Shown here: positions 1 through 64,000 of the stretch, piece by piece
How positions within the stretch are numbered: the first letter of the stretch is position 1
How the letters are laid out: every line of letters starts with the position of its first letter
Source: Calothrix sp. C42_A2020_038
GTDB lineage: Bacteria; Cyanobacteriota; Cyanobacteriia; Cyanobacteriales; Nostocaceae
Length of the DNA: 64,000 nt
Assembly (NCBI GenBank): GCA_015272395.1
Contig: JACYLQ010000035.1
Coordinates: forward strand, 62,001-126,000
Reading direction: 5' to 3'
Notes under the pieces: model-generated
The model's input: only the letters and a program-made list of their open reading frames with translations
Told to the model about the DNA's origin: nothing
Database searches by the model: none
Program-made: the position numbers and the translations under genes

Positions 1-1039
1 GATTGAGTCGCCGGACAAATAAAGTTACTACTAATGCTAGTACAATACCAGCACCTAATGCACCTCCAATAGTAATTGACAACACTGGAGTCAATACTAC
101 AGAACTAGGAACAGATGCTAACATTAGCCAATCTGTTCCCTTGATACGGCGATAAGCCCAGTACATACCTCCAGATTGCAACATTCCAGCTTCTTTGTTA
201 TCAACTTGCTGCCAGATAGTTTTTAATTCGGGAATGTCCTTATAAGTTGCTAATTCCTTTGCTTTTTGTGGATTTGGTGGGTAAGCTAGTATGTTGCCTT
301 TTTTACTGAGAATAGTAAAATAGCCACCTCCCCAAGTTACAGGTGCTTTAATACTTTCAGTTAGTGCTGTAACGTTGACATCTGGTCCAAAGTAAGAAAT
401 TAAATTATTTTTGTCATCATAAACCCCTAATGCATAAGTAGTAATTGTGATACCGCTCCATTGATAAGGTTCCAACCAAATGGGACGTTTTGCCTCGATT
501 GGCAATTTATAATAATCTTGCTGCGTGTAATCTTCCAAGGAAGCTACATCCACATAACGAATACCTTTGAACGGAGATGGTAAAGCTTCACCGATTTGAT
601 TAGGAGTATTTGTATCAATAAAAAAGTAAGGTAAATATAATTTGCGCGTAGGTATAAGTTGATATGGCGCTTGAGCAATACCAATTCCTGTAGTTAATGG
701 TGAACGAAAAAGAAAACTTTCTAGTGACAACTGTCGGTAAGCTTCTGTTTCTTTGATACCCAAACGATGCATAGTTCTGACCGCTGCTGCCAAACTCATC
801 GCAGATTGTTCAGCTTTCGCAAGCTCGACTTCGACTGTTTTTACTTGAGTGCTTAAATTACCTTGAATCTCATCTTTCGCGCGTTTTTCTAGTGTTTGAT
901 AGAAAAAATAAGATATGCTGCCCAAGCCAACTAAAGCACCACTCAGGACATAGAAGAATAATCTAGAACCAATGGATTTACGTATAGGATTAATTAATGG
1001 TAATCTTTTTAAAGATGCTTTGGTGTTAATTATAGTCAT
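1..1039 (-). CDS. membrane sensor protein with double-Cache domain (C-terminus outside window)
   Basis: The reading frame is open from an ATG at 1039 to the left edge, giving 346 residues of N-terminus. It starts with a short basic segment, then a hydrophobic helix (about residues 25-48), a large extracytoplasmic domain of about 260 residues, and a second hydrophobic helix just before the edge ending in FVRRL. The spacing, the Y-x-D / YFGPD patches and the late 'RRIKGTDWLMLASVP' segment are typical of dCache_1 ligand-sensing domains. The missing part is probably HAMP followed by a kinase, cyclase or methyl-accepting module, and which one cannot be told. It lies upstream of a REC-kinase on the same strand with an 89-base gap, so the two may form one signalling unit. 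Confidence 0.8.
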   Translation of the reverse strand, partial: MTIINTKASLKRLPLINPIRKSIGSRLFFYVLSGALVGLGSISYFFYQTLEKRAKDEIQGNLSTQVKTVEVELAKAEQSAMSLAAAVRTMHRLGIKETEAYRQLSLESFLFRSPLTTGIGIAQAPYQLIPTRKLYLPYFFIDTNTPNQIGEALPSPFKGIRYVDVASLEDYTQQDYYKLPIEAKRPIWLEPYQWSGITITTYALGVYDDKNNLISYFGPDVNVTALTESIKAPVTWGGGYFTILSKKGNILAYPPNPQKAKELATYKDIPELKTIWQQVDNKEAGMLQSGGMYWAYRRIKGTDWLMLASVPSSVVLTPVLSITIGGALGAGIVLALVVTLFVRRLN

Positions 1040-1128
1040 AACAGTTCGACTAAGATTATGTCTTTGCTTTTAGTTTGCCCACAAAAGCTAAAAACATAAC
1101 ATCATACATAACATCATATTTGTTCAAA

Positions 1129-2403
1129 CTAATTAATCGGAATTTCAATAATGAACTCTGTTCCTTGTCCAAATTCAGAGTTGACTGTAATATTACCACA
1201 ATGTTTTTCCATCACAATTTGTCTTACAATTGCTAAACCCAATCCTGTTCCTTTACCAACTTGTTTAGTAGTGTATAAATAATTAAACATTTTATCTTTA
1301 ACTTCTGATATCATACCAATACCATTATCTTTAAAATAAATTAAAACTGATTTACTGTCTGCTGATAATTCTGTTTTGATATAAATCAAGTTGGAATTAA
1401 CTTCAATCTCTTGAAAAGTTAATCCGACATTACGTTCTTCTAGGGCATCGATAGCATTAGCTAATATATTCATAAATACTTGATTCATTTGCCCAGCATA
1501 ACAATTAATTTTAGGTATTTGACCATACTCTTTTATCACTTTAATTTCTGGTCTAATGTCCGAAGCTTTGAGTCGATGTTTCAAAATTAAAAGAGTGCTA
1601 TCGATACCTGTATGAATATCAAAACAAACAGGCAACTTATCATCAGAGCGAGAAAATGTTCGTAAACTTGTACTAATATCTTTAATCCGGTGAATACCTG
1701 CTTGCATTGACTCAATTACTTTTGGTAAATCTTCGCGTAAATACTCAAGCTCAATTGCATCTATTTCATTTTGAATCTCTATAAATGCTTGAGGATAGTA
1801 ATGTTGGTAACAGTCAATAAGTTTTAATAAATCTTTAATATATACTTCTGCGTGGCTAATATTATTACTAATAAAGCTAACTGGATTATTAATTTCATGG
1901 GCAATCCCCGCAACAAGTTGTCCTAGTGCTGACATTTTTTCGCTTTGAATAAGTTGGAGTTGTGATGTTTGTAGTTCAAATGCTTTTTGTTTGACTTGAT
2001 TTTCCAGGTCTTGGGTTAAGCGACGCAGTTGTAAATGAGTTTTTACCCGCGCCAGAACTTCTTTTTCCTGAAACGGTTTTGTAATATAGTCAACAGCACC
2101 TAATTCTAAAGCTTCAACTTTACTATCGGTATCCGATAAAGCAGTCATAAAAATGACCGGAATATCACAGGTTATTGAGTTAGCTTTCAGGCGCCGGCAA
2201 GTTTCAAAACCATTGATACCAGGCATCATGACATCGAGTAAAATAACATCAGGCAATCGACGTTCTACTTGTTGCAAGGCGCGTTCACCGCTAGTGGCAA
2301 TGGCAACATCAAACCCAGCGTCACTTAAAGCCTCTGAAATCACATCTAAATTTGTAGGTGTATCATCAACAATTAAAATTAATCCACTATTTTGACCAAT
2401 CAT
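1129..2403 (-). CDS. hybrid response regulator / sensor histidine kinase (REC-HisKA-HATPase)
   Basis: Soluble 424-residue kinase with the receiver first. The REC domain (1-125) has the acidic pair D13/D14, phospho-acceptor D57 in LLDVMMPG and K109 in YITKP. A coiled linker leads to the H-box GIAHEINNP with H169, followed by an N-box (FMNILANAIDAL), G1 (DNGIGM) and G2 (GKGTGLGLAI). It should phosphorylate itself and pass phosphate to a partner regulator; the partner is not visible. The ATG at 2403 is preferred because a GGAG sits 8 bases upstream; an in-frame TTG further out would place that GGAG inside the gene. This REC-first, HisKA-second design is common in cyanobacteria. Confidence 0.92.
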   Translation of the reverse strand: MIGQNSGLILIVDDTPTNLDVISEALSDAGFDVAIATSGERALQQVERRLPDVILLDVMMPGINGFETCRRLKANSITCDIPVIFMTALSDTDSKVEALELGAVDYITKPFQEKEVLARVKTHLQLRRLTQDLENQVKQKAFELQTSQLQLIQSEKMSALGQLVAGIAHEINNPVSFISNNISHAEVYIKDLLKLIDCYQHYYPQAFIEIQNEIDAIELEYLREDLPKVIESMQAGIHRIKDISTSLRTFSRSDDKLPVCFDIHTGIDSTLLILKHRLKASDIRPEIKVIKEYGQIPKINCYAGQMNQVFMNILANAIDALEERNVGLTFQEIEVNSNLIYIKTELSADSKSVLIYFKDNGIGMISEVKDKMFNYLYTTKQVGKGTGLGLAIVRQIVMEKHCGNITVNSEFGQGTEFIIEIPIN

Positions 2404-2435
2404 TGCCAAAACTCCAAACAACTAATCTAAACAAT

Positions 2436-2464
2436 AAAAAAATCCCGGTTCAACTTGTCCGGGA
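2436..2464 (-). terminator. intrinsic terminator/attenuator in the leader of the REC-kinase gene
   Basis: On the minus strand TCCCGG, a 10-base loop, then CCGGGA is followed directly by seven T residues, the classic rho-independent layout. It sits 33 bases upstream of the kinase start codon rather than after a gene, so it either ends a short leader/small RNA coming from the right or acts as an attenuator. Confidence 0.7.
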
Positions 2465-2957
2465 ACATTCTGGTAACAAAAGATGGTGGGCAGGTAGCTT
2501 TTTGAAAGTATTCGGATGTTTGGCTGACAACTCCTAAGTCCCAAAATTTTTTCCGTTGATAAAGCTTCTTATTTACTTTAGTCGCAAAGATTACATTCAT
2601 ATTCCACTTTCTATGTCTAGCTTCTACTTATAGTTTGCCCACCCAAGGAGCAATACTAACAACTTGCCAACATCCCAGTGGTCTGTGTCATTAATTTTGG
2701 GGTCTTTTAGAACAAAAGTACCTTTTGAGTGCATTTTGCGGGGCTTGCGATGCCTGCTCCACAAGAGTTTTTCTCTGACCGTATGAAATTTCCCTGCCAA
2801 GCCTTATGGCCTGTAGACGCTCTATATAAATTCTTGATTTTAAAAATATTTCTTATGAGTGATTATACTGACATTAATTTAGTTAAGATGAGGTTATGAA
2901 AATAATATCTTTTGGTTAAACTAGTTAATTTTAGCTATATTTGGTTGAGGCAGGTTC
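2465..2957. other. non-coding stretch
   Basis: About 490 bases with no convincing reading frame on either strand. It is AT-rich near 2860-2940. The phrase TAGTTTGCCCAC occurs both here (about 2632) and at about 1071, downstream of the kinase gene, so the REC-kinase is loosely flanked by a short direct repeat. No RNA family was recognised. Confidence 0.5.
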
Positions 2958-3161
2958 TTGAATAACTCAAAAATTCCACAGGTCGGAGACAAGGTTTTAG
3001 TTCTAAATCCAGCTTACGCAGCAGGAAGTGTTGGTATTATTCGTGCTGAAGAGATTTTATCCGACGGTAAACCCAGTGGTAATTGGATAATTGAAGTGAT
3101 TTCACACGATGTTGTACTATCTCTCACAGAAAATGAGTTCAAAATTATTAACAAAGAGTAG
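2958..3161 (+). CDS. small conserved cyanobacterial protein, KOW-like
   Basis: 67 residues starting at a TTG, with GAGG 7 bases upstream supporting that start. The N-terminal half reads 'GDKVLVLNPAYAAGSVGII', resembling a KOW/SH3-like beta strand pair (V-x-V-x-N...G-x-x-G-x-I). There is no signal peptide or membrane segment. Function is unknown; homologues are small stand-alone cyanobacterial proteins. It points towards a short minus-strand gene. Confidence 0.6.
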   Translation: MNNSKIPQVGDKVLVLNPAYAAGSVGIIRAEEILSDGKPSGNWIIEVISHDVVLSLTENEFKIINKE

Positions 3162-3201
3162 TATTAATATATATTGAGATTTTTTATTTTAGATATATTG
3201 C

Positions 3202-3492
3202 TTAAACATCTGAAGCATCTTTTGGCGCCTCATTACCGATACTTAACTCTTTCTTACTGCGTTTCAACTGCTTCCACAGCGTTTCAACTTGATTGAATGC
3301 ATCATCTGGCGCTATTTTACCTGATGTTTCCAGCGCGCTAATATAGCTGACTTTTTGAGCAAATTCTTGAAGATTGGCATTAAATATCAAGTTTTTTGGC
3401 TGAAACTCACCATAGTAGCGACTGCGAGGAAAAATAAACTTGTTTTTATCTTGCTGATCTGAATTTACCACTTGATTCGACCCTGCACACAC
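3202..3492 (-). CDS. DUF7219-like cyanobacterial protein
   Basis: 96 residues with a GTG start. The core, from 'FPRSRYYGEF' through 'NANLQEFAQKVSYISALE' to 'LWKQLKRSKKELSI', matches my memory of a small cyanobacterial family of unknown function annotated DUF7219. It is charged, soluble and probably helical. The first 18 residues look unconserved, so the exact start is uncertain. It is transcribed away from ycf46, with about 210 bases between the two that must hold both promoters. Confidence 0.6.
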   Translation of the reverse strand: MCAGSNQVVNSDQQDKNKFIFPRSRYYGEFQPKNLIFNANLQEFAQKVSYISALETSGKIAPDDAFNQVETLWKQLKRSKKELSIGNEAPKDASDV

Positions 3493-3702
3493 TTGTACAA
3501 TTACTATTTAACCAGTAACTTATCTGCACGCGAATATATCTAGAGATGTATTTTGCTTTAACCTAGAATAGATTTTTTTGGCAATTTTTGCAAAAATATA
3601 TAGTATTGACTTGACTGGATAGTTGTTAGGAGCGATACAAAGTCTGACAATAGTAAACGATAAACAAACTAACAACTAACAAGCAAGCCATCAAAAACTT
3701 TT

Positions 3703-5217
3703 ATGACTTTCCGCGATGAATTCAAGCTGTTGCTGCGTGCGCGTTACCCTTTAATTTACATTCCCACTTATGAAGAGGAACGTGTTGAAGCATTAATTTG
3801 GGAAGAATCTGTACAGTTAGGAAATCGTCCTACATATACGTGGGATTTTGTGGATGGATATCAAGGAAACCCTAATGATGCGGGTTTTGCAAAGCGTAAC
3901 CCCCTACAAGCTTTAGAATTTATAGAAAAATTGCCAGCAACCGCACCAGCAGTATTTATACTGCGTGATTACCATCGATTTTTGGAAGATGTCGCAATTG
4001 CTCGTAAACTCCGTAATTTAGGGCGCCTGTTAAAATCACAACCAAAAAATGTAGTCATATTATCACCACGTATCGCGATTCCCGATGATTTAACGGAAGT
4101 TCTGACTGTAGTAGAATTTCCTTTACCAAGTGGGGGAGATATTAAAATTGAAGTAGAAAGATTACTGCAAGCAACTAATAATTCGTTACCGAGTAAGGTG
4201 CTAGACGATTTGGTACGTTCGTGTCAAGGTTTGAGCATGGAGCGGATTCGACGGGTTTTAGCAAAAGCCATAGCAACTCATGGCGAATTACGACCTGAAG
4301 ATGTTGATTTGATACTGGAAGAAAAACGTCAAACTATCCGTCAAACTCAAATTCTCGATTTTATTCCCGCAACCGAACAAATTTCCGATATCGGTGGGCT
4401 AGATTGTCTTAAAGATTGGTTAATTCGACGTGGTGGTTCATTTACTGAACGTGCCCGTCAGTACGGTTTACCGCACCCACGCGGTCTATTACTTGTTGGT
4501 ATTCAAGGAACTGGTAAATCTTTGACCGCAAAAGCGATAGCTCATTACTGGCATTTGCCATTACTGCGTCTTGATGTCGGACGCTTATTTGCTGGTTTGG
4601 TCGGTGAATCAGAATCGCGTACTCGTCAAATGATACAGGTTGCTGAAGCGCTGGCGCCTTGTATATTATGGATAGACGAGATAGACAAAGCCTTTTCTGG
4701 ACTTGGTAGCAAAGGCGATGCTGGAACTACGAGTAGGGTTTTTGGTACATTTATTACATGGCTCGCAGAAAAGTCATCACCTGTGTTTGTTGTTGCTACT
4801 GCTAATGATATTCAGTCGCTGCCACCAGAACTGCTAAGAAAAGGGCGGTTTGATGAGATATTCTTTGTGGGATTGCCCAGTCAAGATGAGCGCAAGGCAA
4901 TTTTTGATGTGCATTTAACGCGCTTGCGTCCTCACAATTTAAAAAGTTATGATATCGAGCGGTTAGCTTATGAAACGCCTGATTTCTCAGGTGCTGAAAT
5001 TGAGCAAACATTGATTGAAGCGATGCACATTGGATTTAGCCAAAACCGGGATTTTACAACCGATGATATCCTAGAAGCTGCCAGCCAAATCATACCTCTT
5101 GCTCGCACAGCCCAAGAGCAAATCCAAAAACTACAAGAGTGGGCAGCTTCGGGACGGGCAAGACTTGCATCAAAGCAAAGTGGTTTAAGTGATGTTTGGC
5201 GCCAAGCTAATACCTAA
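3703..5217 (+). CDS. ycf46: Ycf46-type AAA+ ATPase
   Basis: 504 residues, the usual size for the Ycf46 family of cyanobacteria and algal plastids. The N-terminal half (from 'FRDEFKLLLRARYPLIYI') is the family-specific domain, followed by a classic AAA+ module: Walker A GIQGTGKS near residue 266, Walker B CILWIDEIDKA near 320, then sensor and arginine-finger segments (ELLRKGRFDE). In Synechocystis, Ycf46 has been linked to control of inorganic carbon and glucose use and to photosynthesis; the biochemical target is not settled. An SH3-domain gene starts 38 bases downstream and is probably co-transcribed. Confidence 0.93.
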   Translation: MTFRDEFKLLLRARYPLIYIPTYEEERVEALIWEESVQLGNRPTYTWDFVDGYQGNPNDAGFAKRNPLQALEFIEKLPATAPAVFILRDYHRFLEDVAIARKLRNLGRLLKSQPKNVVILSPRIAIPDDLTEVLTVVEFPLPSGGDIKIEVERLLQATNNSLPSKVLDDLVRSCQGLSMERIRRVLAKAIATHGELRPEDVDLILEEKRQTIRQTQILDFIPATEQISDIGGLDCLKDWLIRRGGSFTERARQYGLPHPRGLLLVGIQGTGKSLTAKAIAHYWHLPLLRLDVGRLFAGLVGESESRTRQMIQVAEALAPCILWIDEIDKAFSGLGSKGDAGTTSRVFGTFITWLAEKSSPVFVVATANDIQSLPPELLRKGRFDEIFFVGLPSQDERKAIFDVHLTRLRPHNLKSYDIERLAYETPDFSGAEIEQTLIEAMHIGFSQNRDFTTDDILEAASQIIPLARTAQEQIQKLQEWAASGRARLASKQSGLSDVWRQANT

Positions 5218-5255
5218 ACAATTGACTACTAACCATTAAATACCAAAAGTTAAAT

Positions 5256-5795
5256 ATGGTTTTAAATTTATTTAAGTATCTGTTGGGATTTGTTTTAGCA
5301 ATTGCGATTCTAGTTGGTAGTGGTGTTGCTACTACTTTGTATTTTATAAATCAAACTTCTAGAATTCCTCCCAAGCCAATTTATGCTAATGATGACCCAA
5401 AAGTACGCGCAAGTGCTGGTTTAAGTACCAGACCTCAAGACTCGAAAACTCCAAGTGCGGCAAAATCACCTGTCGCCAAAGAAGATAAAGTCGTAAGTGT
5501 AACTGTTCCTAAACCGACTCCATCCATTACTGCTGAAGCAACACCAAAACCCACCATTACTGATGAACCGCCAAAACTTCCACCAGGCGCTTACAATGCT
5601 CGTGTAACATGGAGCCAGGGTTTGAGTTTACGCTCACAACCGAATACTGATGCGGAGCGTGTTGGTGGTGTTGGTTTTAATGAAAAAGTGATTGTGATAG
5701 AAGAAAGTCAGGATAAAGTTTGGCAAAAAGTTCGTATCGAAAGTACTAACCAAGAAGGTTGGGTTAAGGCTGGTAACACAAAGAAAGATGAATAA
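5256..5795 (+). CDS. membrane-anchored SH3-domain (SH3b) protein
   Basis: 179 residues. One hydrophobic helix at the N-terminus (about 7-32) anchors the protein or acts as signal, then a low-complexity linker rich in P, K, T and A (35-110), then an SH3b domain (about 112-175: ARVTWSQGLSLRSQPN ... EGWVKAG). This design puts a ligand-binding domain, usually for peptidoglycan or peptide, in the periplasm. Co-directional with ycf46; a 32-bp palindrome follows the stop. Confidence 0.85.
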   Translation: MVLNLFKYLLGFVLAIAILVGSGVATTLYFINQTSRIPPKPIYANDDPKVRASAGLSTRPQDSKTPSAAKSPVAKEDKVVSVTVPKPTPSITAEATPKPTITDEPPKLPPGAYNARVTWSQGLSLRSQPNTDAERVGGVGFNEKVIVIEESQDKVWQKVRIESTNQEGWVKAGNTKKDE

Positions 5796-5798
5796 TAG

Positions 5799-5830
5799 AT
5801 TTTGGATTTGTCGCGCGACAAATCCAAAAT
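5799..5830. repeat. perfect 32-bp palindrome between convergent genes
   Basis: ATTTTGGATTTGTCGC followed by its exact reverse complement. It begins 4 bases after the SH3 gene stop and ends 6 bases before the yceD stop, so it can fold on either transcript and may end both. Related half-copies occur at 40960-40990 and 63840-63865. Confidence 0.85.
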
Positions 5831-5836
5831 ACCAAA

Positions 5837-6352
5837 TTAATTTGGTAATTGTTTCTTAAGTGCTTCTAAAGAAGCCCAGCGCTTATCGATAAGAGGGTTT
5901 TCAGAATTTGTATTAGCAGTACCATTTGTTTGAATTCCCTCACAATTGGTATCGCATAACTGTCGATGGGGTATTTCCAAGCACATCTGCTCGTAAAGCC
6001 ACTCACTTGGATAAAAATTTCCTTGGGGTAACAAAGACTCAACTAGATCTTCAACTGCAACCTCGCGCTCTAAAGGTAAATCATCGAATTGATTAGCAGC
6101 TTCATCTAACCAAATTATCTCACTAGTATCAACCATTAAACGGTGATTATACTGCTTCAAACAGCGGCAACAGGTACAAGTTACAATTGCCTCTGCCCTA
6201 GCAGAGACTTCTAGATAGTTTCCGCAATGACGAACGCGAACTATGCCACGTACGGGTGTGAGTGTATCTAAACCGGGCAGAAACTCTTGAACCTGAATTT
6301 CCTCTGTCCGCTCCGGCGCCTGAAGTAGCTGCGGAATATAAATTGCGTCCAT
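5837..6352 (-). CDS. yceD: YceD/DUF177 family protein
   Basis: 171 residues. It carries the family signature: a CxxC-type metal site (VTCTCCRCLKQY), an acidic middle (LPLEREVAVEDLVESLLPQ) and a late C-x-x-x-C (LCDTNCEGI). DUF177 proteins are tied to 23S rRNA accumulation or ribosome assembly in bacteria and plastids, and elsewhere are often next to rpmF. Here it is the last gene of the rpmH-rnpA-PH-yidC-khpB run, 203 bases after khpB, which fits a translation/membrane-biogenesis unit. Confidence 0.9.
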   Translation of the reverse strand: MDAIYIPQLLQAPERTEEIQVQEFLPGLDTLTPVRGIVRVRHCGNYLEVSARAEAIVTCTCCRCLKQYNHRLMVDTSEIIWLDEAANQFDDLPLEREVAVEDLVESLLPQGNFYPSEWLYEQMCLEIPHRQLCDTNCEGIQTNGTANTNSENPLIDKRWASLEALKKQLPN

Positions 6353-6501
6353 AGGATTTGTGAGACATCCTCACTCAAAACAAGTTAGCGATATTATCAA
6401 CACAATCAGATTTTGTTGATAGTACATTCTTTAGTTTAACGGTTATCTTATATATTTCTAAAACTTATTAATCTTAATTTTCGTGATAATTTTATTTTAA
6501 T

Positions 6502-6543
6502 TTCTTCGTCATTTGCCTTGTAGGGCAAATGACACGCGAAGAA
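6502..6543. repeat. long imperfect hairpin between khpB and yceD
   Basis: GTCATTTGCC and GGCAAATGAC pair around a 6-base loop, and TTCTTCG / CGAAGAA extends the stem after a small bulge. It lies just past the khpB stop on the minus strand. No T run follows, so it is more likely an RNA-stabilising or processing hairpin than a strong terminator. Confidence 0.65.
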
Positions 6544-6555
6544 AAATGAGAAACA

Positions 6556-7059
6556 TTAATCCATTGCTGGACGTACAACAAGATGACGATGAGGTTCTTT
6601 ACCTCTGCTAAATGTTTCTAAGTCGTTATAATCCTTCAAGAAAGTGTGAACTTGGCGCCGTTCAGCGGAACTCAAGGACTTGATTTCGATTTCATTACCA
6701 GACGCGCGTGCTGCTAAAGCAGCATTTTCTGCTAATGTTCGTATTTCGGCTTGGCGCTTAACGCGGTAGCCGTTTAACTCAATAGTATACGAAGCTTGTT
6801 CGTCAGGTGGTTGGTTGAGATTGAGAATTGAATTTGCTAAATACTGAATAGCATCGAGTACCGAACCGTTACTGCCAATCAACACGCTGATTTGCTCTGG
6901 TGATAAATTCGCTTCATCAATTGTCAACCAGTAGCTCTCACCCTCATCGTTGTCCAGAGGTACATCTTCCTCCGAACCCTCAACTGTTACAGATAGTCCT
7001 GCCTTCTGTAACAGTTGTGTCAACCACTTTTGACCTCTTGCAATTGAACTATCAGCCAT
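6556..7059 (-). CDS. khpB: KhpB/Jag-type RNA-binding protein (KH + R3H)
   Basis: 167 residues from the ATG at 7059, two bases after the yidC stop; an in-frame TTG slightly upstream would overlap yidC and is less likely. The KH-like domain contains 'VLIGSNGSVLDAIQYLANSIL', where the usual GKxG becomes GSNG, and the C-terminal R3H motif region is 'SSAERRQVHTFLKD ... SRGKEPHRHLVVRP'. The N-terminal Jag_N region is short, as in cyanobacteria. It binds RNA and typically sits beside yidC in a conserved cluster. Confidence 0.92.
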   Translation of the reverse strand: MADSSIARGQKWLTQLLQKAGLSVTVEGSEEDVPLDNDEGESYWLTIDEANLSPEQISVLIGSNGSVLDAIQYLANSILNLNQPPDEQASYTIELNGYRVKRQAEIRTLAENAALAARASGNEIEIKSLSSAERRQVHTFLKDYNDLETFSRGKEPHRHLVVRPAMD

Positions 7060-7061
7060 TA

Positions 7062-8204
7062 TCAATTTGTAGCTTTTTTCTTAGAACTTTTCGGCTCAAA
7101 TGGTATACTTTTTTTCTCAGATTGTACTTCCTTTTCTTGAGAATCTACTATTTTTTGTAGTTCTTCAGGTAAAGGTTCACGTGAGAGAATATAAGTTTGT
7201 AAAGTTTGGAAAATATTACCAATCACCATGTACATCAATACCCCAGCAGGTAGTGGGAAGAACAAAAACATACCCGAAAAAATAACAGGGGTAATTTTGT
7301 TGACAGTATCTTGCTGAGGGTTAGCATTTGTCGAGTTTTGTCCCGAAAGTACTTGGCTGACGTATAAACTAATACCAAACAATACAACCATTGTGACAAT
7401 ATCCCAATGGACAGTACCATCTGGATCAATGGCTCCAACCCTACCCAAAGCATCAATAAACAAGAAACCTTTATTAGATGCCAAGCCAGGAATACTACCT
7501 TGAATTGTAACATCTCCGCTTTGTAAAGCTTCGATATTTCCTTGAGCGTCTATTTTAACTCGCTCTTCACCTTTAGTAATTTTCCATTCTGGAACTAGCT
7601 GGGTTTCGGGATGTTCTTTCAGAATTTCTTGGAATGGCTTTCCATCAATTGTTTGATACTCTATCTTGGTTTTTTCGCCAACTGCCAATTTATTTCCACT
7701 AGGAAGGATGGCTGTCACCTTGACATGCTCACCATCAGCAACGTAAATATTTTGGGGTGATGTCGCAAAAGCTTGGGGTTGAATTCGTTCAATTTGTTCT
7801 GCTGGGAAGACTTGCAAATTTACGGTGTAGTTGACAGAAGCAAACGGTGAACCACGTAATGTTGCAAATAAAGCCAGGAGTACTGGCATTTGTATCAAGA
7901 GTGGTAAGCAACCTGCTAAAGGGTTGCCAAACTCTTGCTGCGCCTTCATCATCTCTTCTTGTTGCTTTTGCGGGTCGTCCTTGAACCGCTCTTTGACTTC
8001 TTGCATCCGCTTTTGCATTAACGGTTGCACAATCCGCATTCGGCGCATATTGCGAATTGAACCAGCACTAAGAGGGTAGAGCGCAAACCGCACTACCAGT
8101 GTCAATGCCACAATTGCCAATCCATAGCTGGGTACAATGCTGTAGAACAAGTCTATGATTGGCAGCATCACATTGTTCGAGAGGAACCCGATACCAAAAT
8201 CCAT
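7062..8204 (-). CDS. yidC: membrane protein insertase YidC/Oxa1
   Basis: 380 residues with the YidC/Oxa1 core: an early hydrophobic helix, the charged cytoplasmic hairpin ([23 protein letters not shown], described by its basic and methionine-rich character), then '[19 protein letters not shown]', two further hydrophobic blocks and a charged tail of K/E/S residues. A long periplasmic-type insert of about 150 residues lies between the second and third membrane segments, as in cyanobacterial versions. It inserts thylakoid and plasma-membrane proteins with or without SecYEG. The stop is two bases from khpB, so the two are translationally linked. Confidence 0.95.
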
Positions 8205-8302
8205 TATTCTGAATTCAACCTGAGGTATTGTTATGTGTCTTAATCTAATTTATCGCTCAATCTCGTTCCCTAGGAACTACGGATAGCCGCACAGTTTTTC
8301 AG

Positions 8303-8339
8303 TTAGGAGTTAGGAGTCAACATAACTCCTAACTCCTAA
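8303..8339. repeat. TTAGGAGT tandem inverted repeat
   Basis: Two tandem TTAGGAGT units face two ACTCCTAA units across a short spacer, giving a stem of about 15 bp in the gap between the PH-domain gene and yidC. The unit ACTCCTAACT also appears near 12,765-12,795 and 52,543, so it is a dispersed intergenic repeat. Confidence 0.75.
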
Positions 8340-8342
8340 TTA

Positions 8343-8732
8343 TTACTTCTGTACACCTACCATTCCCGGATTTTTAGCGGCAATACGTTCGTAAATATAG
8401 TCATAAATCTCACGAAATTTTGGTATTGCCCGCAACTCTAAACGAGAACCATTTCTCATGGTTACTACCATGTCTCCCCACAGACCAATGCCACGTGGGA
8501 CTTTAACTACTTTAACTATTTCTGAATAGATTATGTCAGTGCGGTCGCGTCCCATCCATCCACCAGTCACCGAGATGCGACGGTCAGTAATGCGAAATCG
8601 CAGCCACAATGCTCTAACAATTGCTCCAATCGTCAAAGGCAAACCAACAACGGTAAAACCTATCAGTATGTTTATTATCAAGTCCCCAATGTGAGGACCA
8701 CCTTCAAAGTATACTTCTTCACGAATTCCCAT
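8343..8732 (-). CDS. PH-domain (bPH2-like) membrane protein
   Basis: 129 residues. Two hydrophobic segments in the first half (LIINILIGFTVVGLPLTIGAIV) precede a small PH-like fold ('YSEIVKVVKVPRGIGLWGDMVVTMRNG'). This protein conserved between rnpA and yidC is typical of cyanobacteria; its biochemical role is unknown. The start at 8732 is backed by GAGGTG 5 bases upstream and overlaps the end of rnpA by 14 bases, so the two are coupled. Confidence 0.8.
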   Translation of the reverse strand: MGIREEVYFEGGPHIGDLIINILIGFTVVGLPLTIGAIVRALWLRFRITDRRISVTGGWMGRDRTDIIYSEIVKVVKVPRGIGLWGDMVVTMRNGSRLELRAIPKFREIYDYIYERIAAKNPGMVGVQK

Positions 8733-9153
8733 TGAACACCTCGGCTTGTACCAACAACTGCTCTAATTCTTGCAGAAATTGTTGGGTTACGCACTCATGT
8801 TGTGCTGCATTTGGCTTGACAACTATTACTAACCGCCATCCTGGTGACAATTGCGGCAATAGTTGATGCAAAGCTGCTGCAATCTTACGCTTGATGCGAT
8901 TACGAACTACTGCCCGTTTACTAACTTTCGTGCTAACTGAAATACCAATTCGCGTTGGTAAATGTTCGGACTTTTCGCCTGAATTTACTTGTTTAGTGGC
9001 AGTATCAACGCAAGCCGAAAGGTTGATCTCTTTGGAAGGTGACGGTCGTAAGGCTCTTAGTGTTAAGTAAGAACCGTGACGACTGATTCCTTCCCGAAAG
9101 ACTGTCTGAAAATCTTGGCGGGATTTAAGACGGTGTAATGAAGGCAAAGCCAC
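8719..9153 (-). CDS. rnpA: ribonuclease P protein component
   Basis: 144 residues with a GTG start 23 bases after rpmH. The RNP signature KRAVVRNRIKRKI is present, together with the N-terminal 'LPSLHRLKSRQDFQTVFREG'. It binds RNase P RNA for tRNA 5' maturation. An insert of about 25 residues between the first strand and the RNR helix makes it a little longer than the usual 115-130. Confidence 0.95.
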   Translation of the reverse strand: MALPSLHRLKSRQDFQTVFREGISRHGSYLTLRALRPSPSKEINLSACVDTATKQVNSGEKSEHLPTRIGISVSTKVSKRAVVRNRIKRKIAAALHQLLPQLSPGWRLVIVVKPNAAQHECVTQQFLQELEQLLVQAEVFNGNS

Positions 9154-9176
9154 GATGCAATAAAATACTTGCCTGT

Positions 9177-9311
9177 CTAAACGCTTAAACGGTAACGCCC
9201 TTTTTTGCGCCGTGCTTTAATCACATTTCTTCCATCAGGTGTCCGCATCCGCGCTCTAAATCCAGACGTTCTCTTTCTTTTGCGATTAGTTCCTTCTAGG
9301 GTTCTTTTCAT
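9177..9311 (-). CDS. rpmH: 50S ribosomal protein L34
   Basis: 44 residues, highly basic, from [15 protein letters not shown] to KKGRYRLSV. The L34 signature '[14 protein letters not shown]' is intact. First gene of the rpmH-rnpA-PH-yidC-khpB-yceD run, so the main promoter should lie to its right. Confidence 0.96.
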
Positions 9312-9640
9312 ATTTTTGTCCTTGCAAGCAAATCATCAAATATCAAAAAGTCACAATCTATTATTATATCACTCAAAAGTAATTATGTAAATTAGTCTAT
9401 TTATTAGAAATAGTGAACCAGTGCCTTTTTACTTTTGTTGTGCAAACTGATACCAATCTGAAAAATCAATGCGACAGATAGATTTTGGAAAGTATTACTG
9501 TGTAAGCATTTTCAAATCCATTTATTGTCGGGCGACTTTTCCAAAATCCAAAATCGTATAACAAACCTGGAGGGAAAATCAGGCTAAAGTATATAGGCAT
9601 TGAAGTACATACATACTTTGCCCATTTCCCTTTTCCTCGT
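9312..9640. other. intergenic region carrying the rpmH promoter side
   Basis: About 330 bases, AT-rich next to rpmH. Near 9,525-9,560 it has GGCGACTTTTCC and the phrase AAAATCCAAAATC, a copy of the dispersed AAATCCAAAAT repeat. A frame here on the minus strand has no recognisable content. No -10/-35 pair is clear enough to call. Confidence 0.45.
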
Positions 9641-10159
9641 TTAGGCGCCGACGTTAACAATCCAAGTGCCAATATAACGGGATATAGGTACATCACCAGG
9701 AGATTGAATTGAGCAGTTGAAGTAGTACATACCACCAAAAGCAGGGTTTTTGATATTTGAGAGAACAATCTCGACGTTAGAACCTGCAGGTACTGCTTCT
9801 TGAGGAAAAATTTCTATGACGTTGTTAGCCTTGTCCCATTTTGCTTCTTGTAAGGGTACGCTTTTTCCTTTGACACGAACTTCTATTTTGTTCGGGTCGA
9901 AACTGCCTTTGTAATAATTTGGGTAAGAAATTACAAATTGGGCGACAGCAGTCTTCATCTTTTTGTTGTCAATCCGTAAACGCAGTCTGTCCCAGCCATT
10001 GGCTTGTCCACCAAAATCAAAACGGTGATTAAGTTGGTTTTCGGCTTTTACACCACTCCAGAGAGTAAATCCTGACTGCGCCATGCTGATACCAGGAAAT
10101 CCAGTTAGTAAGCAGCTAGTCACAGCGATAGCAGAAAAAAGTCCAAGCGAACGACGCAT
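9641..10159 (-). CDS. secreted DUF2808 protein
   Basis: 172 residues. The N-terminus is a signal peptide (RRSLGLFSAIAVTSCLLTG, cleavage near AQS). The rest follows the DUF2808 pattern: 'DRLRLRID', 'FVISYPNYYKGSFDPNKIEVRV', then a beta-rich end with 'GGMYYFNCSI' and 'RYIGTWIVNV'. DUF2808 is a cyanobacterial periplasmic family of unknown function. It is transcribed alone and diverges from the pnt operon across a 1-kb gap. Confidence 0.88.
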   Translation of the reverse strand: MRRSLGLFSAIAVTSCLLTGFPGISMAQSGFTLWSGVKAENQLNHRFDFGGQANGWDRLRLRIDNKKMKTAVAQFVISYPNYYKGSFDPNKIEVRVKGKSVPLQEAKWDKANNVIEIFPQEAVPAGSNVEIVLSNIKNPAFGGMYYFNCSIQSPGDVPISRYIGTWIVNVGA

Positions 10160-11191
10160 AAATCAAGCTCCTATGACATTTATGAGGTTTTATTGGGCAA
10201 ATGCAAACAGATGTTGTAACTAAACTTTACTACTGACTCGCAGGTATTTCGACGTTATTTCGCTGCAAAAGTGCCAATAACCCCTACCCAATGCTTCTGC
10301 GGTGTACACATAAGTCTTAAAAAGCAGGAGTAGCAGAGAGGGTAAAAAGGCACTTTGGGAATTGATTTTTGAACTTACCCTGCTACCGATGCTCTGAAGT
10401 TGTGTGTACACGATAGCCCTGATGCTTTCAGCAGAGGTAGGGGAAGGAATTGTTTCTAAATATTTTCAAATGTAACTATATTGTATTATTTCTTATGAAA
10501 ATTCAGTTATAAAAACGAATAATTATGGCTAATCGTCCGCTACATTGATTAAAAAGGGGCGTTAGTGATAAAACTAGTTGCGAGCGCGTGAATTGTTGTT
10601 TGTCCAGCTAGTCATTAGTTATCACTTTTTAATTAATTTATTGGTCATGTGCTAGTCATTTGATTAAGTGTAAATTACTAGTTGGCGCCGACAGATAGTT
10701 TGACTTAGCTGTACTAATTTGTTGACGACACAACATTGCAGCTAAATGCAACACAAAATGTGTATATGGCAACTTAATAAAAATGACTTATGACTAGTGA
10801 ATAATAGCTGCTAAGTCCATTCTGAAATCTTTAGGCGACATTATGTTATGTGAAAAATGATTAATAAATGTGAAAAACCCTAGAGTAAATTGAAAACTCA
10901 GGTGTCAAAAATTGGGGATCAGCTTAGGATGTGCGGTAAGTAATTTTTCGAGTTGACTAAAAATTGTTGGTGGTAAATCCTATAGGAGTAGTTATGCAAT
11001 TGATTACCTTAGTCAAGCGCATAACACAATTTCATGATTAAAGCATGATTAATCAAGTTAGAACATCAAGTTTGATATCAAGTCTTATACAAGTTTTATC
11101 GCGTTATGATTGCGCTGTGAACTGGTGATTTGACTTCCCTTTTTAGAAGCAATTTGAGGCGAATAAGTACTATTAGCTGTTAGGAGATTTC
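10160..11191. other. 1-kb intergenic region upstream of pnt; contains a possible 15-codon leader ORF
   Basis: No gene of normal size. Notable parts: two GTGTACAC palindromes about 100 bases apart (10,300-10,410), one GGCGCC, and, about 150 bases before pntAA, AGGAG followed 5 bases later by an ATG opening a 15-codon frame (10994-11041, MQLITLVKRITQFHD). The spacing of the ribosome site is good, so it could be a leader peptide, but nothing else supports translation. Confidence 0.4.
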
Positions 11192-12349
11192 ATGAAAATT
11201 GCAGTAGCTAAAGAAATCGAGGTTTGTGAACGTCGCGTAGCATTAATTCCAGATACAGTTGCCCGACTGGTAAAACAAGGTTTAGAAGTTCTGGTTGAAA
11301 CATGCGCCGGGGACAGGGCATTTTTTAACGATGCAGCATATCAAGCTGCGGGAGCAACAATAATTGCTGACACCGTTAGAGTTTGGGGAGAAGCGGATAT
11401 AGTTCTAAAAGTTAGTCCTCCTCAAGTGCGCGATGATGGAACTTCTGAAGTTGCACTTTTGCGCGAAGGTTCTGTATTAATCAGTTTCCTAAACCCATTA
11501 GGTAACCCTGCAATAGCGCAAAAACTAGCAGAACGCAAAGTCAGCGCTTTCTCAATGGAAATGATACCGCGTACTACCCGCGCCCAAAGTATGGATGCGC
11601 TGTCCTCCCAAGCTTCAATTTCTGGTTACAAAGCTGTACTAATTGCTGCTGCTGCCCTACCCAAGTATTTCCCAATGCTAACAACTGCCGCTGGTACAAT
11701 TGCTCCAGCCAAAGTATTTATCATGGGCGCCGGAGTCGCTGGGTTACAGGCAATAGCAACTGCGCGACGTTTAGGCGCCATTGTTGAAGCATTTGATATT
11801 CGTCCTGCCGTAAAAGAAGAAGTACAAAGTCTAGGCGCCAAATTTGTCGAAGTCAAACTCGACGAAGAAACAGCCACTGCAGGTGGCTACGCCCGTGAAA
11901 TTTCCGAAGAAAGTAGAAAACGCACTCAAGAACTTGTTGCCGCCCATATCAAAAACGCTGATGTAGTTATTACTACTGCTCAGGTACCTGGTAAAAAAGC
12001 ACCATTGTTAGTTACAGAAGAAATGGTAGCTTCAATGAAACCAGGTTCAGTAATAGTAGATATTGCAGCCGAACAGGGTGGAAACTGTGCTTGTACAGAC
12101 CCAGGTAGAGACATTATCAAACACGGTGTTACCATCATTGGTCCAATTAACTTACCATCATCAGTACCAGTTCATGCTAGCCAGTTATATTCCAAAAACC
12201 TAACATCATTACTGCAATTAATCATCAAAGATAAAACCTTACAAATTGACTTCAACGACGATATTATTCACAACGCTTGTATTACCCACGCTGGAGAAAT
12301 TTGTAATTCACGGGTAAAAGAAGCATTACAAACAACAGTTAAAAGTTAG
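11192..12349 (+). CDS. pntAA: NAD(P) transhydrogenase subunit alpha part 1
   Basis: 385 residues: the soluble NAD(H)-binding dI domain. The alanine-dehydrogenase-like N-terminus (MKIAVAKEIEVCERRVALIPDTV) is followed by the nucleotide loop VFIMGAGVAGLQAIATARRLGA and 'AFDIRP'. It forms the proton-translocating transhydrogenase with pntAB and pntB, exchanging hydride between NADH and NADP+. Cyanobacteria split the alpha subunit in two, as here. TTAGGAG lies just before the ATG. Confidence 0.96.
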   Translation: MKIAVAKEIEVCERRVALIPDTVARLVKQGLEVLVETCAGDRAFFNDAAYQAAGATIIADTVRVWGEADIVLKVSPPQVRDDGTSEVALLREGSVLISFLNPLGNPAIAQKLAERKVSAFSMEMIPRTTRAQSMDALSSQASISGYKAVLIAAAALPKYFPMLTTAAGTIAPAKVFIMGAGVAGLQAIATARRLGAIVEAFDIRPAVKEEVQSLGAKFVEVKLDEETATAGGYAREISEESRKRTQELVAAHIKNADVVITTAQVPGKKAPLLVTEEMVASMKPGSVIVDIAAEQGGNCACTDPGRDIIKHGVTIIGPINLPSSVPVHASQLYSKNLTSLLQLIIKDKTLQIDFNDDIIHNACITHAGEICNSRVKEALQTTVKS

Positions 12350-12367
12350 AAGGCGCCTCCTAACTCT

Positions 12368-12395
12368 GTACAGACGCAATTAATTGCGTCTGTAC
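12368..12395. repeat. perfect 28-bp palindrome in the pnt operon
   Basis: GTACAGACGCAATT and its exact reverse complement, between pntAA and pntAB. It belongs to a family of hairpins built on GAGACGC/GCGTCTC or close variants (also 12735, 52516, 55241, 62580). In an operon it could lower downstream expression or protect the mRNA 3' end. Confidence 0.85.
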
Positions 12396-12444
12396 TCCGC
12401 GCCTCCGCGCCCCCTCACTTCTCATTCCTCATTCCTGATTTTTT

Positions 12445-12732
12445 ATGAACGAAACATTAATAGCCGCATTGTTTGTATTTGTTCTTGCCTCATTTACAGG
12501 GTTTGAAGTAATTAACAAAGTACCTCCAACACTTCATACTCCTTTGATGTCGGGTTCTAACGCCATTTCTGGTATTGCTGTACTTGGTGCCATTGTCGCT
12601 TCCGGCGCCAGAGAAACAAATTTGTCAGTCATTCTGGGTTTGATTGCCGTCATTCTAGCAATGGTTAACGTTGTAGGTGGTTTCTTGGTGACAGATAGAA
12701 TGTTGCAAATGTTTAAGAAAAAAACCTCCTAA
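12445..12732 (+). CDS. pntAB: NAD(P) transhydrogenase subunit alpha part 2
   Basis: 95 residues with three hydrophobic helices. The conserved 'GFEVINKVPPTLHTPLMSG' links the first helix to the rest and is the hallmark of the alpha2 membrane part. It contributes the proton channel with the beta subunit. Confidence 0.95.
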   Translation: MNETLIAALFVFVLASFTGFEVINKVPPTLHTPLMSGSNAISGIAVLGAIVASGARETNLSVILGLIAVILAMVNVVGGFLVTDRMLQMFKKKTS

Positions 12733-12734
12733 TA

Positions 12735-12765
12735 CTAGAGATGCGTAAAACCGGAGCATCTCTAC
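12735..12765. repeat. AGAGATGC hairpin after pntAB
   Basis: AGAGATGC pairs with GCATCTCT across an 11-base loop, then ACTCCTAACT repeats follow. Same hairpin family as the palindrome at 12368, so each of the first two pnt genes is followed by one. Confidence 0.7.
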
Positions 12766-12803
12766 TCCTAACTCATAACTCCTAACTGATAACTAACAAA
12801 AGT

Positions 12804-14210
12804 ATGACAGACTTTTTGCCAACAGGAATCCAACTTACATATCTCATTGCCGCATCGTTATTTATTCTCGGTTTAAAAAAATTAGGCTCACCCGCTACTG
12901 CGCGTCAAGGTAATGTTGTTGCAGCAGTTGGGATGTTATTGGCTATTGTGGCGACAATGCTCGATAGTCATGTGCTGAACTACGAGATGATTTTACTGGG
13001 CTTGGTTATTGGTTCAGTTATTGGTGCGATCGGCGCCTATAAAGTACAAATGACTGAAATGCCCCAAATGGTCGGTTTACTCAACGGTTTGGGTGGTGCA
13101 GCTTCTGGCTTAGTTGCTGTTGCTGAGTTTTGGCGGTTGAGACAGCACAACGAGTTTGTGTCTGTTGATGCTAACATTTCCATGCTGCTTGATGTCTTGA
13201 TTGGTGGTGTTACTTTCACAGGTAGTTTACTAGCTTTTGCCAAACTCCAAGGTTTAGTAACTGGTAAGCCAATCAAATTTCCCTTCCAAAAAGCGTTTAA
13301 CGCTTTGCTACTAGTGACATTTATTGCAGGTAGTGCTTATCTTCTCATTGCACCTCATAATCTCAATGTATTTGCCGCAGTAACTATTGTTTCTTTAATA
13401 CTTGGTGTAATGTTTGTCATCCCCATTGGTGGTGGTGACATGCCTGTTGTCATTTCGCTGTTGAACTCGTTTTCTGGTTTAGCTGCTGCGGCTGCTGGTT
13501 TTGTGGTGATGAACAACATGTTAATCATCGCAGGCGCCTTGGTTGGTGCTTCGGGTATTATTCTCACCGAAATTATGTGTAAAGCTATGAACCGTTCGCT
13601 ATTGAGCGTGCTGTTTGATGCATTTGGTTCTGAAGGTGGCGCCGTTACAGCTAGTGGCAGTGGTTCGACAACTGACAAAACTGTTCGCAGCATTGACCCT
13701 GAAGAAGGCGCAATGATGTTAGGATATGCGCGTTCGGTTGTAATTGTCCCAGGTTACGGGATGGCAGTAGCACAAGCGCAGCACGGTGTTCGCGAACTTG
13801 CAGACCAACTCGAACGGATGGGTGTAGATGTTAAATATGCCATTCACCCAGTAGCAGGTAGAATGCCTGGACACATGAACGTGTTACTCGCTGAAGCAAA
13901 CGTACCATACGAACAGCTACACGACATGGATGATATTAACCCACAATTCGACCAAACTGATGTAGCACTAATAATTGGCGCCAATGATGTCGTCAACCCA
14001 GCCGCGCGTACCGATGAAAAAAGCCCTATTTACGGAATGCCCATTTTAGAAGTAGATAGAGCAAAGCATACCATCGTGATTAAACGTGGTATGAGTGCAG
14101 GTTTTGCAGGTGTAGACAACGAGTTGTTCTACAAAGATAAAACCACAATGCTCTTTGGTAGCGCCAAAGAGATGGTAGGTAAGTTAGTTTCTGAAGTGAA
14201 ACAACTCTAA
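12804..14210 (+). CDS. pntB: NAD(P) transhydrogenase subunit beta
   Basis: 468 residues: about eight membrane helices (1-270) and the soluble NADP(H)-binding dIII domain (about 290-468) with 'VVIVPGYGMAVAQAQH' (GxGxxx(A/V) variant of the dinucleotide fold), 'AIHPVAGRMPGHMNVLLAEA' and 'GANDVVNPAA'. Complete, and in the usual order pntAA-AB-B. Confidence 0.96.
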   Translation: MTDFLPTGIQLTYLIAASLFILGLKKLGSPATARQGNVVAAVGMLLAIVATMLDSHVLNYEMILLGLVIGSVIGAIGAYKVQMTEMPQMVGLLNGLGGAASGLVAVAEFWRLRQHNEFVSVDANISMLLDVLIGGVTFTGSLLAFAKLQGLVTGKPIKFPFQKAFNALLLVTFIAGSAYLLIAPHNLNVFAAVTIVSLILGVMFVIPIGGGDMPVVISLLNSFSGLAAAAAGFVVMNNMLIIAGALVGASGIILTEIMCKAMNRSLLSVLFDAFGSEGGAVTASGSGSTTDKTVRSIDPEEGAMMLGYARSVVIVPGYGMAVAQAQHGVRELADQLERMGVDVKYAIHPVAGRMPGHMNVLLAEANVPYEQLHDMDDINPQFDQTDVALIIGANDVVNPAARTDEKSPIYGMPILEVDRAKHTIVIKRGMSAGFAGVDNELFYKDKTTMLFGSAKEMVGKLVSEVKQL

Positions 14211-14585
14211 AAAATTTGGATTTTCTCGGTATAGATTCTGGATTTTGAATTGTACTAAATCTAGAATGACTAAATTATTGATGGGGGTGCAAAATTGTGT
14301 ACCCCTATTATTTTTAGTTAATATTATCGCGTCTCTACATGTATCGTATGAACGCGAAATTGTACAAACCATTAGCCAAACTACGGGTTTAAGTCTGGCA
14401 GAGGTTGAACAATTACAACAACAATAAACATTGTTACTCGTCTGGCTGTAACTTTTTGGTAATCGAATCATCTGTATCAATATAAACGCGCCAAACATGA
14501 ACTTCCTGGCTTAATAATTTTAAATTAAGTGGCGGTGACAACCCAGAATTGACTGCTTTGCTCATCAGTTAACTAAAATTAATAA
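14211..14585. other. intergenic region with gene debris
   Basis: About 375 bases between pntB and the broken thioesterase. A 60-codon plus frame ends in 'EREIVQTISQTTGLSLAEVEQLQQQ' split by sequence unlike a normal N-terminus; the tail resembles the end of some nuclease/transposase-like cyanobacterial proteins and may be debris. AAATC/GATTTT repeat phrases occur just after pntB. Confidence 0.4.
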
Positions 14586-15098
14586 CTATTTACAAGTAGG
14601 CGCCTTTAGGGATTCAGCTAAGGTTTGAAGTAAAAGTTCTTGGGCTGAGTGTATGAAAAAGTGGTCTCCGGAAAATATTTGCAATTGGAATGAATTTTTG
14701 GAAAGCGAGCGCCATCCTTCTAGTTCTTGAAGACTTACTTCTTGGTCTTCTAGTCCACCAAAAGCAGTGATTGGACATTCGAGTGGCGCCTCTTGGGTGT
14801 AGACATAAGTTTCTAAAATTGCAAAATCTGCCCGTAGAATCGGGGTAAGTAGTTGCATTAATTCGGTATTTTCCAATACGTTTGCAGGTGTACCATTGAG
14901 GCGAACAAGCTCTTGTTTAAACTCAGTTTCTGGGAGTGCGTGGCTCAAGTTGATTAAATGGCGCCTGCTTCATCTGGATTCCGCGTCCGGGAAGCTCAAT
15001 CGGGCAAACTTCAATATTCGGTGCTAACAATTCTGACCAATTACGAAAAATTAGCGAACTACCACCGGCATAGGGAAAGCAGAATAAACGTGCGGCAA
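14586..15098 (-). pseudogene. type II thioesterase (NRPS/PKS associated), internally deleted
   Basis: Two pieces of one alpha/beta-hydrolase thioesterase lie in different frames. The right piece (about 14949-15098) encodes 'FCFPYAGGSSLIFRNWSELL' and 'PIELPGRG', the normal start of the family. The left piece (14586-14948) encodes the normal end, including 'RADFAILETYVYT', 'ITAFGGLEDQEVS' and the catalytic-His segment 'FSGDHFFIH'. The middle, about 80-90 residues with the nucleophile GHSMG, is missing and the join shifts frame. The first codons are also lost, replaced by a dispersed repeat at 15101. Intact enzymes of this family clear mis-primed carrier proteins, so this is a relic of a nonribosomal-peptide cluster, in line with the MbtH relic at 17.3 kb. 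Confidence 0.85.
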
Positions 15099-15100
15099 TT

Positions 15101-15143
15101 CTGCAAGAGCAAGTTAGTTTAGAGTTGTGGGTAATTGGTAAGC
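15101..15143. repeat. 43-bp dispersed repeat (copy 1 of 2)
   Basis: CTGCAAGAGCAAGTTAG... to TTGGTAAGC; the copy at 27631-27673 differs at about 5 of 43 positions. It abuts the broken start of the thioesterase, so it marks an insertion or deletion edge. In copy 2 an attC-like palindromic element follows directly; here only a degraded version follows (CAGTTACAACAACTGCACC). Confidence 0.8.
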
Positions 15144-15285
15144 GGAGCAGTTACAACAACTGCACCAATCGTTGTCACGGCAAGATGAAAACTAACACTT
15201 GGATAGCCATTGTGTCGATCGCGGCTCTTTGTCGTGTGATTAAATCTCTTCCAGGGCAAAACATGCAATCAGTTTAAGAGAGTAG

Positions 15286-15789
<504 letters not shown>

Positions 15790-15817
<28 letters not shown>

Positions 15818-15872
15818 AAGCTGCTGGTGGTGAGTTCGAGGTTATTTGCTGCCGCTGATTTGAGCCATTAAA
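15790..15872. repeat. cassette-boundary repeat, degraded copy
   Basis: Follows brnA. It shares GAGGTTATTTGCTGCCGCT, then GAGCCATTAAAGTAATTCCAAC, with copies at 27.7, 28.9 and 31.7 kb. The left arm (GCAGCGAGCGACTGAAAGC) is diverged. Confidence 0.6.
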
Positions 15873-16012
15873 GTAATTCCAACTTTCAATACCTTCGCCA
15901 AATTTAAGAACTACCAGAGCAAGCACGCTTCGGGGTGAATGCGTCCTAAATTGGTAACTCTGTGGAAAATTTTTGCCATTAAAACTGGGTCTGGTTTTTC
16001 ACCGAAGGAGTT

Positions 16013-16390
16013 TTATAGTTTCCTCAACATATTTATAACCTCTTTATAACCTCGGAACAGCGCCTTCAGGTCTGTAACACTAAAATCAGGGTTAAATTTA
16101 CGGAAATGGAGAAGCAGGATTTGTGAGACGTTGACCATAAAAAATGCAAGATTTGCTGCATTTGTAACTGCTGTTTTTCCAAGATTCATAAAATCTTCTA
16201 GTCCCCAAAATTGTTTGGCATCACGGTAATTAAACTCGATTTGAAATCTTAAACTGTAATAATCAATTAATTTGTTATGACTTAAACTTAAGTCCGTAGA
16301 AAATAACACAGCATGAGTTCGTGTTCAAGTTTTAATATTTGTACGTACTAAAATGACAACATTTAGTGCTTGACAATTAGACACCCCGTG
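16013..16390 (-). pseudogene. transposase C-terminal remnant (IS4-type DDE)
   Basis: 98 readable residues contain 'YYSLRFQIEFNYRDAKQFWGLEDFMN', the C-terminal Y-R-x-R-x-x-I-E region of a DDE transposase, with the catalytic glutamate in IEFNYRDAK. A second piece in another frame just upstream ('NVVILVRTNIK') is the natural N-terminal neighbour, so the frame is broken around 16,320. The catalytic aspartates and inverted repeats are gone. A dead IS fragment between two toxin-antitoxin pairs. Confidence 0.75.
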
Positions 16391-16449
16391 GCATACGATG
16401 AGCGGTCGTGGTGTAACACAACTTCTGAAGCAGAACAACATGAAATTGT

Positions 16450-16791
16450 TTATGAGTTGCTGCTGATTTCTACAATAATTTCGCCTTCTTGCAATTTTTC
16501 TAAAGCCTTTGGCAAAGTACTTGAGAGAATTCGACGTAAGTTTCGGTTCGTCACGTTGCCACAAGTCAGCCAAATAATTTGAGGTGGTATTCCTAATCGA
16601 CATACAAGATCAACAAAGTCGCTGTCTTTTGTCATGATTACAGCATTGGCAACTCGTGCCGCCTCAAAAATCTCAATGTCTCTTGCATCGCGTAATCCGA
16701 GATCCCTCAAAGCCGAAGCCTCTAAATCAAAATCACTCGACAGCCAACCTGCCAATGTTGGGGGTAGTTGAGCATCAACCCAAATATTCAT
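16450..16791 (-). CDS. DUF5615 PIN-like protein (probable toxin)
   Basis: 113 residues. The Mut7-C/DUF5615 pattern: 'MNIWVDAQLPPTLAGWL' (metal-binding Asp in VDAQLP), 'DARDIEIFEAA', 'VIMTKDSDFVDLV', 'PPQIIWLTCGN'. These PIN-like nucleases are paired with DUF433 partners. Its ATG overlaps the DUF433 stop as ATGA, so expression is coupled. Confidence 0.88.
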   Translation of the reverse strand: MNIWVDAQLPPTLAGWLSSDFDLEASALRDLGLRDARDIEIFEAARVANAVIMTKDSDFVDLVCRLGIPPQIIWLTCGNVTNRNLRRILSSTLPKALEKLQEGEIIVEISSNS

Positions 16792-17012
16792 GCAGTCAAC
16801 CGAGAAAAATCAGTACGCCGTGCAGCAAACACTAGACAAGCCTGAATATCTGCAATCTCCAGGTCTGGAAAATCCTCTAAAATCTCAGAGACGCTAACAT
16901 TCTCAGCCAGCATTTCTAAGATGTCACTTACCCGAATCCTCATTCCTCGGACACAAGGACGACCACCACACTGACCGGGGGTTTGGGTAATACGAGACAG
17001 TAAGCTATTCAT
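16788..17012 (-). CDS. DUF433 antitoxin-like protein
   Basis: 74 residues from ATG 17012. The family core 'CGGRPCVRGMRIRVSDILEML', then 'SVSEILEDFPDLEIADIQACLVFAARR', is a winged-helix/antitoxin fold seen beside DUF5615 genes. An ATG-less extension to 17093 is open but looks unrelated. Confidence 0.88.
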   Translation of the reverse strand: MNSLLSRITQTPGQCGGRPCVRGMRIRVSDILEMLAENVSVSEILEDFPDLEIADIQACLVFAARRTDFSRLTA

Positions 17013-17084
17013 TGGGTGTATTGAGTTGATTGTATACAAGTAGGATTCCTCTATGATACAAAAATTTACGCCGTTGGGATCGCC

Positions 17085-17166
17085 GCATAACAAATCGTTG
17101 GAGCCGCCGTATTAAGGTATCGGTGAGAACCGGAGGTATCTACGGCGGCTCAACTCAATCGTTTAG
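17085..17166. repeat. attC-like palindromic element
   Basis: Starts GCATAACAAATCGTTGGAGCC and ends CAACTCAATCGTTTAG. The arms GAGCCGCCGTA and TACGGCGGCTC are exact inverted repeats around a 35-base loop. Outer TAACAA / CGTTTAG ends and offset inner arms recall integron attC folding. It separates the DUF433/DUF5615 pair from a vapC fragment. Confidence 0.65.
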
Positions 17167-17305
17167 AACGAATCCTTGAAGTCTTGCCAGTTCTGCCGTT
17201 GGAACCACCTGTGGATGAACACTATGCTGCAATTCGTAGACATTTGGAGCAAGCAGGAACCCCAATCAGTCCGAATGATTTATTGATTACTGCTCATTTT
17301 AGTTG
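17151..17305 (+). pseudogene. VapC-type PIN toxin fragment
   Basis: An open frame starting inside the attC-like element encodes 'LEVLPVLPLEPPVDEHYAAI', then 'RRHLEQAGTPISPNDLLITAH', the C-terminal half of a PIN toxin with the conserved N-D-L-(L/W)-I-A-A-H end. The first half and the final 'LVT.N..F' strand are missing; after the histidine the frame runs into sequence shared with the clipped mbtH. Confidence 0.75.
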
Positions 17306-17320
17306 CTCGCCCAGGAAGTT

Positions 17321-17506
17321 TTACTGAGCAAATTTCAACAGTTTTAGGTAAGCTGTGTAATCTAGACACTCTTGTTTAAAGCCATTTTTGCCTACATCTT
17401 TCCAGCCAAGAGGATTTTCGCGTTCGGCTGGCCAAATAGAATACTGTTCTTCATGATTAACTACAACTTTATAAATTGTTGTGTCTTCTTTATCGTCTTG
17501 ATACAT
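17321..17506 (-). pseudogene. MbtH-like protein, C-terminus clipped
   Basis: 61 residues. The MbtH core is clear: 'YKVVVNHEEQYSIWPAEREN', then 'PLGWKDVGKNGFKQECLDY'. The usual ending (V-W-T-D-M-R-P-L) is replaced by 'TAYLKLLKFAQ', which has no MbtH character and lies against the vapC fragment. MbtH proteins bind adenylation domains of nonribosomal peptide synthetases. Without the last helix this copy may not function. No synthetase gene remains nearby. Confidence 0.82.
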
Positions 17507-17594
17507 TATTTGTCTCCTTGTATTTAATCAGTTATGCCTTGCACTGCGGTAATAGCTTTGTCAATAAAGCTTAATAAGAAAGTATGGACAAATA

Positions 17595-17921
17595 TCACTG
17601 TTCCACTGGTTCAAGGCGCCCTTTACCCTCTAAAGTCGCAAGGTCGATATCTGCCATGCATCTAACTTTTACGTAATTTAGTGTCAGATCGCCAACCAAA
17701 TGAACTTTGCCTTTTTGATGCTCAAAGTCCGCTTCACTCCAATTAGATGCTTTTGGGTCTAATCTGACTGCTAAATCTGTTCCTCCTTTGGTATTCGTAA
17801 ATTTTATATGTACATACCCTCGGTCAATACTTTCTTTGAATGCTGTAGCTGTTTTTTCGGGTCGCAAACTTGCTTCAACAGGATGTTCCCCTTGCGATAA
17901 TCGTTGTACTAACTCGTTCAT
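17595..17921 (-). CDS. hypothetical protein in siderophore-like locus
   Basis: 108 residues, soluble and charged, not recognised. Features: 'MNELVQRLSQGEHPVEASLR', a beta-rich middle 'YVHIKFTNTKGGTDLAVRLD', and 'VHLVGDLTLNYVKVRCMADIDL'. It carries one of only two GGCGCC sites between 15 and 23 kb. It starts 15 bases after the next upstream gene stop, so the two are one operon. Possibly a tailoring or accessory protein of the lost peptide cluster; no evidence for a reaction. Confidence 0.65.
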   Translation of the reverse strand: MNELVQRLSQGEHPVEASLRPEKTATAFKESIDRGYVHIKFTNTKGGTDLAVRLDPKASNWSEADFEHQKGKVHLVGDLTLNYVKVRCMADIDLATLEGKGRLEPVEQ

Positions 17922-17936
17922 GAAAATGTCTCCTCC

Positions 17937-18272
17937 TTAAGAATCACTTTTATTTTCATTTACTGATGCTTGTACTTGTATAGGTTTGTAGACTGGAATC
18001 TCAAATCCGAGGGTATCATGACAAAACTCTTTCCATTCTGGAGTTACATTGTCAAAAATGATATTTTCGTCTTTGAAAATCCCATCTGTAACTACGTAGT
18101 TTTCTTGCAAATATAGAAAGTCATCATCCGTGAGCGTTCTATTGAACTCAGCTTCTTTACTATTGACTCCTTGCTTTTCTTTCCTCATATTCTCTAAATT
18201 CTCTGTCCATTGCTGAAATTGACGTAATTTTTTGAGTGAGTATGCTTTGCAATACTTTCCCATCGTTGCCAT
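17937..18272 (-). CDS. hypothetical protein in siderophore-like locus
   Basis: 111 residues from ATG 18272, chosen because GAGG lies 8 bases upstream; an earlier in-frame start would add 32 unconserved residues. The sequence is aromatic and acidic ('DDDFLYLQENYVVTDGIFKD', 'ENIIFDNVTPEWKEFCHDTL'). No known domain, signal or membrane segment was recognised. It is in the same direction as the 17595 gene and the MFS gene and may share their operon. Confidence 0.65.
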   Translation of the reverse strand: MATMGKYCKAYSLKKLRQFQQWTENLENMRKEKQGVNSKEAEFNRTLTDDDFLYLQENYVVTDGIFKDENIIFDNVTPEWKEFCHDTLGFEIPVYKPIQVQASVNENKSDS

Positions 18273-18421
18273 ATTATTACCTCTTTTGAACTTTTCAAAA
18301 TTTATCTGCCATCTTTGGCATGATGAATAGAAATTTATTTTATTTAAATACACAAAGTATTGAACCAATAAAATAATTAAAATTTTTTGCGAAGTCTCGA
18401 TATTATTAAGACTTAATTATA

Positions 18422-19744
18422 TTAATAACAAGAATCGTTATGGTCAGGTAAAATTGTTTCTAAATTCCGTAGCGATTGTACCCTAAATCCAACTAAGCCA
18501 ATCAAAAACATACACATCGCACAAATCACATATAGCAAAGCGATCCCGGCACTGGTACCTGTCCCCAATAATCCCCCCAAAACATTTACAAGACTACCCC
18601 CTTCACTAAATTTAGGCGCAAAGACATTATCGGCCAAAGGTCCTGCAATTAAATAAGCGACTGCTCCAAGCAGCTGTTCAAGCAGTAAGCGGGCGGCAAA
18701 AACACGACCTTGAACATTTGGGGGAACCTTTGCAAACCAAATAGCATTATCAGAACTAATGTTTAGAGGAAAACTCAGGGAAGAGCAAAATTGAGTAGGA
18801 ATCCAAACCCAAATGTTTTGACCTAAACCAAAGACAACTTTACATAAACCTGCACTAATAATACCAAGTAAAACTCCTTTAATTTTGCTTTGGAACCCTC
18901 CCCAAATACTGACAATTATACCTCCAAAAACACCACCAAAACCAGCAGCAGAAGCTAAAGTACCAAGTATTAAAGTATTATTACCCGTTCGTGACAAAAT
19001 CATTGGTGAATAGAGCGCATCACCTATATCATGGAACAAACAAAATAAGACTTCTACAATTAACAAAGCTAATAAGCTTGTGCGCTTTTGAATATATTGC
19101 CACCCAAATCCTAATGTCTGCCAGATACTATCACTTTCTTGGTTTTCTATTCTAATAACCGGAGGTTTGGGGATATTTATCAAAAGTACGCTGCTAATAG
19201 CTATAAAGAAAGTCACAATGTCGATTGAGCAAATGCCAACCAAGCCGATTATATGGTAAAGATATCCAGCTAATGCGGGTGCGATAATAATAGCACTGTA
19301 AGCTGAAACAGAATTCATACTACTGGCACGAGTATAGTTTTGTTTGGAGACCATTAGCGATACAGATGCTGAATAGGCAAGATTTTGAAATTGATTAAAA
19401 GTCCCAACAACGGCGCCAGTAGTATAAAGGTGCCAAATTTGTAAATTTTTAGTTATATAAAATATAATGATAGCAATTGTAGCCACGACAGCAACGGTAT
19501 CGCCTAAAATCATCAATAATTTGCGGTTCCATCTGTCTACAATTAAACCACTAATAGGAGTAATAAAAATACCAGGAAGCAAGCTAAAGAAACCTACCAT
19601 TGCAAGAGTAGTTGCTTTACCTGTAATTTCCCATGCCCAGATTTCAATCGCAAAGCTCGTCATACTACTACCGATGGTTGAAACCATCTGACCAAGCCAG
19701 ACGATAAAAAAATTACGCATACTAGTGATTGGTTGTTGTGACAT
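18422..19744 (-). CDS. MFS transporter, EntS-like exporter
   Basis: 440 residues with about 12 hydrophobic helices. 'MRNFFIVWLGQMVSTIGSSM', the loop 'GLIVDRWNRKLLMILGD' (MFS motif A) and 'NVQGRVFAARLLLEQLLGA' match the enterobactin-exporter-like (MFS_3) group. In cyanobacterial peptide clusters such proteins export the product. It sits between the MbtH/TEII debris and the iron-uptake genes, so the lost cluster probably made a siderophore. Confidence 0.85.
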   Translation of the reverse strand: MSQQPITSMRNFFIVWLGQMVSTIGSSMTSFAIEIWAWEITGKATTLAMVGFFSLLPGIFITPISGLIVDRWNRKLLMILGDTVAVVATIAIIIFYITKNLQIWHLYTTGAVVGTFNQFQNLAYSASVSLMVSKQNYTRASSMNSVSAYSAIIIAPALAGYLYHIIGLVGICSIDIVTFFIAISSVLLINIPKPPVIRIENQESDSIWQTLGFGWQYIQKRTSLLALLIVEVLFCLFHDIGDALYSPMILSRTGNNTLILGTLASAAGFGGVFGGIIVSIWGGFQSKIKGVLLGIISAGLCKVVFGLGQNIWVWIPTQFCSSLSFPLNISSDNAIWFAKVPPNVQGRVFAARLLLEQLLGAVAYLIAGPLADNVFAPKFSEGGSLVNVLGGLLGTGTSAGIALLYVICAMCMFLIGLVGFRVQSLRNLETILPDHNDSCY

Positions 19745-19940
19745 TAGATTTTTGATGACAGGGTAATTAAATTAATTAAAATTTGTGTACTAAAGGCTGT
19801 TTCAGCTAATTCCTCAATCTCCGCCTTAAACCAAAAATATATAGCTAAAATTAAATTGTTTAAGTTAACATCAATTTTGTCAGTTTAGCTTGACCACAAT
19901 ATATTCATAATGCGCGAATTTTAAATTAATAAAATTTTAA

Positions 19941-20927
19941 TTATGAGCTTTCTATTATATATTTAAATAAGTCATCAAGAATGGCATTCGCTGCTAGGAT
20001 ATTACCAAAGTACCAGTAACTAGAATCAACTATATATACTTTATTATTTTTGAATGCTTTAAGTGATTGCCATAACTGGCTTTTTTCATACATTTTGAAA
20101 GATTTTTCAGCTCCTCGGTTTAACATTACAAATAAGACATCTGCATCTAACAAGTCTAAACGCTCCAAACTGACATTTAAAAAGGCTGTGTTTTGAGTAG
20201 TGGTGTACTGAAATTGTCGCATTGGTACAGAAAACCCTACCTCCTGCAAAATACTTCCGGTAAATGATAATATGGTCTCAATAGTCGGATTAGTAGTAGC
20301 TGCATAGAATCGGATCACAGAAACCTCTACTTTCCCAATTTTTTGCTCTATAGATTTTCGCAATTGCTTCACCCGTTGTTGATATTGAACAAGTTTGTCT
20401 TGAGCTTGTTTACTCGTATCTAATATTTCCCCAACTTGTTGTAAAGATTCTTTCCAACCATCTTTAAGATATTTACTTTCGAGTTTTACTGTAGGGGCTA
20501 TTAGAGAAAAAAGCTTGTATTCATGAGGAGTAAAGTAAAATCCTACAATCAAATCTGGATGCAACTGCACCATTTTTTCTATATTGATTTGAATATCTTT
20601 TCCGATAGAAATTATACCTTCTAAATTTCCCGATAACTGTCGGACTCTGCTACGCGCGAAAGCATTTTCCCCTGCTGCTATTGGTTTCAAACCTAATGCT
20701 AAAATTGCATCTAAGGCAATTTCATCTGTGGCAATGATACGCTGGGCTTGAAGAGGAACACAGGTTTTTCCAAGTTCATGCTGAATAATTCGGCAGTCAG
20801 ATGTCTGTGACTGAGAATTTTGAATATAAGTTTTTTGAGTAAGCTGGCTGTTGTAGCCAGCTGTAATTAGCAAAAAGGAAAGGGCTACTAGGAGGAATAG
20901 CTGAATATGATACTTTCGGCTTTTCAT
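19941..20927 (-). CDS. iron-siderophore ABC transporter substrate-binding protein
   Basis: 328 residues from ATG 20927, which begins a signal-like segment (KSRKYHIQLFLLVALSFLLI). It has the class III periplasmic-binding fold: 'RIIATDEIALDAILALGLKPIAAG', 'IEKMVQLHPDLIVGFYFTPHE', 'LERLDLLDADVLFVML', 'NKVYIVDSSYWYFG'. There is no lipobox cysteine. It delivers ferric siderophore to an inner-membrane permease; no permease or ATPase gene follows within the window. Confidence 0.88.
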   Translation of the reverse strand: MKSRKYHIQLFLLVALSFLLITAGYNSQLTQKTYIQNSQSQTSDCRIIQHELGKTCVPLQAQRIIATDEIALDAILALGLKPIAAGENAFARSRVRQLSGNLEGIISIGKDIQINIEKMVQLHPDLIVGFYFTPHEYKLFSLIAPTVKLESKYLKDGWKESLQQVGEILDTSKQAQDKLVQYQQRVKQLRKSIEQKIGKVEVSVIRFYAATTNPTIETILSFTGSILQEVGFSVPMRQFQYTTTQNTAFLNVSLERLDLLDADVLFVMLNRGAEKSFKMYEKSQLWQSLKAFKNNKVYIVDSSYWYFGNILAANAILDDLFKYIIESS

Positions 20928-21212
20928 CTGGTATTCACAGCAAAGGGACAGTGTTAGAGAGTATTTTAATAGTCTGAGAAAGTACAAGATGTCGCTAGTC
21001 GCGTAGCGTAAAGCATAGCTTTTCCCACTGGGTAGAATCTGGGGTTTAAGCCACATACTGAAATGCTGGACTGCGTTTGGTATGACATATCAAGATACCT
21101 TTAAAACATTGGCGTTGCATAAATGCGGGATGAACTAGAGGCCAAAACTATTAGTATTTCGTTCAAAATTAAGCTAAATCATCCCATGAATCAGTAACAC
21201 CAAAACACTCTC

Positions 21213-23471
21213 TTAAAATGTCCAAGAGATAGAACCCAGAACAGTTAACGGGTCGCCAGGAAATACACGTAAGTCACTCTCGGCAGTTTCAAAATACCGG
21301 ATGTCAAACAAGTTTTTGATATTGACAGAAGCGCGAAAATTATTTCTTTTGTAGAAAAGAGCAGCATCTGTCCGCACGTAGCTTGGTAGGCTAAATGTGT
21401 TGCCTAAATCCCCCTGACGTTCTCCAACATAAAACAGTCCAAACCCAAACCCTAAACCCTGCAAATATCCCTTTGGAATTTCATAGGTAGTCCATAAGCT
21501 AGCACTAAATTCAGGCACATTATTAATTATGTTACCAGAGAAGTTGGGGTCTTTTGTGATTTCTGCGTTAGTGTAAGCACTGGAAGCAATAATTTTCCAT
21601 CCCGGAAGAATTTCTCCTGCAATATCAAATTCAACACCTTGACTTTTCTGTTCGCCTGTTTGAATGGAAAAATTAGGATCCACTGGGTCTGTAACGAGAA
21701 CATTAGAACGGGTTAGGTTATAGTAAGCAAGTGTTGCAGAAAGCCTATCACTCAAATCTGCTTTTACTCCTATTTCATACTGAGTACCACGCTCCGGCTT
21801 AAATAACCTTCGATCTAAACCCGATCCAACAGACTGCTGAAACGCGCGACCATAACTTGCATAAAGTGAAATCGGTGGGATGGGTTGATATACAATCCCG
21901 ATTCTAGGGCTGAAGGCTTCGTCTTGTTGGAAAGCAGTGGTTTCGCCAATATCATTTTCTTGCTTTTCATTTACTATATCGAAACGTCCACCTAACAAAA
22001 GCTTGAAGTTGTTAGATAAAGAAATTTGGTCTTGTATATAGATGCCTAATGCTTCATTAATAGTTGAGGAAAGAGGAAATTCAGCAGTTCTTGCACCAAC
22101 AAGATTACGACTGTAAACAGGGTTGAAGATATCAATTGGTGCAATCTCTACACTTGCTGAAGAGTTGGAATACGTAAATTTGTACAAATCAAAACCAATT
22201 AGCAGCTTGTGTTCAATAGTTCCTGTTTTAAAATTGCCAACTACATTGGTATCCAAAATGTAACTGGAGCCGTACTGTTTATTCACTTCAAAGATACCGC
22301 GTTCAAGAGTACGTTCATCTTCAAGTAGCGCACTAGGAAAACCAGAGCTTTGAGGTTGGTTATAAAACGTAGCTCGAAATGCGTTGCGAACTTGCCAACT
22401 ATCGCTAAAACGATGGTCGAATTGATAACCAATCCGGCTTACCTCAATTTTGGTGAAGTCTACAGACGGTTCGTTTAGAAAGCGATTAATTGGAATTTCA
22501 CCATTACGATTTGGTAAGACAGTTCCTCTGGCTGGTAAACCACGGTCGTTTGGCTGTTCAATAACAGTATGTTGTCCTTCTAGAGTCAGTTTGGTATTCT
22601 CACCTAAACGGATAGACAAAGCGGGAGCAAAAGAGTATCGCGTGGTGTTGAAAAAATCAACAAATGTATCCGAACTAAACCCGTAGGCGTTGAAGCGGTA
22701 AAGAATATTTTTGTTTTCATCGAGAGGTCCGGTTAAATCAATGCTACCACTGTATGTGTTGAAATTTCCAAAATTTGCTTCAACAGAATAAGCAGGAGTA
22801 TTAAGAGGTTGTTTCGTAGTAACGTTAATAGTTCCTCCCAATTGACCCTGACCAAAAAGAGCAGCACCTGGTCCTTTTAAAACTTCTATTTGCTCTATAT
22901 TCGCAACATCTACAGCAGTAAAGGTATATCCATCGCGTAAACCGTTGATAATTATGTTGTTGTTGAAGAATCTACCAGGAATACCACGTATCGTGTAAAC
23001 ATCAAAAGCTGACCGAGAGGATTGGTCGGCGCCTACACCTGCAACATTTCTCAAAGCATCAGTCACCCGTTGTACTTTTTGATCTTCAAGTACCTGACGG
23101 GGAACTACCTTAACTGAAAAAGGAATATCACGCAACGGAGTGTCGGTTCTTGTTCCTGTGGTTGCATCTGGTACGCGGTATCCGTCTGCTTCACCTGTTA
23201 CTACTAATTCAATGGGGTCATCTGCCTGCGCTGGGTCTTGCGGTTTCTCACTTGTTGGCTCCTGGGCTTCTGTCTTTGGTGGTGCTTCCGGTTGCTGCGG
23301 CACCTGCGTTGTAGTTGTAGCAGGCGCCACTCCAAAAATCAGCCCATCTGAATCATCAAATAACTCAACCGTTGGCAGAGTCTTCTCACCTATCACCGTC
23401 ACCCGAACAGTATTAGCATCAACATTCGTCACACTTATTTCAGTAATTCCCTCTAGAGGCTGTGCTTTCAA
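21213..23471 (-). pseudogene. TonB-dependent siderophore receptor lacking its 5' end
   Basis: 752 uninterrupted codons: end of an AMIN-like domain ('GITEISVTNVDANTVRVTV'), a proline/acid linker, TonB box region (DDPIELVVTGEADGYRVP), plug domain ('VEVLKGPGAALFGQGQLGG' type) and a complete beta-barrel ending 'TVLGSISWTF' with terminal F. The frame can only start at a TTG inside the AMIN domain: no signal peptide, no AMIN start, no ribosome site. An outer-membrane protein cannot reach its place like this, so I call it 5'-truncated. The cut falls at the same AMIN position that begins the homologous debris on the opposite strand at 23.6 kb. It might still be rescued by an unseen upstream fusion, but the adjacent DNA runs the other way. 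Confidence 0.8.
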
Positions 23472-23506
23472 GTATAATCAGGTGCTTTTACTTTGTGAGG
23501 AAATAA

Positions 23507-24240
23507 ATGAAGTTTGATAAATTGTTTCAAAGCCTACTGGTTTTGGGTGTAGTTGCTTTTGTAAGCACTCCTGCTAAAAGTGAGGAATTTCTGGCGGGCA
23601 GTTGCGTTTACCTAGTGGTGAAGCTTTTACATTCCGTTCCTCTAAACCGCTTGCAGGTATTACTGAGATCACAGTTACAAATGTTGATGCAAATACTGTG
23701 CGGGTGACGGTGGTCGGTGAGACAAGTCAGCCAGCGGTTGAGTTGTTTGATGATGATACAGGTTTGGTTTTTGGGGTGGGCAGAAGTGCAACCGCGACAC
23801 AACCACAACCAGAGGCGCCGCAAGAAAAACCAGCCGCGCGGCAAGATGACCCAATTGAGTTGGTGGTGACGGGAGAACAAGATGGGTATCGGGCGCCGAA
23901 TGCAACCACTGGGACTAAAATTGATACACCCCTACGAGATATTCCTCAGTCGATTCAAGTAGTTCCCCGGCGAGTGCTAGAAGATCAGCAAGCAGATACT
24001 TTATCAGAGGTAATTAAAAACGTACCGGGAGCGTTATCAGCAGAGGGGTCATCTCGTTCACCGTTTGTATCTCCTTACATTCGAGGTTTTGATGCTAGCA
24101 ACAGTATTTTGCGAAATGGACTGCCAGAAGTTGCAGGTTTTATACGGTCAAGGTTCGTTAGGGGGCACAATCAATTTAGTAACTAAAGAACCACTGAGTG
24201 AACCTTACTACTCTTTGGAGCACCCGACTTACTGCACTCG
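23507..24240 (+). pseudogene. second TonB-dependent receptor, multiply deleted
   Basis: Three pieces in sequence order but in shifting frames. Piece 1 (23507-23596): signal peptide 'FDKLFQSLLVLGVVAFVSTP', ending in KSEEF, with GAGG before the ATG. Piece 2 (about 23599-24150): late AMIN domain 'GGQLRLPSGEAFTF', 'GITEITVTNVDANTVRVTVV', TonB box, and plug start 'VPRRVLEDQQADTLSEVIKN'. Piece 3 (about 24145-24222): 'LYGQGSLGGTINLVTKEPLS' then nothing of the barrel. Deletions lie at each join. GGCGCC sites end in piece 2 at 23,893, close to the start of the foreign stretch. Confidence 0.85.
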
Positions 24241-24283
24241 ACCGTATTTTAAACTTTCTGTACCCTCTAAAACCATTGACAGC

Positions 24284-24397
24284 GGGTGAGTTCAACTGTT
24301 AAAGCAACCCCAACTTTTTCTCAGAGATGTAATGCATCTTAGAATAACTTAATACATCAAAATTCCTGTTTAAGGCAAGTTCAACGAGCGATCGCTT
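24284..24397. repeat. cassette-boundary repeat, right part plus tail
   Basis: Begins GAGTTCAACTGTTAAAG, then a 97-base tail (CAACTTTTTCTCAGAGATG ... TTTAAGGCAAGTTC) ending in GCGATCGC. The tail is about 90% identical by eye to 31812-31908. It marks the left edge of the mosaic region. Confidence 0.75.
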
Positions 24398-24516
24398 TTG
24401 TGTGAATCATGTTTAAGCCGAATCGCATCTTGCACCTGTTCCATAAGTTTCTTTGGACGTTGTTCCATAGGAATAATATCGATAAAATTTCTGTCTAATA
24501 CCCTAATTTGGATGTT

Positions 24517-24729
24517 ATGCGGAATATGTCTGGATATCAGCTAGGAATATACTGAAAAACTTGTACTTACGTACAAAATAGGGTGTATATGCGGAATAGT
24601 TCTGGATATCATCCTTTTTCGGATAATAGCCAGAAAAATTCTTGATATCTACCCCAAATCAGGTAGTTATCCAGAAATTTTCTGTATAATAGCTGGATAT
24701 TGACCATATCCAGAAAACTTCTTGATATT
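24517..24729. repeat. array of imperfect CTGGATAT / CCAGAAAA repeats
   Basis: ATGCGGAATATGTCTGGATA at 24517 returns as ATGCGGAATAGTTCTGGATA at 24589, a 72-base step. CCAGAAAAATTCTTGATAT at 24630 returns as CCAGAAAACTTCTTGATAT at 24710, and CCAGAAATTTTCTG lies between at 24671. CTGGATAT and ATATCCAG are inverted versions of one core, so the block can form several hairpins. It lies just upstream of the RiPP-like genes and could be an operator array, an iteron-like set or decayed repeats. Confidence 0.65.
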
Positions 24730-24900
24730 ATAATTAAAATGCTTGTTACCTTTTCGCTGACTGAATCACTTAGTTTAATAGGTGGAAACTTTCCGTATAA
24801 TAAATAGTTATGCCGCTTCCCCCAAGATGTGGCAATGTTAAATTGCCTGGAGAGTTCCGAAGTAGTTACATTTCTTCAAATCAAAGTGAGGTTAAACAAA

Positions 24901-25070
24901 TGGTAGCCAACAATACTGCAACCGAACTACATCAAGAATCTGAGACTGAAGCAGAAGCTCGAAACGAGGCGAACAAGCAAGAAAAGATTAAGGTATCCCT
25001 AGACAGCCTCAAAACGCCTGCTGCAAGTGAGGCTTTTAATGCTCGTGTCACCTGCCAAAGACGGAGTTAG
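24901..25070 (+). CDS. leader-peptide-like small protein (possible RiPP precursor remnant)
   Basis: 56 codons from the ATG at 24901 (an earlier in-frame ATG at 24810 is less likely; GAGG lies 13 bases before 24901). Very acidic and alanine/glutamate rich ('NNTATELHQESETEAEARNE'), then 'KIKVSLDSLKTPAASEAFNA', then RVTC. Such charged leaders with a short C-terminal core are typical of radical-SAM-modified peptides, and a SPASM maturase fragment and a transporter follow. The stop is a TAG after which the same frame stays open straight into the maturase fragment, so the 3' end was probably cut and joined. Function is unproven. Confidence 0.45.
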
Positions 25071-25139
25071 AAGTCTAGTTTTCTAGATGCTGTAGGTGTT
25101 TTCGGATTTGTTATAGCGACAATACTTGAAATTGCCGCT

Positions 25140-25733
25140 ATGGCTTTGATGCTCGTGACAGTGACTGACAAAAATTTCCAGTTAATAGACGAAAGTATTG
25201 TTGATCTTGCAAAAGAGATCGGAGTCAAAGATATGGCTATGGACTTTGACTTGGTTCGCTCAACTGGAATTACTACAGAGTCTTGTGTCGAAAAGATTAT
25301 TCTTCTGCGGCGATATGCCCATCAACAAGGTTTGAATTTTTACGGTACATGGGAGACACCATATCGAAATTTGATGTCTAGCTCTTGGCTTAATACTCCC
25401 CATGCATTTTGCCCTGCAATGGAAGGTAAGACACTTGAGTTCAATGTCGATGGAAGCTTGAAAACTTGTGGGCATACCAACACAGTTGTGGGGACATCAG
25501 ACAAATTTGAAGATTGCTTTACCCCCAATAGCAAATACTCTCAACTGATAGAGAGCCGACTCCCTGGAAACAATGACTTCTGCAAAGGCTGTGAAATTGA
25601 AGGTTCTTGTGCAGGGCAGTGTCAAGTCACTTTGGAGTCCTCTAGGAATGATAGTCAATTAGTTGAAAAAATGTGCCAACTAATGATCGCAACTACACAG
25701 CGTTTGGTTCATGAGTATCTAGAAGGCAGGTAA
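25140..25733 (+). pseudogene. radical SAM/SPASM maturase, C-terminal part only
   Basis: 197 residues. Clear SPASM-type auxiliary cluster cysteines: CPAMEGKTLEFNVDGSLKTC, then C-K-G-C-x5-C-x3-C in 'FCKGCEIEGSCAGQC'. Upstream is the last part of a TIM barrel. The CxxxCxxC cluster that binds S-adenosylmethionine is absent, so the N-terminal half is missing and the protein cannot start radical chemistry alone. The frame is open back to a TAG at 25068 that ends the leader-like gene. Related enzymes crosslink or modify ribosomal peptides. Confidence 0.75.
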
Positions 25734-25739
25734 AACTCT

Positions 25740-26942
25740 GTGCCTATAGCCATGAGAAAGTTAGTTATTCTCATGGGGTTGTTCTATCTAATTCAGACAT
25801 ATACCAACAACCCAGGAATAACTGCTTTACCCCAATCTCTCTATCTCAAGGAAACCCTTGGTCTATCAGCAACGACAATAGCCCAAATTGGTGGCATTAT
25901 CTCGGTGCCTTGGATGATAAAACCTGTCTGGGGTTTCATCGTTGACACCTTTCCTATTTTTGGTTTTCGTACCAAAAGTTATCTGATAATTTGTTATTCT
26001 CTAGCTTCAGTAGTACTTCTATGGCTTGGCAGTTTAGAGAAATATACGGGTCTTATTCTAGCTCTTGGAGGAGTAATCACCTCCGTCTGTATTGCAACTT
26101 CAGATGTTGTAGCAGATAGACTGATGGTGACGAAGGGAAAAGCCCTCAATCAAACATCTACCCTACAGTCTGCTCAGTGGACTGCGCTTTGCCTCGGTGA
26201 AGCACTGATGTTTTACTTGGGAGGTTTACTTGCAAAGTTTACCAGTTTATCGATAGCTTTTACTGTCAGCGCATTTGTTCCCCTACTTGGCTTATTAGCA
26301 ACTCTATTTTTCTTTAAAGAAGATCGTATAAGCAAAGATCGATATTCTCCCATTTCTTCCATCAAAGTGAGCATTTCAACCCTATGGAGAGCTATTAAAT
26401 CTCGTCATCTCATAGCGGTGGTTTTGTTCATTGCTTTTCTTAAATTTAGTCCTTCACCACCACTTTTGTTCTACTTTCGTGACACGTTAGGCTTCTCGGA
26501 AGACTTTGTTGGCTCTTTGAGTGCTGTAGGTTCAATAGCTTCAGCTATTGGTGCAATTGTGTTTGGTGTATTCTCTCCAAAAGTTTCAAGGCAAAGTCTA
26601 CTAAATTTGATTATAGGGTTGAGTGCATTATCAACGCTTTGCTTTATGTTCATATACAATCCCATAAGTGCTGTTTTAATTCAGAGTGTGAGTAGTTTCT
26701 TTAGCATGATTGCATTCATTGGGGTGTTAGAAATATCGGCGCGAGCTTGTCCAGAGGGAGCCGAAGGTACGTCGTTTGCATTACTCGCTTCAATTTCTAA
26801 TTTAACGCTTTCTTTTGGAGAGATTTTCGGAGGTTGGCTGTATGACTTCAAGATTCCATTTGCTTTACTGACTGCTATCAGTGCTGCTTTTACTGCTTTA
26901 TGCTGGTTTCTTATACCAATCTTGAAGCTTGATAAAAACTAG
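25740..26942 (+). CDS. MFS / folate-biopterin-transporter-like membrane protein
   Basis: 400 residues with about 12 hydrophobic helices. 'VPWMIKPVWGFIVDTFPIFG' is the BT1/FBT-type hallmark after helix 2, and 'TSDVVADRLMV' marks helix 4. GTG at 25740 is 6 bases after the maturase stop with AGGCAGG upstream; ATG 25752 is possible. Beside a leader-like gene and a SPASM fragment it may export the modified peptide, but this family often moves folates or pterins. The stop overlaps the convergent vapC stop in the tetranucleotide CTAG. Confidence 0.8.
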   Translation: MPIAMRKLVILMGLFYLIQTYTNNPGITALPQSLYLKETLGLSATTIAQIGGIISVPWMIKPVWGFIVDTFPIFGFRTKSYLIICYSLASVVLLWLGSLEKYTGLILALGGVITSVCIATSDVVADRLMVTKGKALNQTSTLQSAQWTALCLGEALMFYLGGLLAKFTSLSIAFTVSAFVPLLGLLATLFFFKEDRISKDRYSPISSIKVSISTLWRAIKSRHLIAVVLFIAFLKFSPSPPLLFYFRDTLGFSEDFVGSLSAVGSIASAIGAIVFGVFSPKVSRQSLLNLIIGLSALSTLCFMFIYNPISAVLIQSVSSFFSMIAFIGVLEISARACPEGAEGTSFALLASISNLTLSFGEIFGGWLYDFKIPFALLTAISAAFTALCWFLIPILKLDKN

Positions 26943-27337
26943 GAACTAGCTGCCCAGAGCAAAGAGACTTCATATTGATTAAATGTTGAATCCGCACTCA
27001 CAAGTGTCATATCTTCTACCTGAGCTTGTGCAATCAGCATTCGGTCAAAAGGATCACGATGATGTAAAGGCAATGCAGCCACCCGCAAAGCATGAGAAGC
27101 AGTGATCTCTAACGATCTAGCTCCTAGTTGAGTCATTCGAGTAGAGACATAATCATCTATTGGTTCGGGCAGTGGCAGCTTACCGATTGAAACCTTAATT
27201 CCCATCTCCCAAACACTGGCAACAGAAAACCACACTTCATTACTTTCGTTCGCAATTTGTTCAATCACATTCTCACTTAACTCTTCTGGTTGAGCAAACC
27301 ACCATAACCAACATTGTGTATCTAGTAAAAGTCTCAC
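26939..27337 (-). CDS. VapC-type PIN toxin
   Basis: 132 residues with a GTG start overlapping the antitoxin stop as GTGA. PIN-domain acids: D6 in 'MRLLLDTQCWLWW', E44 in 'VASVWEMGIK', and D/D in 'HHRDPFDRMLIAQAQ' and 'TLVSADSTF'. Expected to be a Mg-dependent RNase. Complete. Confidence 0.92.
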   Translation of the reverse strand: MRLLLDTQCWLWWFAQPEELSENVIEQIANESNEVWFSVASVWEMGIKVSIGKLPLPEPIDDYVSTRMTQLGARSLEITASHALRVAALPLHHRDPFDRMLIAQAQVEDMTLVSADSTFNQYEVSLLWAASS

Positions 27338-27579
27338 TCTGTACCGCCCTCAAATGCAACCAAAATATCTTCTGGCAGAGGAGCATTAAAGTCGTCTGGC
27401 ACAATAAATTTTCCCCGATCTTGTCCCAAACTAGACCGTCGATCTAAGGATGTCCGAAACGGAACAAGCTTAGCAATTGGAATACCTCGGTTTGAAATAA
27501 CGATTTCCTCTCCGAGTTCCACACGGGACAATAGCCGAGAGAGGTTGGTCTTAGCCTGATGGATATTTACAGTTTCCAT
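27334..27579 (-). CDS. Phd/YefM-family antitoxin
   Basis: 81 residues. N-terminal DNA-binding Phd fold 'METVNIHQAKTNLSRLLSRV', 'GEEIVISNRGIPIAKLVP', then an extended toxin-binding tail. It pairs with the PIN toxin downstream and should repress the pair. A 43-bp repeat and an attC-like element lie just upstream. Confidence 0.92.
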   Translation of the reverse strand: METVNIHQAKTNLSRLLSRVELGEEIVISNRGIPIAKLVPFRTSLDRRSSLGQDRGKFIVPDDFNAPLPEDILVAFEGGTE

Positions 27580-27630
27580 GTTCTTAAAGAACTAAGTCTA
27601 CAAACTAAGTTTAATTCAATTGCGGTGACT

Positions 27631-27855
27631 CTGCAAGGGTAAGTTAATTTAGAGTTGTGGGTAACTGGCAAGCAATGCAGCATAACAACGCGCTGGAGCG
27701 GACGGTCGGGAGATCTCGGTGATGCTGCTAAGGTTATCTGCCGCCGCTCAGCTAAGCCGTTACGGTAATTCCAAGTTCTTCTCAGATATATAATAGTAAA
27801 TTTTAGAATAACTTAACTCCTTAAAATCTCTTTTAAAAATGAGTATCGGGCGATC
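27631..27855. repeat. composite repeat: 43-bp repeat + attC-like element + tail
   Basis: Part 1 (27631-27673) matches 15101-15143. Part 2 (27679-27762) starts GCATAACAACGCGCTGGAGCG and ends CCGCTCAGCTAAGCCGTTAC, with GGAGCGG/CCGCTC arms and the inner phrase AAGGTTATCTGCCGCCG. Part 3 is a diverged copy of the tail at 24301 and 31812, ending in GCGATCGC at 27849. Confidence 0.75.
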
Positions 27856-27898
27856 GCTCCCATGATATCTTTGTGCGATCGCTCCCGGTTTCAACTGA

Positions 27899-27935
27899 GT
27901 CCCAAAGGAACACGCTCCGCGTAGCTTGCTTCCAA
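27899..27935. repeat. dispersed repeat GAGTCCCAAAGGAACACG
   Basis: About 37 bases, GAGTCCCAAAGGAACACG then CTCCGCGTAGCTTGCTTCC, identical at 31920-31955. It resembles the short interspersed repeats common in Nostocales genomes. A HIP1 octamer lies 25 bases upstream in one copy and 30 in the other. Confidence 0.75.
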
Positions 27936-28032
27936 AGAAAAGCAATTAGCAATGTGACAGAAGTTCATGCAACCACATTCCCCTATTTGCGTTGATTAGA
28001 GTGGGAGGGGGTTATTTCGGTATAGTATCGAC

Positions 28033-28218
28033 ATGTACCCACACCATTCTGATTCGTTTGCCCCTACTTCGGAGTTGCGACCGGATCGTGATCCTCACTG
28101 GTATAAACATTTTAGAGAACAATTTGAGAACTTATGGAATGGTTGTGAGCAAAGACACTTTTCAGGAGTCGAGGTGCATAAATTAGTCGAAGAGGTGCGA
28201 CGTGTTTCGAGCAGCTAA
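28033..28218 (+). CDS. small hypothetical ORF, perhaps a gene end
   Basis: 61 residues including 'DPHWYKHFREQFENLWNGCE', which looks like a real helical protein end rather than random sequence, but the first 20 residues do not. No ribosome site. Probably the tail of a decayed gene inside the mosaic; not recognised. Confidence 0.3.
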   Translation: MYPHHSDSFAPTSELRPDRDPHWYKHFREQFENLWNGCEQRHFSGVEVHKLVEEVRRVSSS

Positions 28219-28329
28219 CCAAGCTGTATAAAAAGGGAACTGAGGTGGGCGGTTGCTCCCTCAAACCCTTTTGATGGGAGAGTTTGATACAATTTACTTA
28301 GGACTCACCCCTATGCGAGGAATTGGGAT

Positions 28330-28560
28330 ATGCGCTCAATTGAGCAACTGACTGAAGAAATATTATCTTTGCCTAGCGAGTTAAGAGCACTCTTGGCAGA
28401 CAAGTTGGTGGAAAGCTTGGAGTTCGATACCGACCCAGCAATTCAGAGAGTTTGGGTAACTGAAGCCAAGCGCCGAAGAGATGAGGTGCGGAGTGGTTCT
28501 ATTCAAGCAATTCCAGGCGAAGATGCTTTGGCTCAGGTCAGACGGCTGATTGAGCCATGA
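28330..28560 (+). CDS. addiction-module antitoxin (TIGR02574-like)
   Basis: 76 residues: 'EEILSLPSELRALLADKLVE', then 'RVWVTEAKRRRDEVRSGSIQ' and 'IPGEDALAQVRRLI', the standard sequence plan of the small antitoxin paired with RelE/ParE toxins. The stop overlaps the toxin ATG (ATGA). Confidence 0.92.
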   Translation: MRSIEQLTEEILSLPSELRALLADKLVESLEFDTDPAIQRVWVTEAKRRRDEVRSGSIQAIPGEDALAQVRRLIEP

Positions 28561-28847
28561 GGTATGTATTTCATCCTGAAGCACTGAACGAATACGCTGA
28601 AGCAGTTAAATACTACACAGAGCAGAGGATTGAGGTTGCTCAAGCATTCATCAACGCAATTTAAGATACAGTCTACCGGATCCGGAAATCCCCAACTCGC
28701 TATGCTGCGATTGATGAAGATGTTCGACGGTGCATGGCACGTAAGTTTCCCTATGGTGTTCTCTACACGATTGAGCAAGACTACATCCTGATTTTGGCGG
28801 TCATGCATTGTAGTCGTGAGCCTGGGTACTGGAAAAGCCGCAAGTAA
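28557..28847 (+). pseudogene. RelE/ParE toxin with a single in-frame stop
   Basis: 97 codons from ATG 28557 to TAA 28847 read as one ParE-family protein ('MRYVFHPEALNEYAEAVKYY', then 'IRKSPTRYAAIDEDVRRCMA', then 'ILAVMHCSREPGYWKSR') except for TAA at codon 36 (28662-28664), where the family usually has a charged residue after 'FINAI'. One base change (for example GAA to TAA) explains it. The rest is intact and the frame is kept, so the loss is recent, or the base call is wrong. Confidence 0.88.
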
Positions 28848-28860
28848 TCAAAACTGCCAG

Positions 28861-28947
28861 CCGCCTAACGCTGCGCTGCAACAGACGGAACGGAGATCTT
28901 GGTTCAGTCCCAAAGGTTATCTGCCGCCGTTGAGCTTCACCGTTAAA
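28861..28947. repeat. cassette-boundary repeat
   Basis: CGCCTAACGCTGCGCTGCAA at the left, CAAAGGTTATCTGCCGCCGT in the middle, TTCACCGTTAAAG at the right. Same plan as 27679 and 31727; it directly follows the ParE pseudogene (13 bases after its stop). The outer TAAC/GTTA ends are kept. Confidence 0.65.
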
Positions 28948-29110
28948 GTAAGTAGGTAGGCACAAATAAACCAAACTATGTAGGCTTGGGTCTTTGACCC
29001 ACACAAAGAGCGCGATCGCTTCTTCGACTCACCAAATTAAATATCGCCTCGCTGCTACAAATTAATCAATTTTGGTTTATGATTTTGGCGTTGCTACAAA
29101 GGTGTTGGGC

Positions 29111-30697
29111 ATGAACCATTGGGATTTCGAGCGGTTGCTATCTACCCAATTAAACCGCCGACGCTTTCTATACGGTGCTGGAATTATCACAGCAAGTACG
29201 CTCGCTCAATCATCTTTTAACACAGCAGTTGCTCAACCCAAATTTAAATCCAATCCATTTACTCTCGGTGTTGCATCGGGCGACCCGCTACCATCAAGTG
29301 TAGTAATATGGACGCGGCTGGCTCCCGACCCATTAAATGGAGGGGGAATGCCTCCAGTTAATGTCCCCGTGCGTTTTGAAGTTGCCCTCGACGAAAAAAT
29401 GAACAAAATTGTACGACGAGGCAATGCAATCGCAACTCCTCAACTCGGACATTCGGTACATGTGGACGTGGGCGGACTCGAACCCGGACGGTGGTACTGG
29501 TATCAATTTCAAACAGGCAATCAAGCCAGCCAAATTGGTCGAACTCGCACTTCCCCAGCAACAGGGCAAAAAACCGAACGCTTCCGTTTTGCGTTTGCCT
29601 CCTGCCAAGATTGGGAAAGTGGTTATTACGCAGCTTATAAACACATGGCGCGTGAAGAATTAGACCTAGTTATTTTCCTTGGAGATTACATATACGAAGG
29701 GGCTGCAAGACCGGGCAAAATCAGACAGCATAATGGCGCAGAACCCGTTAGTTTGGAAGAATACCGCAACCGTCATGCTTTATATAAAACCGACCCAAAT
29801 TTACAAGCGGCTCACGCTCATGCCCCTTGGGCGGTAACTTGGGACGACCACGAAGTAGACAACAACTGGGCAAACAATATTCCTCAAGACCCTGAGAAAC
29901 AATCGCCACAACAGTTTCTCAAACGGCGGATTGCTGCATTTCAAGCATATTACGAACACATGCCCTTGCGCTTATCTTCCAAACCAACCGGAGGCAAAAT
30001 GCAGTTATACCGCCGTTTAACCTTCGGCGATTTGGTAGAATTCAACGTTCTCGATACTCGACAATACCGCTCCGACCAACCTTGCGGCGACAGCATTAAA
30101 CCCCGCTGCGGTGAAGCCCTTTCTCCAAGTGCGACGATGACGGGAAAAGAGCAAGAACAATGGTTGTTTAAAGGACTCGATCGCTCAAAAGCCCGTTGGA
30201 ATGTTATCGCCCAACAGGTGGTTTTTACCCAACACGATTGGGCGGCAGGCGAAAAGACAGCTTTTAACCTTGATGCTTGGGACGGTTATGTAGCTGCGCG
30301 ATCGCGCATCCTCAAGTTTTTGCAACAACGTAAACCAAATAATCCAGTAGTAATCAGCGGCGATACTCATTCGAGTTGGGTCAGCAACCTCCTGGCAGAT
30401 TTTAATAATCCCCAGTCCTCTGTAGTAGGTACTGAGTTTGTTGGTACTTCGATTACCTCTGGTTTTACCGCTAGCGATATTATTGAAAAAGCTTTACCAG
30501 AAAGCCCGTGGGTGAAATACTTCAACGGTCGCCAGCGCGGTTACGTTTTTTGCGACCTGACACGCTCTAGCTGGCAAACTAACTTTCGGCTTCTAACTCC
30601 ATCAATACCCAAACAACCTACAGTACCCGACGAGAATGTAGTAATTACAACAACTACATTCGAGCTACCAAATGGGGGAGTAGTAACAGAAGTTTAG
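29111..30697 (+). CDS. phoD: PhoD-family alkaline phosphatase/phosphodiesterase
   Basis: 528 residues from ATG 29111 (AGG nine bases upstream); a TTG at 29072 would extend it. A twin-arginine signal 'NRRRFLYGAGIITASTLAQS' directs export. N-terminal beta domain 'TLGVASGDPLPSSVVIWTRL', then the metallophosphatase core: 'FASCQDWESGYY', 'VIFLGDYIYEG', 'WDDHEVDNNW', 'VISGDTHSSW'. It releases phosphate from esters in the periplasm using Ca/Fe. No clear Pho box upstream. It contains a HIP1 octamer (30299) and no GGCGCC, unlike host genes of this length. Confidence 0.94.
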   Translation: MNHWDFERLLSTQLNRRRFLYGAGIITASTLAQSSFNTAVAQPKFKSNPFTLGVASGDPLPSSVVIWTRLAPDPLNGGGMPPVNVPVRFEVALDEKMNKIVRRGNAIATPQLGHSVHVDVGGLEPGRWYWYQFQTGNQASQIGRTRTSPATGQKTERFRFAFASCQDWESGYYAAYKHMAREELDLVIFLGDYIYEGAARPGKIRQHNGAEPVSLEEYRNRHALYKTDPNLQAAHAHAPWAVTWDDHEVDNNWANNIPQDPEKQSPQQFLKRRIAAFQAYYEHMPLRLSSKPTGGKMQLYRRLTFGDLVEFNVLDTRQYRSDQPCGDSIKPRCGEALSPSATMTGKEQEQWLFKGLDRSKARWNVIAQQVVFTQHDWAAGEKTAFNLDAWDGYVAARSRILKFLQQRKPNNPVVISGDTHSSWVSNLLADFNNPQSSVVGTEFVGTSITSGFTASDIIEKALPESPWVKYFNGRQRGYVFCDLTRSSWQTNFRLLTPSIPKQPTVPDENVVITTTTFELPNGGVVTEV

Positions 30698-30918
30698 TTA
30701 AAATAAGTAAGCGCATTCATTTTATACCAAACCTGCCTACCGCAGACAAGGGATTGGAAGCCAATTAATGCAGCACGTTTTGAATTGGGCAAGGCATCAA
30801 GAAATTGATGTTCTTATCGTTAGTATCAGCGAAGAGAGTTAGAAGCTGGTGAGTAGCCATTATGCTCACCAGCTTTGTGGCGAGGTAATATAGAATTAGC
30901 TGTTGCAAGGTTATTGCT

Positions 30919-31293
30919 ATGACTTTGTATTCTAATGGGCAAGCGGCTATCATCCGTACAGAGAGGGGACTGACGATCGCAGGTACACGCATCACCATTT
31001 ACGACGTGATGGATTACGTGACGGCGCAATATCCATCTAAATTTATTCAGGGATTATTTGATTTGACGGAAGAGCAAATTAATGCTGCTCTGACTTACAT
31101 TGAGACACATCACGCAGAAGTGGAAGCTGAGTACCATCAAGTTATTGAAGAGGCTGAAGAACTCAGAAAATACTACGAGGAACAAAATCGTGAGCGAGTT
31201 GTTCGCAGTGCAGCAAAACCTCCCAAACCTGGAACAGAGGTGGCTTGGGAAAAGCTGCGAGCGGCTAAGGCGCATCGTGAGTCTAAAGTATGA
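30919..31293 (+). CDS. DUF433 antitoxin-like protein
   Basis: 124 residues. Core 'IIRTERGLTIAGTRITIYDV', then 'YPSKFIQGLFDLTEEQINAA' fits DUF433. The C-terminal third is a charged helix rich in E, R and K that probably binds the partner. Stop overlaps the next ATG (ATGA). Same gene order as the pair at 16.5-17.0 kb but a different subfamily. Confidence 0.85.
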   Translation: MTLYSNGQAAIIRTERGLTIAGTRITIYDVMDYVTAQYPSKFIQGLFDLTEEQINAALTYIETHHAEVEAEYHQVIEEAEELRKYYEEQNRERVVRSAAKPPKPGTEVAWEKLRAAKAHRESKV

Positions 31294-31685
31294 TTTTTTT
31301 GATCGATCACAATCTCAAAGGTCATGCTTTAGTTCTCTTTGGTGCGATCGCATCGCAAGGCTGGCTTGATATCATACCAATTCAGTTTGTCACATTTGAC
31401 GAAATGAATTTATCGATCGATAGCGATGACAGAGTGGTTTGGCGATTTGTTCAAGAGAATCAGATGATTTTGCTCACTGCCAATCGCAGCATGAAAGGGA
31501 AAGATTCACTGGAGCAGGTTATGCGTGAAGAAAACACTTCAGAGTCGTTGCCTATCATTACGGTCAGCAATGCGGATCGGCTTCTGAATGATTCTAAATA
31601 TCGCGGTCGGTGTGTTGAAAGCCTGATTGAAATCGTTCTTGATATTGATACCTATCTCGGTGCAAGACGAATCTTCATTCCGTAA
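31290..31685 (+). CDS. DUF5615 PIN-like protein (probable toxin)
   Basis: 131 residues. 'MIFLIDHNLKGHALVLFGAI' carries the N-terminal acidic site (IDHNL), and 'QENQMILLTANRSMKGKDSL' gives the second conserved block, where the usual D is replaced by N in TANRS. HIP1 octamer at 31344. A complete partner of the DUF433 gene. Confidence 0.82.
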   Translation: MIFLIDHNLKGHALVLFGAIASQGWLDIIPIQFVTFDEMNLSIDSDDRVVWRFVQENQMILLTANRSMKGKDSLEQVMREENTSESLPIITVSNADRLLNDSKYRGRCVESLIEIVLDIDTYLGARRIFIP

Positions 31686-31726
31686 TCTTAAAGATTAATG
31701 GTTTCGTTTGCATTGATAGGAAACAT

Positions 31727-31908
31727 GGCATAACAACCCGACTGGAGCGGAATGTTGAGAGATTCTGGTGGTATTGCAAAGGTTGCTTGCAGCCGCTCAA
31801 CCGGAACGTTAAAGTAATTCCAACTTTTTCTCAGAGATGTAATAGATTTTAGAATAATTTAATACATCAAAATCCCTGTTTAAGGCAAGTTCGACGGGCG
31901 ATCGCTCC
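31727..31908. repeat. attC-like element with tail
   Basis: Element 31727-31813: GGCATAACAACCCGACTGGAGCGG at the left shortened here to its arms GGAGCGG / CCGCTC, inner AAAGGTTGCTTGCAGCCGC, right end GGAACGTTAAAG. Tail 31814-31908 is nearly the same as 24301-24397 and ends in HIP1. A 37-bp repeat (see 27899) follows. Confidence 0.72.
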
Positions 31909-31959
31909 CAGCTTCGGCTGAGTCCCAAAGGAACACGCTCCGCGTAGCTTGCTTCCAGA

Positions 31960-32259
31960 ATAAAAGATGATCAACTTCTTGTCCTCGCAGAAGCAGATTT
32001 TGATGTTTTTATCACTGTTGATCGTAACTTGTCGTTTCAACAAAACCTGCTCCAGTTCGATATTGCAGTAATTGTTCTACAAGCTTCATCCAATCGGTTA
32101 GCTGATCTGAGGCCTCTAGCACCGAAGATTTTGGCGATTTTGGGCGAAGCGGCTAAAGGGCAAGCTACGGTAGTTAGTGGTAGCTCCTTATATACATTAT
32201 TAATGGCGCCTTACAGCATGATAATCTCTCGTCTTCGTTGTGATTTTCTCGTACCGTAA
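31960..32259 (+). pseudogene. DUF5615 toxin fragment at the junction with host DNA
   Basis: The frame opens directly after the 37-bp repeat with 'KDDQLLVLAEADFDVFITVD', 'RNLSFQQNLLQFDIAVIVLQ', 'LADLRPLAPKILAILGEA', the C-terminal two thirds of another DUF5615 subfamily. The N-terminus is missing. The end ('LMAPYSMIISRLRCDFLVP') is unrelated and contains the first GGCGCC (32205) after an 8.3-kb gap. So host DNA resumes within the last 25 codons. Confidence 0.75.
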
Positions 32260-32265
32260 CGCACC

Positions 32266-33429
32266 CTACAATATATTTTTTAATCCTGTTACTAAACGTT
32301 CAATTCCAGCTTTGGCTGTTTCTTGTTGTAAGGCGCCATAAGCGACACGCAAGTAACATTTTTGGTTCATGCCGAATGTGGTACCAGGAAGTGCGGCAAC
32401 TTGGTATTCTTTGATTAGTCGTTCGACCAGCGTAAAGGCTTCAATATTTGTGTGAACTTTTAAGAAGAAGTAAAAGGCGCCCAATGCGGGAGCAGTTGTA
32501 CATATACCTTCTAATTTTTGTAGTGACTCAAGAACAGATTCTCGTACTTTAGCAATTCTAACTAGATTTTCTTGAATATATTTAGGTGAGGATTGTAGGG
32601 CGCCTAGTGCTGCATACTGTGAAACTACTGGTGGGCATATCAAAATAGTATCTTGCACTTTCTGAATTGATACCAGCAAATCTGCGGGAATTACCATATA
32701 CCCAATACGCCAGCTAGCGAAACCGTAGGCTTTAGAAAGACTAAATAGAGAAATAGTGTGTTTGCTGCTATCAGGAAATGAGGCAGGTGATACGTGCTTG
32801 ACACCGTTGTAAGTAAAGTAGTCGTATGCTTCATCGCTAATATGATAAATACCTCGTTCGCGGCAAAGTTGATTAACCGCGCGTAAAGAAGCTTCTGGAT
32901 ATACTGCACCTGTAGGATTATTGGGTGATATAGTCACAACCGCGCGGGTTTTGGGAGTAATTGCTTTTTCGATAGCATCTACACGTAATTGGTAATTGTT
33001 ATCAGTCTCTACTATTACTGGATGGCAACCTGCCATTATCGTCGCCATCTCATGATTAAAGTAATATGGCGCATTGAGAATTATTTCATCACCTGGAGAA
33101 GTAATTGTTAATACAGCATTTACAAACCCCATATTGCTGCCCGCAGTGACAACAATACAGTTATCTTCAGTTATTTCAATGTTGTTAAAGCTATGTAACT
33201 TAGCCTGAATAGCTGCTAATAATGGGGGAATTCCGATAACTGCTTTGTATAAATGATTTGATTCTTCGGAGAGGAACTTAGGTAAAAACTCGATAACTTC
33301 TGGTGGTGGAGGGTATGAAACTACTCCTTGTCCTAAAGAAATTGTTCCAGGTGTTTTGCGAATTAATTCTCCAACGATGGGAATAATTGGAGACTGTACA
33401 GCCTCCATACGTGAAAGGATATTATTCAT
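32266..33429 (-). CDS. PLP-dependent class I/II aminotransferase
   Basis: 387 residues from ATG 33429; an upstream GTG at 33456 is possible. Fold type I features: 'ISLGQGVVSYPPP', 'TAGSNMGFVNAVLTI', 'VVTISPNNPTGAVYP', 'YHISDEAYDYFTY', and the Schiff-base lysine in 'SLFSLSKAYGFASWRIGYM'. Aspartate/aromatic aminotransferase-like; exact substrate not determinable. Single gene, with GGCGCC sites at normal host density. Confidence 0.9.
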   Translation of the reverse strand: MNNILSRMEAVQSPIIPIVGELIRKTPGTISLGQGVVSYPPPPEVIEFLPKFLSEESNHLYKAVIGIPPLLAAIQAKLHSFNNIEITEDNCIVVTAGSNMGFVNAVLTITSPGDEIILNAPYYFNHEMATIMAGCHPVIVETDNNYQLRVDAIEKAITPKTRAVVTISPNNPTGAVYPEASLRAVNQLCRERGIYHISDEAYDYFTYNGVKHVSPASFPDSSKHTISLFSLSKAYGFASWRIGYMVIPADLLVSIQKVQDTILICPPVVSQYAALGALQSSPKYIQENLVRIAKVRESVLESLQKLEGICTTAPALGAFYFFLKVHTNIEAFTLVERLIKEYQVAALPGTTFGMNQKCYLRVAYGALQQETAKAGIERLVTGLKNIL

Positions 33430-33646
33430 TCGGTAATAGTAACAGGGTAACGGCACCTACTTTATTTTGAACGAGAAACTAAGTTTTATGCCGATAAAGG
33501 TGCTGACAATTCATTTGCATCTTTAAAAACTCTCCCCTAACCCCTAGGAGTGCGAGGAGATTAGAGCAAATATACTACCTCTTTCATCGTAGGAAAGGGG
33601 GTTGGGGGTTAGGTTTTACGTGGCGTTTTTCACATAACGTGAAAAG

Positions 33647-33982
33647 TCAGGATAAAGGTGGAGGAAAGCGAATATCGGCGCCAAAGTTTGCTAGCGACGC
33701 ACTGTTATGAATAGGTAGAGCGTACTCTAAATTCTCATGGGGACGAGGGATAACGTGATGCGATAACAACTCACCACCATTGACTTTTGTTATTGACTCC
33801 AACCCAGCTTTGACTGCGACGTTAACTTCACCTACATCACCACGAATTAAAACAGTAATTCTACCTAAATCTGTATTTTCGTACCCAACAAGAGTTATAC
33901 GCGCGGCTTTACACATCGCATCAGCGACTTCTAGCGCAGTCGGAACCCCATAAACTTCAATCATACCAAGCGCAAATCTCAT
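33647..33982 (-). CDS. CcmK-like carboxysome shell paralogue with unusual pore loop
   Basis: 111 residues, one BMC domain: 'MRFALGMIEVYGVPTALEVA', 'RITVLIRGDVGEVNVAVKAG', 'HHVIPRPHENLEYALPI'. In CcmK1/K2 the hexamer pore is formed by residues 36-39 K-I-G-S; here the aligned residues are N-T-D-L after E35, so the lysine is lost and an aspartate introduced. The C-terminal tail is also longer. It stands alone, away from any ccm operon, as accessory ccmK genes do. It may tune shell permeability as a minor subunit. Confidence 0.85.
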   Translation of the reverse strand: MRFALGMIEVYGVPTALEVADAMCKAARITLVGYENTDLGRITVLIRGDVGEVNVAVKAGLESITKVNGGELLSHHVIPRPHENLEYALPIHNSASLANFGADIRFPPPLS

Positions 33983-34098
33983 CGCAACGCTCGTAAATAA
34001 ATACTTTAGTGCTTATTTTACGTACATAAACGCACCAAGCAACAAAAATCTCGAGTAGTCTTTACTAATTCAATTGTACTCTAAGCCTTGATGTTGGT

Positions 34099-35661
34099 TT
34101 ATTTGTCTAGCTTTTCATCGACTTCATCCATGACCGCAGTAGCTTTGTCGGCTAATGGTTTTACTACTTTAGCAATAGCTTCTTGAATAAATGCTTTTAC
34201 GAACTCATCGCGACGGTTGAGTTGAAATTGACGCTGTACAACTTCGGTCATACCACCATCACCCCAGTCTTGGTCATTACGAAAATACTCAATAAAACTT
34301 TTACCAGCTATTCGAGTTAAGTACGCTGCTGTCACACCTTGAATTGCTCGACCAATTACAAATGTACCAACGTTAAGTTGTAGTGCTGTTGAAAGTAATT
34401 CTAAGGCGCCTTTGACAATTCCTAAACCTGCAATTGTTTTGGCAAGTGATAATGCTAGTTCGCGCCCACGTTCTGTATTTAACTCACAACCATAAACTCG
34501 TCCAATTTCTACTACCATTTGAGCGTTGACTGCTGCTGTTGCTAATAAATCAACAACTGGTAATGGTGTAACAGATACTACACCTGCTCCTATCCATTGA
34601 AATCGCTCGACAATTTTGTCAGCTTGACGGCGCCGTTGTGTATCGATGAGTTTACGAGCTTCTTCTCCTAATCGTAGTGATTGCAATAGGATATTATCGG
34701 CGACTAAATCTTCACCTTCTGCACGTAATATTGCTGCCATTCTTCGTAACAAAGGTAATACTTCCGGCTCCGGTTTCACCAGTTCGCCGTTTTCGAGTTC
34801 AACAGCTTGAGGATTTGCGGATATTGTTACTACATCGTTTGTTGAGATGAACCCACGCACACGCTCGCGTAATCTTGCTACGATTGACTCTTTGTCTTCA
34901 TCGGTGTATAAATCGGTTTTATTGAGAACAAGAATCGAACGTTTACCGATTTCCGCTAAAGCTTTTAAAGGTTGAAATTCTGACCGTCGTAAATCATTAT
35001 CGACTACGAATAATAATAAATCGGCTTCGGTTGCTAGCTCGCGCGCGAGTTGTTCTCTTTCAGTTCCTGCAACCCCTGCTTCTAAAATTCCAGGTGTATC
35101 AGTGATTAGAATCTTGCGTTCCAATCCTTTTAAGCGCAAACAGTAAGTTTCCCCTGCAGTAGTTGTACCCATTGGCGCATCGACTTTGCCAACCATTCGC
35201 CCGATGATAGCATTTACTAGCGATGTTTTACCTGCGCTTCCTGTGCCAAAAACTACAACTTGAATTTCGCCGCGCGCTAAATTTGCTTCAATTTCTTTAG
35301 ATTTACTCAACAGTGCTTGTCGTGTTACCTCGTCCTGTATTTGGGAAACTTGCTGACGTACAGCTTGCAAAGTCGAGGATGCAGCTTCTGACTTTACAAC
35401 AGGTATTTCAGCAGGTGTAACGCGGCGCCGCGAAGTTGCACGCCGTTTCTTTTCACCGTTTTGAATTACGATTACATAGTAAACAAATGCTGCGATTAAT
35501 GCCCCGACTAAAAGAACGAGCAGTAACAGTAGCAAATTACCAAGCAGAGGAGAGTAGGACAACTGCCAGTAAAGTCGGGAAAGCGAGTCAATCAGCCACA
35601 GGCTCAAAGCCAAAATGACGATTAAACCTACAATTAAGGTGACTAAGCGCGACAAGGGCAT
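34099..35661 (-). CDS. membrane GTPase, Era-like with DUF697
   Basis: 520 residues. Two N-terminal membrane helices (about 5-25 and 35-65), then a GTPase domain with G1 FGTGSAGKTSLVNAI, G3 ITDTPG and G4 LNKTD, then a helical C-terminal half of DUF697 type ('VSVTPLPVVDLLATAAVNAQ', 'ERGRELALSLAKTIAGLG'). Widespread in cyanobacteria and plastid-bearing lineages; role unknown, perhaps envelope or thylakoid membrane upkeep. Divergent from the SDR gene with 130 bases between. Confidence 0.88.
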   Translation of the reverse strand: MPLSRLVTLIVGLIVILALSLWLIDSLSRLYWQLSYSPLLGNLLLLLLVLLVGALIAAFVYYVIVIQNGEKKRRATSRRRVTPAEIPVVKSEAASSTLQAVRQQVSQIQDEVTRQALLSKSKEIEANLARGEIQVVVFGTGSAGKTSLVNAIIGRMVGKVDAPMGTTTAGETYCLRLKGLERKILITDTPGILEAGVAGTEREQLARELATEADLLLFVVDNDLRRSEFQPLKALAEIGKRSILVLNKTDLYTDEDKESIVARLRERVRGFISTNDVVTISANPQAVELENGELVKPEPEVLPLLRRMAAILRAEGEDLVADNILLQSLRLGEEARKLIDTQRRRQADKIVERFQWIGAGVVSVTPLPVVDLLATAAVNAQMVVEIGRVYGCELNTERGRELALSLAKTIAGLGIVKGALELLSTALQLNVGTFVIGRAIQGVTAAYLTRIAGKSFIEYFRNDQDWGDGGMTEVVQRQFQLNRRDEFVKAFIQEAIAKVVKPLADKATAVMDEVDEKLDK

Positions 35662-35791
35662 GGATAATGAAAGCGAGTGGGTGTTTCCGCATATGTTTTA
35701 ATCTTAATAGCTTCAATGGGGATAAGGGTGAGAGGTAAGGAGTGTTTAAATATAAACAGGTTACTAAAAAATTAACAGCAAAGATTGACAA

Positions 35792-36466
35792 ATGACTAAT
35801 TCTATTTTAATAGCTGGTGCTAGTCGTGGTGTTGGTAGAGAAATTGCCAAGCTTTTGACCACGCAAAATCATCGAGTTACAGCACTACTACGAAGCGATG
35901 CATCACGCGCAGAGCTTGAAGCAATGGGAGTACAAGTCGTGATCGCAGATGCAATGGAACCAGATCAAGTTCAAAGCGCGCTGTTAGGAGATCAGCAAGT
36001 TGATATTGTAATTAGCACTATCGGTGGTTTACCTCAAGATGGAGTTAAACCTGACTACCCAGCTAACAAAAATTTAATTGATGCTGCGGTTGCGGCAGGT
36101 GTGAAAAAGTTTATATTAGTAACCTCAATTGGAACTGGAAATAGTGTATCAGCGCTTTCTCCCCAAACTCTGGCAGTGTTACAACCTGTACTAATTGAAA
36201 AAGACAAAGCTGAACAACACTTAATTAAAAGTGGTTTGACGTATACTATAATTCGTCCGGGTGGTCTGAAATCAGAACCAGCAACAGGAAATGGTGTATT
36301 AACTGAAGATATTCGTGTAATTGGAAGTATTCATCGTGCTGATGTTGCTGATTTGGTGTGCCTTACTTTAGCTAACACGCGCGCGGATAATAAAATATTG
36401 TCGGCAGTAGATAAAAATATGTTATTTGGGCAATTTGAATTCGAGACGTTTGATATCAGCTACTAA
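35792..36466 (+). CDS. NAD(P)-binding SDR-family oxidoreductase (atypical, NmrA-like)
   Basis: 224 residues. The dinucleotide loop is 'ILIAGASRGVGREIAKLL' with R for NADP, followed by 'VVIADAMEPDQVQSAL', 'VDIVISTIGG', 'KKFILVTSIGTGNSVS' and 'YTIIRPGGLKSEP'. This is the atypical SDR group without the usual YxxxK pair. Substrate unknown. An alpha/beta hydrolase gene follows after 23 bases. Confidence 0.88.
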   Translation: MTNSILIAGASRGVGREIAKLLTTQNHRVTALLRSDASRAELEAMGVQVVIADAMEPDQVQSALLGDQQVDIVISTIGGLPQDGVKPDYPANKNLIDAAVAAGVKKFILVTSIGTGNSVSALSPQTLAVLQPVLIEKDKAEQHLIKSGLTYTIIRPGGLKSEPATGNGVLTEDIRVIGSIHRADVADLVCLTLANTRADNKILSAVDKNMLFGQFEFETFDISY

Positions 36467-36489
36467 ATTCTTCCAATCCCCTATTGCCT

Positions 36490-37470
36490 ATGACTGTCCG
36501 TGCATTTTTCCAAGTTGCAAAAATTGCCAACTTTCAGCCTCCCTTCGATACCATTTTTTTAAAAGTTTTTTACCCAGCCATAGAAATAAGTAGCGAAGAG
36601 GAAAAAACAAACTTAACAGTTCCTGCCAACTCACTCAATGCACCTTTTCCAGTTGTAATTTTATTCAACGGTTATAACTGTGAAGCTTTTGTGTATCAAT
36701 GGTTGGCAGAAAAGCTTACTGAACGTGGGTTAGTAGTAGTAACATTTAATTTTGTAGCAGAAGAATTTCCAGGGAATATAAATCTAACACCTGGTGCAAA
36801 TTTTACTGCATCAAAACCCGATGTTTACGGAACAAAACCCACAAGTGTCACATTACCAACGCTACTGTTGAAGCTTGAGGAATTGCAAACACAGGGAGTT
36901 CTAGCAGGATTGTTAGACCTAGAACGTATTACTTTAGGTGGACATTCTGCAGGTGGTAAATTTGCAATTGAAAATGCAAATCCCAAGTTCTTCAGTCAAG
37001 TTGCTGCTTCTTTTGGATATGGAGTACACAGCATGGGATATGTAATGCAAGGTTATCCACCAGGTACAATTCTGCCTTTACCAGATCAACTGCCCTTGTT
37101 ACTTCTTGCTGGAACTAATGATGGTGTTATTACCAACAGCAGCGCAATGCACGGTATTGAGGAAGGAGATGCAATTACACCTACAATGCGTACTTGGAAA
37201 GAAGCTATTCTTGGGGGGAGGCAAGATAGTTATGTTGTTTTTATAGAAGGTGCAAATCACTTTGTAATGGCACACCCTCTCGACCCAACTGCTGCTAGAA
37301 ATTATCTTGATTTTCCTCTGACTCAACCAGCTGAATCAATTCGTTCATTCATGGCTGAAGCTATTGGTTTATTTATCGGCGCCCATGTTCAAAAGCAACC
37401 AGATGCATTAGAATCGCTCCAAAACCTTTTAAACAGCAACTCCCTAGTTAACTCATGGCATTGTAAATAA
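36490..37470 (+). CDS. alpha/beta hydrolase, chlorophyllase-like
   Basis: 326 residues from ATG 36490 (a TTG two codons earlier is the alternative). Nucleophile motif GGHSAGGK with Ser in GHSAG, acid in 'LLLAGTNDGVI', His in 'IEGANHFVMAH'. The sequence 'FPVVILFNGYNCEAFVYQWL' matches the oxyanion-side strand of PET-hydrolase/chlorophyllase-like enzymes. Substrate not determinable; likely an esterase. Probably in one transcript with the SDR. Confidence 0.85.
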   Translation: MTVRAFFQVAKIANFQPPFDTIFLKVFYPAIEISSEEEKTNLTVPANSLNAPFPVVILFNGYNCEAFVYQWLAEKLTERGLVVVTFNFVAEEFPGNINLTPGANFTASKPDVYGTKPTSVTLPTLLLKLEELQTQGVLAGLLDLERITLGGHSAGGKFAIENANPKFFSQVAASFGYGVHSMGYVMQGYPPGTILPLPDQLPLLLLAGTNDGVITNSSAMHGIEEGDAITPTMRTWKEAILGGRQDSYVVFIEGANHFVMAHPLDPTAARNYLDFPLTQPAESIRSFMAEAIGLFIGAHVQKQPDALESLQNLLNSNSLVNSWHCK

Positions 37471-37484
37471 GATATTTCTGGTAG

Positions 37485-37544
37485 GGTGCGTTACGGCACA
37501 ACAAATTAGTAACAAGCTGTAAAAATACAGTACCGTAACGCACC
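37485..37544. repeat. inverted repeat GGTGCGTTACGG / CCGTAACGCACC
   Basis: Exact 12-bp arms 36 bases apart, between the converging hydrolase and yjbQ genes; likely folds in both transcripts. A single arm occurs at 32252-32264 beside the aminotransferase stop. This 'GTGCGTTACGG' sequence is a common intergenic repeat in cyanobacteria. Confidence 0.8.
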
Positions 37545-37552
37545 ATCAACAA

Positions 37553-37993
37553 TTATTCACCACAAACTTGACATGAGACAGTACGTTTGCGCGCGCCATC
37601 CAATTCAAAAAATAAAATCGATTGATAAGTTCCCAACCCTAATTTTCCATCTACAATCGGAATAATTTCAGTATTATTGAGCATCATTGCCATCAAATGT
37701 GAATGAGCATTTTTTGGCTCATCAGGGGGAATATTTGGTCTTAAATGTAAATCATTATGTAAATAGTGGTTATTTAATGGCGCCAGCTTTTCCAAAAACA
37801 CTTTAATGTCTTGAAGTAATCTTTCTTCGTTCTCATTCACAGCTAACGCAGTAGTTGTGTGCCGAGAAAATACCAGTACATAACCATTTTGTATTAAAGT
37901 AGATGCCACAAGTGAATCAACTTGTGGTGTGATGTTATGAATATTTATGCCTTGATGTGTTTGAATCTCAATTATTTTGTTAATTATAGTCAT
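37553..37993 (-). CDS. YjbQ/UPF0047 family protein
   Basis: 146 residues. 'FSRHTTTALAVNENEERLLQ', 'HLRPNIPPDEPKNAHSHLMA', 'VDGKLGLGTYQSILFFELDG' are the family blocks with the conserved histidines. Members have weak thiamine-phosphate-synthase activity; the true role is uncertain. Single gene. Confidence 0.92.
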   Translation of the reverse strand: MTIINKIIEIQTHQGINIHNITPQVDSLVASTLIQNGYVLVFSRHTTTALAVNENEERLLQDIKVFLEKLAPLNNHYLHNDLHLRPNIPPDEPKNAHSHLMAMMLNNTEIIPIVDGKLGLGTYQSILFFELDGARKRTVSCQVCGE

Positions 37994-38213
37994 ATTGATT
38001 CACAATTTTAATTAAAACACTACAGGATTGTCAGGTGCTTGTCGAATGATGCTTTGGTGTTCATCCTTTAAATGAAGAATTAATACAGGCGCCTTTGTAG
38101 CATGTGTGACTAGTAATCTTCGGAATCATCAAGTAAAATAATACACTATAAGTGCATACGTGTCTGGATGACGGCTACTTGACTCGCAAATGTAGAGGAC
38201 AAGGAAAATAACG

Positions 38214-39917
38214 ATGCATCAAACTCCAGAGGAACGGGCTAGTGATTTAACAACCCCACCTGAGTTGTTACGAGAGTTAGCTGGAAGCGATGATGCTTCT
38301 GTTCGTAAGAAGGTTATAGTTAATCCAAATACACCGACTGACGTACTGCTAACCTTAGCAGATGAATTTCCGAATATATTTTTTAGTAATCCGGTGTTGT
38401 CGTTGTTAATGCTGGAAAATCCAAATTTTCCTCTAGAAATACCTTATTGGACTTTAATAAATCTTTTACGGCAACCACAGGCGCCTGAGTTTTTCTTGTC
38501 CTCTGCTGCAATGCATCCTAACCCGGAAGTACTACGTGTAGTTGCTAAACACTATAAAACTCCAATTTCAGCTTTGGAGGTAATGGCACACTGCAAAGAC
38601 GCAAGTTTAGGAATACAAATTGCCCAGCGTCAAGATGTGACTGAACAAATTTTGCTTATACTAGCTGAACATGGTGCAATTGCAGTCCGTTTGTATTTAG
38701 CCAAGTACCACAAAACCCCTTGTAGTATTTTAGAAAAACTGGCAGAAGCACCTGAGCCTAATTGGACTTTTCGCCAGCAAATTCATCAAAAACTTGCAAA
38801 AAACCCAAATACCCCTTTAGCAGTAATACAGAAACTGCTTGAAGAAGGTGATAAGAAAGTAAAGCAAGCAATCGCAACACGTGCGGATTTGCCCATTGAT
38901 ATAATTGTCAAGCTAGCGCTCGATTACAGATTGCATATAATGAACTCGCTAGCACAAAATACTTCTATTAGTGCTAAGGTACTACATGAATTAGCAAATC
39001 ATGGTGAACTACGAGTCCGACAAATGGTAGCAAGGCACCCAAACACGCCGCAAGCTCTATTAATTGATGCAGCAAAATCACCTGAACTACGCCAGTACAT
39101 TGCTGCAAACCCTAGCGCGTCGCCAGATTTACTTAATCAATTAATCGAAGATAATCAAAATCAGGAGGTATTGGAAGCTGTCGCCAGCAATCCTAGTACC
39201 CCTGCATTTGTTCTGAAACGTATTGCTCAAACTCGGTCGCATGACTTAGTAGTTGCCCAGCATCCAAATGCGACTCCTGAATTACTACAAAAAATACTTT
39301 GGCGCTTGGCAATGGATGAGCGACTGTCAGTTCGCAAGTTCGTTGCCAAACATCCTCATGCACCAAAAGATATTTTAAAAATGTGGGTGCAAAAAGAACC
39401 ACAACTACGAAATTATATTGCTCAAAATCCGAGTCTTCCTATTGAAATCCTAGAATTTCTTGCCAGGGATGCATCACCGAAAGTGCGTTTAGCAGTTGCT
39501 TACAATCCCAGTACACCAAAATCTGTTCTGGAAAAACTATCATTTGACACCGAAATCGAGATTAAACGAGCAGTTGCAAGCAATACTAATACTCCTGGGC
39601 ATGTTTTGGAAATACTAGTAAGAGATTGGCAATGTTGCACATTTGTTGCTCAAAACCCCAATACTCCCACTAAGGTATTAGAGTATTTAGGACGTTTGAC
39701 TGGGTTTAACTGGCTTTTGCTTGCACATCCAAATACTTCAGTAGAAATGCGGCAGACGTTGCTTGGGAATTTCGCTAAAAGTTACGTTGAGTCCGACCGT
39801 CTGTATGCTGCCCGACACCCTGATACACCAACCGAAATCTTACTGGATTTAGCCAAGGATAGTAACTTGGAAATTCGGAGTGTGGCACTTCAGGCGCTTA
39901 AAAAACATCGTACCTAA
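38214..39917 (+). CDS. LRV (variant leucine-rich repeat) protein 1
   Basis: 567 residues made almost wholly of about 24-residue repeats with the plan V-A-x-N-P-N-T-P-x-x-x-L-x-x-L-A-x-D-x-x-x-x-V-R, for example 'VARHPNTPQALLIDAAKSPE' and 'VAYNPSTPKSVLEKLSFDTE'. The first 100 residues form a distinct module ('NPNTPTDVLLTLADEFPNIF', then 'NPVLSLLMLENPNFPLEIP') that is also present in the genes at 42433 and 43640. No signal peptide, membrane helix or Fe-S cysteine set is seen. AAGGA before the ATG supports the start. It is 31 bases from the MoxR gene, so it is in the same operon. Confidence 0.88.
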   Translation: MHQTPEERASDLTTPPELLRELAGSDDASVRKKVIVNPNTPTDVLLTLADEFPNIFFSNPVLSLLMLENPNFPLEIPYWTLINLLRQPQAPEFFLSSAAMHPNPEVLRVVAKHYKTPISALEVMAHCKDASLGIQIAQRQDVTEQILLILAEHGAIAVRLYLAKYHKTPCSILEKLAEAPEPNWTFRQQIHQKLAKNPNTPLAVIQKLLEEGDKKVKQAIATRADLPIDIIVKLALDYRLHIMNSLAQNTSISAKVLHELANHGELRVRQMVARHPNTPQALLIDAAKSPELRQYIAANPSASPDLLNQLIEDNQNQEVLEAVASNPSTPAFVLKRIAQTRSHDLVVAQHPNATPELLQKILWRLAMDERLSVRKFVAKHPHAPKDILKMWVQKEPQLRNYIAQNPSLPIEILEFLARDASPKVRLAVAYNPSTPKSVLEKLSFDTEIEIKRAVASNTNTPGHVLEILVRDWQCCTFVAQNPNTPTKVLEYLGRLTGFNWLLLAHPNTSVEMRQTLLGNFAKSYVESDRLYAARHPDTPTEILLDLAKDSNLEIRSVALQALKKHRT

Positions 39918-39948
39918 AAGACTGCTTACCTTAATCAAATCATAAAGT

Positions 39949-40959
39949 ATGACTCCTAGCCAACTTAAAACGTATTTAAATAGCTTAATTGCCAAAAATC
40001 TTCAAATCAGCACAATGATTTGGGGTCCTCCTGGTATTGGAAAATCAAGCATTGTTGGGCAAATCGCCCAAGAACACGACATTGACTTTGTTGATGTACG
40101 TTTATCACAACTGGCGCCTACTGATCTACGTGGACTGCCTGTTGCAGAAGATGGGATTTCCAAGTGGTTCCCACCTGAATTTTTACCAAGAGATGGTAAA
40201 GGTATTTTTTTTCTAGATGAATTAAATATGGCGCCACCTGCAATGCAAGGAGTTGCACAACAGCTAATTTTAGACCGTAAAGTAGGTAGTTATAATGTAC
40301 CAGATGGTTGGTTTATTTGGGCGGCTGGAAATCGTAAGGAAGACCGTGCAGCTGTTTTTGATATGCCAGCACCCCTAGCAAATAGATTTTTACATTTAGA
40401 AGTAGAAGTAGATTTTGATAGCTTTAAAGCATACGCATTAGAAAAAGAATTACACGAACAAATAATCGCGTTTCTTTCGTTTCGTTCAACGCTACTGCAC
40501 AAAATAGACCCTCAACAACCAGCATTTCCGACTCCACGTTCATGGGAAATGGCTAGTCATTTACATTATGCAGGACTTGACACTTCACCTGCTGTTGGTA
40601 AAGGTGCTACTGCGGAATTTATTGCTTATTTAGAAGTTTATCAAACTTTACCTAGTTTGACACCAATTCTTGAAGGTAAAGGTGCTAAGGTCGCTTTTCC
40701 GAAAGAACCTAGCGCTCGCTATGCAACAGTTATCGGTTTAACAGTACGCGCGGCAGATGCTAAACAAGGGTACAATGCATACAAATGGTTAAGTGATAAA
40801 GCTGCAACTGAGTGGGTACAATTTTTGATTGCAGATTTGTTACCCATGATGCGTATTAAAGGACACTTGGGAGTTTTTGCCACCTTAGCAAAGCAAGATG
40901 CTGATTTACAAAAATTCATCCAAGAATATTACCAACTAATAGGCATAAACAAGTCATAG
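39949..40959 (+). CDS. MoxR-type AAA+ ATPase
   Basis: 336 residues. Walker A WGPPGIGKSSIVG (about 25-37), 'QLAPTDLRGLPVAEDG' (the pre-Walker B region of MoxR proteins), Walker B IFFLDELN near 90, sensor 1 'FIWAAGNRKED', and arginine-finger 'PAPLANRFLHLEV'. MoxR ATPases work with VWA proteins as chaperones for metal-cofactor insertion or complex assembly. It is followed by the DUF2201 gene, its usual partner, and flanked by LRV genes. Confidence 0.93.
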   Translation: MTPSQLKTYLNSLIAKNLQISTMIWGPPGIGKSSIVGQIAQEHDIDFVDVRLSQLAPTDLRGLPVAEDGISKWFPPEFLPRDGKGIFFLDELNMAPPAMQGVAQQLILDRKVGSYNVPDGWFIWAAGNRKEDRAAVFDMPAPLANRFLHLEVEVDFDSFKAYALEKELHEQIIAFLSFRSTLLHKIDPQQPAFPTPRSWEMASHLHYAGLDTSPAVGKGATAEFIAYLEVYQTLPSLTPILEGKGAKVAFPKEPSARYATVIGLTVRAADAKQGYNAYKWLSDKAATEWVQFLIADLLPMMRIKGHLGVFATLAKQDADLQKFIQEYYQLIGINKS

Positions 40960-41087
40960 GATTTTGGATTTTAGATTTGTCGTGCGACAATGAATAGATT
41001 TTAGATGATCTACTTCCGCAAAATGAATCTAAGAGGTTATTTTAAAAGTCTAAAAATATATATACATTATACCCCTCTCTGGTAAAC

Positions 41088-41108
41088 CTCTCCCCAACAC
41101 GGGGAGAG
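41088..41108. repeat. CTCTCCCC hairpin between MoxR and DUF2201 genes
   Basis: CTCTCCCC and GGGGAGAG around AACAC. The same 247-base gap begins with a copy of the ATTTTGGATTT/TCGTGCGACA repeat at 40960. There is no T run, so the operon could still be read through. Confidence 0.75.
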
Positions 41109-41206
41109 TCTTTGAAAGGAGTATTTCCTGGGGTTAGGGTTAGGTTTTCAGTCAATAATGATGCTTTTCCAACATCCTCTAATCCGTTTTCCTAATATTT
41201 ATATTT

Positions 41207-42358
41207 ATGACACAAGACATCCAAAAACTGATTAGTGCCTCATTAATTAGGTTGCGAACAAAATCACCGTTTTTTGCAACTTTAGCACTATTTGCGCGTT
41301 TTATTCCGACTCTTCAACATCAAACAGCTGCAACTGACGGTAAAGATATATTTTACAATCCTGAATTTTTACTTTCACTACCCCCAGCGCAACTCGATGG
41401 TGTGTTATTACACGAAGTGTTACATGCTGCATTACTACATGTTCCACGTAGAGGTGTACGCGACCCAATATTGTGGAACTTTGCTGCGGATATTGTGACT
41501 AATGGTATTATCATGCAGCAGGGTACTTTTGAACTGCCTGGGGGGTTGCGCGACCAGCAACTAGAGCATCTCAGTGTTGAGGAAATATACGAAATCCTCC
41601 TCCAAGACGCAAATAAATATAAAGAAATGTGGGAATCTGGTCATGCTGGTTTAGCTGATTTACTTGATAGTTCAGAAGGTTTGGACGAAGAAGGGGACAG
41701 TATATCTGAAGCGCGTAGAGCGGCATTAGAAGCACATTGGCGCAATGCACTACAGCAAGCAGCAGTAATTGCCCGTTCATCTAAACAAGGTACACTACCC
41801 GCAGGAATTGAGCGTGAACTAGGTAATGTTACGACCCCGCAAATCGATTGGCGTTCCTATCTGTGGCGTTATTTAGTTCAAACACCAACCGATTTTACTG
41901 GTTTTGACCGTCGATTTATCGGGCGCCAGCTATATTTGGAGGCGCTCCAAGGTGAATCAGTAATAGTCTATGTTGCGGTTGATACTAGTGGTTCGATTGA
42001 AGGTAAGCAATTGCAACTATTTTTAAGCGAAGTCAGCGGAATTTTACGTTCCTATCCTCATCTACAATGTGAGTTATATTACGTTGATGTTGAAGCCTAT
42101 GGTCCTTACGAACTCAACCCTGATCGTCCTCTGCCAAAACCACAGGGAGGAGGCGGCACTTCGTTCATACCATTTTTTGATCAGGTGGCAGAACGGTGGG
42201 ACGGACATGCACAAGCGGTATGTGTGTATTTAACAGATGGATATGGTATTTTCCCAGATAAGGCACCACAACTTCCTGTTTTATGGGTAGTCACACCTGG
42301 TGGGATGAATTTAGAATTATTCCCATTTGGTGAGAGCGTCCGCTTACTAACTGCATAA
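41207..42358 (+). CDS. DUF2201 protein: metallopeptidase-like N-terminus + VWA
   Basis: 383 residues. N-terminal half has an HExxH zinc-type site (H69-E70-x-x-H73 in 'LDGVLLHEVLHAALLHVPRR') and 'WNFAADIVTNGIIMQ'. C-terminal half is a VWA-like fold with metal site D259-T-S-G-S in 'VYVAVDTSGSIEG', then 'GGGGTSFIPFFD' and 'VYLTDGYGIF'. The pairing with MoxR is widespread and suggests an ATP-driven chaperone or protease-like complex; proteolysis has not been shown to my knowledge. Here it is enclosed by LRV genes. Confidence 0.92.
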   Translation: MTQDIQKLISASLIRLRTKSPFFATLALFARFIPTLQHQTAATDGKDIFYNPEFLLSLPPAQLDGVLLHEVLHAALLHVPRRGVRDPILWNFAADIVTNGIIMQQGTFELPGGLRDQQLEHLSVEEIYEILLQDANKYKEMWESGHAGLADLLDSSEGLDEEGDSISEARRAALEAHWRNALQQAAVIARSSKQGTLPAGIERELGNVTTPQIDWRSYLWRYLVQTPTDFTGFDRRFIGRQLYLEALQGESVIVYVAVDTSGSIEGKQLQLFLSEVSGILRSYPHLQCELYYVDVEAYGPYELNPDRPLPKPQGGGGTSFIPFFDQVAERWDGHAQAVCVYLTDGYGIFPDKAPQLPVLWVVTPGGMNLELFPFGESVRLLTA

Positions 42359-42432
42359 AGCTAACAGATAAATAATATTAAAATTCCTGGGAATAATAAA
42401 GGGTAAATCAATACCCCAATTATTTCTATCCA

Positions 42433-43443
42433 ATGCAAAAAGCCCTAGAAAAACAAGCCATAGATGCCAGTACTCCATCCGAAGAACTTAGGAAATTAGC
42501 AGATACTCACAATGGAGCAGTTCGCAAACTCGTTGCAGGCAACCCCAATACCCCTCCAGACCTACTTACAGAACTATTTATCGAATATCCGCACCAAGTT
42601 CTCAAGAATCCTGTCATTGAGCTACTTCTACTCGAAAACCCTGATTTTTTTAAACAGCTGTATCAAACTAATCCCTATATTTTTAACGAAGACGCTCTAC
42701 CTCCTCTATTTCTAGAATGGGCAGTACATTGTTCAGATGAGGGTATTCGTAAAACCATAGCGGGAAATGACAATACACCTGACTTATTTTTAATGCAACT
42801 GGCTGAAGATGAAAGTGTGGATGTACGTTGTAACGTTGCAGAAAATCACCGTACTAACGCCGACACGTTAAAAAAACTAGCAGAAGATAAAAATAAAAAA
42901 GTTCGTCTTGCAGTTGCAGAAAATCTAAATATTCCTGAATGCGCATTGTTAAAGCTAGCAACAGATAAATGTTATGAAGTTCGCAGTAAAATCGCGACCC
43001 ACACCAAAACGCCTAGTCATGTGTTGGAAAAATTAATCCATGACACTAATGGTATTGTTCGCTTCGGCGCCGCAAGAAATCCGAATACACCTCAATCTGT
43101 GGTCAATCAATTACTGGAAAAGTTGATTCGGTATGACATTAGAATCCTTCAAGAGTATAAATTACCCGAATCTTTTCTAGAGTGGGCTGTTAATCATCAG
43201 GACACGAATATACGTGTTGCTGTAGCTAGCAATTCACATACACCACAAACTTTATTAATGCAGTTAGCACAAGATCAAGATACTTCTGTACGCACGGCTG
43301 TAGCTAAAAACTCTAAATCTAGTCGTAAAACTTTAACAAAACTTGCCCAAGATCAGAACGAATCGATTTGTTTTTTTGCTGCCTGGACACTCAAAGAACG
43401 TGCAGATTATTACTACTTTGACTATGATGATAACCCATTTTAA
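42433..43443 (+). CDS. LRV (variant leucine-rich repeat) protein 2
   Basis: 336 residues. The N-terminal module is clear: 'VAGNPNTPPDLLTELFIEYP', 'NPVIELLLLENPDFFKQLY', 'PPLFLEWAVHC', followed by about ten LRV units ('VAENHRTNADTLKKLAEDKN'). A second 'LPESFLEWAVNHQDTNIRVA' suggests the module's end piece is duplicated inside. Starts 74 bases after DUF2201, so likely co-transcribed. Soluble. Confidence 0.87.
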   Translation: MQKALEKQAIDASTPSEELRKLADTHNGAVRKLVAGNPNTPPDLLTELFIEYPHQVLKNPVIELLLLENPDFFKQLYQTNPYIFNEDALPPLFLEWAVHCSDEGIRKTIAGNDNTPDLFLMQLAEDESVDVRCNVAENHRTNADTLKKLAEDKNKKVRLAVAENLNIPECALLKLATDKCYEVRSKIATHTKTPSHVLEKLIHDTNGIVRFGAARNPNTPQSVVNQLLEKLIRYDIRILQEYKLPESFLEWAVNHQDTNIRVAVASNSHTPQTLLMQLAQDQDTSVRTAVAKNSKSSRKTLTKLAQDQNESICFFAAWTLKERADYYYFDYDDNPF

Positions 43444-43639
43444 ATAACTAACTAATATGCGAGAAAATCATCTTTACCTTTTATTGTGATCTCAAAAAAT
43501 AATTAATAGATAAATATAAGTAAATTGTCTCAAGATTTTTAAAATAGAAATATTTCCGTAAAAATACAAATGTGATTTGAAGAAATTTATGACAACTTAA
43601 ATTCATAATCCTTATTATAAATTGATTCGTTATTTCTCT

Positions 43640-46345
43640 ATGGCCAACTCTTCCAATTTGCTTGCACTCGTACAAGAAGCAGCTAGCGAAACCACCTCAC
43701 ATAAACGCTTGGAAGAGTTAGCACATACAAGCAGAGAAGTCGCACGTATCGTTGCTGCAAATGTATGTACTGCTCCAGAAGTGCTGCAACAGTTGGCAAA
43801 GAGTGAAGATGATGAGACACGCAAAGCTGTGGCAAGTAACCCAAATACCCCTACAGAAATATTATTTCAGTTAGGTGTAGAGTTTCCCTATGAGTTACTT
43901 GAAAATCCAGTGTTTTCACTCTTATTACTGGAAAATCCAAATTTATTTCAAGAATTACCCGAACATACACAAGCGAGTCTGCTCAAGTTAGAAGTAATTC
44001 CAGATACATTCTTACAGTGGGCATTGACTCATAAACGCCCAAAAACTATGTTTGCTGTGGCAATGAACCCTAAACTTAGTAAAAGCGATTTATGTAAGTT
44101 AGTATACGAAGCTGGTACTAACTGGTTAACTTCTCGGGTTGTGAATGTGGCCAAGCTACATGTTAACTGGATGGGAGAAATGAAAGCAGGATGGGAAGAA
44201 GCAGCTTTCTCCGTAATACAAAAACACCAATTAGTTAAAGATGATATTCAACACGATGAATTAGAGTTTAAATTATGGCAAATTGGTATAATTCCAGAAG
44301 CGTTTTTAGCAGGATTACATCGCAACACCCTAATCCAGATTGCTCGTAATCCTTGTGTTCCTGGGCACATCCTCGAAGCGCTATTTAAAAATCCAAAAAC
44401 AGCTACTAAAAAGGTACGCGCAGCAATTGCAAATAATTTAAATACCCCTATCCATCTTTTAGAACAGCTTGCTGGTGATGATGATGCGTGGGTGCGGCAA
44501 ACAGTGTTTCAAAACCCAAATACTCCTGCTACTATTTATCGTTTGTTTTACGAATACTCTTCCGCAATTCAAAATCCTGATACGACTGGCGCCACTTTAA
44601 GCGAAATTGCAAAACGTGATTGGGAATATACGCGAACAGGTGTTGCATCACACCCGAACACTCCACCTGAAATATTAATGAAACTAGCGTATAACAAATC
44701 TTGGAAAACCCGTGCGGCAGTTGCTGGGAACCCTAGTGTTCCAGTAGAAGTATTGGAAATACTTGTAGATGACAAGCGCTTGGGAGTTTGCCATGCTGTA
44801 ATTCGTAACCCAATTACTCCTGCATCTTTACTAGTAAGAATGTTGAGTAATTATAAATTTTATCAGCGTCAGGATATTGCCAGACATCCCAACGCAACTC
44901 CTGCAATTCTGGAATTACTCGCGCGCGATACAGATTGCTACGTGCGCGTAGCAGTAGTCGAAAACCCTAATACCCCAATGAAATTGCTAACATATCTTGC
45001 ACAAGATAAAGATTTCTATGTTCGTAATCATGTTGCGGGAAACTATAGAACCCCAGAAACAGTACTTGCACAATTAGCTGATGATAGCGAATATATGGTG
45101 CGTCAATACGTTGCTTATAATCCCAAAACCCCAGTTTCAGTTTTGAGGAAGTTGGCAACTGATGAAGATAATAATGTTCGATGTGCAGTTGCTGAAAATA
45201 TTAGTACTCCTGATGATGTACTCGCACTGCTAGAACAAGACAAGGTTGAGTGGGTTAAGGCTAAAGCCAAGAAATTTCGCCAAACTAAATTAATCAACCC
45301 ATTACATCAAGATTTCTCAACTGAAGACAATACTTTAGTTGCCGTAAATCCTGAAACTCCGATTGAAGTTTTACTTGAACTCGTGCGCACCGATACTTAC
45401 CAAGTTCATCTACTATCAATTCAGAATATTTGTCGGAGGATGGCAACATCCAATATGTCTACTGCATTACTAGAAAAATGTGCTGTATTTGACACGATTG
45501 AAATACAAATTGCATTAGCTAGACATCCAAATATACCTGAGTCTGTGGCTGCTAAATTAGTATCAAGCCAGTCGGTTCGCTTGCGTCGGCTAGTAGCGCA
45601 AAACCCGAACATTATTCAGGTGGCGCCAGAACTTGTCAAGAAGCTTTTGCAAGATAAAGACGAGGATGTTCGACACACAGTACTAGCTCGATTACTGAGA
45701 GAAAAAACTACTAATAATTGTTTAAATCATCCGAACTTCTACTGTGAGTTTTTGCAGGAATGGCAAGCTGTACAAAATCCTGATGCATCCAGTCAAGTAC
45801 TAATAGAACTAGCACAAAGTCAATGGATAATTATTCGCGAAGCTGTAGCACTACATCCTAAAGCTGCCATGATTTTGTTTGCTCCATCGATAGAACCGAA
45901 GCTAAACACTTCAAGAAGTTGCTGTAAAAGTGATGGGAGCATGACTTTATTAGAAAAATTGGCATTGGACGAGCATACTGCTGTCAAAATCGCAGTTGCG
46001 AGAAATTCTAACTCTCCTGCCGATGTGCTGGAAAACCTTGCTCGTAATTATAAACCAAACAATTCAATACACATTGCAGCAGTAAAAGCTTTGATTAACT
46101 ATTACCCACGGGGCAAATTATATCTAAAATCTTTTATTAACAATAATTTTGCTTCAATTTCTAACTTCTTTGTGCTACTGCACCATCTGGCGCCGAGTGA
46201 TTTGTTAGCAAAACACGGACGCTCATCATCTTGGCTAGAAAGGTATGCAGTCGCAACAAACCCTAACACTCCCCAGCAGATTCGCCAAATGCTAGCACAA
46301 GATGCCAATCGTATAGTCCGCGCGGCAGCGAAAGCGCTCATGTAG
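43640..46345 (+). CDS. LRV (variant leucine-rich repeat) protein 3, long
   Basis: 901 residues from ATG 43640; a TTG six codons upstream is less likely. N-terminal module 'VASNPNTPTEILFQLGVEFP', 'NPVFSLLLLENPNLFQELPE', 'IPDTFLQWALTHKRP', then roughly two dozen LRV units to the end ('VATNPNTPQQIRQMLAQDAN'). A middle block (about 150-235, 'WLTSRVVNVAKLHVNWMGEM') is not repeat-like and could be a specific binding surface. 196 bases separate it from LRV2, enough for its own promoter. Confidence 0.86.
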   Translation: MANSSNLLALVQEAASETTSHKRLEELAHTSREVARIVAANVCTAPEVLQQLAKSEDDETRKAVASNPNTPTEILFQLGVEFPYELLENPVFSLLLLENPNLFQELPEHTQASLLKLEVIPDTFLQWALTHKRPKTMFAVAMNPKLSKSDLCKLVYEAGTNWLTSRVVNVAKLHVNWMGEMKAGWEEAAFSVIQKHQLVKDDIQHDELEFKLWQIGIIPEAFLAGLHRNTLIQIARNPCVPGHILEALFKNPKTATKKVRAAIANNLNTPIHLLEQLAGDDDAWVRQTVFQNPNTPATIYRLFYEYSSAIQNPDTTGATLSEIAKRDWEYTRTGVASHPNTPPEILMKLAYNKSWKTRAAVAGNPSVPVEVLEILVDDKRLGVCHAVIRNPITPASLLVRMLSNYKFYQRQDIARHPNATPAILELLARDTDCYVRVAVVENPNTPMKLLTYLAQDKDFYVRNHVAGNYRTPETVLAQLADDSEYMVRQYVAYNPKTPVSVLRKLATDEDNNVRCAVAENISTPDDVLALLEQDKVEWVKAKAKKFRQTKLINPLHQDFSTEDNTLVAVNPETPIEVLLELVRTDTYQVHLLSIQNICRRMATSNMSTALLEKCAVFDTIEIQIALARHPNIPESVAAKLVSSQSVRLRRLVAQNPNIIQVAPELVKKLLQDKDEDVRHTVLARLLREKTTNNCLNHPNFYCEFLQEWQAVQNPDASSQVLIELAQSQWIIIREAVALHPKAAMILFAPSIEPKLNTSRSCCKSDGSMTLLEKLALDEHTAVKIAVARNSNSPADVLENLARNYKPNNSIHIAAVKALINYYPRGKLYLKSFINNNFASISNFFVLLHHLAPSDLLAKHGRSSSWLERYAVATNPNTPQQIRQMLAQDANRIVRAAAKALM

Positions 46346-46576
46346 GGTGTGTCAAGTTACTAAAATTTGGATTTCGTTGTGAAATTACTAGTAGTGGTTC
46401 TTGTCATAAGTTGTGGTGGGCTGGCTGGCAACGGATGATAAACGGATGTAACGATGCTTGTTATTTGTTATAAACAAAGTCTAGTTATTTAAAATCAACT
46501 ATCCGTTACAGGAGTGGTACCGTTGCCAAGCAGCACCACCAAACCAAAATTAATGACACAAACCAATAGAAACTGT

Positions 46577-46993
46577 CTACACTTGCTTTATATGCTTGAC
46601 TTCAACAACTGTATGTACATTTCCGCGCGGGGTAAAGTCAGCTTTGACAGTAAGTTCTAAGGGGTCACAAGCTGCAACAAAATCATCAAGAATTTGGTTG
46701 GCTGACTCCTCATGAGATATATATCTATCGCGATAACTATTAATGTAAAGCTTTAAGGCTTTCAACTCTACTACTTTTGTATCCGGAATGTAGCTAACAT
46801 AAATAGTCGCAAAATCGGGATAACCAGAAAATGGACACTTACATGTGAATTCTGGCAAAGTAATGTTTATATTATACCGTCTACCTATACGTGGATTTGG
46901 AAATGTAATCAGTTGACCTTCTGCAATTTCCCGTTCGCCATACTTCATCTCTTGAACTGGCTGTGTTGTGATTTCAGGTGATGAGTTACTCAT
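46577..46993 (-). CDS. queF: NADPH-dependent 7-cyano-7-deazaguanine reductase
   Basis: 138 residues, the short YkvM-type QueF. The active-site block is 'FTCKCPFSGYPDFATI' with the nucleophile C53 and D60, followed by the QueF motif 'ELKALKLYINSYRDRYISHE'. It reduces preQ0 to preQ1 for queuosine in tRNA. No preQ1 riboswitch motif was noticed in its leader. Confidence 0.95.
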   Translation of the reverse strand: MSNSSPEITTQPVQEMKYGEREIAEGQLITFPNPRIGRRYNINITLPEFTCKCPFSGYPDFATIYVSYIPDTKVVELKALKLYINSYRDRYISHEESANQILDDFVAACDPLELTVKADFTPRGNVHTVVEVKHIKQV

Positions 46994-47067
46994 ATATTAT
47001 GCTGCTGAACCTAACATCATATGATAACAGTACTCAGATTGCTGCTATTGTTGCTCACCCAAACTCT

Positions 47068-47478
47068 TTAATCAAAAAATTCTTCTTTTTCCCAGTCTGG
47101 GCAAGTAATCTCTTCTACACCACTTGGATGCATCCCACAAACTAACAAATTACCACCATATGCATACCCATGATAATGCTTACAACCTATGCAAGCTGGG
47201 TTCTTTTCTTTTGTGGCTTCTACAGAATAGGGAAATGCGGGGTCAAAACTTTCACTTGATATGTTGTCAAGTTCCCAATAACTATCTGAAAACGGTTCGA
47301 CTATATCTTGCAAGTATTGGTCAACTTCTGTAGCGATAGTGTTGTTTACTTGCTCGCTCAATTCTTCTGTAAACTCAAAGAATGTGTCCACCATTTCCGT
47401 CATTCCTAGGAAGAAACGCTCTACCTCGTCAGCCAGTGTTTCCATAATTTGCCAAAAATCTTTTTGCCAATTTTCCAT
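47068..47478 (-). CDS. conserved cyanobacterial protein with Cys cluster
   Basis: 136 residues. The N-terminal half is an acidic amphipathic helix bundle ('MENWQKDFWQIMETLADEVE'). The C-terminal half has CIGCKHYHGYAYGGNLLVC, GMHPSG, then C-P-D-W, an arrangement of four cysteines and histidines that could bind Zn or Fe-S. Known to me only as a conserved hypothetical of cyanobacteria. Function unknown. Confidence 0.75.
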   Translation of the reverse strand: MENWQKDFWQIMETLADEVERFFLGMTEMVDTFFEFTEELSEQVNNTIATEVDQYLQDIVEPFSDSYWELDNISSESFDPAFPYSVEATKEKNPACIGCKHYHGYAYGGNLLVCGMHPSGVEEITCPDWEKEEFFD

Positions 47479-47715
47479 AATGTATTTCCAATTCCTAACT
47501 GGCTTTAGCGCAAAAAATACTGTTAGTGCCTCTTTCTAAAGATTAACTATCTTATCTCAACACCTTTACCACACTACTACAACACTGCTTTGAGATTCGA
47601 GCATCGGGGTTAACACTATTTGTATCTTCTAGTACTTGTATAGTCCCTCAAATCAATTGCACAACACCATAAGCACAAGTTATCTAAAATATTAAGTTAA
47701 TAATAAAATAATAAA

Positions 47716-48111
47716 TTATTGGTCACGCTGTAAACGTCGCAACTCTTCTTGCATTTGTCTGACTTGGTCACGTAGATTATCGACCTCCTCAGTAGGTGCT
47801 TCTCTTGTCGAAGATTCTTTGGGAGCTACTTCTTCATCTTCCTCTAAAATCTCAATTCGCCGGGGTTGAGAACTACTACTTTCTGTCTCTTGGACAGAAA
47901 CCTGCCCTTGCTGGGCTTGTTTCATCATATCTTCCACAAATCGCCGCGCTTCTTCGGTCGTCATTTCACCGCGCGCGACCATTTCGTCTGCCAGCTTCTG
48001 AACTTGCGAGCGTAGCTCAACAAGTTTACCGCCTGCTTTTTCTCCTGCATAGGAAGCTAGTCCAACGCCGAGATAAAAGGCTTTCTGTACTAAATCTCCA
48101 AAACCAGGCAT
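47716..48111 (-). CDS. phasin-like/helical granule-associated protein
   Basis: 131 residues. 'FGDLVQKAFYLGVGLASYAG', then 'ELRSQVQKLADEMVARGEMT' and 'EEARRFVEDMMKQ' give the phasin-like helix plan; a low-complexity acidic linker leads to a short C-terminal coiled coil ('NLRDQVRQMQEELRRLQRD'). Similar proteins are annotated phasin or polyhydroxyalkanoate granule-associated, but here no pha genes are near. It lies beside ffs on the same strand. Confidence 0.75.
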   Translation of the reverse strand: MPGFGDLVQKAFYLGVGLASYAGEKAGGKLVELRSQVQKLADEMVARGEMTTEEARRFVEDMMKQAQQGQVSVQETESSSSQPRRIEILEEDEEVAPKESSTREAPTEEVDNLRDQVRQMQEELRRLQRDQ

Positions 48112-48155
48112 TACTGAGTTTAAGCTTGTAGCTAATATATAATTTTCACTTAGGG

Positions 48156-48249
48156 TGACCGGGGTCTACGCCTACTACAAGCATCCCGTATTGCTGCTAC
48201 CTTCCGGTCCTGACAAGGTTTAGGCGTTGCGGTTGCATAGTCCCAGTCA
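48156..48249 (-). ncRNA. ffs: signal recognition particle RNA (small bacterial type)
   Basis: On the minus strand the domain IV loop GTCAGGACCGGAAGGTAGCAGC is shortened here to its signature GACCGGAAGGTAGCAGC, the universal SRP RNA core that binds Ffh. The ends TGACTGGG and CCCCGGTCA pair, setting the approximate limits of a 94-nt RNA. It targets membrane proteins with Ffh and FtsY. It lies between the phasin-like gene and a YciI gene. Confidence 0.92.
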
Positions 48250-48298
48250 TCTACTAGGATAGCATGATATTTAGAGCATTGTGTACAAAAAACATTTA

Positions 48299-48565
48299 TT
48301 ACTCCACAACGATTCGCCATTCGTACAGTTGGTAATCAACACAGCCGTTTTTAATTAAAGGGTCTTCGCTGACAATTGCTTGTGCTTGTTCAAATGAGTC
48401 TGCCTCAAAAATCATCATCCCCCCTCCTCTTGCAGCCCAGTATCCACTCCGTGCTTGGTGCCCGCGCGCAATCAGTTCACGCACGTAGTTATGATGAGCA
48501 GGTATGTACTGGTCAAACGTTGATTTATCAACTTTACCTTCTTCAATCTTGACAAAAATCGGCAT
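48299..48565 (-). CDS. YciI-like (YCII) protein
   Basis: 88 residues from ATG 48565, with AGGAAGAG just upstream; a longer frame to 48601 is open but not like the family. 'FVKIEEGKVDKSTFDQYIPA' start, 'RSGYWAARGGGMMIFEADSF', 'PLIKNGCVDYQLYEWRIV' end. YciI proteins adopt a dimeric ferredoxin-like fold; function is mostly unknown. A second, different YciI gene is at 52174. Confidence 0.88.
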   Translation of the reverse strand: MPIFVKIEEGKVDKSTFDQYIPAHHNYVRELIARGHQARSGYWAARGGGMMIFEADSFEQAQAIVSEDPLIKNGCVDYQLYEWRIVVE

Positions 48566-48614
48566 ATACTCTTCCTGAACGAAATTGCATAACCCGGACA
48601 CAATCTAAAATCCA

Positions 48615-49154
48615 ATGAGTCGTTTTTTTCTTGCCTTAATACCACCACAGCATATTTTCGACTATGCCAACCAAGTTAAGCAATACTTTGCTGACCATTT
48701 CAATAGTCGTAGCGCTCTCAAGTCTCCACCCCATATCACCTTACAACCACCATTTGAATGGGATGAAACTAATGTTAATCTCTTAGAACAGCATTTAATA
48801 AGTTTTGCCTCACATCAAAAGCCTGTATCTGTAACATTGAAACAGTACGGCGCCTTTGCACCGCACGTTATCTATATAAATGTTGTCAAAACTTCTGAAC
48901 TATTGGCGTTGCAAGCAGATTTAATAATTCATATGGAGAACTTAGGTATTTGTGACCCAACAGCCAAAACTCGACCTTTTACCCCACACATGACAGTCGC
49001 ATTTCGGGACTTGACTAAACCAAATTTTAAAATTGCTTGGCAACAATTCGAGAATCGCCAAGTTGATTTTGAGTTTATTGCCGATAATATATCTTTGTTA
49101 CTGCACGATGGTAAGCGCTGGAATGTCTCGTCCCAATTTTATATCGGTTTGTAA
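48615..49154 (+). CDS. 2'-5' RNA ligase family (2H phosphoesterase)
   Basis: 179 residues with both HxTx motifs: 'SPPHITLQPPF' near residue 40 and 'FTPHMTVAFRD' near 123, which define 2H phosphoesterases of the LigT/ThpR group. It probably cleaves or seals 2'-5' or cyclic phosphate links in RNA. It starts 13 bases from the end of the divergent YciI frame. Confidence 0.92.
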   Translation: MSRFFLALIPPQHIFDYANQVKQYFADHFNSRSALKSPPHITLQPPFEWDETNVNLLEQHLISFASHQKPVSVTLKQYGAFAPHVIYINVVKTSELLALQADLIIHMENLGICDPTAKTRPFTPHMTVAFRDLTKPNFKIAWQQFENRQVDFEFIADNISLLLHDGKRWNVSSQFYIGL

Positions 49155-49265
49155 AAATGCTTTGCGAATAATTTACCTTATCTTTTGACATTTTCTAATA
49201 TTGTAACAAAAGGTATTTTGTATTGTAAGTAGATATATTATTACTAAATTAAATAGAAATTGAGT

Positions 49266-49288
49266 TAGGTGGGTTTAAGCCCACCCTA
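49266..49288. repeat. TAGGTGGGTTTAAGCCCACC hairpin
   Basis: TAGGTGGG and CCCACCCTA arms around TTTAAG, just after the rca stop on the minus strand. A common cyanobacterial intergenic hairpin; it may end both rca and the convergent ligase transcript. Confidence 0.7.
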
Positions 49289-49294
49289 CATCCT

Positions 49295-50614
49295 CTAAAC
49301 TTTGGGACGCTGAATAATTGTCTCCATGACTCGGCGCCTATTTTTATAGTCAATACCTACTAAACGGATATACTCATTGCTGTATTCTGCCAAACACGAT
49401 TCGATGGCGGAAATAACATCTGACTCGCCTGTTAGTTCTCCAACCGGGCAACTTTGCCATGAACCCATTCTAAAACGTCTTTCGTCAACATGTTCTATGC
49501 CTATCTTATGTCCTTGAGACAAGATTTGGCGTACTAATTCTTGAGTTTCTAAGGTTAGATGTGTATTTGGTACATGTTGTAAATTTTGCCCATACTTTTT
49601 GTAGTAACCACCATTAGTTGTAACTGGCGCCGCAGAAGAATTTGAGTTAACTGACATCGTTACTGGCACCGTAGATGTATTATAGTTAACTGGTACTGAC
49701 ACAGTTTCTGCCCTAGGTGTGTATTTACGCGAATACAAGCCACGGTTATATTCTTCTACTAATTGAGAATTTTGTACACGCTGCTGTTCACCTACCATTA
49801 AGTTACCCATTTCGATTAAGTGTTGCAAACTGAAATCGGGTTTGCGGAATTTCGGTGGACCTTCTATGCTATTGACTACACGTTGGGATACTTTGTCAAT
49901 TCCAACTTCGTGAATAAAGTGACGAATTTGCTCGTCGTAGATACGAGAACGCAAAGCGCTAAAAAAGTCAATTGACTGATTAATAAATGTATCTACAAAC
50001 TCTTCTATTTGGCGCCGTGATAGTCCATCTGATTCAAAAATTCCCTCCACAATTCCAATTTTGTCATCACGGTCAGGTTCCCAGTAAAATTTCTCCATCC
50101 GTCCATCGCGTATTAATGGTGCATACAAAGTAGAGAAATCATTACCCGTGACGATAATTGGTATTCTAGGTAGGGGAGTTGGGTCATAACTGCCTGGAAG
50201 TTGTACATCCGTGGGGTTATCCGCAATATTCATTAATGTGGCATTGACCAATTGCGTATTTACAGTGTATTGCGTACCTTCATCAAAACGTCCGGCGCCT
50301 GCATCTAAATCATTAATCATTAATACGCACATTTTGCCGCGTACTTTAACTAACTCAGCAGTTTCTCGGTACCGTAACCTAATCAAGCGCGCGGGGTCGC
50401 CAGCATCAGGACTTTCTAACTCACCCCCGGATATCAGGGTAAACTCTATACCCATTCTTTCAAATACTAACTCGCATTGAAATGATTTTCCTTCGCCTTT
50501 ACGTCCATGAATACCCAAAATCAGTGGAACGCGCACAGCTGGCAAATTTAAGAAATTTTTTGTGATGTGAACGGCGAGTTTGTCAAGAAACCTAGGAGCA
50601 ATATAGTAACCCAT
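49295..50614 (-). CDS. rca: Rubisco activase with C-terminal small-subunit-like domain
   Basis: 439 residues from ATG 50614. AAA+ core: 'ILGIHGRKGEGKSFQCELVF' (Walker A), 'KMCVLMINDLDAGAGR' (Walker B), 'IPIIVTGNDFSTLYAPLIRDGRMEKFYW'-type sensor/arginine region (shown here by its ends). A repetitive S/T/N/V linker (about 305-345) leads to an SSUL domain ('VRQILSQGHKIGIEHVDERR', 'RMGSWQSC'), as in cyanobacterial activases that bind Rubisco and carboxysome CcmM-like sites. It frees Rubisco from sugar-phosphate inhibitors. Not next to rbcLS in this window. Confidence 0.94.
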   Translation of the reverse strand: MGYYIAPRFLDKLAVHITKNFLNLPAVRVPLILGIHGRKGEGKSFQCELVFERMGIEFTLISGGELESPDAGDPARLIRLRYRETAELVKVRGKMCVLMINDLDAGAGRFDEGTQYTVNTQLVNATLMNIADNPTDVQLPGSYDPTPLPRIPIIVTGNDFSTLYAPLIRDGRMEKFYWEPDRDDKIGIVEGIFESDGLSRRQIEEFVDTFINQSIDFFSALRSRIYDEQIRHFIHEVGIDKVSQRVVNSIEGPPKFRKPDFSLQHLIEMGNLMVGEQQRVQNSQLVEEYNRGLYSRKYTPRAETVSVPVNYNTSTVPVTMSVNSNSSAAPVTTNGGYYKKYGQNLQHVPNTHLTLETQELVRQILSQGHKIGIEHVDERRFRMGSWQSCPVGELTGESDVISAIESCLAEYSNEYIRLVGIDYKNRRRVMETIIQRPKV

Positions 50615-51222
50615 GACCAAATCAAAAAAATAGCACTCATTAAGATTATGTTAAGTTTGATTGGCGATTATAGCTCACTTAGTTTTTTGTTAATCATTTG
50701 TCATTTCTAGAACCTACACACGGTAAACAGGTTTATACAACCTCCTCCTTATGCATAATTAGTTAAATCTCCACTATTGCTAGTTATAAACACAAATAAC
50801 ATGCTGTTCGCTCTAATGATAGATGGAATATTTTTTTCTGGCTTTTAACCTAAAGATTAGTGCTAACTAGTTGTTTTTCTCTTAATTTACATAAGTTGAA
50901 ATATCCAATTTAGTTGGCATATAAGATGAGTCGAAGCAAGACTAAGGGACTTACAAAAATTGAATTCTCCATTTTCTGGAATGGGCATCCATATTGTGGA
51001 ATGGGCATCCTTGCCTGTTCTAAATTTAGAAGAATGCCCACCCCACAAGACAAGAAAATTTTGAATGTTTTTGAATTTGGAAGTCCCTAATTGGATAGTG
51101 CTAGAACTTAAAACAATAGCGCTTATCAATAAAAAGCTTCCCATCGATATTTAAGTAGGAAAATAATTTTCCTGACTTTGGTAAATGATTATGCCGCTGA
51201 TTCTAATAGGAGGAATACACTA
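50615..51222. other. intergenic region upstream of Mn-catalase
   Basis: About 600 AT-rich bases. TGGAATGGGCATCC is repeated exactly twice 20 bases apart (50979, 50999) about 225 bases before the catalase ATG, and GAATGCCCACC follows in inverted sense at 51032. The catalase ribosome site TAGGAGGA lies at 51206-51213. No gene recognised; a minus frame of 85 codons here has no protein character. Confidence 0.5.
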
Positions 51223-51927
51223 ATGTTTTTCCACAAGAAAGACACAATTCATACTGTAGATATTCGTGAACCAAACCCTCGTTTTGCTCAGTTACTTCTT
51301 GAGCAATTTGGTGGTGCAACTGGTGAACTGACAGCAGCATTGCAATATTGGACGCAATCCTTCCACTGTGAAAACGCTGGGATTAGAGATATGCTGCAAG
51401 ATATTGCCATTGAAGAGTTTGGACATTTAGAAATGGTTGGCAAAATGATTGAAGCTCATACCAAAAATGTTGACCAAACTGAAGCATATAAAAGTACCTT
51501 ATTCGCTGTGCGAGGTATGGGACCACACTTGCTTGATAGCCAGGGTAATGCTTGGACTGCAACTTATGTCAACGAAGGCGGCGATGTAGTGCGTGATTTA
51601 CGCGCTAATATTGGTGCTGAAGCTGGCGCCCGTCAAACCTATGAAGAGTTAATCAAGCTTGCTCCCGACGAAGGTAGTAAAAAAACTTTAGTGCATTTAT
51701 TAACGCGGGAAATCTCCCATACTCAAATGTTCATGAAGGCATTGGAATCACTTGGCAAGCTAACTGACCCAATGTTTGGTAACATCCAGCCTGATAGCAC
51801 AGTAGACATTTACTACAATCTTTCTAGTACCGATGAGCAAAACAATGGGCAGTCAGACGAACGCGGTCCTTGGAACTCAGAGCCAACATTTAAGTACATC
51901 GCTGATCCAGTCAACACCCGTTCTTAA
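51223..51927 (+). CDS. manganese catalase
   Basis: 234 residues from ATG 51223, set by a strong AGGAGG 9 bases upstream. Dimanganese ligands are visible in the four-helix bundle: 'FGGATGELTAALQYWTQSFH', 'IAIEEFGHLEMVGKMIEAH', 'IGAEAGARQTYEELIKL', 'TREISHTQMFMKALES'. It splits hydrogen peroxide and is important in desiccation and oxidative stress in heterocystous cyanobacteria (KatA/KatB types). Single gene. Confidence 0.93.
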   Translation: MFFHKKDTIHTVDIREPNPRFAQLLLEQFGGATGELTAALQYWTQSFHCENAGIRDMLQDIAIEEFGHLEMVGKMIEAHTKNVDQTEAYKSTLFAVRGMGPHLLDSQGNAWTATYVNEGGDVVRDLRANIGAEAGARQTYEELIKLAPDEGSKKTLVHLLTREISHTQMFMKALESLGKLTDPMFGNIQPDSTVDIYYNLSSTDEQNNGQSDERGPWNSEPTFKYIADPVNTRS

Positions 51928-52173
51928 AAACAAAATCCAGGCTTTACAGCAAATTGCATGTTGATAGGGTATAGGTAGAAACGTTACATGTAACGCTAGT
52001 GTGGAAGCTTTAAGCAAGCTGCTCAAATGAAGCGTTAGAAACGTGCATCTCAGGCGTAGCCGGATGCACGTAGTTCAAAACCCTATTTTCCTGTTCCCCT
52101 TTCCCGCGTCTGGGAAGGAGTTAGGGGTTAGGTTCGAGCGTTAAGATTGATACTTTTCAAAAAAACTCTTAGG

Positions 52174-52443
52174 CTAAAAAGCTTGAATCCATTCTTTAAC
52201 AATGTATTCTGTCCAGATGCCATTTTTCCAGTAGGGGTCATTTTCGACTAACTGACGTACAACATCTTCATTTTCAGCTTCATAAATACCAAAAACCTTT
52301 GTAACATCTTTGGTCGGGCCTATTGTAATTAATACACCTGATTCTTTTTGTTGTGCTAGTCCATCAAGATGTGCTTGACGGTATGGCGCCCGTTTTTCGA
52401 TAACGTCTTCGCAGTAGCTGCCCCACATGATGTATTTGGTCAT
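52174..52443 (-). CDS. YciI-like (YCII) protein
   Basis: 89 residues: 'YIMWGSYCEDVIEKRAPYRQ', 'HLDGLAQQKESGVLITIGPT', 'DPYWKNGIWTEYIVKEW'. The conserved histidine in the R-x-x-H-L segment and the GP turn are present. It follows pheT on the same strand with about 100 bases and a hairpin between. Function unknown. Confidence 0.9.
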   Translation of the reverse strand: MTKYIMWGSYCEDVIEKRAPYRQAHLDGLAQQKESGVLITIGPTKDVTKVFGIYEAENEDVVRQLVENDPYWKNGIWTEYIVKEWIQAF

Positions 52444-52515
52444 AAGTTAAAAGTTGAAAGTTATGAGTGGTGAGTTATGAGTTCTCAATGGTGAGTAACT
52501 TTTTCTGTAATTCGT

Positions 52516-52542
52516 AAAGACGCGAGGAACCGGAGCGTCTCT
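52516..52542. repeat. AAAGACGC / GCGTCTCT hairpin after pheT
   Basis: 8-bp arms with one mismatch around an 11-base loop, 5 bases past the pheT stop; followed on the minus strand by no long T run. Member of the GAGACGC hairpin family. Confidence 0.7.
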
Positions 52543-52546
52543 ACTC

Positions 52547-54994
52547 CTAACTCCTTAGATTGACACCAAATTTTTCAACGAGCGTATCACGAATTTTTTG
52601 ATGTATGGGTTCAATATCTTTATCGGTGAGTGTTTTTTCGTTAGAGCGATATACTAAACGAAAAGCTAAACTTCGTTGTCCTTGAGGGACGTTTTCACCT
52701 CGGTACTCATCGAATAATTCCACTGATTCTAATAAATCTTTACCCGATGCTCTGATCGAGCGTTCTATTTTTGCAACTGTAATATCTACAGGAGCAAAGA
52801 AAGCAATATCGCGGTCAGATGCTGGGTAAGTTGAATATGATTTGAAGCTTGGAACAAGCAATTCATCATTATCTAAAGCATCTAGTAATACATTAAAATC
52901 TAGTTGGAATACATAGACTGAATCTGGTAAATCCTTTTCTTTACGTAACTGAGGATGTAATTGCCCAAATGTTCCGAGTCGATTGCTACCAATCCACAAC
53001 GAAGCTGTGCGTCCAGGATGTAAACGCGCGTCACGGTGATCAGGTTGATATTCGACTTGTAAACTCATTTGCTTGAAAATATTTTCTAAGACACCTTTGG
53101 CTTCATACCAAGTCATCGGCGCCTCTTTTCCACCACGCGACCATTTCCCGATACTGATATCACCGCCAAGAATACCACCAATTGCTTCTGTTTCTTGCAA
53201 GCCGCTTTCTTCTTGCCAGAAAACTTGCCCAATTTCAAATCCGTTGAGGGCGCCGTTACCCTGTTCAAGGTTATATTTGAAGGCATCAATCAAACCATTA
53301 ATCAAATCGGTTCGTAGTGCAGAATACTCAACAAATAAAGGATTACTAATTACAACTTGGCGTTCTTCTCCTGGTTTAACTAGCGAATAGTGAACCAACT
53401 CGGTTAAGCCAGCACCACGCATCGCATATCGTAGCTTACGCAGCATTTCTTGCTCAAATGGCAAATAACCACCTTCTGCTGCTTCTGGCAAAGTGTCGCA
53501 GAAATTATCGTAACCGTAAAGACGGGCTATTTCCTCAATCAAATCAATTTCTCGTTCTAAATCACGGTAACGATATGGTGGGATAACTACATTCCAAGTT
53601 TCGTTACCACTTTCGCTCAATGTACACCCCAAAGCAGTTAAAGTCCGCTCAACATCAGTTGAGGAAAGTTCACCTGTGTCTTCTCCCGCGCGCACAGGGC
53701 CAAGTAATTCGTTCACACGGTCTAACCGTAAACTGATTGTACGGCTCCAAGTTGAAGGGTCAGGACGAGTATCTGCGATTTTTTGAGCAACAATTGTACC
53801 ACCTGCAATCTCCGTAATCAAATTCAAAGCACGATTACAGGCTGTTTCTAATCCTGCAAAATTTATACCTCGTTCGTAACGTGATGAGGATTCGCTTCTT
53901 AACCCGACACTTCGTGACGAGCGGCGAATTGCTACATTGTCAAATAACGCTGCTTCTAGCACGAGGTTTTGTGTACCTTCGTAAACCTCTGTGTCCTGAC
54001 CACCCATAACACCAGCTAGAGCAACAGGCTTATTTCCAGCAGTTATTAATAAATTTTGTGTGTTGAGTGTACGGATTTGTCCATCGAGGGTCTTAAGAGT
54101 TTCACCTGCATTCGCAAAGCGAACTCCAATCGTGATGTTGCTACTATCCCCACCTACGGCTGTTAAACGTTCGCGGTCAAATGCATGTAGTGGTTGCCCC
54201 CATTCCAATAATACATAGTTAGTGATATCTACAACATTATTAATTGGGCGTGTACCTGCCGCGCGTAAGCGTTGTTGTAACCAATCGGGTGATGCTGCAA
54301 TTTTAACGTTTTCTATCACCGTACCGATATAACTAGGGCAAGCTTTAGACTCTTCTACTTTTAAATTTAAATACTGCGATGCTGAGTTCGATGTTGAAAA
54401 TGTTACTTCTGGTGGTTCTGGTATCGATAGTTTTGCATTAGTGAGTGCTGCAACTTCACGCGCGATGCCAACCATACTCAACGCATCCGCACGATTTGCT
54501 GTTGCCGTCACATCTAACACAACATCATCGAGTCCTAACAACGGACGTACATCGCTACCCAGTTGTAAATTGTCCTGAGCAAAAATGTGTATTCCATCAA
54601 CATCACTAGGTAATCCTAGCTCCTTTAACGAGCAAATCATGCCGTTAGAAGGTATTCCTCGCAATTTTGCAGGCTTAATTTTTAGATTTATATTTGGCAA
54701 AAATGTACCAACTACAGCAACTGGTACAAATATATCAGCACGAACGTTTGGGGCGCCGCAGACAATATTTAAAGTTTCACCTTTGCCGATATCAACTTGG
54801 CAAACACTCAATTTATCAGCATCAGGGTGCTGTTCGCGCACTAGGACACGTCCGACTACAACCCCCGATGCCCATGTGCGTCGGTCTTCAATATCTTCAA
54901 CTTCAAACCCTGCCATAGTTAAGGTTTGAGCTAATTCTTCAGGAGTTTGCTTGATCTCTACAAGTTTCCGTAGCCAGTTCAACGAAATACGCAT
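52547..54994 (-). CDS. pheT: phenylalanyl-tRNA synthetase beta subunit
   Basis: 815 residues, normal length. Domains in order: N-terminal '[20 protein letters not shown]', tRNA-binding (EMAP-like) with '[20 protein letters not shown]', B3/B4 editing ('[20 protein letters not shown]'), B5, class II core-like, and C-terminal anticodon-binding FDX-ACB ('[17 protein letters not shown]', ending '[16 protein letters not shown]'). Partner pheS is not in the window, as is usual in cyanobacteria. Confidence 0.97.
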
Positions 54995-55379
54995 TTGATT
55001 TGCTTGTGCGATTGGGGCAGCTTTTATATTAAGGCACTGTGACGACCTCTATTTTAAAACGATTCTGCGAGCTAGCTCACATGTTTGAATTTTTGGCACA
55101 CTTCCAAAGGCTAAATTAACGTGGCTCATTCGCATCAAAAATTATAGCCAGTGTTTACCACAATAGATGTATTTCACAAGAGTGGCTGTTGTTACAAAAT
55201 GGAAGATGTATCAAATACAGCATGTACATAGTGGAAATTGTGTAGAGACGCGATTTAATCGTGTCTCTACAAGGGTTTCGGGTATCGCATAACTCTTTTT
55301 CGCCACATCTTTATTGTGCAAAGCGGTTGCAAGTCTTGATATCAGGACTTTTAAACACTTTTTTATTAAAGAGAAGAAA
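54995..55379. other. intergenic region with hairpins
   Basis: About 385 bases. TGTAGAGACGCGATT with TGTCTCTACA at 55241-55271 forms a hairpin of the GAGACGC family, and AAGTCTTGATATCAGGACTT at 55331-55350 is a near-perfect palindrome just before the small frameshifted gene. The rest shows no gene. Confidence 0.6.
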
Positions 55380-55551
55380 ATGACCAATAAGAAAAAAATC
55401 AAGCACTAAAGCTAGTAAAGCTGGTTCCACTGCCAAAACTCAGCCTGCTTCCAAAACTCCAAAAAAACTTGATACAGATGGTCAACGTCCTGTGGCAAAT
55501 CAAACTTATAAAGGATATGTTGAAAACCATGTGACTTTAGTCCAGGGATGA
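55380..55551 (+). pseudogene. small basic protein gene with a one-base frameshift in an A run
   Basis: GAGAAG precedes ATG 55380. After ATGACCAATAAG comes a run of seven A; in the ATG frame a stop follows at once, but with one A fewer the frame runs 56 codons ('SSTKASKAGSTAKTQPASKT', 'KKLDTDGQRPVANQTYKGYV', 'ENHVTLVQG') to TGA 55551. The product would be a short K/T/S/A-rich protein, not recognised. Mutation, sequencing error, or slippage-controlled expression are all possible. Confidence 0.5.
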
Positions 55552-55619
55552 AAACTATCTGTTTGCTTTTAAGCGACCAAAAAGGTAAGATAGATTAAAA
55601 TTACGTAAAATTATCATAA

Positions 55620-55646
55620 AAACCGGGTTAAATACCCGGTTTTTAA
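55620..55646 (-). terminator. intrinsic terminator after the PilH-like gene
   Basis: On the minus strand AAACCGGGTATTTAACCCGG then TTTTT: 8-bp stem, 4-base loop and T run, 2 bases past the stop of the 55648 gene. The A-rich other side lets it serve the small plus-strand gene too. Confidence 0.85.
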
Positions 55647-55647
55647 A

Positions 55648-56007
55648 TCAAGCCAGAGATTGAATCGCGCGTAATAGTTCTTGCCTACTGAAAGGTTTCG
55701 TTAGGTAAAAGTCTGCTCCTTGACGCATACCCCAAATCTTATCAATTTCTCCGTTTTTGGAGCTACAAATGATGATTCGGATATTTTGAGTCGCTGCATT
55801 TCGTTTTAATTGACGGCAAAGTTCAAAACCACTCATCCCAGGCATCACAATATCAGTAATAACGATATCGGGTAAATTGTTCAGAGCTTTTTTAAAACCG
55901 TCTTTGGCATCGTAAGCTTTGATAACCGTGTAACCACCATCTTCCAAATAACAGTTGATTAACTCTAGCTGAGAAGGCGTATCGTCAACAACTAGAAGTG
56001 TTGTCAT
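55648..56007 (-). CDS. single-domain response regulator (CheY/PilH-like)
   Basis: 119 residues, a receiver domain only: acidic pair in VVDDTPSQ, phospho-acceptor in 'PDIVITDIVMPGMSGFELCR', T/S in 'IICSSKN', K in 'YLTKPFSRQ'. It lies downstream of a PATAN-REC gene, the pilG-pilH/pixG-pixH order of cyanobacterial chemotaxis-like operons, but with a 430-base gap and no cheW, mcp or cheA after it. Confidence 0.9.
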   Translation of the reverse strand: MTTLLVVDDTPSQLELINCYLEDGGYTVIKAYDAKDGFKKALNNLPDIVITDIVMPGMSGFELCRQLKRNAATQNIRIIICSSKNGEIDKIWGMRQGADFYLTKPFSRQELLRAIQSLA

Positions 56008-56437
56008 GTTTACTTATTCCTCTTTCACGATATTACTGACGGTTTTTAGAAAAAATAATAGCAAATCTTTTGAAATATATAAGCAACTTAATAATGAATT
56101 TATACTGAAATTAAAACTCAGATTAAAAAGCAAATTTTAAAGCTTATACTGTCAGGAGTAATGCTTTTAGGGGCTAGAAACCCAGTTTATATAGCATAAG
56201 TCATAATTGTGTAAAACTAGGTCAATAAATAATGGGCATAAACAAGTATATCCTAGTATATACGAATTTTAAAGGTGATGAAAAGTGCAAAAAATAGCTA
56301 AATGGCGCGCCCGGATAAAAATGTATATTACAAACAACACGCCATTAGCTTTTTTGTCAAACGTACTCATGTGATGTACTAAAAATAGTAGCTTACATAA
56401 CCAGTAGCTAATGGCTAATAACCAAGAAAGTTTAGGA
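56008..56437. other. intergenic region between two response-regulator genes
   Basis: 430 AT-rich bases without a gene. TATATCCTAGTATATACG near 56,250 is a near palindrome. No terminator of the T-run type was found after the PATAN gene, so the pair may still be co-transcribed. Confidence 0.45.
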
Positions 56438-57826
56438 TTAAGTTAAGTGCATAAATACTATTTTAAGTAAATCGGCTTGGGTGAATGGTTTTGTCAAATA
56501 ACCAGATGCACCAACTAACCGTGCTTTTACTTTATCTACTAGTCCTTTGTTACCCGTCACCATAATGATAGGTGTTTTTTTAAACATTGAGTTATTACGA
56601 ATAATTTTGCACAATTCATATCCGTCTATACCATCCATGTTTAAGTCCAGTAAAATCAAGTCAGGTTTGTTACGAATTATCGACATCACCGCTTTTACAG
56701 GGTCATTAATTGTAACGACCGAAAAATTTTCATGCTCCAAAAAACGACTTATTTCTCTGAGAACAGTAGGACTGTCGTCAACAGAAACGATTTTATATAT
56801 TTTGCGATCGCTTTGTGGTTCTGATGTACTCTTGGGAGGAGTTGGAGTTGGTGCAGAACGTGTTTCTGGAACTGTCTGCCTGATAACTTCATTCTGTGGT
56901 TGTTGTTGAGGAACTGTAATATTATTAGTTCCAATGACTCGTTGAGTAACAGCCCCATTAGATACTCGTGCCTGAATAGGTAACTGATTATTTGTTTCAG
57001 TAATGTAATCATCAGCATCACTTGACTTCTCATGCACTTTGGGGAGTTTGTCAAATGGTGGGTCTGGTTCGTGGAGAACAATTTCTCCACTATTGATATA
57101 TGGGTAAAGCTGCCGCACCATTTCTACTTCATCCTGGTTGACAATAACAGCTAGATGTCGTAAGCTAAACCCCTTCATCCAGTTTGTGAGATTTTGGTGT
57201 ATTGCTGATAGTTTGTGCTTTAGTACCTCTGTTGGCACCCGCAAGTATGGGCGTTGATAGGGAGATGAAATATATGGGCCTAATGATTGCCAACCGCGTA
57301 GCTGCTGCTCACACATCCCAAGTATTTTTTCTGTATCAATTCTGCAAATAATAGGTAATTTATTTACAATATTTATTAATTTGTAATTCCCTGTATTAAT
57401 TAATGAGAAAGATTCAAGCACTTCCTTGACCATTTCTTGAATCAAGATCGCAGCTTGAGTTGGATTGATATGACGTTGACTAACTAGCCAGCAAATAGCT
57501 TGGTACTCAGGTGGTTGTTCGGGAAATTTTTCTAAACTGGAATCACCGCTTAAATTTGATTGGTCAGTTTCAAACATCAAACGCACTTGCACGCGAATAT
57601 CGCTGCTCAATGCACTTAGCTGCTGGTCTAAACGGCGTAAATGCCTTTCTAATCGGTCAAAGGGTTCTACCGAATGAGTGGCATAAATAATTTTTCCCTG
57701 TTCTAAGTATATCAGCCAGGTGACAGAATTACTTAATACATGCAAACAAGTACTATCATTACAGTTTGATAGGTGGCGTAGTAGACTGAGGGAACGTAGT
57801 CTGGTGAATGTGCCTAAAATATTCAT
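56438..57826 (-). CDS. PATAN (DUF4388)-REC response regulator, PatA/PilG-like
   Basis: 462 residues from ATG 57826; the frame is open from a TTG at 57868 but the PATAN domain begins after it. N-terminal DUF4388 part ('LLRHLSNCNDSTCLHVLSNS', 'TWLIYLEQGKIIYATHS'), a middle helical region, a Q/P/T/S-rich linker (about 290-345), then a receiver with 'VSVDDSPTVLREISRFL', 'PDLILLDLNMDGIDGYELCK' and 'GYLTKPFTQADL'. Relatives include PatA (heterocyst pattern), PixG and PilG (phototaxis, pili). Which role applies is not shown. Confidence 0.9.
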   Translation of the reverse strand: MNILGTFTRLRSLSLLRHLSNCNDSTCLHVLSNSVTWLIYLEQGKIIYATHSVEPFDRLERHLRRLDQQLSALSSDIRVQVRLMFETDQSNLSGDSSLEKFPEQPPEYQAICWLVSQRHINPTQAAILIQEMVKEVLESFSLINTGNYKLINIVNKLPIICRIDTEKILGMCEQQLRGWQSLGPYISSPYQRPYLRVPTEVLKHKLSAIHQNLTNWMKGFSLRHLAVIVNQDEVEMVRQLYPYINSGEIVLHEPDPPFDKLPKVHEKSSDADDYITETNNQLPIQARVSNGAVTQRVIGTNNITVPQQQPQNEVIRQTVPETRSAPTPTPPKSTSEPQSDRKIYKIVSVDDSPTVLREISRFLEHENFSVVTINDPVKAVMSIIRNKPDLILLDLNMDGIDGYELCKIIRNNSMFKKTPIIMVTGNKGLVDKVKARLVGASGYLTKPFTQADLLKIVFMHLT

Positions 57827-58509
57827 CAGCTTGGAGTTTTTCCAGTAGATTAGTCGTAATATCGGCAATTATGATATGTTGCCCGATACAGTTGCTGTAA
57901 TTTTTATATCTCTCTAGAATGAAATTCTAAAAGTTGATATGCATATATGTTACAAGCAACAAAAATGACCGTGACTATTGTTTTGTTACATTTTACATAA
58001 CTAACTTTTTTTTCGCAGTTTTTGAAATTGCAATTTCCCTAAGTCCAAGCATCGATATAATGTTTGTAAGTCAATTCAGCAAACTCGGAATCGCAGTGTA
58101 AATCGATGTCTTATCGGTATACATCTACGAATAAACCGAGGTCATAATTGTGATTTCACCAAATACATAAGTCTTCTATATGAAAAATTTAAAAACTCGA
58201 AAGCAGAAAAGTTAAAAATTATTGTATTGTAAATGTTTATCTAGTCAAATTGCAAAGTAGATTACAACTAGCAAATCTGACCCCTGCTAAATTCTTTTTT
58301 ACTCAAACTATTTATTTATGGCAATTAAGAGTTTGCTGAGTATATTGGTATTATTGCAAAATATAATAGATTTTAACTATTAAGTATTATAAGCAATTTA
58401 CAGAAACTCACGAACTAAGAGTCGCTTTGTCGCTTTTTCTGATTCGTCAGATGTAATTTTAAATTTAAAGTAAACAACAAAACCGTACCCTATTATAAAA
58501 CAAAAAGTT
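57827..58509. other. AT-rich intergenic region upstream of the VWA-PP2C-kinase triad
   Basis: 680 bases between divergent units, very AT-rich; no gene or strong repeat seen. It must hold the promoters of both the PATAN regulator and the triad. Confidence 0.5.
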
Positions 58510-59184
58510 ATGGCTGATACATTAAAACTTGATGAAGTTGTGGAGTTTGCTGAGAACCCAGAACCTCGTTGTCCGTGTGTACTACTTCTTGACACTTCTG
58601 GTTCAATGCAAGGTACAGCAATCAGTGCCTTGAATGCAGGATTACAAACTTTTCAAGAAGAGTTGGTAAAAAATAGTCTAGCAGCCCGAAGAGTAGAAGT
58701 CGCTATTGTAACATTTGATAGCAACGTCAACGTTGTGCAAGATTTTGTGACGGCAGATCTATTCAGTCCACCAACTTTATCCGCACAAGGGTTGACGACT
58801 ATGGGCGCCGGAATTCACAAAGCTTTAGATTTGATTGCGGAGCGCAAGACGCAATACCGTACCAATGGAATTGCATACTACCGTCCTTGGGTATTCATGA
58901 TTACAGATGGAGAACCACAAGGAGAATTTGAAGATGTTGTGGAACAAGCAGCATTACGTTTACAAGCCGATGAAGCAAATAAGCGGGTTGCTTTTTTTAC
59001 AGTCGGCGTGGAAAATGCTAATATGATGCGGTTGAGTCAAATAGCTGTACGTAGTCCGTTGAAACTCCAGGGCTTAAACTTTGTGGAAATGTTCGTATGG
59101 TTGTCGGCAAGTATGTCAGCCGTATCGCACTCCAAAGTTGATGAACAGGTGGCACTACCCCCTATTGGCTGGGGTTCTGTTTAA
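58510..59184 (+). CDS. VWA-domain protein, TerY-like
   Basis: 224 residues, one VWA domain: metal site D28-x-S-x-S in 'PCVLLLDTSGSMQGTAISAL', later 'GLTTMGAGIHKALDLI' and 'WVFMITDGEPQGEFE'. This is the TerY type. First gene of a VWA-phosphatase-kinase triad (51 bases to the next), described by comparative genomics as the TerY-P triad and linked to stress signalling through phosphorylation. Carries one GGCGCC. Confidence 0.92.
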   Translation: MADTLKLDEVVEFAENPEPRCPCVLLLDTSGSMQGTAISALNAGLQTFQEELVKNSLAARRVEVAIVTFDSNVNVVQDFVTADLFSPPTLSAQGLTTMGAGIHKALDLIAERKTQYRTNGIAYYRPWVFMITDGEPQGEFEDVVEQAALRLQADEANKRVAFFTVGVENANMMRLSQIAVRSPLKLQGLNFVEMFVWLSASMSAVSHSKVDEQVALPPIGWGSV

Positions 59185-59235
59185 TCTTTACTATTGATTA
59201 AACGCTCACACAGCTGTTGCACGTGAATAACTATA

Positions 59236-60015
59236 ATGAACACTGTAAAAGAAATGGTTCACTGGCGGGTTGTTGCCGCTTCTGTATGTGGCACAAGTCA
59301 TGTAAAGAATGAGCAGCTGTGTCAAGACGCACACTACTGGCAAATTTTGCCTGATAACATTTTAGTAGCTGCTGTAGCAGACGGGGCTGGTTCTGCCAAA
59401 CTAGGTAAAGTCGGGGCGATGATCGCAACCGAAGCTGCTGTTGAGAGTGTATCAAAGCAAGAAATTAATAGACGCGCACTTGGTAGTGACGACTTTGTTC
59501 GTTCACTGTTAACGGGTGCAATGGTAGCAGCGAAAAAAGCAGTCGAGGAAGAAGCTGAGGTGACTTCTTCATCACCTCTAGATTTAGCCACAACATTAAT
59601 AGTTACTGTTGCAACACCAGAAAGTGTAGCTGTAGCGCAAATTGGCGATGGTGTAGCTGTAGCAAAAGATTACCAAGGTAACTTACTTGCACTGACGATG
59701 CCCGATAGTGGTGAATATATAAATGAAACCACTTTTTTGACCTCGTTCGATTCGATTGACACAGCACAATTACGTTTGTGGCGCCAACCAATTGTTAACG
59801 TTGGTGTATTAACGGACGGACTGCAAATGTTAGCGATTAATATGGCGGTAGGTGCGCCGCACAAACCGTTCTTCTTTCCGTTGTTTGAATTTGTGGCGAA
59901 TATCGACGACAAATCAGTCGCGAAAGAACAATTAGTCAAATTTTTGCGTTCGGAACGTATTACACAACGTACTGACGATGATCTCACGCTCGTCTTAGCA
60001 GCACTACACGATTAG
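59236..60015 (+). CDS. PP2C-type protein phosphatase
   Basis: 259 residues. Metal-binding aspartates in 'AAVADGAGSAKLGKVGAMIA', 'GDGVAVAKD' and 'TDDDLTLVLAAL', and the start 'GTSHVKNEQLCQDAHYWQIL'. It should remove phosphates put on by the kinase encoded next. 67 bases from the kinase gene. Confidence 0.92.
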   Translation: MNTVKEMVHWRVVAASVCGTSHVKNEQLCQDAHYWQILPDNILVAAVADGAGSAKLGKVGAMIATEAAVESVSKQEINRRALGSDDFVRSLLTGAMVAAKKAVEEEAEVTSSSPLDLATTLIVTVATPESVAVAQIGDGVAVAKDYQGNLLALTMPDSGEYINETTFLTSFDSIDTAQLRLWRQPIVNVGVLTDGLQMLAINMAVGAPHKPFFFPLFEFVANIDDKSVAKEQLVKFLRSERITQRTDDDLTLVLAALHD

Positions 60016-60082
60016 TTAACTCTGATTGTCGTTTGTTGAGGCAGCATTTATTTAAAATTACTCCTCTATCTTAATCCTCGAA

Positions 60083-62266
60083 ATGCAGGTACTACGTTGT
60101 CTTCCCAACCAACAAAATCTTACTATTAACCTCACCGTAAGTTTAGGGCGTGGCGGTGAAGCATGTATATACACGGTACCAACCGATGCGGAGTTAGTGG
60201 CTAAGGTTTATCACAAGCCCACGGAGGAACACCATAGCAAGCTTTCTGTAATGCTTGCTTACCCTCCAGAGAACCCAACGGCTTGTTTAGGACATATTTC
60301 TATAGCTTGGCCACAAGAACTAATATATTCAGGTGATGGTAGTAACCGCATAATTGGGTTTTTGATGCCACGCATTCGAGGAATGCGCCCAATAATCGAT
60401 TTTTATAATCCAAGAACTCGTCGTCAGCATTGTCCACTATTTAGCTATCAATATTTACTCCGTACCGCGCGCAATTTAGCAGCAGCTTTTGCCGCGCTCC
60501 ACGCACGAGGTTATTGCGTAGGAGATGTTAACGAATCGAATATTTTGGTTAGCGATACAGCATTAGTGACACTTGTTGACACCGATTCGTTCCAAGTTCG
60601 CAACCCAGACAATAACACTGTTTATCGGTGTCCAGTTGGCAAACCAGAATTCACCCCTCCAGAATTACAAAACAAAACTTTTGCCGAGTGCGACCGTATC
60701 GCAGCTCATGATTTATTCGGATTAGGAGTGTTGATTTTTCAACTTTTAATGGAGGGAACACACCCGTTTTCGGGTATTTATCAAGGTGTTGGTGAACCAC
60801 CCACTTATGAAGCACGGATTGCCAAAGGTCACTTTACCTACAGCCAAAGAACTCGCGTACCCTACATTCCGACTCCCATCGCTCCACCGTGGGAAATGTT
60901 ACATCCAGCGTTACAAGAATTATTTCGACGCTGTTTTGAAGAAGGATATCACAACCCATTAATACGCCCTAGCGCTGCAACTTGGCTTTTGACTTTAGCC
61001 GAAGTTGAAGAATCGCTCATCACGTGTACAGCTAATCCTCAGCACCGCTACAGTAGTCACCTACATAGTTGTCCTTGGTGTGAGCGCAAGTTACGTCTTG
61101 GAGGACGCGACCCATTCCCATCACAGCGAGCAATCGCAGCAAAAGAGCATTTGCAAACTCAAATTCCTCGTAAGAAACCTCGCCCTACTACTGTTCCTCG
61201 TGTTCCTCAATCAAGCTTTCCCGTCAACCATTTTAACTATCAACATTCTAATGCCCCTTATCATCATCCTTACTACAAGCCAGCAAAAAAAGCAAAATAT
61301 TATCCAGTTGTATTTTGCCTATTAACGTTTGGTTTGTTAGGCTATCTCGATGTCATGATCAAATTCACAAGCCGTCCGTTTACAAACCAAAATTCTTACA
61401 CGCAAACGCTTGTAACTCCAAAATCAACAACTAGAGATAATCTCAGTTTTAGTGACTATTACAAACAAGGTCACGCTTCCTACATGGTTAAAAACTATGA
61501 GGAAGCAATTAGAAAGTTTACTAAAGCGATTCAAAAAGTACCCAACTACGCCAAAGCTTATGTGAATCGAGGTAACGCTCACTTCAACCTCAAACAGTAC
61601 GAAGCTGCCTTATCTGACTATAACGAAGCAATAAAAATCAACCCAAACGAAACTAAAGCTTATGTCAGTCGAGGTAACACGCATTTAATTCTTGCTGACT
61701 ACAGCAGCGACCCTGACAAAGACTACAGAAAGGCAATTGCTGATTTCAATAATGCTATTCGTCTTAACCCTCGTGAAATCGAAGCTTTGATTCGGCGCGG
61801 AATTGTGCGCGCGCAAGTTGCTAAGTACAGTGGAGAATCACAGGACGACTACAAAAAAGCAATCGCAGATTTCAATCAAGCCCTCAGTCTTAGCCCATCC
61901 CGAGCTGAAGCTTACTATCAACGTGGTTTAGTTAGGTATCAAATTGCACAGTACAGTAGCGAATTTGAAAACGAATATCGACGCGCAATTGATGATTTTA
62001 ACCAAGCATTGACCCTTAATCCACAAATGGCAAGAGTTTACCTCAAGCGTGGTATTGTTCGCTATGAACTTGCACAGTATGGGGGTAAAAAATCAAGTCA
62101 GCAGCAAATGCAAGCTGTAGACGACTTGCAACGCGCGGCTAAAATCTCTTTGCAGCAACAAGATATGGAAAATTACCAACAAGCTCTAAGCAGTATTTGT
62201 GTAGTTATTGAAAATAAATGCGATGCGTTCTTCCAACATACCAATATTATCGATAAAACTAACTAA
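60083..62266 (+). CDS. protein kinase-like domain + Zn site + TM + TPR
   Basis: 727 residues. Kinase fold: glycine loop GRGGEACIY (22-30), K41 in LVAKVYHK, catalytic loop variant 'GYCVGDVNESNILVSDTALV' in place of HRD, and DTDSF in place of DFG, typical of the triad's kinases. A Cys/His site follows (NPQHRYSSHLHSCPWCERKL, near residue 335), a membrane helix near 410-430, then TPRs ('YAKAYVNRGNAHFNLKQYEA') to the end. So the kinase faces the cytoplasm and the TPR part lies on the other side of the membrane or beyond the helix. Third member of the triad. Confidence 0.92.
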   Translation: MQVLRCLPNQQNLTINLTVSLGRGGEACIYTVPTDAELVAKVYHKPTEEHHSKLSVMLAYPPENPTACLGHISIAWPQELIYSGDGSNRIIGFLMPRIRGMRPIIDFYNPRTRRQHCPLFSYQYLLRTARNLAAAFAALHARGYCVGDVNESNILVSDTALVTLVDTDSFQVRNPDNNTVYRCPVGKPEFTPPELQNKTFAECDRIAAHDLFGLGVLIFQLLMEGTHPFSGIYQGVGEPPTYEARIAKGHFTYSQRTRVPYIPTPIAPPWEMLHPALQELFRRCFEEGYHNPLIRPSAATWLLTLAEVEESLITCTANPQHRYSSHLHSCPWCERKLRLGGRDPFPSQRAIAAKEHLQTQIPRKKPRPTTVPRVPQSSFPVNHFNYQHSNAPYHHPYYKPAKKAKYYPVVFCLLTFGLLGYLDVMIKFTSRPFTNQNSYTQTLVTPKSTTRDNLSFSDYYKQGHASYMVKNYEEAIRKFTKAIQKVPNYAKAYVNRGNAHFNLKQYEAALSDYNEAIKINPNETKAYVSRGNTHLILADYSSDPDKDYRKAIADFNNAIRLNPREIEALIRRGIVRAQVAKYSGESQDDYKKAIADFNQALSLSPSRAEAYYQRGLVRYQIAQYSSEFENEYRRAIDDFNQALTLNPQMARVYLKRGIVRYELAQYGGKKSSQQQMQAVDDLQRAAKISLQQQDMENYQQALSSICVVIENKCDAFFQHTNIIDKTN

Positions 62267-62883
62267 GAACATAACCCCTAATTCCTTCCCAGATGCGGGA
62301 AGGGGAACAATAAAATATCGATTTTAAACCCTCTCCCTGTGTCGGGTTAGCTTTTTTTCTAAAAAACGGTGGCGTGGAGGGCGCCTCCGTACTTTTCGTG
62401 TGGCTCCGTTACATGTAATGTCTCTAGATTGTGGGCAATCAGCCGAACATGATATCAGCCTCCGACTGGCGCCGCGAATGCTCCAATAAAACTATGAAAC
62501 TAGCACATCTGTTGAAACCCTGGTTATATATGAATTTTTTGAATGTGCAAGTTAGGAGTTATAAAAAATTATATCATCGTAGAGACGAGGCTTGAACCCT
62601 TGTCTCTATAATATCGGATTTTACCAATGATTTAGGACTGCTATATATAAATTCTTTATTAACGATAAAGTCATTGAGATAAAAGCTTTTGGCGCTAAAA
62701 GCTTTTTGGTTTTTTCATAGATAAAATAAGTTTATTTATCTAGGCTTTACACATAACTGTAGAAATACAGTTAGATTATATACTTAGAAAATAAATAAAA
62801 ATAATACTTCTGAATTAGGTTTGTGCTGTTAAGAGTGCAAACAGAATTAAATGTCAATCTACCTAAACTTTTAGAGGAATTCC
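62267..62883. other. intergenic region with repeats and a possible terminator
   Basis: 617 bases. CCTTCCCAGATGCGGGAAGG near 62285 matches the inverse of a repeat near 52090. TAGAGACGAGG / CCTTGTCTCTA at 62580-62609 is another GAGACGC-family hairpin. AGCTTTT-GGCGCT-AAAAGCT followed by TTTTTGGTTTTTT at 62684-62716 looks like an intrinsic terminator on the plus strand, but it stands 400 bases past the kinase and 170 before rfbF. Confidence 0.6.
62684..62716 (+). terminator. possible intrinsic terminator upstream of rfbF
   Basis: 7-bp stem AGCTTTT/AAAAGCT, 6-base loop GGCGCT, then T-rich tail. Weak stem because of AT pairs; could instead be an attenuator in the rfbF leader. Confidence 0.5.
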
Positions 62884-63657
62884 ATGAAAGCAGTAATTTT
62901 GGCTGGGGGACTTGGAACACGTTTAAGTGAGGAAACAAGTGTTAGACCCAAGCCAATGGTGGAAATCGGGGGAAAGCCAGTTTTATGGCATATTATGAAA
63001 ATTTATTCCGCTCATGGTATCAATGATTTCATAATTTGCTGTGGTTACAAAGGTTATGTTATCAAAGAGTATTTCGCTAACTACTTCTTGCACATGTCTG
63101 ACGTTACTTTTGACATGCGCTTTAACCAGATGAACGTACATTCAGGTAATGCAGAACCTTGGCGTGTCACTCTTGTTAATACAGGTGATAACACAATGAC
63201 CGGTGGAAGATTAAAGCGAGTTCGCGAACATATTGGTAATGAAACTTTCTGCTTTACCTACGGTGATGGCGTTAGCGATGTTAACATTACAGAACTAATT
63301 AAATTTCACAAAGAGCAAAAAGGACTAGCGACACTAACTGCGGTTCAACCACCAGGACGCTTTGGCGCAATTGTACTAGGTCAAGAACAAACCAGAATTT
63401 CCAGTTTCCGTGAAAAGCCTGAAGGTGACGGAGCGTGGATTAACGGTGGATACTTTGTTTTAGAACCAGAAGTTATTGATCTAATCGCAGATGACACAAC
63501 AGTCTGGGAGCAAGAACCATTAGAAAAGTTAGCAGAAAAAGAGCAGCTTTCGGCTTTCAAACATAGTGGTTTCTGGCAACCAATGGACACACTGCGCGAT
63601 AAAAATTACCTCGAAGACTTGTGGAATAAAAACAAGGCACCTTGGAAAGTTTGGTGA
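62884..63657 (+). CDS. rfbF: glucose-1-phosphate cytidylyltransferase
   Basis: 257 residues. Nucleotidyltransferase start '[20 protein letters not shown]', [19 protein letters not shown], '[12 protein letters not shown]', '[14 protein letters not shown]', and the end '[20 protein letters not shown]', which is the CDP-glucose synthase (RfbF) pattern. It makes CDP-glucose for dideoxyhexoses of surface polysaccharide. AGAGGAA precedes the ATG. Confidence 0.96.
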
Positions 63658-63660
63658 TAG

Positions 63661-63890
63661 GATTTTGGGTTTTAGATTTTGGGTTATCAATTTTCGTAAC
63701 AATCAATTTTTGTAACATTTGTCAAATCATTCTCATCCGTGTTCAGACTTTAGATTTTAGATTGAATATCAAATGTAAAATCAGGTAATCCCAAATCCAA
63801 AATCAGGTAATCTAAAATCAACTAATCCCAAATCCATTCATTATCGCACGACAAATCTAAAATCAACTAATCCCAAATCCAAAATAGTTA
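63661..63890. repeat. tandem AAATCCAAAATC / GATTTTGG repeats
   Basis: Many copies of ATTTTGGGTTTTAGATTTTG and of AATCCCAAATCCAAAATC in both senses between rfbF and the next gene, including a half of the 5799 palindrome (ATCGCACGACAAATC). Can fold into several hairpins; a low-complexity intergenic repeat block of a kind frequent in Nostocales. Confidence 0.75.
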
Positions 63891-63902
63891 CAGGGTTTAT
63901 CA

Positions 63903-64000
63903 ATGTACGATTTTGCCATTATCGGTGGTGGTATTGTCGGTCTTTCTACCGCAATGACTATAGGGAAGCGTTATCCTGATGCTCGCATTTTGGTTCTTGA
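63903..64000 (+). CDS. L-2-hydroxyglutarate oxidase-like FAD protein (N-terminus only)
   Basis: 32 residues before the right edge: 'YDFAIIGGGIVGLSTAMTIG', then RYPDARILVLE, the FAD-binding GxGxxG start of the DAO superfamily with the spacing usual for LhgO. The rest lies outside, so the family is likely but not proven. In cyanobacteria lhgO-like genes do occur beside sugar-nucleotide genes. Confidence 0.7.
   Translation, partial: MYDFAIIGGGIVGLSTAMTIGKRYPDARILVL

What the first reader, a model, noticed from the sequence alone, without database searches (positions are those of the whole stretch)
38214..46345. LRV / MoxR / DUF2201 / LRV / LRV gene set: candidate new chaperone-type system
A MoxR ATPase and its DUF2201 (HExxH + VWA) partner are enclosed by three paralogous LRV-repeat proteins totalling about 1,800 residues. 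MoxR-VWA pairs act as assembly machines or parts of NTP-dependent conflict/stress systems; the LRV proteins would be large binding surfaces or adaptors that bring clients. The tight spacing of LRV1-MoxR (31 bases) and DUF2201-LRV2 (74 bases) argues for a functional unit. I know of no described system with this composition.
Basis: inference. Interest (0 to 1): 0.8.

Follow-up and report, generated by a model that had tools for sequence, protein, structure and literature searches.

The report
LRV-adaptor MoxR–metallopeptidase gene system
Five neighbouring genes in a cyanobacterium encode an ATP-driven ring protein, a probable zinc peptidase and three large spring-shaped binding proteins; the set recurs in several bacterial phyla, appears undescribed, and phages carry the ATPase and peptidase genes without the binding proteins.

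Summary
In detail: LRV1, MoxR, DUF2201 (HExxHxxxxH plus vWA), LRV2 and LRV3 lie on one strand as stated. The LRV partners share a 62-residue N-terminal 'cap', 47% identical between random pairs against 26-27% in the repeats that follow. Of 98 distinct DUF2201 loci, 49 have a cap-LRV gene within 5 kb, in five phyla or classes. Among loci not chosen for an LRV, cap-LRV stands directly upstream of MoxR, same strand, in 31 of 65, against 0 of 10 control MoxR genes. In four genomes DUF2201 lies elsewhere yet LRV stays beside MoxR. In 148 genomes, 20 of 22 with DUF2201 have cap-LRV, 5 of 126 without. Phages carry MoxR-DUF2201 (N4 gp24-gp25), but my repeat model found no LRV in 80 viral loci. Most likely mechanism, inferred: LRV adaptors dock by the cap on MoxR and bring clients to an ATP-driven metallopeptidase. 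Role (defence, stress or metal maturation) is unproven. No published description was found in the searches made.

The parts
38214..39917 (+). LRV1, 567 aa alpha-solenoid; capped LRV protein directly upstream of MoxR
   Evidence: Pfam LRV 6e-44; cap at residues 11-72; model pLDDT 92.5, all helical
38244..38429 (+). N-terminal cap module of LRV1
   Evidence: L031:6244-6429 in alignment A1, shifted by 32000
39949..40959 (+). MoxR-type AAA+ ATPase, 336 aa
   Evidence: Pfam AAA/AAA_5; Walker A at 26, Walker B at 86; alignment A3
41207..42358 (+). DUF2201 protein, 383 aa: DUF2201_N putative metallopeptidase (HEVLHAALLH) plus vWA-like domain (DTSGS MIDAS)
   Evidence: Pfam; motif conservation in 58 sequences; model pLDDT 88
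42433..43443 (+). LRV2, 336 aa
   Evidence: Pfam LRV 2.9e-35; cap in A1
42463..42648 (+). N-terminal cap module of LRV2
   Evidence: L031:10463-10648 in A1, shifted by 32000
43622..46345 (+). LRV3, 907 aa (possible ATG start at 43640)
   Evidence: Pfam LRV 2.7e-54; cap in A1
43760..43945 (+). N-terminal cap module of LRV3
   Evidence: L031:11760-11945 in A1, shifted by 32000

Best explanation
This is one system with three kinds of part. MoxR forms the ATP-driven ring. DUF2201 is its vWA partner and carries a zinc-peptidase-like domain. The LRV proteins are interchangeable recognition subunits: a constant N-terminal cap docks on the MoxR (or MoxR-DUF2201) particle, and the variable solenoid binds a client protein. 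The ring then remodels the captured client and the metallopeptidase cuts or processes it. Shown here: composition, cap, gene order, co-occurrence, conservation of the metal-site and MIDAS residues, and faster divergence of the LRV genes. Inferred: ring formation, cap docking, client binding and proteolysis. The biological role is open; guarding against foreign or damaged proteins is my first guess.
For: Cap-LRV within 5 kb of DUF2201 in 49 of 98 distinct loci; 34 of the 70 that come from the DUF2201-only scan. Cap-LRV immediately upstream of MoxR, same strand, in 36 of 70 readable loci, never on the opposite strand, median gap 56.5 bases, four overlapping by 4 bases; five of the 36 were fetched because they hold a cap-LRV, so the fair figure is 31 of 65, against 0 of 10 control MoxR genes (p 0.003). 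LRV-MoxR stays paired where DUF2201 lies elsewhere: G124, G090, G149, G152. Genomes: 20 of 22 with DUF2201 have cap-LRV, 5 of 126 without (p 4e-18), 15 of 16 against 5 of 65 genera (p 3e-11); leaving out the 13 genomes whose LRVs built the cap model, 7 of 9 against 5 of 126 (p 2e-7). Cap conserved, repeats divergent. LRV dN/dS 0.07-0.27 against 0.025-0.054 for MoxR and 0.06-0.11 for DUF2201. H69, H73, H78, D95 and the MIDAS residues D259, S261, S263 in 58 of 58, E70 in 55 of 58. A tandem array of seven LRV genes (L041). The repeat partner can differ: pentapeptide directly downstream in L079 and L083, ankyrin in L143.
Against: No complex was modelled; cap docking rests on gene order and conservation. 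The catalytic Glu is lost in the three gammaproteobacterial members L078, L084 and L131. Three Prochlorococcus genomes of 1.2-1.4 Mb show no cap-LRV and viral loci none, so LRV is not obligatory. Of 53 cap-LRV ORFs in the 148 genomes I could place 34 beside MoxR or DUF2201; of the other 19, nine are in one genome, four were not read and one ends at a contig edge. Of 19 stretches read around cap-LRV genes away from DUF2201, 14 have no MoxR. LRV adjacency changes at least 21 times on the 98-row DUF2201 tree, so linkage is loose. No peptidase fold came out of the PDB search; its top hits were vWA domains. The five proteins match no defence model beyond one weak ATPase hit.
Confidence: 0.45

Rival explanations
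1. Metal-insertion or maturation chaperone, like NorQ/NorD or CoxD/CoxE: DUF2201's His/Asp cluster carries metal, not catalysis, and LRV proteins dock the apo-enzymes to be matured.
For: NorQ-NorD precedent for MoxR-vWA metal insertion (PMC13036017, outline and abstract). The four metal-ligand candidates persist in 58 of 58 while the catalytic Glu does not.
Against: Glu is kept in 55 of 58. LRV number and length vary widely, which suits many clients. I did not annotate most recurrent neighbours, so a client metalloenzyme nearby is not excluded.
Confidence: 0.2
2. Conflict (defence) system of the MoxR-vWA ternary type: LRV senses an invader and MoxR-DUF2201 is the threshold-set effector. Phages carry an LRV-less pair as counterpart or decoy.
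For: Patchy distribution: none of the seven other sampled genomes of the same family has an orthologous DUF2201 or a cap-LRV. On Synechocystis pSYSA, called a defense plasmid in a paper title (PMC9978351, listing), MoxR-DUF2201 and a cap-LRV lie about 4 kb apart among toxin-antitoxin and cas genes. Phage homologues in 465 records. Published MoxR-vWA conflict systems (PMC7159879, passages).
Against: No FtsH or beta-propeller among the five proteins; no VMAP or STAND match either, though no dedicated model was run. In two close relatives of the window's locus the downstream flanking genes are conserved as well, unlike a mobile island. No dN/dS above 1. No enrichment test of defence genes was run.
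Confidence: 0.3
3. LRV genes are unrelated neighbours and only MoxR-DUF2201 is a system.
For: Viral loci and three Prochlorococcus genomes have the pair alone; many cap-LRV genes lie away from MoxR and DUF2201.
Against: Gene order, co-occurrence and the cap across phyla.
Confidence: 0.03

Closest known systems
MoxR-vWA ternary conflict systems (VMAP, iSTAND, FtsH, beta-propeller; PMC7159879)
   Same: MoxR ATPase plus vWA protein plus a third component; repeat domains used as modules
   Different: vWA joined to a DUF2201_N metallopeptidase domain; the partner is a capped LRV solenoid; FtsH and beta-propeller not present, VMAP and iSTAND not detected; 'LRV' does not occur in that paper's main text
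Phage N4 gp24/gp25 pair (PHROG 1297/1314 type)
   Same: MoxR ATPase and full DUF2201_N-DUF2201 protein side by side
   Different: No LRV gene found in 80 viral loci; distant sequence; I know of no tested role
NorQ/NorD and CoxD/CoxE
   Same: MoxR ring with a vWA co-factor (PMC13036017 abstract)
   Different: No peptidase-like domain and no LRV partner (recalled)
Leucine-rich repeat variant protein, PDB 1lrv
   Same: LRV repeats (phmmer E 2e-4)
   Different: Its iron-sulphur part and nif link (recalled) were not looked for here; window LRVs have the cap and a MoxR neighbour

Membership tests
MoxR-vWA pair (general) | AAA+ ATPase with Walker A/B beside a vWA protein with an intact MIDAS | tested here: met
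MoxR-vWA pair (general) | Helix-2 insert of the MoxR clade | not tested
   No structure of the ATPase was predicted
VMAP ternary system | MoxR N-terminal extension with WxhapG and PsWRxa motifs | tested here: not met
   Only 25 residues precede Walker A and neither motif is there; motif text
VMAP ternary system | VMAP protein in the locus | tested here: inconclusive
   No such family among the Pfam hits of the five proteins, but I do not know that Pfam holds a VMAP model; flanking genes not scanned
iSTAND ternary system | Inactive STAND NTPase as third component | tested here: inconclusive
   No STAND match in the five proteins; no dedicated model run
FtsH ternary system | FtsH-type AAA+ gene in the set | tested here: not met
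   The only AAA+ protein of the five is MoxR; flanking genes not scanned
Beta-propeller MoxR-vWA system | Beta-propeller fused to the vWA protein | tested here: not met
   DUF2201 protein has only DUF2201_N and DUF2201
DUF2201 (HExxH-vWA) family | DUF2201_N plus DUF2201 with HExxH and DxSxS | tested here: met
Active zinc peptidase | Metal binding and peptide cleavage | not testable with these tools
   Only motif conservation is available
LRV repeat proteins | Tandem PF01816 repeats forming an alpha-solenoid | tested here: met
   weak phmmer match to 1lrv

The most novel reading that the evidence does not exclude
A widespread ATP-driven metalloprotease with swappable repeat-protein recognition subunits: one constant docking cap, many variable solenoids, in some lineages replaced by pentapeptide or ankyrin proteins. 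It would be a bacterial analogue of adaptor-swapped protein-removal machines, and N4-like phages would carry its adaptor-less form as a near-core gene pair to run, or to block, the same reaction.
Probability: 0.3. Interest if true: 0.85.

Novelty: new variant of a known kind. Interest (0 to 1): 0.66.

Why it matters
MoxR-vWA machines are common, but what tells each one its client is mostly unknown (recalled). Here a constant cap and variable solenoids, genetically tied to MoxR, offer a direct candidate for client choice. It also gives a cellular setting for a phage gene pair (N4 gp24-gp25) whose second member is annotated as an endonuclease although Pfam shows none of that.

Tried and rejected
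Chance adjacency was rejected by the controls. Membership of a described MoxR-vWA conflict system was rejected where tested (membership table). A PADLOC match was weak only (IetA-like ATPase, E 5e-4). Thermus LRV: the annotated start gives a half cap, so it counts as LRV without cap. Label corrections: my LRV repeat model flagged ten of the 59 LRV-positive loci without a cap. Pfam confirms LRV for L068, but calls the partner HEAT in L137 and L142 and finds no family in L078; the other six were not checked, so I rest claims on the cap. Gammaproteobacterial and verrucomicrobial partners are therefore not counted as members; whether they are repeat adaptors is open. An SDR-like gene recurs in ten loci of two phyla, but in 148 genomes only 5 of the 12 with it have DUF2201 (p 0.02), so it is at best an accessory. 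The PDB fold search of DUF2201 gave vWA domains at the top and that of LRV1 general helical scaffolds such as PP2A-A. A PHROG family of unknown function matches LRV2 (phrog_20647, E 4e-7), so phages may hold LRV-like proteins in other settings; not followed up. Paper search for COG3864 gave nothing. Not done: defence-island enrichment, complex modelling, search of viral contigs with the cap itself.

A correction made on re-check: G073 was first counted among genomes with DUF2201 split from LRV-MoxR. Its MoxR lies 396 bases from one contig end and its DUF2201 520 bases from another, so an assembly break may explain it and it is left out; four genomes remain.

Rows dropped before counts: one search left out L054-L066 (control family), five loci without a callable DUF2201 ORF (L086, L097, L110, L126, L147; of these L086 and L110 show MoxR and a cap-LRV, and L126 MoxR and an LRV-like gene) and five duplicates (L077, L092, L104, L113, L149). 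The same duplicates were left out, where 11 of 81 MoxR genes had no upstream gene in the locus and ORFs under 130 aa were passed over; 27 genomes asked, L080 not held, 26 searched.
Full report
Observation. Pfam gives LRV for the three large proteins, AAA/AAA_5 for the ATPase and DUF2201_N plus DUF2201 for the fourth. The ATPase has Walker A and B; the DUF2201 protein has HEVLHAALLH at 69 and DTSGS at 259.

Survey in the same order. A DUF2201 profile (PF09967) rings in 52 of 148 genomes; 22 of these have a strong match (over 50 bits). I read 36 stretches of up to 20 kb. Of these, 23 carry a close relative of the window's protein (over 450 bits); the other 13, L054-L066, hold distant pairs (90 bits or less, or no match). 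LRV genes lie beside the close relatives in 14 of 23 and beside none of the 13. Arrangements differ: seven tandem LRV genes in L041, LRV on the other strand between MoxR and DUF2201 in L033, LRV between the two in L042.

The cap. Most LRV partners start with a common module: one ordinary repeat, a second with NPNTPxxVLxxLG, then EFPxxLLxNPxFxLLLLENPxL (alignment A1, 21 sequences). In 92 distinct cap-LRV proteins the cap is on average 47% identical in 1,200 random pairs, against 27% and 26% in the next two 62-residue stretches; for 48 pairs of paralogues in one locus it is 70% against 44% and 42%. The proteins were picked by their match to the cap, which raises the cap figure somewhat. The start is kept constant while the repeats diverge.

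Co-occurrence. In the same 148 genomes 25 have a cap match over 60 bits. Of the 22 genomes with DUF2201, 20 have a cap-LRV (G041 and G117 do not); of 126 without, 5 do (G055, G056, G074, G075, G091). Fisher p is 4e-18 by genome and 3e-11 by genus. The cap model was built from 13 of these genomes; without them the count is 7 of 9 against 5 of 126, p 2e-7. Related genomes are not independent and the bit thresholds were set after seeing the gaps in the lists, so these p values are only a guide. By my count, 34 of 53 cap-LRV ORFs lie beside MoxR or DUF2201. Of the other 19, nine are in one genome (G137), four were not read (in G046, G091, G024 and G137) and one ends at a contig edge (G107).

Other phyla. 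A scan of genome contigs with DUF2201 alone, led by a Thermus sequence, kept the best 80 of 554 loci. With the order's 23 and five plasmid or phage loci this makes 108, or 98 distinct loci after dropping ten. Cap-LRV lies within 5 kb in 49: Cyanobacteria 33 of 52, Deinococcota 3 of 5, Chloroflexota 9 of 17, Betaproteobacteria 3 of 6, Myxococcota 1 of 1; none in Gammaproteobacteria (4), Verrucomicrobiota (4), Prochlorococcus/Synechococcus (5), phages (2), Marinimicrobia (1), Rhodothermota (1) (phylum labels set by me from record titles). Some contigs end near DUF2201, so the figures are lower bounds. Ten more loci have an LRV-like protein without a cap; of those I checked, Pfam confirms LRV in L068, names HEAT in L137 and L142 and nothing in L078. 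On the DUF2201 tree the LRV label (repeat model, 5 kb) changes at least 21 times among 98 rows: the linkage is old and recurrent but loose.

Gene order. Where the gene upstream of MoxR can be read (70 loci), it is a cap-LRV on the same strand in 36 and on the opposite strand in none; the median gap is 56.5 bases and four overlap by four bases. Five of the 36 come from stretches fetched because they hold a cap-LRV; without them it is 31 of 65. In the ten control MoxR genes of L054-L066 with a readable upstream gene it is never an LRV (p 0.003). In four genomes whose DUF2201 has another gene upstream, the cap-LRV is found directly upstream of MoxR at a second site: G124, G090, G149 and G152 (L153, L156, L166, L167). 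G073 (L155) looks the same but contig ends leave it open. This ties LRV to MoxR in particular. On the other side, 14 of the 19 stretches read around such distant cap-LRV genes show no MoxR. Of 26 genomes searched because no LRV was seen beside their DUF2201, seven have a cap match over 60 bits in the genome.

The enzyme. In 58 sequences H69, H73, H78 and D95 never change; E70 is lost only in L078, L084 and L131; the MIDAS residues D259, S261 and S263 never change. The model (pLDDT 88) has the HExxH in one helix (60-75) and D95 in a later long one (87-104). The PDB search gives mostly vWA domains in the rows shown; the viral library finds full-length phage relatives, best Cyanophage S-TIM5 'Metallopeptidase'. 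No solved structure matches by sequence at E 0.1.

The LRV protein. LRV1 is modelled as one continuous helical solenoid, pLDDT 92.5, nearest to general HEAT scaffolds such as PP2A-A, with low TM-scores. Between the window and its five-gene relatives, dN/dS is 0.12-0.27 for LRV1 and LRV3, 0.07-0.19 for LRV2, 0.025-0.054 for MoxR and 0.06-0.11 for DUF2201. Some dS values are near saturation. No gene shows a value above 1.

Other partners. In L079 and L083 a pentapeptide-repeat gene follows DUF2201 directly, in L143 an ankyrin protein, and L106 has an LRV and a relative of the pentapeptide gene. This fits a common rule of MoxR-DUF2201 plus a repeat protein. LRV proteins can also carry a WGR domain (L123).

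Phages. tblastn finds DUF2201 in 465 phage records. Phage N4 gp25 is a full DUF2201_N-DUF2201 protein beside the ATPase gp24, though annotated HNH endonuclease. A table in PMC7650795 (passage) lists gp24 and gp25 in the N4-like panproteome, gp25 by one of three methods; PMC4193335 calls them middle transcripts of N4 (passage). In 80 viral loci of up to 6 kb each side, 77 show DUF2201, 64 MoxR and none an LRV by my repeat model. PHROG 1314 carries the same 'HNH endonuclease' name. One PHROG of unknown function does match LRV2 (E 4e-7).

Literature. No held paper has MoxR with 'leucine rich repeat variant', nor the latter with 'AAA ATPase'; DUF2201 appears in four papers whose titles and abstract openings show no study of the family (listing only); a mixed search gave one coral genome paper (listing). 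The MoxR-vWA conflict paper PMC7159879 names VMAP, iSTAND, FtsH and beta-propeller systems and does not contain 'LRV' (passages). PMC10907252 and PMC12839542 likewise have no 'LRV' (passages). Subscription papers and preprints are outside this library.

Reading. The data show a recurrent three-part system and point to LRV-MoxR coupling. I infer that the cap docks LRV on the ring, that the solenoid binds clients, and that DUF2201 acts on them as a peptidase. The metal-insertion and conflict readings remain live, and the three can overlap. As the MoxR-vWA plus third component design is known, I rate it a new variant of a known kind.

Noticed in passing
L079:10424-11611, and in L080, L081, L083, L089, L094, L102, L104, L106, L109: SDR-like protein with an N-terminal CxxC...CxxC part; the usual YxxxK (recalled) reads TxxxK (invariant T293, K297 of A7), so it may bind NAD(P) without catalysis. 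It recurs near MoxR-DUF2201 in ten loci of two phyla; in Ktedonobacteria it has a long N-terminal extension, weakly DUF6602-like in the one member scanned.
   Followed up: partly
L171:2165-3307 (phage N4 gp25); PHROG 1314: Annotated HNH endonuclease but Pfam gives only DUF2201_N plus DUF2201, with HExxH and DxSGS; the phage annotation looks wrong.
   Followed up: partly
L041:4144-10482: Seven tandem cap-LRV genes with very similar caps; two 275-aa members start almost identically, pointing to recent duplication.
   Followed up: no
L152:8545-9639 (G000:C40): A fourth cap-LRV gene of the window's own genome, on another contig, 364 aa, with no MoxR or DUF2201 nearby.
   Followed up: no
G012:C1:3208300-3212400: Dense array of ordinary LRV repeats without a full cap match in a genome without a DUF2201 match: another use of LRV.
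   Followed up: no
L067:17427-19343: pSYSA of Synechocystis PCC 6803 carries a cap-LRV gene about 4 kb from its MoxR-DUF2201 pair, opposite strand, annotated hypothetical.
   Followed up: partly
window 46577-48601: Four small genes downstream on the minus strand, conserved in place in L085 and L093: the locus is stable in this clade.
   Followed up: no
window 42433-43443: LRV2 matches phrog_20647, a phage protein family of unknown function, E 4e-7: LRV-like repeats exist in phages.
   Followed up: no
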